DNA from: Cryomorphaceae bacterium
Lineage (GTDB): Bacteria; Bacteroidota; Bacteroidia; Flavobacteriales_D; SKUL01
Reading direction: 5' to 3'
Length of the DNA: 39,273 nucleotides
Assembly (NCBI GenBank): GCA_007695365.1
Contig: REDV01000076.1
Span: 1-39,273 of the forward strand
The position numbers and the translations under genes are program-made. Positions 1-39,273 of this stretch are shown in pieces (the stretch's first letter is position 1; each line of letters starts with the position of its first letter). The notes under the pieces were generated by a model. The model searched no databases. It saw nothing but the letters and a program-made list of their open reading frames with translations, and was not told the origin of the DNA.

Positions 1-2448
1 CAACCCGATGTGATTTACGCAGCCATTGAACTCGACCGCCGAAAAGGAGGTGTGTACCGAAGCACCAACCGCGGCGCAAGCTGGACCAAAATGAGCGACG
101 AAGTGAGCGGAGGTACCGGTCCACATTACTACCAGGAACTCTACGCATGCCCCCACCGGTTTGATCGCATATACCTTGTGAGCAACTACCTGGTTCGTAG
201 TGATAACGGTGGAAAATCCTTTGAGCGGGTGAACGTGAAAAACAAGCATGTGGACGATCACGCCATTGCCTTCAGGGCCAACGACCCGAACTACCTGCTT
301 GTGGGAACAGACGGCGGATTGTACGAAAGCTTTGACGACAGCAAAACCTGGCGGTACGTATCCAACCTGCCCGTTACCCAATTTTACAAGGTTGCGGTGG
401 ATGATGCGCAACCATTTTACAATGTGTACGGCGGCACGCAAGACAACAACACGCAGGGAGGCCCATCCCGCACCGACAACATTCACGGCATTCAGAACAG
501 CGACTGGTTTGTGGTGCTGGGCGGCGATGGGCATCAACCCGCCACAGAGCCCGGAAACCCCAACATCGTGTACGCCCAGTGGCAGCAAGGCAACCTGATG
601 CGACACGACCGGCGCACAGGCGAAAATGTCTATATACAACCCATGGCCGCACCCGATGAACCCGCCGAAAGGTGGAACTGGGACGCGCCCATTGTGGTGA
701 GTCCGCACAACCCTGCCCATCTTTATTTTGCATCACAACGCGTGTGGAAATCCACCGACCGCGGAGATAGCTGGGAAACCCTGAGCGAAGACCTGACCAC
801 GAACACCGAGCGCATTGAAACCCCGTTTTTTGGTACTACACAAGGTTGGGATAACCCCTGGGATATTTACGCCATGAGCAACTACAGCACCATCACGTCG
901 CTCGGTGTTTCGCCCGTGCAACAAGGACTGATCTACGCCGGCACCGATGACGGGCTTATCCAGGTTACAGAAGACGAAGGAAAAAACTGGCGAAAAATCA
1001 GGCTGAACAGTCTTCCCGGGCTACCGTCCACTGCTTTTGTAAACGACATCAAAGCCGACCTTCACAACGCCAACAAGGTGTACGCTGTTTTTGACAACCA
1101 CAAATTTGGAGACTACACCCCCTATCTGTACAAAAGTGTGGACAAAGGAAAAAGCTGGACAAAAATCACCAACGACCTGCCTGATCGCACCCTACTCTGG
1201 CGAATTGTGCAAGACCACGAAAACCCCGAATTACTTTTTCTCGGAGCGGAGTTCGGTGTTTACTTCAGTCACAATGGCGGAAAAAACTGGAAGGCGCTGA
1301 AAGGCGGGCTTCCTCCTATCGCTGTGCGTGATCTGGCCATCCAGCAACGCGAAAACGATTTGGTTCTGGCCACTTTTGGCCGTGGTTTCTACATTCTGGA
1401 CGATTACAGTGCCTTGCGGAAGTACAACGAAGTTGATTCCGAGAAGGAAGCCCTATTGTATCCACCGCGTGACGGATGGTGGTACAAGCCACAAAGTCCG
1501 CTGGGAAGCTGGGGCATCAGTCAGGGTGATCAGCATTATATGGCGCCCAATCCGCCCTTCGGAGTTGAGTTCACCTACCTTTTGCACGAGGTCTACAAGA
1601 GCACCACTGCAAAGCGCAAGGAAATCGAGAAAAAGCGCAAAAAGGAAAACCAGCCATTGAGTTTTCCGGGTTGGGAGGCAGTTGAAACCGAAATGCGTGA
1701 GCAGGCTCCGCGTGTTTGGCTCTTTGTAACCGACGAACAAGGTGATGTAATTCGGCGTGTAGAAGCTACCAACTCCAAAGGCTACCAGCGGGTGGTGTGG
1801 GACTTGAAGAAAGCCAGCCGCAAACCCGTGCTGAACGACGGAGCAGGCCTGGGTGGAGACAGCGGTAACGATGCCGCACCAGGTGTCTATTTTGCTCAGC
1901 TATTCAGCGATTTAAACGGTGAACTGGGTGCTGTTTCCGATCGCGTTGAGTTTGTGGTAAAGCCTCTTCGCGAGGGTACTTTGCGTGGTGTTTTACCTGC
2001 GGCAGTAGTGGCCTTTCAGGACGAGATGGAAACACTTTTCGGGCGCAACAGCACGGCAGACAAGCTCTTTTCTGAAACCCAAAAAAGCATGAACCGCATG
2101 GCAGAAGCCTACCGGCGAAGCGGCACGCGGTCTGTGGATGCAGAGCGCGGACTCCAAAATCTGCGTGAAAACATGGAGCAATTTGATTTGCAGTGGTATG
2201 GCAGCAAGGCCCGACGGGAAGTAGGCGAAAAAGAAGAACACCACTCGTTGGGGCAATATCTGTACAAGGCGGCCGCCGGAGGCGGTGTGCTGACCTATGG
2301 TCCCACTGCCACACAGCGCCAAGCCGCGGAATATGCCAGCCAGTTGCTTTCAGAAAAGGAAAAAGCGCTTTCAACCATTCGCGAAAACATGGAGCAACTT
2401 GGAAGTTTGTTGAAGCAATCCGGTGTAGCCCATTGGGAAATTCACTGA
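1..2448 (+). CDS. VPS10/sortilin-type BNR beta-propeller protein, 3' part
   Basis: The reading frame is open from the first base, so the N-terminus lies outside the window; about 815 residues are present. At least seven Asp-box (BNR) motifs of the form S-x-D-x-G-x-x-W/F are visible, for example STNRGASW, SDNGGKSF, STDRGDSW, TEDEGKNW and SVDKGKSW, which is the signature of the sortilin/VPS10 and BNR glycosidase-like beta-propellers. After the propeller comes a linker rich in Lys/Glu and then a helical region with a beta-sandwich-like segment (the part reading VWLFVTDEQGDVIRRVEA). No T9SS sorting domain is seen at the C-terminus. In Bacteroidota such proteins are usually exported and annotated as glycosyl hydrolases or VPS10 proteins without proven activity. 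A J-domain gene follows 18 bp downstream on the same strand. The fold is fairly sure; substrate and role are unknown. Confidence 0.85.
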   Translation, partial: QPDVIYAAIELDRRKGGVYRSTNRGASWTKMSDEVSGGTGPHYYQELYACPHRFDRIYLVSNYLVRSDNGGKSFERVNVKNKHVDDHAIAFRANDPNYLLVGTDGGLYESFDDSKTWRYVSNLPVTQFYKVAVDDAQPFYNVYGGTQDNNTQGGPSRTDNIHGIQNSDWFVVLGGDGHQPATEPGNPNIVYAQWQQGNLMRHDRRTGENVYIQPMAAPDEPAERWNWDAPIVVSPHNPAHLYFASQRVWKSTDRGDSWETLSEDLTTNTERIETPFFGTTQGWDNPWDIYAMSNYSTITSLGVSPVQQGLIYAGTDDGLIQVTEDEGKNWRKIRLNSLPGLPSTAFVNDIKADLHNANKVYAVFDNHKFGDYTPYLYKSVDKGKSWTKITNDLPDRTLLWRIVQDHENPELLFLGAEFGVYFSHNGGKNWKALKGGLPPIAVRDLAIQQRENDLVLATFGRGFYILDDYSALRKYNEVDSEKEALLYPPRDGWWYKPQSPLGSWGISQGDQHYMAPNPPFGVEFTYLLHEVYKSTTAKRKEIEKKRKKENQPLSFPGWEAVETEMREQAPRVWLFVTDEQGDVIRRVEATNSKGYQRVVWDLKKASRKPVLNDGAGLGGDSGNDAAPGVYFAQLFSDLNGELGAVSDRVEFVVKPLREGTLRGVLPAAVVAFQDEMETLFGRNSTADKLFSETQKSMNRMAEAYRRSGTRSVDAERGLQNLRENMEQFDLQWYGSKARREVGEKEEHHSLGQYLYKAAAGGGVLTYGPTATQRQAAEYASQLLSEKEKALSTIRENMEQLGSLLKQSGVAHWEIH

Positions 2449-2466
2449 TGATGATACCCGGGCTTC

Positions 2467-3093
2467 ATGGCTAATCACTATCAGACGCTGGGTGTTACAC
2501 GCGGTGCTACTTTGAGCCAGATCAAGGCGGCCTATCGTTCCAAAGCACGTGCATCGCACCCCGACCACAACCCGCATCCGGATGCGGTTCGAAGGTTTGT
2601 AGCGGTTAAACGAGCCTATGAAGTGCTGAGCCATCCCAGGCGACGACGGCAGTATGACTTGATTCTGGACGGTGTGCGCGTGAGGAGTACAAAAAGCGGA
2701 ACATCCAGGCCCGCTCCTTCTCCGCCCAAAGACGACCGCAAATACGGCACGCGGCACCGCTACACCCATCCACCGCCTACGCGGGCTGAACAAGAACAAA
2801 AGTACCGCAGGATTCTGGCCTATTACAACCTGTTTAGCAAGCAAGGGATGCAACTACCCCGCAAGGAATGGTGGAGCCGGTTTAACCAGGTATTGCGCAG
2901 GTGGGCCCGCCGCGAGCCCGGCAGTGGTGGACTCTTGGGAGCCATGGTAGCAGTGGTGCTCGGCGTGTATTTACTCATCCGCGACAATGAGAATCCGCTG
3001 GGGATTTTCTGGTTGTTCATGTCGCTGTTTTTTCTGCGCTCTGCATACATTAACACGGTGCGGAATATCGCGAGGGGTGAGATGAGGAGGTAA
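2467..3093 (+). CDS. J-domain (DnaJ-like) protein with C-terminal membrane segments
   Basis: The N-terminal 70 residues form a J domain: YQTLGV, the helix II segment IKAAYRSKARASHPD with the diagnostic HPD tripeptide at residues 31-33, and the AYEVLSHPRRRRQYD ending. This motif stimulates ATP hydrolysis by DnaK-type Hsp70. The protein has no Gly/Phe region, zinc fingers or DnaJ C-terminal substrate domain, so it is not DnaJ itself. A basic, proline-rich linker (about residues 75-115) leads to two hydrophobic stretches near residues 155-195, which would anchor it in the inner membrane with the J domain probably cytoplasmic. It starts 18 bp after the preceding gene and may share its transcript. 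The client is unknown. Confidence 0.85.
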   Translation: MANHYQTLGVTRGATLSQIKAAYRSKARASHPDHNPHPDAVRRFVAVKRAYEVLSHPRRRRQYDLILDGVRVRSTKSGTSRPAPSPPKDDRKYGTRHRYTHPPPTRAEQEQKYRRILAYYNLFSKQGMQLPRKEWWSRFNQVLRRWARREPGSGGLLGAMVAVVLGVYLLIRDNENPLGIFWLFMSLFFLRSAYINTVRNIARGEMRR

Positions 3094-3145
3094 GTGCTTT
3101 CAATATTGATCACTAAACGATCAATTGCAATAATAATTATGTGAT

Positions 3146-3192
3146 TATCAATGCACAAACTCTCCGTCCTCGTTGAGCATTCCGTAGCGCAC
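3146..3192. repeat. Direct repeat copy A (46/47 match to 8249-8295)
   Basis: This 47-bp segment is repeated in the same orientation at 8249-8295 with a single mismatch at base 3151/8254. The right copy is the 3' end of an intact gene. Together they bracket 5.1 kb, the arrangement expected of attL/attR around an element integrated at a gene 3' end, although no integrase is present between them. Confidence 0.8.
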
Positions 3193-3320
3193 GGTACTAT
3201 CGTAAAAAGTGTGTATGTACAAATCTTGTTCATTGATGTCCGCAAAATTGTACACCGCAATACGGCCTGCTTTGCATGAGTAGGATGTAGCGAGGGGCAG
3301 TGCGACGGATACGCTCCCAT
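3148..3320 (-). pseudogene. Displaced 3' end matching the MtfA-like gene
   Basis: The last 14 codons of this reading frame (VRYGMLNEDGEFV followed by His and stop) match the C-terminus of the MtfA-like peptidase gene at 8251. At DNA level 46 of 47 bases agree (3146-3192 against 8249-8295), including the stop codon. Upstream of the repeat the frame stays open for about 40 codons but the protein sequence is unrelated to the peptidase, and the only ATG lies inside the terminator at 3321-3350. I read it as a duplicated or displaced gene end rather than a functional gene. Confidence 0.4.
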
Positions 3321-3350
3321 AAAAAAAGGCCGCCTTTAAAGGCAGCCTTT
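3321..3350 (-). terminator. Intrinsic terminator of the T9SS gene at 3372-4538
   Basis: Two 12-nt arms (3325-3336 and 3339-3350) pair with one G-T wobble, and on the minus strand the hairpin is followed by a run of seven T. It lies 21 bp past the stop of the minus-strand T9SS gene. Confidence 0.8.
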
Positions 3351-3371
3351 TATGCACAAGAAAACGGTTTG

Positions 3372-4538
3372 CTATTGAACAATCACCTTGTTCTGTGAAA
3401 TGATTTCACCTGCCGAATTAACCAAATTTACGAAATACATACCCGCAGTTAAATAGCTGGGAAGCATAAACGTTCCGCTTGAAGCTATTTGTTGATTAAC
3501 CGCAACGTGATGCACTTTCTGCCCCGAAACATTGAAAAGTTGCACCTCTGCTACAGGTTGGCTGGTATTGGCACGAATATTAATCATTTGGCCCGCAACG
3601 GCCGGATTGGGATAGATTTCGAATTTCTCCTGTTCGTATTGGTACACAGATGTTGGATCCTGGCCCAATTCCGCTGCTGCTGAACGATAATCCAAAACGC
3701 CCGGCGAATTACCCTCAATATACATGCTCAGAAGCGGCGAACCGAATCCGGGAACATAAGCCACGTAAAAACTATCAACTGCCGTTGACCCTTGCGTGAG
3801 ACCGAAAGCCCCCATCAGTGGCGCAGGAGCAGGATCTCCGGCGAGGAATACACTGTCCACTGCCGTTCTCACCGCACGTACAAGATAACCGGGGATGGGA
3901 AATGATGGATCACCGAACTCATCGGCAATAATAAATGAACCCGCGCCAACCACATCGCGGGTTTGGGTGAAGTAACGTACCTGCTGACCCGGGGTTGCAT
4001 TGAGACCGAAACCAGCTACAGTCAACTCAAAGTCCATTGGAAACTCATACTCCATCACCCACGAATCCCCGTATTCAAAAGGAAATGACAAGAAGTCGTA
4101 ATTGCCCGGGTAGAGGTAGTTGCCGCCCACAAAGCGCAATTCGTCGTTGGGTCCTCCGGTAATCGAAGTAATGGGATAAACCACGTCCGTAATCGACCGG
4201 CCGATTGCTCTGTAGCTGGTTTCATCAACCGCCTCGTATTCGAAACTCCCAATAAGGAAGCCCTGAAAGATCAGGTCACGTTCACGGTAGGTCAATGCAC
4301 CCGGAAAATCAGGATTACCAGTAGCGTCCATGTATTCCCGTGAAACTTCGCTATCGGTTAGCGCACCGGAGAAATCCCAAAGTTGCCCCTCACCGTGTGA
4401 AGGAAGGTCAAAGCCGGTGCTGCTGAGAATAAAATTGTCCGTAAAAGTGGCTTCCCGTGGAAAGTCATCATGTGTAAACTGAGCCACACCTGCAGTTGCA
4501 AAGGCGAGGGAAATGGAAAAGAGTAGCAATTTTTTCAT
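3372..4538 (-). CDS. T9SS type A sorting-domain protein, otherwise unknown
   Basis: The 388-residue product begins with a clear signal peptide (MKKLLLFSISLAFATAGVAQ) and ends with a T9SS type A C-terminal sorting domain of about 80 residues, recognisable by FEIYPNPA, VQLFNVSGQKV and the LTAGMYFVNLV block. The middle (about residues 22-300) has the look of a beta-rich secreted domain and I do not recognise a catalytic motif. The protein should cross the inner membrane by Sec, be exported by the T9SS and be attached to or released from the cell surface. The gene stands alone with its own terminator and lies inside the 5.1 kb block bounded by direct repeats; the regulator gene upstream (4700-7528) is on the same strand, 161 bp away. 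Confidence 0.85.
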   Translation of the reverse strand: MKKLLLFSISLAFATAGVAQFTHDDFPREATFTDNFILSSTGFDLPSHGEGQLWDFSGALTDSEVSREYMDATGNPDFPGALTYRERDLIFQGFLIGSFEYEAVDETSYRAIGRSITDVVYPITSITGGPNDELRFVGGNYLYPGNYDFLSFPFEYGDSWVMEYEFPMDFELTVAGFGLNATPGQQVRYFTQTRDVVGAGSFIIADEFGDPSFPIPGYLVRAVRTAVDSVFLAGDPAPAPLMGAFGLTQGSTAVDSFYVAYVPGFGSPLLSMYIEGNSPGVLDYRSAAAELGQDPTSVYQYEQEKFEIYPNPAVAGQMINIRANTSQPVAEVQLFNVSGQKVHHVAVNQQIASSGTFMLPSYLTAGMYFVNLVNSAGEIISQNKVIVQ

Positions 4539-4699
4539 GTTGATTAGGATTTGAGGTTTGAATTAAAATGACTTCGCAAAAGTGTGGGATTGCGGGGTGC
4601 AAGAGGTATCAAAAAAACACCAAATCGTATCAATTTTCGTTCGTTTGATGCGGAAATCCGCCATTTACAGCTGCTTGTGAGAATTGCAGAAATAGGAAA

Positions 4700-7528
4700 T
4701 CATTCCTGCCGCAACATCGACCCCGGTGTTTTACCGTAGTGCTCGCGGAAGCTTTTCACGAAGTAGGCCGTACTGCTGAATCCGCATTGATGCGCCACTT
4801 CGGATACATTGAAATCCTCATTCTCGAGCATCACCAGCGCTTTTTTCAATCGGACATGCTGCACGTATTTGTTGGCGGTAAGTCCGGTGATTGATTTCAA
4901 TTTTCGATTCAGTTGCGGAACACTGAGCTTCACCGAATTGGCCAGAACAGATACGCCGAATTGCGGGTCGGCCAGGTGGTCGTTAATGCAGGTACTGATT
5001 TGCTCAATAAATTCGTTTTCGACCGGATTTCCATTCAAGGACTTGAATGACAGCGTGGGAGATTCCATGAGCCGGTTGCGCAATTCAATCCGCAATTCAA
5101 TGAGTTTATGAATACGTAGATTCAGCTCTTTGGCGCGAAATGGTTTGTGGAGATACTCGTCGGCACCGGCTTCCAGTCCTTCCATGCGGTGCTCCTGCTC
5201 TGCCTTGGCGGTAAGCAATATTACCGGAATATGGCTGGTGCGCACATCCTGTTTGAGCAATTTACACAACTCAATTCCATTCATCCCGGGCATCATTACG
5301 TCAGAAATAATCAACTCCGGCACGTGCTCTACCGCCATTTCAAATCCCGCCTGTCCGTTTACAGCCTCAAGCACCTGAAACCGGTCAATAAGCTGCGACC
5401 GGATGAACGCGCGCACATCCATATTGTCTTCAACCAGCAGAATAGCGGGTCGGGTGCCCGGAGCATTGGCCTCATATACTGCCGTATCGCTCTCCATTTC
5501 GGCCACGTCGTCTTTTACCAGCGACAAATCTGCTTTGGTGCTGATCTTCCTTTTGCCTTCTCCGGGGGCAATATCAGCCAGATCCGTAGTTTGCAAATGG
5601 GCGCTACCCTTCTTAAATTCCAGCGTAAATATCGAACCTTTTCCAAGTGCACTTTCTACAGTCAATTTGCCCTGATGAAGTTCAGTCAGTTCTTTGGCAA
5701 GGCACAATCCAATGCCGCTGCCGTCGGCGCCCGTGTTCTCAATTCTGAAGAAGCGATCAAAAACGAAGGGCAAGCGATCTGCCGGAATGCCCTCGCCGGT
5801 ATCCTTTACATGAATTTGTACTGATTCTTTCTGCTCAACCACTTCCACGGAAACTGTCCCGCCGGCTGAGGTAAATTTCAACCCATTGGATAGTAGGTTG
5901 TACAGAATAACCTCCATTTTTTCGGTATCGAACCACAGTGGAATGTGTTCGTTGTCGCTGCTAAACCGCAGTTCAATCTCTTTCAGTTCGGCCAGTGATT
6001 CAAACGACATCAAAACCCCTTTCAGGTAGGGAGTGACATTAATCTCCTGCACACTCAGCTTCACCTCATCCCCTTCGATCCGCGCAATATCCAGCAATTG
6101 ATTAATCATATTCAACAGACGATTGGCATTGCGTTTCGCCAATTGAATGAGATTCTTTTGGTCATCGTTATCAGCGCTTTCGTTCAATTGTTCCAGCGGA
6201 GATAAAATCAGTGTCAGCGGGGTGCGAAACTCGTGCGAAAGATTGGTGAAGAATTTTGTTTTGACGTCGTTAATCGTCTCCGCCCGTTGTTTTTCATTTT
6301 CCAGAGTTCTCACCGCCTCGAACAATCGGTAAAAAACCAGCAAAGAGAAGAGGACTGAACCGATCTGAATGCTGTGCATGGTGATGAAATTCTGCGGAAT
6401 AACCTGGGATAGCGCCAGCAGATAGACCACAGCAGTTAAGACCAATATTGACAGCGATACCAGCAAATTGACGGCTGTGGGAATCCGTCGTCGCGCGAGC
6501 AACGCAATTGCGGTTATTATAATCACCAGCCACAACATTATGAGGCCATTATGAATTCTAACCGATAGTAATTCCTCCTGAGTAAAAAAGTGATGAAAGT
6601 ACCTATTGGTTACCGTAAAAATGGTGACAATCAGCAACAGATGGTAAAAACGCGGCATGTGCTGCCGCAACTTCATGTAGTGCGAAATAAAAACAAACAA
6701 ACTGGTGATCAACAACGAAATACTAACACTCTGCATACTGAACACAGAATCTGCCGGGACATTAAAGACCAATACCCCAAATACGTTTTTCACCGCGAGG
6801 AAATAAAATGTAAATGCAAGGTGCACCAGGCTGAAATAGACGAACGACCGATCGCGAATCAACAACCAGCCGAAAAAACTGAGCAGGGCAAACATCAGCA
6901 TCAGTCCGGCGTAAAAAGCTTGCCCGGTGTACTTAAACATCAGTTCGGCAATCATCATCGGCGTATCCTTGACGTATAATTCCGCCAGATGACTGTTTGT
7001 CACCTCTTTAACATGTACTTGTCGCACATAGAAAGTTTGTGACGATTGCGCAGGAAGATGAATATGCAGACTGTTATTAACCGATGGAATCTGCTTCTCC
7101 ACTGGCTTTAAGGCTGCTCCTGTTTCCGAAAAGTGTTTAAGCTCATTGTTTCCGGTGACGTAAAGCGCAATGGAATCGGCCAGGTGACAAAAGGTAAATG
7201 CGGCCGGAATGTCGTAAGGCCCTTCATTGGTCACACGAATCTTTTGCCAGGTCACCGCGGGAAAGGCTATGGAGCCGAAATCCTCAATAGAAGTGAATTG
7301 AATATCCGGATTATGGAGAACATCTTTAATGCTGTGGTTTCCCGTTGCGTCGTACCACACCTGAAGGTAGCTACTGATATTAATCGTGCGGTCAAGCGGT
7401 TCTGTAATAACATATTCAGTGGATTGAGCTGATGAAGTTGTTGGTACAAACCACACAAACAGCACCACCCAAAACCGGAGGAGTAAATTCAGGTTGTAAC
7501 TGAATGGCGCTTTACCCATTGAAACCAT
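4700..7528 (-). CDS. Hybrid 7TM sensor histidine kinase / response regulator / AraC-type regulator
   Basis: This is a one-protein two-component system. In order (numbering from the ATG at 7528): signal peptide, a periplasmic 7TMR-DISM extracellular domain (about 40-190), seven hydrophobic helices (about 200-400), HisKA with the phospho-acceptor in NLSHEFRTPLTLIL (His near 431), HATPase with N box (ILYNLLSNGLKF) and G boxes (DTGEGIP, GSGIGL), a receiver domain (VEDN, phospho-acceptor Asp in IISDVMMPGMNG near 742, Lys in LHKPF) and a C-terminal AraC helix-turn-helix pair (from about 840). The 7TM-DISM input separates it from the Bacteroides HTCS with YYY propeller sensors. It presumably senses a small periplasmic ligand and controls transcription directly; the T9SS gene downstream is a candidate target. 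A TTG at 7546 extends the frame, but it overlaps a promoter-like box (7544-7551), so I prefer the ATG. Confidence 0.93.
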   Translation of the reverse strand: MVSMGKAPFSYNLNLLLRFWVVLFVWFVPTTSSAQSTEYVITEPLDRTINISSYLQVWYDATGNHSIKDVLHNPDIQFTSIEDFGSIAFPAVTWQKIRVTNEGPYDIPAAFTFCHLADSIALYVTGNNELKHFSETGAALKPVEKQIPSVNNSLHIHLPAQSSQTFYVRQVHVKEVTNSHLAELYVKDTPMMIAELMFKYTGQAFYAGLMLMFALLSFFGWLLIRDRSFVYFSLVHLAFTFYFLAVKNVFGVLVFNVPADSVFSMQSVSISLLITSLFVFISHYMKLRQHMPRFYHLLLIVTIFTVTNRYFHHFFTQEELLSVRIHNGLIMLWLVIIITAIALLARRRIPTAVNLLVSLSILVLTAVVYLLALSQVIPQNFITMHSIQIGSVLFSLLVFYRLFEAVRTLENEKQRAETINDVKTKFFTNLSHEFRTPLTLILSPLEQLNESADNDDQKNLIQLAKRNANRLLNMINQLLDIARIEGDEVKLSVQEINVTPYLKGVLMSFESLAELKEIELRFSSDNEHIPLWFDTEKMEVILYNLLSNGLKFTSAGGTVSVEVVEQKESVQIHVKDTGEGIPADRLPFVFDRFFRIENTGADGSGIGLCLAKELTELHQGKLTVESALGKGSIFTLEFKKGSAHLQTTDLADIAPGEGKRKISTKADLSLVKDDVAEMESDTAVYEANAPGTRPAILLVEDNMDVRAFIRSQLIDRFQVLEAVNGQAGFEMAVEHVPELIISDVMMPGMNGIELCKLLKQDVRTSHIPVILLTAKAEQEHRMEGLEAGADEYLHKPFRAKELNLRIHKLIELRIELRNRLMESPTLSFKSLNGNPVENEFIEQISTCINDHLADPQFGVSVLANSVKLSVPQLNRKLKSITGLTANKYVQHVRLKKALVMLENEDFNVSEVAHQCGFSSTAYFVKSFREHYGKTPGSMLRQE

Positions 7529-7843
7529 GTCTGCCAGTAAAAACAAAAGGACGGTTTAATCAAACAAGCTGCTAATATAGACTTTTCACTGTCTGACTGC
7601 TGTGGGATGTGATTTCGTGGTCAGAAACAGCGAATTTTATGCAACGTGATTAATTGTTGCAAAATTTGCGTCGAACAGGAGGGGTTTTCGTTGCAAGGCT
7701 TTCTTTTTGGCGACAATTTCTTAATACCCAAATTATGCACTAGGAGGAGCGATAAGCTCCGAACTACGTGCGTTAGTTGGGATGTAGGTGCCACTGGAAA
7801 GCGCGCCTCTGTGGAGCATCAAGGTTCCGGAATCAATTGTCAT

Positions 7844-8141
7844 GGATTCAGAGCGCTGGTTTGATGTGTATCCCAATCCCGCTTCGGATTTTGTTTTGAT
7901 AGACTTTGGATCTCATCAACAACCTTCGGATGTGGTTGTCTACAACAAGATTGGACAGATTGTCTGGCAACAATCAACTCAGTCTTCAAACCTGCTCCGC
8001 ATCAATACTTCGGACTGGACTCGCGGAATGTACCTCATCAACTGCTTAACGAACAAGGGGTGGCAATGCAGTAAATTCTTGAAGTTGTTACACCCAATCG
8101 AAAATCTTTCTGTCCCGATTCAGCGCTTTGGGAGGTTTTGA
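7844..8141 (+). pseudogene. Orphan T9SS C-terminal sorting domain (gene remnant)
   Basis: The frame encodes a recognisable T9SS type A sorting domain, WFDVYPNPASDFVLIDFG, then VVVYNKIGQIVWQQ and WTRGMYLINCL, but nothing in front of it resembles a secreted protein: an in-frame stop lies at 7785-7787 and no signal peptide is present. The stretch from 7547 to 7785 contains only short broken frames. It is most simply the 3' remnant of a deleted T9SS cargo gene. It could be read from the GTG at 7788 but would then lack any export signal. Confidence 0.65.
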
Positions 8142-8248
8142 TTCTGAGCCGTATAATATCCCTTCTGGAAACACCCTTGGATAATATCGGCGAAAAAGGG
8201 TACGATTCGACACTTTTCCAAAAAAGTGTATTAAGCCCATTTCTTTCC

Positions 8249-8295
8249 TATCACTGCACAAACTCTCCGTCCTCGTTGAGCATTCCGTAGCGCAC
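8249..8295. repeat. Direct repeat copy B, 3' end of the MtfA-like gene
   Basis: This segment covers the last codons and stop of the MtfA-like gene and matches 3146-3192 at 46 of 47 positions in the same orientation. Confidence 0.8.
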
Positions 8296-9696
8296 ACTGC
8301 GTAGCCATTTTAATCCCATGGTTCCGCGGCCAAATTCAATTTCCACAATCCCGTTTTTTCTGGGCGGATACCTGGTTTGCGTTTTGTCAATGGTCCTGAC
8401 AAGTTTCTGATCCTTGTAGGCATCGTTTTCAAAAACCAGCAACGTATAGTCATCAGGGTCTGTGGATATGATCTTGTGGTATTCAACATCTGCATCACTT
8501 GAATCGAGTACCTGATTGAGAAACATGTACAACGAAACAGAAACGAGTACTACTGCAGCAGCATAAAACGGATACACTCCAAACTTCATCACACGCCGAT
8601 GAACGATATACTTCCATTGAACCCCTCCTACAACAAGCAGCGCAATAACTCCAATGATGATAAGATACTCCACACTAACTACTGTATTTTCCAGGTAATA
8701 CAGGCTGGCTGCAGAACAGAACAAAATAGAAAGCGGAGTGAACAGATAAAACCGGTTGTAAGTGTTTTCCGGATAGGTGTTTTCAAGCTTGATGGGCACG
8801 GGCACACGCTGAGCATGAACATTGATTCTCTTTTTAAAAGTCTCGGTGAGTTCATAGTCGCCCCGCTCATTCAAAGGGTTTTGGTTCAATAGCTTGCACA
8901 GGTGATTGAACACATCAGGTACCTCTCTGGCAAATTCCGCAGGCGATTCAAAAAAGTGCTCCACGCACACGGCAAAAAATTCATGCTTGTTGGTGCCACC
9001 ATAAGCACGCAAAAAGTCGAGCTGCCGGCTTCTCAGCTGTTGAAATGCGGGTCTGCTGATTTCCAGCCAACGCTGAATGTATGAGCCAAACCGAAGATCA
9101 AACCCAAACGATTCAGCATCTCCGAGTTTCAACGCGTGGGCCATTTCGTGCAGTCCGAGGTTCAGGTTGTCATTGTCATCCCGGTATCCTTGAAGAAAAT
9201 CTTTCCAGCTCAGCAGCATGTAACCTTTGGGCGAAACAGCTCCTTTCATGCTCTGGCCGCGAAAGCCAAAAACGAATGGCTCCGGATAGATCCTGATTTC
9301 ATGCAAAAACCTCATGGAGAAATCCTTTAAACCAAAGGTAAGCTGCACCGCAGAGGCACTGATAAGGAGCTTCATGGGGCGCGTTATGGTTAAACCTCCC
9401 ATTCCAACAAACGATTTGCTTTTGCTGTATGCCACTACCCGCTTAATGAATTGCGACCGACCGTCTGGGCTCAATTCGCGGAAATAGCTGATATGATCGC
9501 TCAGTAGTTTTTCAATGTTTTGGTAATCACGTCGACTGATGTTGTTCCTAAAAAGCACCCTGTTGTAGTAAAACCCAAGAATATCCAGCCAAAACCACGA
9601 AAACAGGGCCGCAAACAATGCCAACACGCCGAGAAAAACAAGGTGGTAAAAAGCCAGGCTGATAATGTCCGTGTACATCAGGTATTGCGAATTCAC
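8251..9696 (-). CDS. Membrane-anchored MtfA-like (M90) zinc metallopeptidase
   Basis: The central part (about residues 60-290) resembles MtfA/M90 peptidases: a zinc-binding HExxH in LGLHEMAHALKLGDAE near residues 180-184, followed by the family's conserved EFFAVCVEHFFESP block near 235-250 and a P-x-x-x-x-x-L-x-x-L-x-x-NP tail. E. coli MtfA is a soluble 265-residue aminopeptidase that binds the repressor Mlc; this protein is 481 residues because it adds an N-terminal transmembrane segment (about 10-38) and two or three C-terminal ones (about 318-405) followed by a short domain ending in YGMLNEDGEFVQ. The additional parts suggest a membrane protease with the catalytic domain facing the cytoplasm, which is an inference. 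The start may be the GTG at 9696 or the ATG at 9678. The 3' end is the right copy of the direct repeat. No operon partner is visible. Confidence 0.8.
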   Translation of the reverse strand: MNSQYLMYTDIISLAFYHLVFLGVLALFAALFSWFWLDILGFYYNRVLFRNNISRRDYQNIEKLLSDHISYFRELSPDGRSQFIKRVVAYSKSKSFVGMGGLTITRPMKLLISASAVQLTFGLKDFSMRFLHEIRIYPEPFVFGFRGQSMKGAVSPKGYMLLSWKDFLQGYRDDNDNLNLGLHEMAHALKLGDAESFGFDLRFGSYIQRWLEISRPAFQQLRSRQLDFLRAYGGTNKHEFFAVCVEHFFESPAEFAREVPDVFNHLCKLLNQNPLNERGDYELTETFKKRINVHAQRVPVPIKLENTYPENTYNRFYLFTPLSILFCSAASLYYLENTVVSVEYLIIIGVIALLVVGGVQWKYIVHRRVMKFGVYPFYAAAVVLVSVSLYMFLNQVLDSSDADVEYHKIISTDPDDYTLLVFENDAYKDQKLVRTIDKTQTRYPPRKNGIVEIEFGRGTMGLKWLRSVRYGMLNEDGEFVQ

Positions 9697-9820
9697 CGTA
9701 AAAGTAGAAGATTTGGTTCGATGCGCTTAAGGTACATGAATGCTGGTCTCAATAGAACAAAGGCTGCGCTGTGCGATACCATTTCTCTTTGGCTATCTTG
9801 CCCCTCCAAAATTGCAATGA

Positions 9821-10027
9821 ATGACACAAAACGCCAAAAAGAACCAGCCTTACTTTGGACTTGCGCTATCGGTGCTTTTTGTCTTCCTGGGTCTTTACCT
9901 GATCCGAATGGAAGAGCCTCCGTTAAACATCCCGCTATGGGTGTATCAACTTGCCGGCTGGCTCAACATCATCTTCTTCGGCGGCCTGTTGTTACTTTGG
10001 GGCGCGAAGGTCTTAAGAAAAAAATGA
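9821..10027 (+). CDS. Small two-helix membrane protein
   Basis: This 68-residue protein has a basic polar N-terminus (MTQNAKKNQP), a first hydrophobic helix (YFGLALSVLFVFLGLYLI, about 11-28), a short acidic/proline loop and a second helix (about 45-62) ending in a basic tail (KVLRKK). The composition fits a small inner-membrane protein with both ends in the cytoplasm. The start is the only ATG that gives this topology. It runs alone between the divergent MtfA-like gene and the tRNA-Leu repeat array. I do not recognise the family, and no function can be given. Confidence 0.6.
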   Translation: MTQNAKKNQPYFGLALSVLFVFLGLYLIRMEEPPLNIPLWVYQLAGWLNIIFFGGLLLLWGAKVLRKK

Positions 10028-10060
10028 AAACAGGGCCTCTTCCGCATCCTCCCTGGAATC

Positions 10061-10586
10061 AGTCCAACAAAAAACGCCTGCTCCGTATGAAGCAAGCGTT
10101 TCCTTTCAAGTGTGTGCCCAGGACTGGACTTACCGGAACGTGTTTTTCAGCGCTCCGCTGTCGCGGAAAAACATCGTCCGGCATAGACCTCTCGTCCAGT
10201 CCAGCAAAATTCAATGAAACAAAAAACGCCTGCTCTGTTTAAAGCAAGCGTTTCCTTTCAAGTGTGTGCCCAGGACTGGACTTACCGGAACGTGTTTTTC
10301 AGCGCTCCGCTGTCGCGGAAAAACATCGTCCGGCATAGACCTCTCGTCCAGTCCAGCAAAATTCAATGAAACAAAAAACGCCTGCTCTGTTTAAAGCAAG
10401 CGTTTCCTTTCAAGTGTGTGCCCAGGACTGGACTTACCGGAACGTGTTTTTCAGCGCTCCGCTGTCGCGGAAAAACATCGTCCGGCATAGACCTCTCGTC
10501 CAGTCCAGCAAAATTCAATGAAACAAAAAACGCCTGCTCTGTTTAAAGCAAGCGTTTCCTTTCAAGTGTGTGCCCAGGACTGGACT
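10061..10586. repeat. Tandem array of 152-bp units derived from the tRNA-Leu 3' end
   Basis: Three units read as identical and lie end to end at 10115-10266, 10267-10418 and 10419-10570, with a fourth partial start that is the tRNA gene itself (10571). Each unit starts with the last 16 nt of the tRNA-Leu gene (complement), then a long imperfect palindrome closed by 9-nt perfect arms (for the middle unit 10273-10281 with 10346-10354), then a spacer, a terminator hairpin and a 13-nt tail. A shortened, diverged copy of the spacer and terminator lies at 10061-10114, probably the original downstream flank of the tRNA gene. No open reading frame of note runs through it. Confidence 0.92.
10525..10556 (-). 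terminator. Intrinsic terminator downstream of tRNA-Leu
   Basis: Ten-nt arms at 10529-10538 and 10547-10556 pair with one G-T wobble, and six T follow on the minus strand. It sits 14 bp past the tRNA. Identical copies recur every 152 bp at 10373-10404 and 10221-10252, and a variant with a longer stem lies at about 10070-10100. Confidence 0.8.
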
Positions 10587-10652
10587 CGAACCAGCACGCC
10601 TTGCAGCACTGCCGCCTGAAGACAGCGTGTCTACCAATTTCACCACCTGGGC
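10571..10652 (-). tRNA. tRNA-Leu (anticodon CAG)
   Basis: The 82-nt sequence on the minus strand folds as a class II tRNA: acceptor stem GCCCAGG with CCTGGGC, a D arm containing AAATTGGTAGACA, an anticodon stem CTGTC/GGCAG enclosing the loop TTCAGGC with anticodon CAG, a long variable arm, and a T arm GCTGG-TTCGAGT-CCAGT. The discriminator base is A, as expected for tRNA-Leu. The CCA end is not encoded (CAC follows). The gene is upstream, in its own direction, of the 152-bp repeat array that copies its 3' end. Confidence 0.95.
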
Positions 10653-10744
10653 ATAATCAATACAAAAGAACAATTTCAATCGAAGTTTACCCTGTGTCGA
10701 CTCCCGCAAAAACAGAAATCTATGATTTCGTCTTTTTGCGAGGA

Positions 10745-10830
10745 CCCCGAGCTTCAAGCGGTGCGCAAAGCAACGCGAAGATGTCTCGGGGCAATTTCAC
10801 CACTTGGGCATTATTTCAGTACAAAAGAAC
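10745..10830 (-). pseudogene. Decayed 5' half of a second tRNA-Leu copy fused to a hairpin
   Basis: The segment 10777-10830 aligns with the 5' half and 5' flank of the intact tRNA-Leu (AATTTCACCAC, TTGGGCAT and ACAAAAGAAC on the plus strand), but the anticodon arm and the 3' half are missing. In their place is a perfect 7-bp outer stem (10745-10751 with 10785-10791) with further inner pairing, forming a roughly 47-nt hairpin. No functional tRNA can be made. The rest of 10653-10930 shows nothing else I can name. Confidence 0.6.
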
Positions 10831-10930
10831 TTCTTCTGAAATTTCGGGAGGCAAATGTACAGTATTTTAACGTCCACTCCTTTTGCCATGCAGAAAAATT
10901 GCGTTACAATGATGAATTTTGCACGCAGCC

Positions 10931-11518
10931 ATGAACAACAGCTTTTTGTACTATAAGTTCTACAAACCTTTCGGCTATCTGTCTCAATTTACAGATGAAG
11001 ACGGGAACCCCGGTCTGGGTCGCATCCTTAATCTTCCCGGGGATGTGTACCCGGTTGGTCGCCTCGACAAAGACAGCGAGGGCTTGCTGCTTCTTACGAA
11101 TGACAATGCTCTCAAAAGCAAACTGCTCAATCCCGACGAGGGCCATTCCAGAACGTATTGGGTTCAGGTAGAAGGAGAAATAACAAAGGAAGCGATCGAG
11201 CAACTCAACCAGCCTATGCTACTGCGGCTGAAGGGCAAGGAATACCGAACCCGAAAAGCAAAAGCAACCATTGTGTCAGCACCCAGCCTGCCAGATCGCG
11301 ATCCTCCCATCCGATTCAGAAAAATCGTACCTACCAGTTGGATGGAAATAACCCTCACCGAAGGTAAGAACAGACAAGTGCGGCGAATGACCGCAAAAAC
11401 TGGTTTTCCTACCCTCCGTCTAATTCGCGGTGCGTTTGGAGACATTCGGCTGAACTCGCTTCAACCCGGAGAGATTGTTCCGCTATCAAACAATGACTTT
11501 CACCTGTTAAAAACTTAA
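10931..11518 (+). CDS. rluE: 23S rRNA pseudouridine synthase, RluE type
   Basis: The protein matches the RluE branch of the RsuA/RluB/E/F pseudouridine synthases, which in E. coli converts U2457 of 23S rRNA. Visible family blocks are YKFYKPFGYLSQFTDE, the catalytic loop GRLDKDSEGLLLLTND with the essential Asp, DPPIRFRKIVPTSWMEITL and the C-terminal NRQVRRMTAKTGFPTLRLIR. It has no S4 domain, as in RluE. The frame can be read from a TTG at 10919, but the ATG at 10931 gives the normal start, and a TTTTG promoter-like box lies about 10 bp before it. The gene is monocistronic as far as visible. The site specificity is inferred from family resemblance. Confidence 0.92.
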   Translation: MNNSFLYYKFYKPFGYLSQFTDEDGNPGLGRILNLPGDVYPVGRLDKDSEGLLLLTNDNALKSKLLNPDEGHSRTYWVQVEGEITKEAIEQLNQPMLLRLKGKEYRTRKAKATIVSAPSLPDRDPPIRFRKIVPTSWMEITLTEGKNRQVRRMTAKTGFPTLRLIRGAFGDIRLNSLQPGEIVPLSNNDFHLLKT

Positions 11519-11640
11519 AGCCATTCACAGTCCTCAACTACCAACCTGCCCCACCCCACAAGTGCGACCGTGTGGTTTTCAACCGGCAATCACCTCAAAA
11601 CTTATTGCGTAAAACCGAGAGTACATAATCGGGAGTTCCG

Positions 11641-11648
11641 TAAATTTG
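11641..11648 (+). promoter_or_regulatory. Bacteroidota-type -7 box (TAnnTTTG)
   Basis: TAAATTTG matches the -7 consensus of the primary sigma factor of Bacteroidota exactly and lies 16 bp before the start of the hydroxylase gene. A good -33 TTG at the usual distance is not seen. Confidence 0.4.
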
Positions 11649-11664
11649 CCGAAAATTAATTGCT

Positions 11665-12306
11665 ATGGAGCACAAGCCTAAACCCGGAGCAGGTCAGCTT
11701 TTTCAAAATCCGGCTCTTGAGTTCTTAACCAAAACTCCGGCTTTTATCGCATACACGCTTTATCCTGCCGTTGCGCTGTTCATTTTATACCTCGGTATTG
11801 TCCGAAATGATTTCAATATCTGGATGGTACTTGCTGTTTTTGCGGGTGGCGTGCTTTTCTGGAGTTTCTTTGAGTACATAGCCCACCGATACGTGTTTCA
11901 CTGGGTATCCAACATGGCTGGAGCCAATCGCTTTGTGTACACTGTGCATGGTATACACCACGATTACCCGAAAGACAAGAACCGCCTCATCATGCCTCCT
12001 CTTGCATGGCTGACGATTGTGGTTGCCATCCACTTTCTTTTGCGACTGGTTATAGGTGAGTGGGCATTCCCCTTTGAAGCAGGGATGATCATCGGCTATC
12101 TGGGGTATATATACGTACACTATCAGGTGCACACCAACAACCCTCCCAAGTTCATGAAGAAGCTCATGATTCATCACGCGCTTCACCACTACAAGTACCC
12201 CAATCTGGCGTTTGGCGTGTCATCTACACTTTGGGACCACGTTTTTGGCACCATGCCACCGAACGAGCGCCCAAACATCCGCAACGCCAACAATCCCAAT
12301 TTCTAA
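11665..12306 (+). CDS. Fatty acid hydroxylase superfamily membrane protein
   Basis: The 213-residue protein has the histidine clusters of the membrane di-iron hydroxylase/desaturase superfamily (sterol desaturase, FA2H): HRYVFH, HGIHHDYP, HYQVH and HHALHHYKYP. Four hydrophobic segments surround them (two before the first cluster, two between the second and third). Relatives such as FA2H hydroxylate the 2-position of fatty acyl chains; in Bacteroidota a plausible product is hydroxylated sphingolipid or fatty acid, but the substrate cannot be told from the sequence. The start ATG follows a matching -7 box at 11641. No lipid genes are adjacent. Confidence 0.88.
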   Translation: MEHKPKPGAGQLFQNPALEFLTKTPAFIAYTLYPAVALFILYLGIVRNDFNIWMVLAVFAGGVLFWSFFEYIAHRYVFHWVSNMAGANRFVYTVHGIHHDYPKDKNRLIMPPLAWLTIVVAIHFLLRLVIGEWAFPFEAGMIIGYLGYIYVHYQVHTNNPPKFMKKLMIHHALHHYKYPNLAFGVSSTLWDHVFGTMPPNERPNIRNANNPNF

Positions 12307-12434
12307 AGGGGTAACATTGAACGTATCTACGCGCAGGAGCTCTTTGGCCTTTCAAACTTAAGGTCACTTTAGCATTATGTTCAGGTTGAATTGATGTAAA
12401 TTGCAGACGAAACCATCATTTAACCTGACCTGTT

Positions 12435-15400
12435 GTGAAAACCAAGCTGTCGCTTCCCATCCTACTGATTCTTTTATGTAGCGGATTTCTGCAGGCGCAG
12501 GTCATCATCAATGAGTTCTCCTGCAGTAACCTGCACTTTTTTCAAAACGGATTTGGAGATTACAACGACTACATTGAACTGTACAACAATTCTCCCAACC
12601 CTGTTGATATCGGTGGACACTATCTCAGTGACCGTTTTACCAACCCCATGAAATGGCAGATCCCGGCCGGAACAACTATTCAACCATTTGGTTTTATGGT
12701 GTTTATCTGTTCAGCGAAATTACCCAATGAGCAGTGGGATGGCACTTACTACCACACAAATTTCAGGCTGACCCAAACCTACCAGGAGGATGTTGTTTTT
12801 TGTGATCCCACGGGTACCATTATCGACCATTACTGGATGGAACACCCCACCCAGATGAACCATTCGCGCGGGAGGAAAACCGACGGTGGTCCGGAATGGG
12901 GGATTATGGTCAACCCAACACCGGGGGCTCCGAACATCAACGTGTACGACGATTACACCCAAAAGCCGTTGATAGATATTCAGGCAGGTTTTTACACTGA
13001 TGAACAAACGGTTACCATCTCCACCCCTGAACCGAATGTAGTAATCAGATACACCACCAACGGAACCAAACCTGATGCTACATCACCTGTTTACACCGGC
13101 CCTCTCACCATTGCAGCAACCACCACAGTGCGAGCGCGCGCCTTTCCTGTTGGTGGCTCCGGCGGAGGTGCAACCGTATTTTGCGACCAAAACCAGGGTG
13201 CGGGCAATCAGGGCTTTCCCTCCAACCCCGGCTGCGAAAGCACCGTTTGCGGTGCCGATCCTTTCTGCTGCAACAATCAATGGGACGGGATTTGCGGAAC
13301 TGCAGCCATTACCACTCCTGCCTGTTTGCTCTGCTTGTCGCCTGCCAACGCCGTGTATTGCGATGAAGCCCAGGGAAACGCTGGTTTCCCCATGCATCCG
13401 GCCTGTCAGACCGCTATTTGCGGGGCCGACCCGTTTTGCTGCAACAACCAATGGGACGGTATCTGTGCCAACGATGCGGCAGGCAATCCCGCTTGTGTGG
13501 AATGCTCCTCCAACTACGACCCCGGGTTTGGAGGCGGTGGTGGCGTCGCAAATCTCTTTCCGGGGTTCACGGAAACCAACACCTATTTTATTGACGAAGC
13601 CTTCACTTTTCGCACAGTAAGCCTTTCAGGTCAGCTCGGGCAATGGAACGCCGGTGGCGGTGGCGGTTGGATGAATGTAAACGGAAATTGGCACAACCAC
13701 TATGACGTTTGCCTGGAGTACTTCGACGAAAACGGCACATTTATCACGGAACAGGAAGGAACATTACGCAGACATGGAAATGACTCATGGGCCTATGCAC
13801 AGCGTGGTTTACGCTTCCACTCCCGCGATCAGCAAGGCTTTAGTAATTCCATCTACCACCCCCTGTTTTCCATGAAAGACAGGCCCAATTACGACGTGAT
13901 TATTATGCGTGCAGGAGGGTCTGACAATTACCCGGCGTTTCCAGGGCTACCCACCGTCCACTTTAGAGATGGATTTGGTCAAACAGCGGCACAGTTAGCA
14001 GGAACCGAACTGGATGCACGAACTTTCGAACACCAGATAACCTTCCTGAATGGCCAATACTGGGGTGTGTATGAGCTCCGTGAACGCGTGGACAAAGACT
14101 ACACCGAATACTACTATGGCCAGGAAGAACGGTTTGTGGACCTCATGAAATTCTGGGGCGGTCTGGAAGAACAATACGGCTCCAGCGCAGCGTGGTTTGT
14201 ACTCCACAACTTTATCACAACCAACGACATGTCTGTTCAAATCAACTACGATTACGTTACGACACAACTCAACCCAGAGTCTTTCATTGACAACTTTATT
14301 GTAAACACCTACTTCGTTAACACCGACTGGCTCAACTGGAATGTGATGTGGTGGCGAGGAACGCAGGGAGCAGGAGAGCGCTGGCGTTATGCGCTTTGGG
14401 ACATTGACAACATTTTCAATCTCGGTCAGAACTACACGGGTTGGTCGGGTACTGGACCGTATGTCAATACAGTGTGCGAGGCTCAGAACATGTTCCTTAA
14501 CTGGAGTGCGGCGAACGGACATACTGCCATGTACGCGGCCATGCTCGACAACGAAGGCTTCTTTACCCAGTACCTCAATCGCTACGCAGATTTGCTCAAT
14601 ACAGGCCTGCATTGCGATACATTGGTAGCCTTGCTGGATGATTTTGAAGCAAACATGTTGCCCGAAATGCCCCGCCAGATTCAACGTTGGGGAGGAAACA
14701 TCACTCAATGGCAGAACCGAATACAAGACATCCGTGATTTTATCTGCCTGCGTTGGGAAATTGTGATGCAACAGATTATTGACTGCTTTGAGGACGATTA
14801 CGATATCTCAGGCCCCTACGATGTTACCGTGGTCATTATCGGTCCGGGAAATGTGCAACTCAACACGGTGACCATTACGATGGGTCCCTGGACAGGCACC
14901 TATTTTGGCGGGTTGGATATGGGACTTACTGCCGTGCCTTTGCCCGATTCCGAATTTATACAGTGGGAAATCAATAACAACTTTGTGGGGCAAAACCTGC
15001 TCGATCACAACCTCCTCCTCACCCTCAATAGCAATGATACCATTTTTGCTTTTTTTGAGTGGATTGACAATCCCCTCCCCGTTGAATGGCTTTCTTTTGA
15101 CGGAAAAATCATTGACCAACACGGCGAGCTTTTCTGGTCAACTGCAACCGAAGTAAACAACAGCCATTTTGAAGTGCAACGCTCTGAAGATGCCCGCAAT
15201 TTCAGCACAATTGGAACAGTGAACGCCGCGGGAAACAGTGTCAATATATCGAGCTACCAATTCACCGACCGCGATGAACTGCAAGGCGTTCACTATTACA
15301 AAATCAAGCAGGTGGATTTTGACGGCTCTTACGATTTCTCCAACACCATTGCGCTCAACTATGGGTTGAATGAAGGCTCGCTGTTGGTGGCTCCCAATCC

Positions 15401-15608
15401 GAACAAAGGAGTTTTTCAATTGGTAAATCGCAGCGACCAGGTGCTGGAGCTCATCCTACTTACTCCACTTGGTCAGGATTTACGCACCCTCACGCTGCAG
15501 CCATACGAAAATCAGCAGGTAAACATTGAAAACGCCAGCAGCGGAATCTACATGCTACGCTATTACCAAAACGGTAAAATCCATCACCAGAAAGTAGCTG
15601 TTAACTAA
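12435..15608 (+). CDS. CotH-family T9SS protein with lamin-tail domain and inserted Cys-rich modules
   Basis: A 1057-residue secreted protein with a GTG start and signal peptide (LPILLILLCSGFLQA). Domains in order: lamin-tail domain (about 20-165), chitobiase/hexosaminidase C-terminal-like domain (about 175-240, VVIRYTTNGTKPDATSPVYTGPL), two Cys-rich modules (250-300 and 309-357), the final strand of the interrupted domain (TETNTYFIDE, about 378-387), CotH kinase-like domain (about 395-760, with YELRERVDKDY and RYALWDIDNIF), and a fibronectin-like linker plus T9SS sorting domain (about 955-1057, VAPNPNKGVFQL, SSGIYMLRYY). Bacillus CotH phosphorylates spore-coat proteins; T9SS-linked CotH proteins are common in Bacteroidota and of unknown role. 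The Cys-rich pair appears to sit within the hexosaminidase-like domain. No partner gene is adjacent. Confidence 0.9.
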   Translation: MKTKLSLPILLILLCSGFLQAQVIINEFSCSNLHFFQNGFGDYNDYIELYNNSPNPVDIGGHYLSDRFTNPMKWQIPAGTTIQPFGFMVFICSAKLPNEQWDGTYYHTNFRLTQTYQEDVVFCDPTGTIIDHYWMEHPTQMNHSRGRKTDGGPEWGIMVNPTPGAPNINVYDDYTQKPLIDIQAGFYTDEQTVTISTPEPNVVIRYTTNGTKPDATSPVYTGPLTIAATTTVRARAFPVGGSGGGATVFCDQNQGAGNQGFPSNPGCESTVCGADPFCCNNQWDGICGTAAITTPACLLCLSPANAVYCDEAQGNAGFPMHPACQTAICGADPFCCNNQWDGICANDAAGNPACVECSSNYDPGFGGGGGVANLFPGFTETNTYFIDEAFTFRTVSLSGQLGQWNAGGGGGWMNVNGNWHNHYDVCLEYFDENGTFITEQEGTLRRHGNDSWAYAQRGLRFHSRDQQGFSNSIYHPLFSMKDRPNYDVIIMRAGGSDNYPAFPGLPTVHFRDGFGQTAAQLAGTELDARTFEHQITFLNGQYWGVYELRERVDKDYTEYYYGQEERFVDLMKFWGGLEEQYGSSAAWFVLHNFITTNDMSVQINYDYVTTQLNPESFIDNFIVNTYFVNTDWLNWNVMWWRGTQGAGERWRYALWDIDNIFNLGQNYTGWSGTGPYVNTVCEAQNMFLNWSAANGHTAMYAAMLDNEGFFTQYLNRYADLLNTGLHCDTLVALLDDFEANMLPEMPRQIQRWGGNITQWQNRIQDIRDFICLRWEIVMQQIIDCFEDDYDISGPYDVTVVIIGPGNVQLNTVTITMGPWTGTYFGGLDMGLTAVPLPDSEFIQWEINNNFVGQNLLDHNLLLTLNSNDTIFAFFEWIDNPLPVEWLSFDGKIIDQHGELFWSTATEVNNSHFEVQRSEDARNFSTIGTVNAAGNSVNISSYQFTDRDELQGVHYYKIKQVDFDGSYDFSNTIALNYGLNEGSLLVAPNPNKGVFQLVNRSDQVLELILLTPLGQDLRTLTLQPYENQQVNIENASSGIYMLRYYQNGKIHHQKVAVN

Positions 15609-15649
15609 TCCGGAAATGGCTTGTAAAACAGATGTTTTGCGAGGGCTGA

Positions 15650-16156
15650 CTAATCCAGAAGCTTGAACGACACTCCGGCCATAAAATAGGCCATCGGCCC
15701 TCCGAACTCAGCTGTAAGTGCAATGTTGGGATTGAAGAACCAGCGACCTCCCAGTATGCCTCCAGCCCTGAAGCGATTGGTGTAAAAAGAACTGACTTCA
15801 CCTCCGCTGTAAACAGAAACGTAGATATCGAAAATATCGCCCTTCAAATCACCAGCTACTTTATCATTAATGAGCTGCCAGAAATGAAAGGAACCACGGC
15901 CGCCAAAACCTGTGGCTACACTGTTGTCCCTGAAAAGGAAACCGCCATATGCCCCCAGGCTTACGTAGTCGTGGATACCATAATCGAAATTGAAAGTAAG
16001 CGGTAAACCAAATCCAGAACGGGAAGGTCCGAGATGGTATCCGTAATTCCCGGCACCAACTCCTACGGTTGCAAACAGGTTTCCGGCGCGATGGCTCTGC
16101 GCATCAGCCTGCCAGGCGCTGAAAAACAACAAACTGATAATAAGGATCTTTTTCAT
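15650..16156 (-). CDS. Small outer-membrane beta-barrel-like protein
   Basis: The 168-residue product has a signal peptide (MKKILIISLLFFSAWQADAQ) followed by alternating amphipathic strands rich in Gly and aromatic residues (LFATVGVGAGNYGYHLG, LTFNFDYGIHDYVSLGAYGG, FRAGGILGGRWFF), typical of an eight-stranded barrel or porin-like family of unknown function. The last strand ends AYFMAGVSFKLLD without a terminal aromatic residue. It converges with the CotH-like gene. A promoter box is at 16179-16186. The function is unknown. Confidence 0.75.
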   Translation of the reverse strand: MKKILIISLLFFSAWQADAQSHRAGNLFATVGVGAGNYGYHLGPSRSGFGLPLTFNFDYGIHDYVSLGAYGGFLFRDNSVATGFGGRGSFHFWQLINDKVAGDLKGDIFDIYVSVYSGGEVSSFYTNRFRAGGILGGRWFFNPNIALTAEFGGPMAYFMAGVSFKLLD

Positions 16157-16178
16157 GTTTTTTGAGATTTTTGGGCGG

Positions 16179-16186
16179 CAAATGTA
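16179..16186 (-). promoter_or_regulatory. Bacteroidota-type -7 box for the beta-barrel gene
   Basis: TACATTTG on the minus strand fits TAnnTTTG exactly and lies 22 bp upstream of the ATG at 16156. The -33 element is weak. Confidence 0.45.
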
Positions 16187-16214
16187 GCAATGTATACCAA
16201 TCTAACCAGCAGGG

Positions 16215-16583
16215 TTAACCTTTGTTTAATACTTTCAGGATGTCGGTGGGTGTATTGCAAACCACCACCCTATTATGATACATTGCCACCGGCCCTTTGA
16301 GCAAATCGGGCATGCGTTTCAGATACTCAAGGTAATCACTATTGGAAAGGTCTTTACCTCTTATATTCTCCTGATAAAACGGATGAGCCTTATTGAAAAC
16401 GCTTTTCCCTTCTGCGTGAAGGGTATCCATCATCATCTCAAAAAGAGTATCCGACACACGAACCTCGCAAAGATCCTGCTTGTTGATGCGCTTACCAAGT
16501 GTGCTGGCGTAAATCAAGGTTTTTCGGCTCTTTTCGTCTTGGCTGTTACACAAAATGGTAATCTCGTTCTGATTTAAATACAT
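16215..16583 (-). CDS. ArsC/Spx-like thioredoxin-fold protein lacking the catalytic cysteine
   Basis: The 122-residue protein aligns with the arsenate reductase (ArsC)/Spx family: an N-terminal strand EITILCN, then NSQDEKSRKTL in the place of the ArsC loop NPRCSKSRETL, a helical middle, and a C-terminal GPVAMYHNRVVVCNTPTDIL that corresponds to the RPIxxxG-like region. The catalytic Cys is replaced by Asp, so arsenate reduction by the ArsC mechanism is unlikely. Similar degenerate homologues are, to my knowledge, common in Flavobacteriia and annotated as ArsC family. The frame extends to an ATG at 16616, but the ATG at 16583 fits the family start. It is divergent from the TonB receptor gene. 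Confidence 0.7.
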   Translation of the reverse strand: MYLNQNEITILCNSQDEKSRKTLIYASTLGKRINKQDLCEVRVSDTLFEMMMDTLHAEGKSVFNKAHPFYQENIRGKDLSNSDYLEYLKRMPDLLKGPVAMYHNRVVVCNTPTDILKVLNKG

Positions 16584-16723
16584 GGCAAACTGGTTTTGAA
16601 CCGAAAATATACGCATTCAAAACAAATCACGCACTCTTACAAAAACGCAACACTTTTGCATTATGTGCTGTAATCCCCGAAAATATTACCGAAATTTGCA
16701 CTCAACTACAGTAAAAAGACTTT

Positions 16724-19174
16724 TTGAAACCACTCTCATACGTGATTGTTTGGGGCATCTTCAGTCTGGTAGCTCCTTCTTTGTGGGGTCAGACAGAACC
16801 ATGCACGGCCATTGCAAGCGGACAGGTGATTGACGATCATGATGAAACGCCTCTCTCCTATGCCATTATTGAAGCCCTGGGCACCGGAAAAGCAACGGTG
16901 GCCGATTCGCTGGCCTTTTTCAGTTTGGACGGATTATGCCCCGGAAAGCACACATTGAGAGTAAGTCATGTGGGTTGCGAAACGGTGGCATTTGATGTCG
17001 TCATCCACGAAAAGAAAAAGAACGAATTCCTTTTCAGGCTTGAACATCACCATGAATTGCGCGAACTGGAAGTAGCCTCGCGCCGGCAGAGCGTGGAAGA
17101 TCGTGTAAACACAGTTCAACTCAAAGATAGTGAGCTCCAATTGGTACGGATGGAAAGTCTGGCGCACGCGCTGGATCAACTGGAAGGCGTGAGTACGCTC
17201 AAAAGCGGTCCGAACGTATCCAAACCCATTGTGCACGGGGTTTTTGGGAATCGCGTAGCTATTTACAACAACTTTGCAAAACTCGAAGATCAGCAATGGG
17301 GCTCCGACCACGCTCCCGCCATGGAATTGAGCAGCGCCGGCTCCGTAGCAGTGGTGAAAGGTGCGCAGGGGCTTGAGTATGGGCCGGAGGCCATAGGTGG
17401 CGCGGTGGTGATGCTACCCCCGGCTTTTGAGACGCAGCGCAGAGCTGCAGGATCCGTGCAAACGGGCTTTTTCACCAACGGGCGTGGTGTGTTTACCAAT
17501 GCTCAACTGGGAGGTGCGCTACTACCCGGCAAACGATTGAGGTATCGCCTCAGTGGTGGCTGGAACCAAAGCGGCGACCGCCATACCAGGGATTATATGC
17601 TGAACAATACAGGTTCAGAACAAGGCAATGTTTCCGGTGCCCTTCAATACCAGTACAAAACGCTTGTTCTTGAGGCCTCTCACCACTACACCAATCAGAA
17701 CTTTGGCATTCTTACCGACGCCCACAACGGCAGTCTCAGCGATTTGGCGTTGATGATAGACCGCGGAGAACCCTTTTCGAGTGATCCTTTTATGCGTGAA
17801 ATCAACAACCCTCGCCAACACGTGCAACATCACACCTCTCAGTTCAGCGCCTCTGTGAAGCCCTCACACCACAGTCAGCTTGATTTGCGGTACGCCTACC
17901 AGCACAACCTCAGAGAGGAATTCGACATACGGCGGGGACGCTACAACGACATTCCAGCAGTTGACCTCAGGCTCAGAACCCATCAGGCCAATCTGATTTA
18001 TACACGCGTGTTATCTTCAAACATGAACGTGAAAACCGGTTTGGAAGGACGGTATATTGACAATCTAAGCAACCCTGAAACGGGCATTCGACCCATTATC
18101 CCCAACTACGTGCAACAACAGTTAGGCGCCTTTGCTCACTGGAATTACCGCACAAACAAATGGGAAATCGAAGCCGGAGGAAGGTACGACCTGGTATCGA
18201 TTGAAGGTTTTAAATGGTACCGGGCTTCCATCTGGGAAAACAACTACCAACAGGACTTTGCAAATTTTGAACAGTTTTACAATGAGTCTGGCACGCAGGT
18301 GTTTACAACCCCGGCATTTACCTACCACAACATCTCGGCTGCACTCGGCGCCACGCGAAACTGCAGCAAAAATTTTCTAACCGGATTGCGTTTGGCAATG
18401 GCTTCGAGGCCGCCCAATGCTCCGGAGCTGTTCTCAGATGGTCTCCACCTCGGAGCAGCCACAGTTGAATATGGAAACCTGGCGCTTGAAACTGAGAACG
18501 CCTACACGCTCGAAGCTTTTGGAAGGTTTCAAAAAGGTAAAATTACCGGTGATGTATCAGCATACGCCCGCTACTTTGACGGCTACATTATGCCTGAAAT
18601 CAGTGGCATTGAGCTCACGGTGCGCGGTGCTTTTCCGAGAATGAACTACATCCAAACCGATGCGTTGTACCTGGGTATGGATGTTCGTATGCATGTTGAA
18701 CTTCATCCGAAGTGGACCCTGCAACACGCCGGAGCGGTGGTGTACGCTCAAGATGTTCAGCGCAATGCTCCCCTGCCCTTTTTGCCGCCCGCCAACATGC
18801 GCAATGAGTTGGTATGGAATCCCACACTGGCGAAAAACTCATCGTGGATTTTTGCGGTAGGTGTTGAAAGTGTAGCCCGGCAAAACCTTGCACCTCAGAC
18901 TGTAACGGTAACGGAGTTAATGGCCCTGAGCCAGACTGAAATTGAGCTGATTCGACAAAACGGAGCTTTCGACATAGCAGCCCCTCCAGCTGCCTTCCAC
19001 CTGCTCAATGCGCGGGTGCAATGCACCATTCCCTGGAAAAACCGCAGCGTGGATGTGGCCATTATGGCTGATAACGTATTGAATACGAGCTATCGAAATT
19101 ACCTGAACCGGTTTCGTTATTTCGCCCACGAAGAGGGCTTTAATCTTAGACTTATGTTGAACTTAAATTTCTAA
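16724..19174 (+). CDS. TonB-dependent receptor with carboxypeptidase-regulatory-like N-terminal domain
   Basis: From a TTG start the 816-residue protein has a signal peptide (ending near SLWGQ), a carboxypeptidase-regulatory-like beta-sandwich (about 28-110, SGQVIDDHDETPLSYAII), a plug domain (about 115-230, with KPIVHGVFGNRVAIYNN and VVKGAQGLEYGPEAIGGAV) and a 22-strand barrel ending in a terminal Phe (LMLNLNF). It would import a ligand across the outer membrane using TonB energy. The plug segment around QQWGSDHAPAM and the closing strand (VLNTSYRNYLNRF) remind me of ZnuD-like metal receptors, and many His residues occur in the barrel (for example EASHHYTNQN, QHVQHHTSQ), so a metal ligand is possible but unproven. 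A lipoprotein gene follows after 4 bp. Confidence 0.9.
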   Translation: MKPLSYVIVWGIFSLVAPSLWGQTEPCTAIASGQVIDDHDETPLSYAIIEALGTGKATVADSLAFFSLDGLCPGKHTLRVSHVGCETVAFDVVIHEKKKNEFLFRLEHHHELRELEVASRRQSVEDRVNTVQLKDSELQLVRMESLAHALDQLEGVSTLKSGPNVSKPIVHGVFGNRVAIYNNFAKLEDQQWGSDHAPAMELSSAGSVAVVKGAQGLEYGPEAIGGAVVMLPPAFETQRRAAGSVQTGFFTNGRGVFTNAQLGGALLPGKRLRYRLSGGWNQSGDRHTRDYMLNNTGSEQGNVSGALQYQYKTLVLEASHHYTNQNFGILTDAHNGSLSDLALMIDRGEPFSSDPFMREINNPRQHVQHHTSQFSASVKPSHHSQLDLRYAYQHNLREEFDIRRGRYNDIPAVDLRLRTHQANLIYTRVLSSNMNVKTGLEGRYIDNLSNPETGIRPIIPNYVQQQLGAFAHWNYRTNKWEIEAGGRYDLVSIEGFKWYRASIWENNYQQDFANFEQFYNESGTQVFTTPAFTYHNISAALGATRNCSKNFLTGLRLAMASRPPNAPELFSDGLHLGAATVEYGNLALETENAYTLEAFGRFQKGKITGDVSAYARYFDGYIMPEISGIELTVRGAFPRMNYIQTDALYLGMDVRMHVELHPKWTLQHAGAVVYAQDVQRNAPLPFLPPANMRNELVWNPTLAKNSSWIFAVGVESVARQNLAPQTVTVTELMALSQTEIELIRQNGAFDIAAPPAAFHLLNARVQCTIPWKNRSVDVAIMADNVLNTSYRNYLNRFRYFAHEEGFNLRLMLNLNF

Positions 19175-19178
19175 TAAC

Positions 19179-19748
19179 ATGAACAATCAGATTTTTTTCA
19201 CTCTGCTGGCTTTACTGCTGTTGACTTCCTGCAAAAAAGAGGACGAAGTGATTTTCACGCCCCCTCCTCCCTCAGAGCATGCAGTGATTACCTCAGTTAA
19301 ACTCACTTTTTTTGACAACGAAGGGGGTGAAAATGTGGAGTGGATGTACTCCGACCCTGACGGTGATGGGGGAAATCCACCCGTAATTTCCGTGCAGCCA
19401 CTGCTGGCCAACCGAAATTACACCCTGTTGATTACCCTCTATAATGAACTGGAAGATCCCGCAATCAATGTAACGCCTGAAATTCAGGATGAAGAAGATG
19501 ACCACCAGTTCTTTTTCCTGGTTGATAGTGAGCTTGATATCACGGTTACCTATCAGGACGAGGACAACAACGGATACCCCATTGGATTGGTAAATGAAGT
19601 AGAAACAGGCCTTGCAGGAATGGGCGAATTCAGGGTTGTGTTGAAGCACTTTCCTGACAAGACCGCCCCCAACGTGGCCAGTGGTGATATGACCAACGCC
19701 GGAGGCGGTACAGATGCTGATGTGACCTTTCAGGCTACCATCCAATAA
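19179..19748 (+). CDS. Lipoprotein partner of the TonB receptor
   Basis: The 189-residue protein has a lipoprotein signal (LLALLLLTSC, lipobox Cys at 18) followed by KKEDE, an arrangement often linked to surface export of lipoproteins in Bacteroidota. The mature part is acidic and beta-rich: a DPDGDGGNPP loop, a QDEEDDHQFFF segment and a final GGGTDADVTFQATIQ strand. The same family is commonly found next to TonB receptors in Bacteroidota and is sometimes labelled as a type 1 periplasmic-binding-fold protein, which I recall but cannot verify here. The 4-bp spacing from the receptor suggests one operon and a shared uptake role. The acidic loops could bind divalent metal; this is inference. Confidence 0.75.
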   Translation: MNNQIFFTLLALLLLTSCKKEDEVIFTPPPPSEHAVITSVKLTFFDNEGGENVEWMYSDPDGDGGNPPVISVQPLLANRNYTLLITLYNELEDPAINVTPEIQDEEDDHQFFFLVDSELDITVTYQDEDNNGYPIGLVNEVETGLAGMGEFRVVLKHFPDKTAPNVASGDMTNAGGGTDADVTFQATIQ

Positions 19749-19767
19749 GCAACAATACTCAAGTCGC

Positions 19768-21207
19768 TCAATTCATTAACCTTTTGGTGAATACTCCGAT
19801 GGCCAAAATCCCGATTATTGATGCTATTGCCAATAGCCAGTGAGCTACTGACGGGAATTTTTCAATCAACCAAAGTGGCAACACCTCGTTTCTACGCTCG
19901 CGGAAGTTGGGTATCCATTCCTGCGGCATAAACTCGTAGATGTAGTTGTTGTAATCGGCGCTGCGCCATCCGGCGAGCGATGCCAGTTCATCTACCTCCT
20001 TCTGGCGACGCCTGGCGAGGTCATTGATGTACCGGCCCCCTTCGGCACAGCTTAAATCGCCCTTGGCCGGGTGACGCGTAACGTAGCGCGCCTGAAAATT
20101 CTCGCGGTTGGGTGTAACCTGAAAAAGCAGGTCTTGCGGAAATTTATCGCGCGTATAGCGAACCCGGAGGCGAGTAAAGAACACATCGCTATCGGGGCCG
20201 TATCCGCTTACCCAATCGGCACCGGCATCTTTAAAATCAGCTAACACAGGAGGATCGGTTACACAGGGGTCGCACTTCATATTGGTTCTGGGACTGACGT
20301 CCCACGCGTATTCCAGAAAAACAGCTTTACGCTGTTCGCGTTCATAGGCCCTATCGAAAACATCTTTGTAAAAGCGCCCGAAATCCTGCTGCACAAACAA
20401 GGGTATATCACGGTTGGTGGGCACTTTTACTGTTCGGTAGTTGGTGGCTTCAATGCGTCCACTGCGGGTAAAAGCATACACAATCATGTCCTGCGCATGC
20501 TCTGCATTGGCCATGCCGAGGCGCAAGGGAAGCATAAAGCGATCGCTTTCAAACTGCATCTGGATGGGCCTCAGGCTCTGGAAACCCAAGGCTTCCATTT
20601 CCTGAAGATTCACCTTCACCACAAAGAATTTCAGATTATTGCGGATATAAGGATCGAGCACTTCTTCGGCTTGTTTAGGTATCTGATAACCGTTTTGCAC
20701 CAACCAGGTTTTGAGACCTGTTGACTCTTTCGCAGATAAGATCAAAATGTCGTACTCGCCGATGGTGTAGCTCGCTTCGATGGTAACACCGAGTTCTTCG
20801 GCATCCTCTTTTACAAACATATCCAATGCTTCGGCCCTGCTCATACTCATGGAAGGAAGCGCTCTGTAATAAGGCTCCGGATAGCAAGGGTTTTGGTCGA
20901 AGTACTCTACGATTCGCGGACCTGAATAGGCTTCGAGCCGGTCAAAAAGCAGCTGATTGGCAATGCGAATGTCCTGCTCCCCGAGTACAACGGGCACGGG
21001 TACCACCATGGCAAAATCCTTCACATCGCCCTGAAAGTCGCTACTCATGGTAATAACTGTTCGCCGGCCATCTCTGACCAGAATCACTTCCGACTGGTGG
21101 TTGACAAGTTTCACATCGGCCCGGGCTACGTAAAACCCGCAGAAGGCATCGGTGGTCTGTGGCGACAGCACCAGCCATCCCAGCAGACAAAAAATGAGGT
21201 TTTTCAT
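19768..21207 (-). CDS. DUF2330 membrane-anchored exported protein
   Basis: The 479-residue protein begins with a signal peptide and the motif FCGFYVARADVKLVNHQSEV that opens DUF2330, followed by DFAMVVPVPVV, also typical. A single hydrophobic helix near the C-terminus (HWLLAIASIIGILAIGVF, about 455-473) with a basic end would anchor it, leaving most of the protein in the periplasm. Several cysteines (CGFY, NPCYPEP, MKCDPC, LSCAEGG) could form disulphides or bind a cofactor. Its start codon overlaps the stop of the upstream NqrB/RnfD-like gene by ATGA, which suggests translational coupling and a shared complex. DUF2330 has no established function. Confidence 0.85.
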   Translation of the reverse strand: MKNLIFCLLGWLVLSPQTTDAFCGFYVARADVKLVNHQSEVILVRDGRRTVITMSSDFQGDVKDFAMVVPVPVVLGEQDIRIANQLLFDRLEAYSGPRIVEYFDQNPCYPEPYYRALPSMSMSRAEALDMFVKEDAEELGVTIEASYTIGEYDILILSAKESTGLKTWLVQNGYQIPKQAEEVLDPYIRNNLKFFVVKVNLQEMEALGFQSLRPIQMQFESDRFMLPLRLGMANAEHAQDMIVYAFTRSGRIEATNYRTVKVPTNRDIPLFVQQDFGRFYKDVFDRAYEREQRKAVFLEYAWDVSPRTNMKCDPCVTDPPVLADFKDAGADWVSGYGPDSDVFFTRLRVRYTRDKFPQDLLFQVTPNRENFQARYVTRHPAKGDLSCAEGGRYINDLARRRQKEVDELASLAGWRSADYNNYIYEFMPQEWIPNFRERRNEVLPLWLIEKFPSVAHWLLAIASIIGILAIGVFTKRLMN

Positions 21208-22037
21208 GATATAAGTGTTTGAGGTTTAATTTGTATGTGCGTTGTTTTCCATTGAAATCTATCGGCCGGAAACCACCGGTTAACAAGGGGTGTAAGTGGC
21301 GACAACAAGACGAGTGCATAGATGGGTGCTGTGTACAAATACACCCAGTGGGTGAGTAAAAATGCCAAAACCGCCACCCCGGCCGCCCAGATGGTTCGAG
21401 CTGTTTGGTGCCGCGGGGTCGTAACCGGGTCGGTAATCATAAAGAAGGTGAAGAGCAGAATGGCTCCACTCCCAAACTGATGCACCAACACATCCACCCC
21501 CCAGCCGAGGAAGAAAACCGTTCGAATGGTTTCAAGTAGAAAAAGGGTGGCAATGAACGCAATGGCCGTACTGAGCCGTTTTACCTTAATGGTGGTAAGC
21601 ATGGCTGCACCTCCGATGGCAAAAATCCAAAAGGCGCCGCTACCCCACTGCCCGGGTGAAATCCAGGCCTCTCCCGTAAGCAGTATCACGGCCACAATTC
21701 CGAAGTTGGACGGATTAAAGAAATGCTTGCCATCGGCGCGAATCACAAATTTCACCCCGATTGAGAGAATGGCACACAGCGCTGCTACCCACCACGAAGA
21801 GGCGTACAGAAGCAGGCACAATCCCAAAATGGTAATCCACGCACTTTTGTATCCGCGGGCACCTGTTAATGTATTGCCCAACCATTGGGTAAGTAATGCC
21901 GGAATGGCAAAGGCTGCCCACCGCCAAAGCTCTGCAGACCAGTTGAGTGCAAGAAGCCCATAGACCAGTAAGCACCCAAGAATGCTGATTTGCAACACGC
22001 GCGGGTCTTTGAAAGAATAAAAAAAGTTGCGTACCAT
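21204..22037 (-). CDS. Stand-alone NqrB/RnfD-like membrane protein
   Basis: The protein (277 residues from the ATG at 22037) is almost entirely hydrophobic, with about nine transmembrane helices. The blocks GKHFFNPSNFGIVAVILL and FTFFMITDPVTTPRHQTAR correspond to the conserved cores of the NqrB/RnfD/UreI-like electron-transport family. It is shorter than RnfD (about 350) and NqrB (about 415), and I cannot find the SGAT motif whose Thr carries covalent FMN, so it may not bind flavin there. No other rnf or nqr genes are near. The next gene, DUF2330, overlaps by 4 bp. The frame can be read from an ATG at 22073, but a TTTG promoter-like box lies only about 10 bp before that, so 22037 fits better. 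Confidence 0.8.
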   Translation of the reverse strand: MVRNFFYSFKDPRVLQISILGCLLVYGLLALNWSAELWRWAAFAIPALLTQWLGNTLTGARGYKSAWITILGLCLLLYASSWWVAALCAILSIGVKFVIRADGKHFFNPSNFGIVAVILLTGEAWISPGQWGSGAFWIFAIGGAAMLTTIKVKRLSTAIAFIATLFLLETIRTVFFLGWGVDVLVHQFGSGAILLFTFFMITDPVTTPRHQTARTIWAAGVAVLAFLLTHWVYLYTAPIYALVLLSPLTPLVNRWFPADRFQWKTTHIQIKPQTLIS

Positions 22038-22158
22038 AAACTGCGTTTTGCAGTCCTGTACACGCCATCGCATAGAACGTTCAAAGCACCGTGAAAAAAG
22101 TTTAATTGGCGCTCAGAAAATTTGAATAGCTGTACATTCGTAGCTCAATTCATAGCCC

Positions 22159-22569
22159 ATGAGAACCCTGATAGCCGTTGTACTTTTTTTGATATTGTCT
22201 GCACAAGGATGCAACACCGGATACGAGATTTACAAGAAAACCGAAGGAGTGACCTTTGGCTACAAGTGGGCTGAAGCCCGCAATGAAGCCGGCGAGCGCG
22301 TTCCTGCCATCCTGCTGATGGTAAGGAATGAAAATGAACACGCCATTGACTACAAGTTGTCGGTTGACTTTTACTACGAAGGCCTTCTGCGCGAAACCGG
22401 CGAGTTGGACTATTGTGTGCCTGCCAAACGCACACGAAAGGGCAAACTCAATGGGGTGTATCTTATCAGCGATAAATTCACTTCCGATCAAATCAAAAGC
22501 AGTGACTTCAAGGTTGAGTTGAATGGCATTGAAGTGGCTAAAATTGAAAGCTGTAATCGCGAGGACTAG
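22159..22569 (+). CDS. Small lipoprotein of unknown function
   Basis: The 136-residue protein starts with a lipoprotein signal (VVLFLILSAQGC, lipobox Cys at 18), and the mature part looks like a single beta-sandwich (FGYKWAEARNEAG, ILLMVRNENEHAIDYKLSVDF, ELNGIEVAKIESC). Two further cysteines, one in ELDYCVPAKRT and one near the end, could form a disulphide. I do not recognise the family. Its stop overlaps the stop end of the convergent alpha/beta hydrolase gene by 4 bp. It is divergent from the NqrB/RnfD-like gene. Confidence 0.7.
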   Translation: MRTLIAVVLFLILSAQGCNTGYEIYKKTEGVTFGYKWAEARNEAGERVPAILLMVRNENEHAIDYKLSVDFYYEGLLRETGELDYCVPAKRTRKGKLNGVYLISDKFTSDQIKSSDFKVELNGIEVAKIESCNRED

Positions 22570-23366
22570 AATTTTGCATCCAGAAACTCGCGCATTTTTT
22601 CTCTGAACAGCGCGTACTTGCCCAAATCGTTGTGCCTTCCTCTGGGGATGGTTACCATCAACTTGTTCGGGGAGGTGGCTTTTTCGTATAGTTTAAGCCC
22701 CGACTTGTAGGGCACTACCCTATCTCTGGTGCCGTGAAAAACAATAAGCGGGTTCTTTAACTTTTCTATGACTTCATCACTTCGCAGGGTAAAGCGCAAC
22801 AAAAATCCAATGGGAATGTAAGGAGCTTGTTGCTCGGCCATTTCGAGCAAACTGAAAAAGGGAGTTTCGAGCACAAGTTTGGATTGTGGGTGACGCGTTG
22901 CAAGCCGAACTGCAAAACCCGAACCGAGCGAGCGGCCGTAAATCACGATGTCCTTATCGGGGTAAAACTTCAATAGGTATTGGTACACCTCCTCCACATC
23001 GAGATGCATGGCTTTTTCCGATCGTCGTCCCTTGCTTTTGCCGTAGCCGCGGTAGTCAATAGCCAGCACATCAAAACCATAACTGGTGAGCTCCTCTGCT
23101 GAAACGGCCCATCTGCCAAGGTTGCCCGTATTGCCGTGGAGGTACAAAATCACACCTTTGGCCTCCCTACTTCTGATATACAATCCGTGAATGGAGCCAT
23201 TGTAAGGTGTCTCAAGGGTTACTTCCTCGTAAATGGATGCCAGCTTGTAACCGCCCTGGTTGGCGCTGTGCACTGGAATGAAGATAAACTGCTCCTGGAA
23301 AAGGAAATACACCGTGATCACCAATCCGTAAAGAACGAGCACCACCCAGAGTATTTCCCAGAACAT
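22566..23366 (-). CDS. Alpha/beta hydrolase, BEM46/ABHD13 type
   Basis: One N-terminal membrane helix (about 5-25) is followed by an alpha/beta hydrolase core: oxyanion region LYLHGNTGNLGRW, the strand DVLAIDYRGYGKSKG, the nucleophile elbow GRSLGSG (Ser), FHGTRDRVVPY with the acid residue, and PRGRHNDLG with the catalytic His. These are the marks of the BEM46/ABHD13 branch, usually acyl-protein or lipid esterases. The membrane anchor suggests action on the inner membrane surface. A GTG at 23372 could be used in place of the ATG at 23366. The substrate is unknown. Confidence 0.87.
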   Translation of the reverse strand: MFWEILWVVLVLYGLVITVYFLFQEQFIFIPVHSANQGGYKLASIYEEVTLETPYNGSIHGLYIRSREAKGVILYLHGNTGNLGRWAVSAEELTSYGFDVLAIDYRGYGKSKGRRSEKAMHLDVEEVYQYLLKFYPDKDIVIYGRSLGSGFAVRLATRHPQSKLVLETPFFSLLEMAEQQAPYIPIGFLLRFTLRSDEVIEKLKNPLIVFHGTRDRVVPYKSGLKLYEKATSPNKLMVTIPRGRHNDLGKYALFREKMREFLDAKF

Positions 23367-23568
23367 TTTCACAGCGGTTGAAATTACGCTTTCAGATTGG
23401 CGCGGGCAATGATGAAACCAAGTTTTGGCTGTCCTTATCAGCGGTTCTGATTTTAGTGCAAACAGATATTAAACCCGCGCGGTTCATATTTTTTAAAGTT
23501 ATGCCATATACGGCGGCAGGAAATTGAGATATTTGATGATACATCAAGAAAAACTAAACATAGAGAAC

Positions 23569-24258
23569 ATGAAAACCGTCATTCTAAGTGCCGCATTCTC
23601 AATTTTCACTCTTGTAGCTTTTGGGCAGAGCGAAATCATTCAGGAGAAAATCAAGGAGCTGGAAAAGCAGGAATCATCTTTTGAAAAACAGGCTGCAAAA
23701 ATCCGTAAGGACATTGAGAAGTCTGAAGATAAGGTTAAGAAGCTTGAAAAAGAGCTTTCAGACTATCAAAAAGACCAGAGAGACCAAACAACTGAGCTGT
23801 CCAACAAACGCTCCGAAATTGCGGGCTTTGATTTGAGCGCCATGCAAAAGCAGATTAAATCGCTCGAAAAGGACAGTAAAAAACTGAGTAAATCTGTGTC
23901 GAAACACGACAAAGACATAGCCAAGATGCACGCCGAAATCAAGAAGATTGAAGTGAAAATCCAACAGGCCGAAGACAAAAAACTGGCAGAGATGAATCAG
24001 ATCAATGCCAAGGAGGAAGAAGTGAAGCGCCTCAATGCCACCATTCGCGATATGAACCTCGACAAAAAAGAAAAGGAAATCAAGAAATCCGAGAAAGGGC
24101 TGGATAAGACCAAGAAAGGTTACGACAAGATCAACGATGATATTGCATCCGAAAAGAAAACCCAGCAGGAATTGAAGCAGGAATTGCAAAATGTAGATAT
24201 GCAGCTCAAATCTGTGCGTGAGTCGCTCAAAGCCCAGCGTGAGCTATTGAACAAATAG
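23569..24258 (+). CDS. Exported coiled-coil protein
   Basis: From the ATG at 23569 the protein has a cleavable signal peptide (MKTVILSAAFSIFTLVAFGQ) and then about 209 residues that are almost entirely alpha-helical coiled coil, rich in Lys, Glu and Gln with clear heptads (for example KLEKELSDYQKDQ). There is no cysteine or aromatic-rich region. A longer frame from 23524 adds 15 residues that would hide the signal peptide. It could be a periplasmic scaffold or spacer. No partner is adjacent and the function is unknown. A strong terminator follows. Confidence 0.75.
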   Translation: MKTVILSAAFSIFTLVAFGQSEIIQEKIKELEKQESSFEKQAAKIRKDIEKSEDKVKKLEKELSDYQKDQRDQTTELSNKRSEIAGFDLSAMQKQIKSLEKDSKKLSKSVSKHDKDIAKMHAEIKKIEVKIQQAEDKKLAEMNQINAKEEEVKRLNATIRDMNLDKKEKEIKKSEKGLDKTKKGYDKINDDIASEKKTQQELKQELQNVDMQLKSVRESLKAQRELLNK

Positions 24259-24281
24259 TTCTTGCAGTTTGAAAAGAAATG

Positions 24282-24312
24282 AAAAGGCACCCAGGTAAAG
24301 GGGTGCCTTTTT
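24282..24312 (+). terminator. Intrinsic terminator after the coiled-coil gene
   Basis: Perfect 11-nt arms (24282-24292 and 24301-24311) with an 8-nt loop are followed by T residues, and preceded by A residues so that it could also work in the opposite direction. Confidence 0.85.
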
Positions 24313-24372
24313 CGTGTTACCATTGCAATTACCACCCAAAATCAGTACCTTGTTGCCGCTAACCAACCAACA

Positions 24373-26412
24373 ATGCTTCATTTCTGGGTTATTTTCCTTT
24401 ATTGTCTCTTTGTTTCCGTGCAGCTTTCCGCGCAAAACAGTTATCTAACGCGTTTTGTCATCACAGGCTCTTATGACGAAGTACAGCAGGTTCAATTAGA
24501 CTCCGCGTTGGGCTCAGCACCGGGAGCATTCATACACCGAACAACGCTTACCACCAGAAATGCTCTGCTGCTAACGGAAGGTTTCGAGCCAACCGAGGAA
24601 CATATATCGAGCCTTACACAAGCACTTGGCTTAAGCCATAAATGTTTGCAGATTGAGCCTTACGCCGGCCAGCTGCTTACCCCGCTCAACATGCGCTATT
24701 GCGACCGGCCAGGCATGAACACGGATCTGCACACAGGTAGCCGAAGCGGCCCATGTTGCAGTGCTCACGCAGGTACCGGTTGTCTAGATTTTGGGTGTCA
24801 AACAGCCATTTGTAATCTGGATGGGTTTTGCTGTAACTCTTCCTGGGATGCCCTTTGTGCCGGAGCAGCGATTGATAATGCCAACCTGGGCGGTGTCTGC
24901 GCGGGTGTAACCGATTGCCCGGGCGGTAGTGGTGGCGGAGGTGGCAGTGGCCCCTGCTGTCAGGCGGGTGGCAATGGGTCACCGGGGTGCGATAATGCAG
25001 CCTGTCAGACCGCCATTTGCAACCTGGATCCTTTTTGCTGCAACAATACCTGGGATGGTATATGCGCAGGGATGGCAGTGGATAATGCAAACGCCAATGG
25101 CCCTTGCGCCGGCGTGAGTGATTGTCCGGGCAGCGGTGGTGGCGGTGGATCCGGACCTTGCTGCTTATCGGTTGGAAATGGCTCACCGGGCTGCGAAAAC
25201 GGACCATGCCAAACTGCTGTGTGCAACGCTGATCCATTTTGTTGTAGTGTAACATGGGACGCATTCTGCGCCACCGAGGCCTTTGATAATGCCCTGAATG
25301 GAGGTGCCTGTTCGGGGATTTCGGACTGCCCAACCGGCAACGACGGAGGCCCGGTAACTGCCGGAGATTGTGTAAATGCAATCAATGTGTGTACGGACTT
25401 GAATTTCACTGTAGACCCTAACGGTTTTGGAAACATCAATGAGATTTGCACCTGCTGCACTTCTAATCCGTGCACCAATCCAGCAAGTGCAAATGCTGGT
25501 TGCTTACTAGCGGGTGAGTTAAACAGTACCTGGATGGTGATCAACATTCAAACCGGCGGAGTATTGGAGTTTTCATTTGGAAACCAGGTTGGAAACAACT
25601 GTTACGACTGGATAATGTGGCCCTATGACGGCAATGCCTGTACGCAAATCCTGAATAACACACTTCCCCCCGTAAGGTGTAATTGGAATTTCCCTTGTGA
25701 CTCCTACACCGGAGTTGGCATACCACCTCCACCGGGAGGAAATGCCGGAAACTTTGAACCCAGCCTGAATGTAAATGCAGGCGATCAGTTTGTGGTGTGT
25801 TTTTCCAACTACAGCTCTGCGATTACCTCTGTTCCGCTGGTTTTTGGCGGAACAGCCGAAGTGAGCTGCACACCGCTGCCCGTTGAACTGATTCACTTTG
25901 ATGGAAAGCCCCAGGGTAACGACGTACTTTTGCGTTGGGAAACCGCTTCAGAAATCAACAATGATGTGTACACCCTGAAAACGAGTACCGACGGAATCCA
26001 CTTTTCCAACATCGCAGAGGTAAAAGGCGCAGGAAACTCCACCTCCCAATCAGTTTACAACCACCTGCACATGAACCCACCTACCGGCTGGAACTATTAC
26101 AGGCTTTACCAACGAGATTACAACGGAAACAACCAATTAATCGGCGAAGCTGCGGTTGAGTTCCGGGCTGAACCTTGGAGCGTTTTCCCCAACCCTTCCA
26201 CTGGGCAGTGGTACGTGGAGCACAGCGGTGTAGAGCACAACCTGCAGTACCGACTGGTGAACATGCACGGTGCTGAACTTCCTGTGGTTGTTGAATCGCA
26301 AGGAGGATTGCTCAGCATTCGAATGCGTCATTCAGCTCCCGGGACCTATTTCCTGCTGGTTGAAGACAGCCGCGGAAATCTTACCCAACGCCTCAAGCTG
26401 ATTGCAATGTAA
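24373..26412 (+). CDS. T9SS protein with three tandem Cys-rich modules
   Basis: A 679-residue secreted protein. After the signal peptide (ending near VQLSAQ) is a domain of about 85 residues (30-115) that I do not recognise, then three tandem modules of about 64 residues each (127-320), every one with the pattern CC...C...C-x4-C-x5-CC-x7-C...C...C including FCCNNTWDGIC, separated by Gly-rich linkers. Next comes a domain opening DCVNAINVCTDLNF (about 328-500), typical of Bacteroidota adhesin-like proteins, then a fibronectin-like segment (PVELIHFDGKPQGNDVLLRW) and a T9SS sorting domain at the end (VFPNPSTGQWYVEHSG to PGTYFLLVEDS). The ten-cysteine modules imply an extracellular disulphide-rich stalk or binding unit. 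The guanine deaminase gene starts 9 bp downstream. Confidence 0.85.
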   Translation: MLHFWVIFLYCLFVSVQLSAQNSYLTRFVITGSYDEVQQVQLDSALGSAPGAFIHRTTLTTRNALLLTEGFEPTEEHISSLTQALGLSHKCLQIEPYAGQLLTPLNMRYCDRPGMNTDLHTGSRSGPCCSAHAGTGCLDFGCQTAICNLDGFCCNSSWDALCAGAAIDNANLGGVCAGVTDCPGGSGGGGGSGPCCQAGGNGSPGCDNAACQTAICNLDPFCCNNTWDGICAGMAVDNANANGPCAGVSDCPGSGGGGGSGPCCLSVGNGSPGCENGPCQTAVCNADPFCCSVTWDAFCATEAFDNALNGGACSGISDCPTGNDGGPVTAGDCVNAINVCTDLNFTVDPNGFGNINEICTCCTSNPCTNPASANAGCLLAGELNSTWMVINIQTGGVLEFSFGNQVGNNCYDWIMWPYDGNACTQILNNTLPPVRCNWNFPCDSYTGVGIPPPPGGNAGNFEPSLNVNAGDQFVVCFSNYSSAITSVPLVFGGTAEVSCTPLPVELIHFDGKPQGNDVLLRWETASEINNDVYTLKTSTDGIHFSNIAEVKGAGNSTSQSVYNHLHMNPPTGWNYYRLYQRDYNGNNQLIGEAAVEFRAEPWSVFPNPSTGQWYVEHSGVEHNLQYRLVNMHGAELPVVVESQGGLLSIRMRHSAPGTYFLLVEDSRGNLTQRLKLIAM

Positions 26413-26421
26413 ATTTGTTGT

Positions 26422-26901
26422 ATGAATGATTCCCGCCATGAATACTGGATGCAACAAGCCATTGACCTCGCCCGCAAAGGCATGTCGGCCAACGCCGGTG
26501 GTCCTTTCGGCGCCATTGTGGTTAAAGATAACCAAGTGGTAGGACGGGGACACAACTCAGTAACATCTACCAACGATCCTACCGCACATGCCGAGGTTGT
26601 GGCCATCCGTGAGGCTTGCCACAAGCTCGGTACCTTTCAGCTGGACCGCTGTGTACTCTACACCTCATGTGAGCCATGCCCCATGTGTCTGGGCGCTATT
26701 TACTGGGCACGCCCTGAAAAAGTGTACTACGCCTGTTCAAGGCTCGACGCCGCAGAGGCCGGTTTTGACGATGAACTGATTTACCGCGAAATCAACCTGG
26801 AACCGGCTGAAAGAAAAATTCCCTTTGAACAAATCCGAACCCACGCAGCTCTGGAAGTTTTCAAAGACTGGATAAACAAACCCGACAAAACACCTTATTA
26901 G
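26422..26901 (+). CDS. guaD: Guanine deaminase (CDA family)
   Basis: The 159-residue protein is very close to Bacillus subtilis GuaD, which deaminates guanine to xanthine with one zinc. The zinc ligands are in HAEVVAIREA (His, with the catalytic Glu) and SCEPCPMCLGAIYWARP (two Cys). The family blocks GGPFGAIVVKDN, TNDPTAHAE and DAAEAGFDDELIYREI are all present, and the length equals that of GuaD (156). The protein is cytoplasmic and belongs to purine salvage/catabolism. It sits between a T9SS gene and a lipoprotein gene with spacings of 9 and 4 bp, which looks like a shared transcript without an evident functional link. Confidence 0.93.
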   Translation: MNDSRHEYWMQQAIDLARKGMSANAGGPFGAIVVKDNQVVGRGHNSVTSTNDPTAHAEVVAIREACHKLGTFQLDRCVLYTSCEPCPMCLGAIYWARPEKVYYACSRLDAAEAGFDDELIYREINLEPAERKIPFEQIRTHAALEVFKDWINKPDKTPY

Positions 26902-26905
26902 CAGC

Positions 26906-27538
26906 ATGGTGATGAAGCCCTTGCGCAAATTACTTGTGTTGCCTTTGGCTTTTTTATGCACAGGTTGTTGGCAGGTGGTAGTTGTGAAAAAAGGAATAGA
27001 GTTGTACATGGAACTCAAGGAAGAAATCCATTACGAGTATGAAGGTGAAATTCTACGTGCTGTTATTCGTTGTGATGGTTTTTCGCACATTTGTCACTGT
27101 ACCTACTACCATGACAACGGTTTGGTACATATGGACGGGCCCGTAATGGCGGATACGTGGCACGGACGGGTCATGGTTTACGACACAACGGGAGAAAAAC
27201 TGGCCAGCATAGTGTACGAATTGGATCAAAGACACGGCACATCTATGTGGTTTCACACCAATGGCAAGGTTGAAGTTGAATGTAAGTATGAGCGAGATAA
27301 ACTTCACGGGGGGTATGTTGTATACGATGAAGAGGGCAATACCCTAAGCCGCACCTATTACAAACACGACTTGCTGCACGGAGCACATTACGAATTTGAA
27401 AACTGGCGGGTTGTTTTTGAAGCGTGGTATGAAAACGACAGCTTGTTGTACTTCACACGTTTTGATCAGGATGGCGAAATTGTCGAAAACCAGGGACCGG
27501 AGAACTGGCGTCAAATCCTTGAAACACAAGAATGGTGA
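26906..27538 (+). CDS. YwqK/MORN-variant repeat lipoprotein
   Basis: The 210-residue protein has a lipoprotein signal (LLVLPLAFLCTGC) and a series of MORN-variant repeats of about 22 residues of the YwqK type: YYHDNGLVHMDGPV, VYDTTGEKLASIVYELDQRHG, FHTNGKVEVECKYERDKLHG, VYDEEGNTLSRTYYKHDLLHG. The family is sometimes named for the YwqK antitoxin of B. subtilis, but the exported form in Bacteroidota is a surface or periplasmic repeat protein, and no toxin gene is near. It may be co-transcribed with guaD (4 bp apart). It converges on rnpB. Confidence 0.85.
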   Translation: MVMKPLRKLLVLPLAFLCTGCWQVVVVKKGIELYMELKEEIHYEYEGEILRAVIRCDGFSHICHCTYYHDNGLVHMDGPVMADTWHGRVMVYDTTGEKLASIVYELDQRHGTSMWFHTNGKVEVECKYERDKLHGGYVVYDEEGNTLSRTYYKHDLLHGAHYEFENWRVVFEAWYENDSLLYFTRFDQDGEIVENQGPENWRQILETQEW

Positions 27539-27565
27539 AGGCCCCTGTTTTTGGCAGAGGCCTTC
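27537..27565. terminator. Hairpin between the YwqK-like gene and rnpB
   Basis: Eleven-nt arms with one mismatch (27537-27547 and 27555-27565) enclose a T-rich loop; the left arm overlaps the stop region of the YwqK-like gene. There is no clear T run on either side, so a terminator role for the two convergent genes is only probable. Confidence 0.5.
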
Positions 27566-27570
27566 AGATA

Positions 27571-27921
27571 GCAAACCTGTAAGCCGGGTTCTGTATCTCC
27601 CGAAGAAGACCTTCATCATTTATCTAAGCGACCTACCCTCCCGGATCGGACGAGCAGCCCTCAATCCCGGGTTTACATGGTCTTACAGCCCTCAAGGTTT
27701 ACCCTCCCGGCAGGTTACCCCACCGCGACGTGAGCTCTTACCTCGCGTTTTCACCCTTATCCCGAAGCATTTCGGGACGGTATCGTTTCTGTGGCACTTT
27801 CTGTTACCGGATCGTTGCCTCACCGGCACCCCCGTTTTCACGGGGTGAGGCGCTCTGTGCTGCCCGGACTTTCCTCCCTCCCCGCCAACAATGTTGGGAG
27901 GAGAGCGATGAAGCGGTTTGC
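27571..27921 (-). ncRNA. rnpB: RNase P RNA, bacterial class A
   Basis: Read on the minus strand the segment carries the conserved parts of the catalytic RNA of RNase P: GAGGAAAGTCCGGGC with ACAGAGCG near the 5' end, GGGTGAAAACGCGAGGTAAG with GAGCTCACG in the centre, and the 3' block ACAGAACCCGGCTTACAGG. Terminal bases 27915-27921 pair with 27571-27577 to form P1, which fixes both ends at a length of about 351 nt. It processes the 5' ends of tRNAs together with the protein RnpA. A matching -7 box lies 5 bp before the 5' end. It is immediately downstream of the Smr gene. Confidence 0.95.
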
Positions 27922-27925
27922 ACTG

Positions 27926-27933
27926 CAAAGGTA
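27926..27933 (-). promoter_or_regulatory. -7 box of rnpB
   Basis: TACCTTTG on the minus strand fits TAnnTTTG exactly and ends 5 bp before the RNA 5' end predicted independently from the P1 pairing, the proper distance for a -7 element. Confidence 0.6.
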
Positions 27934-27944
27934 CGGAATATCCG

Positions 27945-28535
27945 CTAGCGATGATGAATCTTTACCTCCGTAGCTCCCTCATAACCATAGGTGTGAAAAG
28001 GAGCGTCGTAAAACGAACACTGCGGGTAAAATTCCAGCGCCTTCCTGATTTCATTTTTCAACACCCCCTGCCCTTTTCCGTGAATGAATACCACCTTGTC
28101 ACGTCGGTCGCGAATGGCCGTTTCCATCATTCTTTCAAAGTGGCGCATCTGGATATCAATAATCTGATAAGGCTCCAGCCCTTTTTCGTCATCCACCAGT
28201 TGATGAATGTGCAAATCCACTTCCACCACATCCTCCTTTTTAGGTTTCATCGGCTTCAGGTGGCGGAATTTACGTTCAAACTCTTTTTCCTTTTGCGCAT
28301 CTTCATTGCTCATGATGCGCTTCTCTACAAATCCATCCACCACGTCCTCACCCATTTTGTATGCCTTGTCCAACTCTTCCCTGCTGCTCACAGCCACGAG
28401 CTGGTCGAGCGGATAAGGAATATCAAAACCATCTTCGGTTTCTACCATGGCTTCACCGGCCTCAATGGAGCGAATGATTCCACCGCCCACGTCGTTCAAA
28501 AAAGTTACCCTGTCTCCTATTTGAAATTGCGCCAT
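27945..28535 (-). CDS. DUF2027-Smr domain protein (MutS2-related)
   Basis: The protein (196 residues from the ATG at 28535) has an N-terminal SH3-like DUF2027 segment (FQIGDRVTFLNDVGGGII) with part of the adjoining domain, a charged linker (KPMKPKKEDVVEVDLH) and a C-terminal Smr domain with the LDLH-like VDLHIHQL and the HGKGQGVLKNEIRKAL motif. Smr domains are nicking or RNA-cleaving endonuclease modules, in MutS2 acting on collided ribosomes or recombination intermediates. Here it is separate from MutS. A promoter box (28553-28560) supports this start over the in-frame one at 28565. rnpB follows downstream on the same strand. Confidence 0.88.
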   Translation of the reverse strand: MAQFQIGDRVTFLNDVGGGIIRSIEAGEAMVETEDGFDIPYPLDQLVAVSSREELDKAYKMGEDVVDGFVEKRIMSNEDAQKEKEFERKFRHLKPMKPKKEDVVEVDLHIHQLVDDEKGLEPYQIIDIQMRHFERMMETAIRDRRDKVVFIHGKGQGVLKNEIRKALEFYPQCSFYDAPFHTYGYEGATEVKIHHR

Positions 28536-28552
28536 AGCTCCATGATTTCCGG

Positions 28553-28560
28553 CAAAGGTA
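28553..28560 (-). promoter_or_regulatory. -7 box of the Smr gene
   Basis: TACCTTTG on the minus strand lies 17 bp before the ATG at 28535 and overlaps the alternative start at 28565, so it decides for the shorter protein. Confidence 0.5.
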
Positions 28561-28667
28561 CACACATGCCTTTACTTTGCGCGAAAACTCATGCTAACAC
28601 ACACTATTTCAGCAGGCATAAATTTTCATCAAATCTATTCGCGAGTACAGATTTTGCATAATTTCGT

Positions 28668-28778
28668 ATGAAAATACCGGATATGGACGCGGGCTCTTTC
28701 AGCTCTCCGATGGCAGCTTCTCTCATGCTTCAGCCGGGCATGCCAATGGGTATTTCAATCCAACCAATCTTCCCTTAA
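28668..28778 (+). CDS. Possible 36-residue Met-rich small ORF upstream of the SET gene
   Basis: An ATG-to-TAA frame of 36 codons ends 3 bp before the start of the SET-domain gene and begins about 11 bp after a TTTTG promoter-like box. The peptide starts MKIPDMDAGSFSSP, contains seven Met and five Pro, and ends GISIQPIFP. Its arrangement fits a leader or co-translated small protein, and there is no other explanation for this gap. It has no known family and might be chance. Confidence 0.35.
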   Translation: MKIPDMDAGSFSSPMAASLMLQPGMPMGISIQPIFP

Positions 28779-28781
28779 TCT

Positions 28782-29402
28782 ATGATTCACCCTGACACCG
28801 AACTAAGGTTCATCAACGACGACATGGGCTACGGCGTGTTCGCTAAAAAACGCCTTCCCAAAGGAACCATTACCTGGGTTCAGGATGCTTTTGACCGCGA
28901 GTTTACAAATTACGAACTCCGGCAAATGGACCCGTTTCACAGGCAACTCGCCGAAACCTATTGCTTCAGAAACGGCCATGGCAACTACGTGCTTTGCTGG
29001 GACCACGGCAGGTTTGTAAACCACAGTTTTCGCTCCAACTGCTTCACCACGCCCTACAACTTCGAAATTGCCATTCGCGACATTGAAGCAGGCGAAGAGC
29101 TTACCGACGACTATGGTTATCTGAATATTTCTGCACCCTTCAAGGCAGCCGATGAGGGGGCGAGGCGCAAAACAGTGTACCCCGACGACATCCTCACCTT
29201 TCATGAAGTGTGGGACAAAAAACTTATGAAAGTGATGCCCCATGTAACCAGGGTACCCCAGGTAATGCGCCATCTCATTAACGATGCACTTTGGCAAAAA
29301 ATTGAGCGTATTGCCGGTGGGCAGGAAACCATGGATTCCATCCTTCGGTGCTATTTTCCTGAATCACCGGAAAATGGAAGGGTGCGCAAAGTGAAGCCCT
29401 AA
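28782..29402 (+). CDS. SET-domain protein-lysine methyltransferase
   Basis: The 206-residue protein has the SET fold motifs: MGYGVFAKKRLPKG (SAM-binding GxG strand), GRFVNHSFRSNC (the NHS motif of the pseudoknot) and IEAGEELTDDYGYL with the catalytic Tyr. It lacks pre-SET and post-SET zinc sites. After the SET core is a C-terminal segment of about 75 residues without recognised features. Bacterial stand-alone SET proteins are known, and methylation of bacterial proteins by some has been shown, but the target here is unknown. It follows a possible Met-rich small ORF by 3 bp. Cytoplasmic. Confidence 0.87.
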   Translation: MIHPDTELRFINDDMGYGVFAKKRLPKGTITWVQDAFDREFTNYELRQMDPFHRQLAETYCFRNGHGNYVLCWDHGRFVNHSFRSNCFTTPYNFEIAIRDIEAGEELTDDYGYLNISAPFKAADEGARRKTVYPDDILTFHEVWDKKLMKVMPHVTRVPQVMRHLINDALWQKIERIAGGQETMDSILRCYFPESPENGRVRKVKP

Positions 29403-29438
29403 ATCCACTTTTGTGCTTTGTACACCGCCCATCAGTCA

Positions 29439-29467
29439 TTGCTTAGCCCTCAATTTTATTACCTTTG
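29439..29467 (+). promoter_or_regulatory. Bacteroidota-type promoter (-33 TTG, -7 TACCTTTG)
   Basis: TTG at 29439-29441 and TACCTTTG at 29460-29467 are separated by 18 bp, a full match to the consensus of the primary sigma factor. Transcription would begin close to the putative TTG start of the next gene. Confidence 0.55.
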
Positions 29468-29473
29468 TGCACC

Positions 29474-29971
29474 TTGAAAAATGCTGTAATCGCCATAGGA
29501 TTTGTTGTGTTGGGGATGCTCTCACTTCCATCGTGCACAGAGATTTGCGATGCGCCGGATATTGACCTGATTAACGCTATTTTCCTGAAGCTCGACACCT
29601 CCGAAGTGGACGGCTTTTCCGAGGATGAGCTCAACAGTCTTTACATGGTGCGCTATTTCCGGGTGGAAGAAGCAGATTTTGACTGGCCGCACGACACCGT
29701 GTTCATTTATGGTAACTTTTACCGAAGCCCAAGCACCATTCGCCTGAGCAACGACCATCCATTTACCAATGACTCACTCTTTTACCCGCGTTATAACTAC
29801 GCGCTGCTTTTCGAGTCGGACACCCTGCTTGAATACCGGATTACCAATATCACGCTCGACAGCAAGTACACGGGTGACTGCGCCTACGAAAACATGGTAA
29901 AAACCTTCGAGATGAACGGACTAACCGTGAATAAAAGCGGAACAACAGATACTCATACAATCACCAAATAG
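29474..29971 (+). CDS. Small lipoprotein of unknown function
   Basis: Starting at the TTG at 29474 the protein reads MKNAVIAIGFVVLGMLSLPSC, a good lipoprotein signal with lipobox Cys at 21. The mature part of 145 residues is acidic (FEEDEL-like helix near SEVDGFSEDELNSLY) with several beta strands (DTVFIYGNFYRSP, YALLFESDTLLEYRI), and has two further Cys. I do not recognise the family. The first in-frame ATG would destroy the signal, so the TTG start is preferred, although the promoter upstream leaves almost no leader. The thiolase gene starts 7 bp after the stop. Confidence 0.65.
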   Translation: MKNAVIAIGFVVLGMLSLPSCTEICDAPDIDLINAIFLKLDTSEVDGFSEDELNSLYMVRYFRVEEADFDWPHDTVFIYGNFYRSPSTIRLSNDHPFTNDSLFYPRYNYALLFESDTLLEYRITNITLDSKYTGDCAYENMVKTFEMNGLTVNKSGTTDTHTITK

Positions 29972-29978
29972 ATACGCA

Positions 29979-31157
29979 ATGAAAGAAGTTTATATCCTAT
30001 CGGCCGTGCGCACCCCCATGGGGAGTTTTGGCGGCGTTTTATCAACCGTTCCTGCTCCCCGTCTTGGTGCTGTGGCGATTAAAGCTGCGGTAGAACGTGC
30101 AGGAATTGATGCAAAAGAGGTAAACGAAGTTTTTATGGGCTCCGTGCTACAGGCCGGACTGGGACAAGCACCCGCCCGTCAGGCAGCTAAATTTGCCGGT
30201 TTGGGCGACAACGTGCCCTGTACTACCGTAAACAAGGTGTGTGCTTCGGGTATGAAATCCATCGCACTGGCTGCACAGGCCATCGCCCTGGGCGACATTG
30301 ACTGCGCCGTGGCCGGTGGAATGGAAAACATGAGCATGGTGCCTCACTACCTGCCCAACTCACGCAATGGATTCCGTTTGGGAGATGCCAAACTCGTGGA
30401 TGGTATGGTACTGGATGGCCTGACCGACGTGTACAACGCACAGCACATGGGAAATTGCGCTGAATTATGCGCTTCTGAAAAGAACATCTCCCGCGAGGCA
30501 CAAGACGCATTCGCCATTGAGTCGTACAACCGTGCCGCCGCCGCGTGGCAAACCGGCAAGTTCAAGGATGAAGTGGTACCCGTTGAAGTACCGCAGCGCC
30601 GTGGAGACGCCATTGTAGTGAGCGAAGACGAGGAGTACAAAAACGTGAAAATGGACAAAATTCCTCAGTTGCGTCCGGTTTTTCAGAAAGACGGAACCGT
30701 AACTGCGGCCAATGCCTCTACCCTCAACGACGGTGCTGCTGCCCTTGTATTGATGAGCAAAGAGAAAGCCGAAGCCCTCGGGCTGAAGCCCATCGCCAGG
30801 GTGGTGAGCCATGCGGATGCCGCACAAGCTCCCGAGTGGTTTACCACTGCTCCCGCTCAAGCCATCCCACGGGCCTTGAACAAAGCCGGACTTTCTGTTT
30901 CTGACATTGACTTCTGGGAACTCAACCAGGCCTTTGCCGTGGTTGGACTCGCCAACATTGCCGAGCTTGGCCTCAACCCCGAAAAAGTAGATGTAAACGG
31001 AGGTGCTGTAGCCCTTGGACACCCGCTGGGATGCTCCGGTGCGCGCATCATCGTTACCCTAATCAATGTATTGAAGCAAAACGGCGGAAAACTCGGCGGA
31101 GCAGGAATCTGCAACGGCGGCGGAGGAGCGTCTGCCATGGTGATAGAAAACCTTTAG
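29979..31157 (+). CDS. Acetyl-CoA C-acetyltransferase (thiolase II)
   Basis: A complete 392-residue thiolase. The nucleophile Cys88 is in NKVCASGMK, the second active-site His is in GGAVALGHPLGCSGAR (near 348) and the acid/base Cys is in GAGICNGGGGAS (near 378). GGMENMSMVPHYLPNSR and ELNQAFAVV are typical of biosynthetic thiolases, which condense two acetyl-CoA to acetoacetyl-CoA or run the reverse step in fatty acid and ketone-body degradation. The length and motifs fit a cytoplasmic tetramer. It lies 7 bp after a lipoprotein gene and 18 bp before an NlpC/P60 gene, so the three may be co-transcribed. Confidence 0.95.
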   Translation: MKEVYILSAVRTPMGSFGGVLSTVPAPRLGAVAIKAAVERAGIDAKEVNEVFMGSVLQAGLGQAPARQAAKFAGLGDNVPCTTVNKVCASGMKSIALAAQAIALGDIDCAVAGGMENMSMVPHYLPNSRNGFRLGDAKLVDGMVLDGLTDVYNAQHMGNCAELCASEKNISREAQDAFAIESYNRAAAAWQTGKFKDEVVPVEVPQRRGDAIVVSEDEEYKNVKMDKIPQLRPVFQKDGTVTAANASTLNDGAAALVLMSKEKAEALGLKPIARVVSHADAAQAPEWFTTAPAQAIPRALNKAGLSVSDIDFWELNQAFAVVGLANIAELGLNPEKVDVNGGAVALGHPLGCSGARIIVTLINVLKQNGGKLGGAGICNGGGGASAMVIENL

Positions 31158-31175
31158 GGTTATAGGCCACAAGCC

Positions 31176-31949
31176 ATGACGGCCCAATACGGAATCAATT
31201 TACTTGCAGCCATACCCGGGCGGTCGGATAACAACGACCGCTCGGAAATGGTCACCCAGCTCCTGTTTGGCGAAGGCTACGAAGTGCTTGAAGAACAGGA
31301 AAAATGGATACGCGTGCGCTGCCTGCACGATCAGTACGAGTGCTGGATAGACCGCGGTCAGCACCACCCTTGTTCCCAGGAAACCTGCAACGCATCGCGG
31401 TCGGGCCGGATTTTGCTCGATACCTTCAACTACATTCAGGCAGAGGATGAAAGCCTGATTCCGTTGGGCGCCGGGGCTGTGCTGCCGGTTTCCCAACAAG
31501 GCTCAGGCATTCAGATTGGAAACCGGTCATTTGGTGTGCTTCAGAGCCTCACAACAGGGCCGATAGACCCGAAAGAACTACCCAACTACTCGCTGCGATT
31601 ACTCAACACACCCTACCTGTGGGGAGGTCGCTCCACCTTTGGTATTGATTGTTCGGGTTTTACCCAACTGCTGATGCGCGCTGCCGGTGTGAGTATCCCG
31701 AGGGATGCCAGCCAGCAAATTGAAGCCGGACAAGTTGTGCAAACCCTTGCCGACTCGCAGCCGGGGGATCTCGTCTTCTTTGCCAACGACAAAAACAAAG
31801 TAACTCACGTAGGCATGCTGCTGCGGCCCGACAGGATTATTCACGCTTCCTCGCGCGTGAAGGTGGAAGCCATCAACAACGAGGGCATTGTGCACGAAAC
31901 CGAGGGCAACATCACCCACCGATTGTGCGGCATCCGAAGGTTTTTTTGA
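31176..31949 (+). CDS. NlpC/P60 (C40) cell-wall peptidase
   Basis: The 257-residue protein has an SH3-like N-terminal half (about 1-125, with VRCLHDQYECWIDRGQ) and a C-terminal NlpC/P60 domain: TPYLWGGRSTFGIDCSGFTQL with the catalytic Cys, THVGMLL with the catalytic His and IIHAS with the third polar residue. Such enzymes cut gamma-D-Glu-diamino acid bonds in peptidoglycan peptides. No signal peptide is obvious, which suggests cytoplasmic recycling or a non-classical export route. The stop codon abuts that of the convergent choice-of-anchor B gene. Confidence 0.9.
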   Translation: MTAQYGINLLAAIPGRSDNNDRSEMVTQLLFGEGYEVLEEQEKWIRVRCLHDQYECWIDRGQHHPCSQETCNASRSGRILLDTFNYIQAEDESLIPLGAGAVLPVSQQGSGIQIGNRSFGVLQSLTTGPIDPKELPNYSLRLLNTPYLWGGRSTFGIDCSGFTQLLMRAAGVSIPRDASQQIEAGQVVQTLADSQPGDLVFFANDKNKVTHVGMLLRPDRIIHASSRVKVEAINNEGIVHETEGNITHRLCGIRRFF

Positions 31950-33398
31950 TTACTGAATAATGATTCGGGCGCTTTGAGACCCCGCGCGCAACAGGTACAT
32001 TCCGCCCGGCAAGCCTGAAACAGGAATTTCGTAATCGCTTTCGTGCGAGCGCCTTGCCTCCTGCTGCCAAACCATCTGGCCCGCGAGGTTAAAGAGCGCC
32101 AGATGTTCCGCATCCTCTGCCACTCCCCGCACCCACACTACATCGCGCGCGGGATTGGGATACACCACCAACCTCGGGAGTTGGGATTCCTGATCTTCCT
32201 CAATGGAGGTGACCACCTCATAATCAGGTTGCAGAATATGCATTCCAATGGTCATGTTACTTAAAATGATGGTGCCACTGGGGAGAAACGGATAGGCATT
32301 CCACGAGCCGGTAAATTGCACGTTGTTGTGCTCCGGGATGATATCGTAGTACGCAACTTCCTCAATATCTATGGGCTCCAGGCTATTGAGACGTAAAACC
32401 CTCAATCCCCCGGTGTAGTTGGCCTGGTAGCAATGCTGCCCCTTGATGTACAGGTTGTGATCAATGGAGGGGATGCTGCTTTCAAAAAAGCCCACCAGAT
32501 AGGGCGCTTCGAGCATTTCAACATTCCACACATAGGTGCGCGTGTTATGGCCAAAATTGGCTTCGTCCAGTTCGTCATTCACAAGAAAATAGCGGTGATC
32601 CTCGGTAAGCCATCCCTGGTGCGTGTAAGCATACCCTTCATATGTTTCACGCGCCAGCATTTGAGGGTTATCCTTGTTCGTAACATCCACAATCGTAACG
32701 GTATTCTCATTGGAGGCAAAGGCAATTTCACTTCCGAAGTAATCCGCATCCGGCCCTTGATAAACAACCACCTGCACATCATGGGTGTAGCCGTCTTCTT
32801 CAAATCCGCCAGCCGGTAGCGGGTTGAGCGGGTCCTGAATGTTTACAAAGTGTAATCCGCCGGCGTAGGTGTTGCTCCCCACCGCATAGGCATAGCCCGT
32901 TTCTTCGTTGATGGCCACATTGTGAGCGTTGCCAAAACCCGGGTAATGCGCCGACTCCTCAAACTGAACCGGAGGATTCTGAACATTGTCGAGCTGCATC
33001 AAATCAAACACTTGCATGCCGTGCGCTGAAGATTCTGCCACTACAAAAGCATAGTTGTTGTACACTTTGATGTCTCTCCAAAGGATTTCAAAGTCATGCG
33101 TTGGTAAATTGCCCAGATACACAGCATTCACAGGATCTGTTACATCAAAAAAGGATGTGCCGTTTGAACGCCCCTGAATAGCGTACTCCCGACCGGTTTC
33201 GGGACTCACCCATCCCCAGTTGTCGTTTATGATTCCTCCACCAATGTCTGCCGACGGAAAAAACTTGTACTGGTTCACGTTCAGACAGAGATTCCCATCC
33301 GAGAGACCGTCTTCGCATGGTTGCGCCGTGGCATTGAAGTCTGAAGTCAGAAAGGCTATAAGCCAGGAAACGCATAACAGGGTAGATATTTTCTTCAT
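31950..33398 (-). CDS. Choice-of-anchor B family T9SS protein
   Basis: The protein (482 residues from the ATG at 33398) has a signal peptide (MKKISTLLCVSWLIAFLTS), a central beta-propeller-like region of LVIVD-type repeats (about 30-390: GTSFFDVTDPVNAVYLGNLP, YAFVVAESSAHGMQVFDLMQL, VTIVDVTNKDNPQML) characteristic of the choice-of-anchor B family, and a T9SS sorting domain at the end (LVVYPNPARDVVWVRG, LPGGMYLLRAG). Its substrate or role is unknown. The upstream ATG-less extension to 33431 is excluded because a -7 box lies at 33418-33425, between the two. Confidence 0.9.
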   Translation of the reverse strand: MKKISTLLCVSWLIAFLTSDFNATAQPCEDGLSDGNLCLNVNQYKFFPSADIGGGIINDNWGWVSPETGREYAIQGRSNGTSFFDVTDPVNAVYLGNLPTHDFEILWRDIKVYNNYAFVVAESSAHGMQVFDLMQLDNVQNPPVQFEESAHYPGFGNAHNVAINEETGYAYAVGSNTYAGGLHFVNIQDPLNPLPAGGFEEDGYTHDVQVVVYQGPDADYFGSEIAFASNENTVTIVDVTNKDNPQMLARETYEGYAYTHQGWLTEDHRYFLVNDELDEANFGHNTRTYVWNVEMLEAPYLVGFFESSIPSIDHNLYIKGQHCYQANYTGGLRVLRLNSLEPIDIEEVAYYDIIPEHNNVQFTGSWNAYPFLPSGTIILSNMTIGMHILQPDYEVVTSIEEDQESQLPRLVVYPNPARDVVWVRGVAEDAEHLALFNLAGQMVWQQEARRSHESDYEIPVSGLPGGMYLLRAGSQSARIIIQ

Positions 33399-33417
33399 TT
33401 GAGCAGGTTTAGCAGAG

Positions 33418-33425
33418 CAAAGGTA
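33418..33425 (-). promoter_or_regulatory. -7 box of the choice-of-anchor B gene
   Basis: TACCTTTG on the minus strand is 19 bp before the ATG at 33398. The remaining intergenic space up to 33714 (about 290 bp) shows no other feature I can support. Confidence 0.5.
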
Positions 33426-33714
33426 CGGCAATATTTACTTGAACCACCCTTGCCCATACAGCTAAACAACCACTGCTGGGAATGAAAGCAGGGCGCAGCA
33501 CCATTCTGCCAAAACGACATGCAAAATCTTCGTTTCTATGCCATAGCGACACACATCACTTCGATAGACAAACCTTATACATAGACGCTTAAAGCCTGTT
33601 ATTTATGTTTTTAAACACCACTACCTAAACATTTACTTCACACCTAAAAAAAGCCTTGGTCGGAATATTGATACATGGTGCGAAAGCTTAGAAACAGACT
33701 TAAAAATACAAGTA

Positions 33715-36333
33715 ATGGATTTTAATAAGTTCACCATTAAATCGCAACAGGCCGTTCAAAACGCGCAAACGATTGCACTGGAGCACGGGCACAAAACGGT
33801 AGAGCCGGCACACCTTCTGAAGGGCGTGTTGCGGGCAGATGAAAACGTGGTTCCTCACCTGTTCAAGAAGCTGAACATCAACAGTGATGTGATGCAAAGG
33901 GCGCTCGACAAAATAATAGAGTCCTACCCCAGGGTTAGTGGCGCTGATTTGCAGTGGTCGCCCAAGGCTGGCCAAGTGCTACAAAAGGCCCTCTCCTACC
34001 TCAAGGGTTTTGGCGACGAGTACGTTTCGGTAGAGCACTTGCTGCTGAGCCTGGTTGAATCGGGCGAAGCTTGCGGTCAGTTGCTTCGCGACAGCGGCAT
34101 GAACAAAAAGGATCTCGAAGCAGCCATTCGCGAGTTGCGCAAAGGCGAAAAAGTAACATCCGCCAGTCAGGAAGAAACCTACAACGCATTGGGTAAGTAC
34201 GCCAAAAACCTCAATCAACTGGCACGCGACGGGAAGCTCGATCCCGTGATTGGTCGCGATGAAGAAATTCGACGGGTACTTCAGATACTTACCCGCCGCA
34301 CCAAGAACAACCCCATCCTGATTGGAGAACCAGGCGTGGGTAAAACCGCCATCGCCGAGGGTATTGCACACCGTATCATCAATGGCGATGTACCCGAAAA
34401 CCTTCAGTCAAAAGTGATTTACTCGCTCGATATGGGCGCCCTGATAGCCGGTGCCAAGTACAAAGGCGAATTTGAAGAGCGCCTCAAAGCCGTGGTGAAA
34501 GAGGTTATCGGTGCCGACGGTCAGATTATTCTCTTTATTGACGAAATCCACACCCTGGTGGGAGCCGGCGGCGGCGAGGGCGCTATGGATGCGGCCAATA
34601 TTCTGAAACCCGCCCTGGCCCGTGGAGAGCTGCGCGCCGTGGGAGCTACCACCCTCAACGAATACCAGAAATACTTTGAAAAAGACAAAGCCCTGGAGCG
34701 TCGTTTTCAAAAGGTGCTGATTGACGAGCCCAACCGAGAAGACGCCATTTCCATCCTGCGCGGAATCAAGGAAAAATACGAAAACCACCACAAGGTGCGC
34801 ATCAAAGACGCCGCTGTTATCCAGGCCGTAGAGCTTTCGCAGCGCTATATAACCGATCGGTTTCTACCCGATAAAGCCATTGATCTTGTGGACGAGGCAG
34901 CTTCACGCCTGCGCATGGAAATCAATTCCAAACCCGAAGAGCTTGACGAAATTGAGCGTCGCATTATGCAGCTCGAAATTGAGCGCGAAGCCATTAAGCG
35001 CGAGAAAGATGAAGATAAGCTGCAGCGAATTCAGGAAGAACTGGCCAACCTGAGTGATCGTCGCAGCGACCTCAAAGCAAAATGGGAAGCAGAAAAATCG
35101 CTCGTTGATGGCATTCAACAGGCCAAGGAAGATATTGAACAACTGAAGTTTGAAGCCGAACAGGCAGAGCGCGACGGCAATTTGGGACTGGTAGCTGAAA
35201 TCCGCTACGGGCGCATCAAGGAAGCCGAAGAACGCCTCGAGTCGTTTAAGGCGCAATTGATGGAGGAGCAGAAAAACATGAAGCTCATTAAGGAGGAAGT
35301 AGATGTGGACGAAATCGCCGAAGTCGTAGCCAAATGGACGGGTATTCCCGTGCAGAAAATGCTGGAAAGCGACCGCGAAAAGCTGCTGCGACTGGAAGAT
35401 GAACTTCACAAACGCGTGGTGGGTCAGGAAGAGGCTGTGGTGTCGGTATCAGATGCCGTTCGCCGAAGCCGCGCCGGATTACAAGACGACAAGCGCCCCC
35501 TCGGCTCCTTTATCTTTCTGGGAACGACAGGTGTAGGAAAAACCGAGCTGGCCAAGGCCCTGAGCGAATTCCTCTTTAACGACGAAAACGCCATGACCCG
35601 TATTGATATGAGCGAATACCAGGAGCGCCATGCTGTGAGTCGGCTGGTGGGTGCCCCTCCCGGATACGTAGGCTATGACGAAGGCGGTCAGCTCACCGAG
35701 GCCGTTCGCAGAAAGCCCTATTCAGTGGTGCTGCTGGACGAAATTGAAAAGGCCCATCCGGATGTGTTCAACATTCTGCTGCAGGTGCTGGACGACGGCC
35801 GCCTGACGGACAACAAAGGCCGCGTAGTGAACTTTAAGAACACCATCATTATTATGACCTCCAACGTGGGCTCGCACATTATTCAGGAGAATTTTGAAGA
35901 GATGAACGAGGGCAACCGCGAAGACGTTATTGAGCGAACCAAAAACCAGGTGTTTGAGGAGCTGAAGCGCTCGGTACGTCCGGAGTTTCTGAACCGCATT
36001 GACGAGGTGGTGATGTTCAACCCGCTTGGGCAAAGCGAGGTGCGCGAGATTGTACAACTGCAGCTCGCACAGCTCAAAGAGAAACTCAACGAACGCAATA
36101 TTGAGCTGATTGTGGCTCCCGATGCGCTGGATTACCTCTCGCGCGTGGGCTTCGACCCTCAGTTTGGAGCTCGGCCCATTAAGCGGGTGATTCAAAAGCA
36201 GGTGCTCAATACGCTCAGCAAGCAACTGCTGGCCGGTGATGTGGACACCTCTGCTCCTATTGTGCTCGACGTGTTTGATGGGCAAATGGTTTTCCGCAAA
36301 CCGCTCGAAGAGGAAATTACGCGCATGAACTAG
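33715..36333 (+). CDS. clpB: ATP-dependent disaggregase ClpB
   Basis: A full-length 872-residue ClpB (usual size 857-870). It has the N domain (1-145), the first AAA+ domain with Walker A GEPGVGKT (about 204-211) and Walker [14 protein letters not shown], the coiled-coil middle domain (about 405-530, rich in Glu/Lys) that distinguishes ClpB from ClpA and ClpC, the second AAA+ domain with Walker A GTTGVGKT (about 603-610) and [14 protein letters not shown], and the C-terminal D2-small domain. It lacks a ClpP-binding loop as expected. With DnaK it resolves protein aggregates in the cytoplasm after heat stress. A terminator follows; I cannot point to a heat-shock promoter or CIRCE element upstream. 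Confidence 0.97.
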
Positions 36334-36355
36334 GTACGCAGTTATAAAACATCCT

Positions 36356-36389
36356 AAAGGGAGTTTCGAAATTTCGGAGCTCCCTTTTT
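36356..36389 (+). terminator. Intrinsic terminator of clpB
   Basis: Arms AAAGGGAG (36356-36363) and CTCCCTTT (36380-36387) enclose a partly paired loop, followed by T residues, 23 bp past the clpB stop. Confidence 0.8.
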
Positions 36390-36431
36390 ATTGGGACGTT
36401 TTGCGTAGCTTGGGCTCCAAATCGGAACGCT

Positions 36432-37178
36432 ATGTCGTCGCGCCGCTACACCCTCAAAAAAGGACTGCTGATTTTCCTTGTGGGATTTGTCGGGGTTTGC
36501 TCCCTGTTGTTCAGCTCTTTTCCGCTCCCAACAGAGCTATTTCCCGATGACTTCAGTCTGAGCGAAACCGAGCTCAAGCTGCTAATATTGATCAATCCCA
36601 CACTCTTGTTAGCTTTTTCAGTAATTCTGGGCTCGCTGCTGCAAAGGCCCACGCGGCTTACTACACCCTATTTTGACTACCTTGTGAAGTTAGAACAACG
36701 TACACTCAGTTCTCAGCCCCTTGTCCATGGGGTTGCTGGCGGAATAATTGCTGGCTTGTCCATTTCATTCGTTACATGGCTTTTTGTGCCTTATTTGCCC
36801 CAGACCTATTTGGCGTTGAGCGAATCCGTGCAACCCGCCGTCATTACGCGCTTATTGTACGGAGGTATTACGGAAGAAATACTGGTGCGGTTTGGCTTGA
36901 TGACTCTTTTTGTGTGGATTGGACTCAAAATAGCACCCCGCGCCATCACCGGCGTACATATAACGGCGGTGCTGTTGGCGGCTCTGTTGTTTGCCATTGG
37001 ACACTTCCCTGCGTTACTGATGATGGTGGACGCTCCCACCCCTGCGCTGATAGCCTATATTCTTTGCGGCAATCTGACGGGCGGCGTGGTATTCGGCTAT
37101 CTCTACTGGAAACAAGGCCTTGAAAGCGCCATGGTGGCCCATATTGTTACCCATTTGGTGATGATTGGATTTGGGTAG
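36432..37178 (+). CDS. CPBP-family intramembrane glutamic endopeptidase
   Basis: The 248-residue membrane protein has about seven hydrophobic segments and the catalytic motifs of the CAAX-protease/bacteriocin-processing (ABI, CPBP) family: EEILVR (about 147-152) as the EExxxR motif, AIGHFPAL with the second His/Phe motif, and the terminal AHIVTHLVM with HxxxB-like His. Members are intramembrane proteases that act on prenylated or secreted peptides. No substrate gene is adjacent. The gene is isolated between the clpB terminator and an intergenic hairpin cluster. Confidence 0.85.
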   Translation: MSSRRYTLKKGLLIFLVGFVGVCSLLFSSFPLPTELFPDDFSLSETELKLLILINPTLLLAFSVILGSLLQRPTRLTTPYFDYLVKLEQRTLSSQPLVHGVAGGIIAGLSISFVTWLFVPYLPQTYLALSESVQPAVITRLLYGGITEEILVRFGLMTLFVWIGLKIAPRAITGVHITAVLLAALLFAIGHFPALLMMVDAPTPALIAYILCGNLTGGVVFGYLYWKQGLESAMVAHIVTHLVMIGFG

Positions 37179-37518
37179 GTTGTTGATTGGATGGGTGAAC
37201 CCATCCCCGGCCCTTCCCTCGCGAGGGAAGGGTGCGCGAATGACATTGATAGAATATCACATTTCCGTCTCGCGGACGAAATCCTGTCCGCGGAAATGAA
37301 GTTTACATAGTACCTTAAATGAATTCGTATGTTGAAACCCGCCGCTCCCGGTGGCTCACCCATTCCACTCTCGAGAGGGCCAGGGGTGTGTTTTTTACTT
37401 GGTCAAAAGTAAGAAACCCACCCCAACACCGACCCTCAACATAACGGTCGCGTCAGATCAGCGTTTGTCGGGGCCACCCCTCCGGTGGAGGGGACAAGGG
37501 CCGCCGTTTCAATTTTGG
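37179..37518. repeat. Intergenic hairpin cluster
   Basis: No gene is seen. The stretch holds several perfect or nearly perfect palindromes: 37211-37232 (22 bp, perfect, CCCTTCCCTCG and its complement), a 7-bp stem CGCGGAC/GTCCGCG with an 8-nt loop near 37270-37295, CTCTCGAGAG near 37370, and a 7-bp stem CCCCTCC/GGAGGGG at 37477-37493. They resemble short repeated palindromes of intergenic regions, and the IS element starts right after them. Confidence 0.6.
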
Positions 37519-37541
37519 TCACGTCCTGAAATAGGTTGACA
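37519..37541. repeat. Left terminal inverted repeat of the IS
   Basis: Begins TCACGTCCTGAAATAGGT and matches the reverse complement of 39058-39080 with two mismatches. Confidence 0.8.
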
Positions 37542-37580
37542 AAACAGGATGTTAAAATGTCAACTTAAATCAGGATTACG

Positions 37581-38000
37581 ATGGATAAATCAAAAAGATA
37601 TGAAGATCACTTCAAACGTCAGGTAGTACTTGAGGTCCTTAGCGGCAGGGTCACTAAGGAAGAAGCCCGCAGGCGCTACAAAATAGGTGGAAAGTCTACG
37701 GTCTTAAAGTGGATGCGAATAATGTCTGGACTAAAGGCTTCAGCCGTTGGTACCGATCCTATCCCTATCTTGCGTTCCATGGGTAAGAAAGAAGAAAAAA
37801 ACACCCCAATCGATAATATTGAAAAAGAGAAGCTTTATGCTGAGATAAAGCGTCTTCAGGCCGCACTAGAACACGCGGAGTTAAAAGGACGTGCATATCA
37901 GATTATGGTGGAAATTGCGCGTGAACAATACGGTATCGATCTTGAAAAAAAGCCTGGAGCCAAACAGTCAAAAGACTCAAAGAAGAACAACCCAAAATGA
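37581..38000 (+). CDS. IS3-family transposase, OrfA (helix-turn-helix)
   Basis: The 139-residue OrfA starts with a helix-turn-helix that binds the IS ends (DHFKRQVVLEVLSGRVTKEE and ARRRYKIGGKSTVLKWMR) and ends in a leucine-zipper-like helix (KEKLYAEIKRLQAALEHAEL). The stop TGA overlaps the OrfB start as ATGA. The preceding codons AAC CCA AAA could allow a -1 slip to make an OrfAB fusion, as in other IS3 elements. Confidence 0.92.
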   Translation: MDKSKRYEDHFKRQVVLEVLSGRVTKEEARRRYKIGGKSTVLKWMRIMSGLKASAVGTDPIPILRSMGKKEEKNTPIDNIEKEKLYAEIKRLQAALEHAELKGRAYQIMVEIAREQYGIDLEKKPGAKQSKDSKKNNPK

Positions 38001-39031
38001 GTTATAAAACTCTTTGTGGGCTGTTTGGCAATACAAGACAAGCCTATTACAAACGCCTCAATTTTGCTGAAGAATCTCTTGCAACAGAAGAAATTATACT
38101 GGGGGCAGTGAATCGTATCAGGATCAGAGCCAGTACCCACCGATGGGGAGCAAGAAAACTCAAGGATCTTGTAAATGAGGAGCTTCTGCCTATGGGTATC
38201 CGTGTTGGCCGAGATCATCTCTTTGACCTGCTACGTGAGAACGGCATGCTGGTACGTAGGCGCAAGCGGAAGTTTTTCACCACACAAAGTCATCATTGGC
38301 TGCACAAGTATGATAATCTTATTCAGGACATGGAACTTACTGATGCTAACCAGCTCTGGGTAGCTGATATTACGTACGTGAAGAGCCAAGGGCATGTGTA
38401 CTACCTCTATCTTATCACAGATGCGTACTCTCAGAAAATAGTAGGCTGGCACCTGTCGAAAGACCTTCGAGCCAGTTCTGCTGTAGCGGCTTTGAAAATG
38501 GCCCTGAGAGCCAATCAGGATATTACCGGTAAGCTGATTCACCATTCTGACCGAGGTGTTCAATATTGCAGCGAGCAATACGTTAAAATCCTTAAAAGGC
38601 ATCAGATCGACATTAGTATGACTAAGCCTGGCTCGCCTCAGCAAAATGCTATTGCGGAAAGGATAAACGGTATACTGAAGGAAGAATGGCTTTATGATGC
38701 CGCCTTTGAAAACCTTAAACAGGGCAAGAATGCCATCAAGAAAATCATTTCTGTTTATAACAGCTACCGTCCTCATAACAGTCTGGGTAATAAAACACCA
38801 GAACAAATACATGACTTAGGTTTTTCAAGGCATCAAGCCGTTCGCGTTATTGGTAAAACCTATACTTACAGAAAAAGGACAGCCTGTGTAGACCATCCTT
38901 TAGAAAGCAATAACGCTTACGGGCAAACGATTATTCCTCGGGCAGTTGCTCCTCAGCAGAGCTGCCTTCCGCTTGATCGTTGTACAGCAAAAAAAGTGAT
39001 AGCAGATGAAAACACAAACAAAAGTTATTAA
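37997..39031 (+). CDS. IS3-family transposase, OrfB (DDE integrase)
   Basis: The 344-residue OrfB has the HTH_21-like N-terminal part (THRWGARKLKDLVNEE) and an rve integrase core with the DDE triad: Asp in LWVADITYV, Asp in LIHHSDRGVQY, and Glu in QQNAIAERINGILKEEW. The C-terminal YNSYRPHNSLGNKTPEQ motif is typical of the family. OrfB is in the -1 frame relative to OrfA and has its own ATG in a 4-bp overlap, so it can be read by re-initiation or frameshift. Confidence 0.95.
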   Translation: MSYKTLCGLFGNTRQAYYKRLNFAEESLATEEIILGAVNRIRIRASTHRWGARKLKDLVNEELLPMGIRVGRDHLFDLLRENGMLVRRRKRKFFTTQSHHWLHKYDNLIQDMELTDANQLWVADITYVKSQGHVYYLYLITDAYSQKIVGWHLSKDLRASSAVAALKMALRANQDITGKLIHHSDRGVQYCSEQYVKILKRHQIDISMTKPGSPQQNAIAERINGILKEEWLYDAAFENLKQGKNAIKKIISVYNSYRPHNSLGNKTPEQIHDLGFSRHQAVRVIGKTYTYRKRTACVDHPLESNNAYGQTIIPRAVAPQQSCLPLDRCTAKKVIADENTNKSY

Positions 39032-39057
39032 CCTTGTCTTTAGACTTGCTATAAAAG

Positions 39058-39080
39058 TGTCAACTTATTTTAGGACGTGA
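39058..39080. repeat. Right terminal inverted repeat of the IS
   Basis: Ends in AGGACGTGA, the complement of the left end. Confidence 0.8.
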
Positions 39081-39118
39081 GATTGATCCGAACTTTTAAA
39101 ATCTTTCCACATATGCTT

Positions 39119-39273
39119 CTATTGTTTCAAAACCTTCCCACTCCAAACCACTTCACCACCCGTAACACACCGCAGCACATACATCCCTGCGGGCAGGTGG
39201 CCCATTTGTAGTATGTAAGTGGTAGCGCCAGGGTTAATGGTGGTGGTGCTGTGGTGGCGGCCGTGCATATCAT
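39119..39273 (-). CDS. C-terminus of a T9SS protein (5' part outside the window)
   Basis: The 51 codons on the minus strand end in LPAGMYVLRCVTGGEVVW followed by SGKVLKQ and stop, the final part of a T9SS type A sorting domain. The frame is open to the window edge; the body of the protein lies beyond it. The IS ends 38 bp downstream of the stop and does not disrupt the gene. Confidence 0.8.
   Translation of the reverse strand, partial: DMHGRHHSTTTINPGATTYILQMGHLPAGMYVLRCVTGGEVVWSGKVLKQ

Follow-up and report, generated by a model that had tools for sequence, protein, structure and literature searches.

The array behind tRNA-Leu(CAG)

The window analysed here is a 39,273-nucleotide stretch of the genome of a Cryomorphaceae bacterium (contig REDV01000076.1). 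It contains a tRNA-Leu(CAG) gene on the minus strand, and downstream of this gene, i.e. at lower coordinates, lies a tandem array (10066-10586) for which Tandem Repeats Finder gives a period of 152, 3.4 copies and a 99% match (Table 1). The original prediction, made from the sequence, placed three exact 152-bp units 3' of the tRNA, and the three copies are indeed 100% identical across 152 bp. A DNA search of the same genome finds exactly three copies of the Leu-type unit, a count that comes from a draft assembly of 154 contigs in which the array behind tRNA-Met stops at a contig end, so that copy numbers are uncertain. On the plus strand each unit starts with the 16 nt TGCCCAGGACTGGACT, which are nt 58-73 of tRNA-Leu; the further claims that every unit opens with the last 16 nt of the tRNA and that each carries a copy of the tRNA terminator are correct. 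A fourth terminator copy (10066-10110) has diverged, with a 93% match over 45 nt.

The predicted long hairpin is confirmed by folding. A single unit folded as RNA reaches -66 kcal/mol compared with -42 in shuffles (z = -6.5); as DNA the z-score is -5.8, and for the whole array it is -11.9.

Table 1. Position of the tRNA-Leu(CAG) gene, the repeat units and their parts in the window.
Feature	Position	Strand	Evidence
tRNA-Leu(CAG), host gene; nt 58-73 form the repeated tail	10570..10652	-	ARAGORN, Rfam
152-bp unit nearest tRNA-Leu	10419..10570	-	repeat analysis, sequence search
Second (middle) 152-bp unit, identical to the others	10267..10418	-	repeat analysis, sequence search
Farthest (distal) 152-bp unit, identical to the others	10115..10266	-	repeat analysis, sequence search
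Hairpin module, tRNA-proximal: 5' arm, core and tRNA tail	10419..10513	-	covariance models R1/R2, fold
Hairpin module, middle: 5' arm, core and tRNA tail	10267..10361	-	covariance models R1/R2
Hairpin module, distal: 5' arm, core and tRNA tail	10115..10209	-	covariance models R1/R2
5' arm GGACTGGAC, complement of tRNA-Leu nt 59-67; repeated at +152, +304	10194..10202	-	sequence, pairing
Core GAGAGGTCTATGCCGG...CCGGTAA; repeated at +152, +304	10130..10193	-	pattern match
Tail, copy of tRNA-Leu nt 58-73; repeated at +152, +304	10115..10130	-	sequence, tail comparison
tRNA-adjoining terminator copy; others at 10372-10405, 10220-10253	10524..10557	-	sequence
Diverged terminator copy closing the array, distal end	10068..10101	-	sequence, search

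On the other side of the gene, the 5' end of tRNA-Leu and its upstream flank are duplicated ∼158 bp upstream (10635-10671 and 10792-10830). Strong hairpins lie between the two copies, and the same arrangement is present in the sister species (locus L013). The window also contains a class A RNase P RNA on the minus strand (27564-27924) and an IS3-like transposase with an rve integrase core (37997-39031).

Arm, core and tail

Read on the tRNA-sense strand, the units have a common order: trailer with terminator, 5' arm, GAGAAGUUUAU, a hairpin, AA, and a copy of the tRNA that runs from nt 59 to the 3' end. The 5' arm is the reverse complement of the host tRNA's own nt 59-63, in some units up to nt 68, and pairs with the tail (the 3' strand of the host T-stem) to form the closing helix. 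Within it, GAGAAGUUUAU opposite AA makes a conserved internal loop. The core hairpin begins with a C-G or G-U pair and its tip is free in length, giving a core of 29 to about 75 nt, rarely longer. The tail restarts in the T-loop at tRNA nt 58/59 and is usually identical to the host tRNA at 15-16 of 16 positions. The original prediction contained neither the specificity of the arm for each host tRNA, nor the constant junction at nt 58/59, nor the likeness to the RtT repeats of Escherichia coli.

The match between arm and host is specific. Arms pair with their own tRNA at 6.36 of 8 positions and with the tails of other tRNAs at 4.95 (0 of 20000 permutations), and at nt 63 the pairing frequency is 0.82 with the own tail compared with 0.36 with others. 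As the covariance model favours paired arms, the comparison was repeated on 14 units detected solely through their core sequence, where own pairing is 5.64 of 7 against 4.32, a difference reached in 0 of 50000 permutations. Half of the units found by a mechanical detector (see below) pair over six or more bases unbroken, which happens for 1% with the tails of other tRNAs.

The paired positions covary: both sides change in 22 of 29 pairs. Covarying cells number 135, where shuffles have 38, and in the short-core set 143, where shuffles have 49; the alignments are fitted to the model and hence lean towards it. In the first six core pairs there are 32 G-U and 2 A-C mismatches, mostly at the first pair. 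This excess of G-U favours folding of the tRNA-sense strand, either as RNA or as single-stranded DNA. The closing helix has 20 G-U and 11 A-C mismatches, with no clear G-U bias. Likenesses to self-cleaving ribozymes, a tetraloop receptor and group II introns were considered and dropped because the conserved nucleotides are missing.

Units at other tRNA genes

A relative of the Leu unit (78%) lies at the end of contig 65 of the same genome. The gene in front of it is tRNA-Met(CAU), and it is this tRNA, rather than tRNA-Leu, that its arms match. A covariance model built from five units (R1) finds further units behind tRNA-Lys (two in tandem) and tRNA-Asn, and in this search the units of the genome are confined to the four genes for Leu, Met, Lys and Asn. 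In the sister species (G001), tRNA-Leu and tRNA-Met both have units behind them, and some of these are lengthened, always at one point of the core, by ∼180 bp or more of additional structured sequence. Such long forms, with extra hairpins at the same core point, occur at L013 (1898-2175), L014 (1490-1803) and L022 (1140-1440). At tRNA-Lys the two genomes differ. The Cryomorphaceae locus holds two units of 151 bp, with a direct repeat of tail and terminator on either side; in the sister species the site is empty, and a single terminator follows the tRNA. Arrays are homogeneous within genomes.

Beyond these two species, R1 matches occur in other families of the same order, behind Arg, Asn, Val and tmRNA genes. 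By kinship this order is Flavobacteriales: genome G168, which belongs to it, includes the Crocinitomicaceae contig of L050. A pattern scan of 84,980 species genomes yielded about 17 true loci behind Met, Arg, Leu, Gly, Asn, Gln, Ala, Val and tmRNA genes, all in Bacteroidota except one probably misbinned contig, that of the 'Kuenenia' locus L061, which is almost the same as Fluviicola L067. Seven of the 24 matches in a contig scan were chance, mostly coding sequence (L044, L048, L049, L053, L055, L065 and L066), and a first regular-expression scan proved too permissive, covariance models being used instead. Of 395 Bacteroidia genomes, a broader model (R2) matched 31 and a further one (R3) 57, numbers that are lower bounds on prevalence because of the strict filters applied; a phylum sample added three carrier genomes outside Bacteroidia. 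Coverage beyond Bacteroidota consists of the one pattern scan and E. coli.

Of 29 loci of the class, 28 have a tRNA or tmRNA gene immediately 5' on the same strand, as do 16 of the 20 loci held out of model building. The mechanical detector, which allows at most one mismatch within the first five arm bases, collects 72 distinct units at 21 kinds of tRNA/tmRNA; before removal of duplicates it gave 163 matches with the own tail and eight with the tail of another tRNA.

No Rfam family fits the units, and Rfam scans at a loose threshold returned chance matches only. Searches by pattern or model found no member in phage, plasmid or viral collections; a deliberately loose viral pattern was also run, and among the 80 loci listed none scored with R1. 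The sequence consensus of the unit was not found in the literature searched. The units form a hitherto unlisted family of hairpin elements that is widespread in Bacteroidota and lies behind 21 or more kinds of tRNA or tmRNA gene. The finding that, by the original prediction, would have counted against it, a unit present nowhere outside this locus, is clearly not borne out.

Spread between tRNA genes

The cores group by genome and not by tRNA. Mean core identity is 0.618 when the cores come from one genome and different tRNAs, 0.511 when a single tRNA is compared across genomes and 0.498 in unrelated pairs. None of 2000 shuffles of the genome labels reaches the observed clustering, whereas shuffles of the tRNA labels often do (p = 0.18). 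Near-identical cores are found at tmRNA, Gln and Val genes of different species, and at Asn and Asp of one genome, each with its own arm. Vertical inheritance at each tRNA would predict clustering by tRNA, which is not seen; the cores have therefore spread between tRNA genes, with the arm re-derived each time. The trailer that follows the tRNA and the one that follows the last tail are unrelated in about half of the loci. Inserts thus often bring or acquire their own terminator, and the boundary of the insert on the trailer side is not constant.

The RtT repeats of Escherichia coli

The repeats behind tyrT of E. coli have been an unexplained curiosity for over forty years. In K-12 they are 178 bp long and contain the annotated small RNA rttR. 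Read by the rule above, a tyrT repeat consists of an arm (GGGGAAGGAT), GAGAAG, a complex interior, GAGTA and a tail from A59, with ten uninterrupted arm pairs and the same junction as in the Bacteroidota units. The Rfam model RF00391 has further matches in E. coli. They reach 101 bits behind proK and 47-60 bits in the lysT operon and after lysV; those following arg genes stay below the cut-off. The number of arm pairs with the own tRNA is 10 for tyrT, 8 for argV, 6 for proK, 5 for lysT, lysW and argQ, and 3 for argZ. The tyrT unit is present in 4,655 of 5,426 E. coli genomes, at one to nine places in each. Units with tRNA-specific arms behind the lys, arg and pro tRNA genes of K-12 (L302, L306 and L312) have no annotation in its record.

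RtT and the Bacteroidota units are alike in (i) their tandem arrangement directly 3' of a tRNA, (ii) a tail that restarts at T-loop nt 58/59 and (iii) a closing helix made of the tail (the T-stem 3' strand) and a 5' arm. After the arm, tyrT has GAGAAG, the Bacteroidota consensus is GAGAAGTTTAT and the unit in the window reads GAGAGG; proK has GAGAAC, and the E. coli lys and arg units are without GAGAAG. The tyrT unit ends in a UAA-like sequence resembling that of the Bacteroidota units, and the proK trailer terminator is duplicated as terminators are in the Bacteroidota array. The interior of the RtT hairpin, however, is unrelated in sequence. RF00391 has no match in the window or in the tested Bacteroidota loci, and none above its gathering cut-off in four Bacteroidia genomes; R2 in turn misses the E. 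coli RtT. As each model misses the other's members, the array is not called a member of RtT. Its architecture is RtT-like, and common descent of the two groups is possible. Text searches of the literature on RtT returned nothing about its spread.

With a covarying counterpart in Bacteroidota, at some 21 kinds of tRNA, including tmRNA, what was an oddity of one locus becomes a general phenomenon that follows a clear rule, and the origin of tRNA-tail repeats becomes testable. The Bacteroidota units also provide a model ready for Rfam, and tRNA-tail elements explain tandem junk and contig breaks behind tRNA genes.

Origin of the units

The position behind tRNA genes, the junction, the arm rule, the covariation, the spread and the one empty site fit best with an array of RtT-like tRNA-tail elements that insert at the T-loop, regenerate the tRNA end, make their arm from the target and grow in number by recombination. 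This reading is probable, if well short of certain; the array is a Bacteroidota counterpart of RtT and most likely a non-autonomous structured element inserting at tRNA 3' ends. It agrees with the original prediction, which had offered as one of two options a palindromic element that inserts there and restores the end. A copy would enter behind a tRNA gene at the T-loop junction, and regeneration of the tRNA end upon entry would make the insertion harmless. The arm may then be made anew by snap-back copying, in which the free 3' end of the core, on the antisense strand, copies the adjoining T-stem; such synthesis would account for an arm that is perfectly complementary over 5-10 bases and then ends sharply. 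Alternatively, the pairing arm may be kept by selection on the RNA. Identical neighbouring units would multiply by unequal recombination. The units are presumably transcribed by read-through from the tRNA promoter, into an RNA predicted to fold on the tRNA-sense strand with its tail held in the closing helix. Three results count against the element: no mobilising enzyme is linked to it at the loci examined, the insert boundary varies on the trailer side, and the phage, plasmid and viral collections searched yielded no member. In a comparison with transposon derivatives (MITEs), no autonomous form was found, and one unit contains a defence gene pair. A wider proposal is more doubtful and is put forward tentatively: a mobile structured element would colonise tRNA genes of all kinds, deriving one arm afresh from the T-stem of every new target and restoring the tRNA end, and both RtT and the Bacteroidota units would have branched from one ancient class. 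If true, it would describe a selfish or domesticated RNA/DNA element whose match to the target adjusts itself.

The units may instead be regulatory or processing RNAs retained by the host, such as RtT-type small RNAs or decoys for tRNA 3'-end enzymes (for the latter, the original prediction suggested RNase Z or the CCA-adding enzyme as possible targets), with the pairing of arm and tail under selection at the RNA level. Strong covariation, the preference for G-U pairs on the tRNA-sense strand, the conserved internal loop and the annotation of E. coli RtT as a small RNA all point this way. Against them speak the patchy occurrence of the units, in 57 of 395 genomes, cores that follow the genome and not the tRNA, the empty tRNA-Lys site of the sister species and the lack of a clear G-U bias in the closing helix. 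Retained RNAs are thus an unlikely origin, albeit one to be taken seriously.

Marginally less probable again are remains or derivatives of integrative elements, i.e. a tyrosine recombinase with its attachment site at the tRNA 3' end, or a hairpin-site system resembling integrons. A direct repeat of the tRNA 3' end that begins in the T-loop, inserts that often bring their own terminator and an Ietas defence pair within a tRNA-Leu unit (L045) would suit this origin. A single integrase with a fixed attP, however, leaves the separate arm match at each tRNA unexplained, no integrase was seen beside the loci examined, and the junction sequence has no integron R-box consensus.

Slippage or unequal exchange, the other option of the original prediction, is the likely cause of the copy number in the window, where the three units are fully identical, in keeping with the homogeneity of arrays within genomes. 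As the whole story, namely local duplication of an old and vertically inherited tRNA 3' flank, it is refuted and given very little weight: one core stands behind other tRNAs with other arms, cores do not cluster by tRNA, and the sister species has an empty site. An assembly artefact, for which exact repeats in a 154-contig draft might be taken, is negligible, given the same architecture in dozens of independent assemblies, including the single-contig genomes G019 and G429. On balance, the interpretation given in the original prediction is partly supported.

Comparison with other systems and neighbouring genes

Tail-regenerating elements of the kind favoured here share traits with three known systems. 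Integron attC sites likewise fold into a hairpin that has two stem boxes and an unpaired spacer and varies in the length of its tip; the units differ in lacking the integron recombination box (the junction in the units read is AA followed by tRNA nt 59), in having a tRNA gene as host site and in an arm whose sequence depends on the tRNA. REP and other dispersed palindromes are also short, non-coding palindromic repeats, and some unit tips (CCTGAGCGAAGTCGAAGG) are similar to them, whereas the units have a tRNA-specific arm and tail and lie behind tRNA genes, only four of them in the genome studied. Tips reading CCTGAGCGNAGTCGAAGG or similar occur at L329, L340, L345 and L347; we take them to resemble dispersed palindromes of Bacteroidota genomes, as if exchanged with them. 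Genomic islands targeted to tRNA genes have the tRNA 3' end in a direct repeat as well, but the units are about 100-150 bp long and in nearly all cases free of genes.

At L045 (2900-7018), behind tRNA-Leu, a complete Ietas anti-phage pair (the AAA ATPase IetA and the subtilase IetS) separates the 5' half of a unit from a second unit. The pair is cargo or a later insertion, and the arrangement suggests a harmless niche behind tRNA genes, usable by elements and, once, by a defence system. At L249 (93-1585), a 23S rRNA-intervening-sequence protein gene and a weak WG-repeat lipoprotein gene lie between tRNA-Leu and a unit, and a second, degenerate unit start is present.

Genes for GIY-YIG proteins adjoin units at L047, L054, L025 and L027. 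They were considered as the mobiliser and rejected, since most unit loci lack such a gene and the genes are part of a separate type of tRNA duplication, in which the 5' half is joined to a palindrome. At L047, L054 and L025 they are accompanied by broken copies of tRNAs that contain palindromes, e.g. TCCGTCAGCTGACGGA in the anticodon loop. In the Cryomorphaceae genome itself, a contig end (L080, 1-665 of contig C85) carries a tandem array with a period of about 295 bp upstream of tRNA-Arg(ACG). Its repeat consists of the tRNA 5' half, the palindrome CCTGCCTGCCGGCAGGCAGG and a GIY-YIG ORF, in at least two copies up to the end of the contig, a mirror-image arrangement that regenerates the 5' half of the tRNA.
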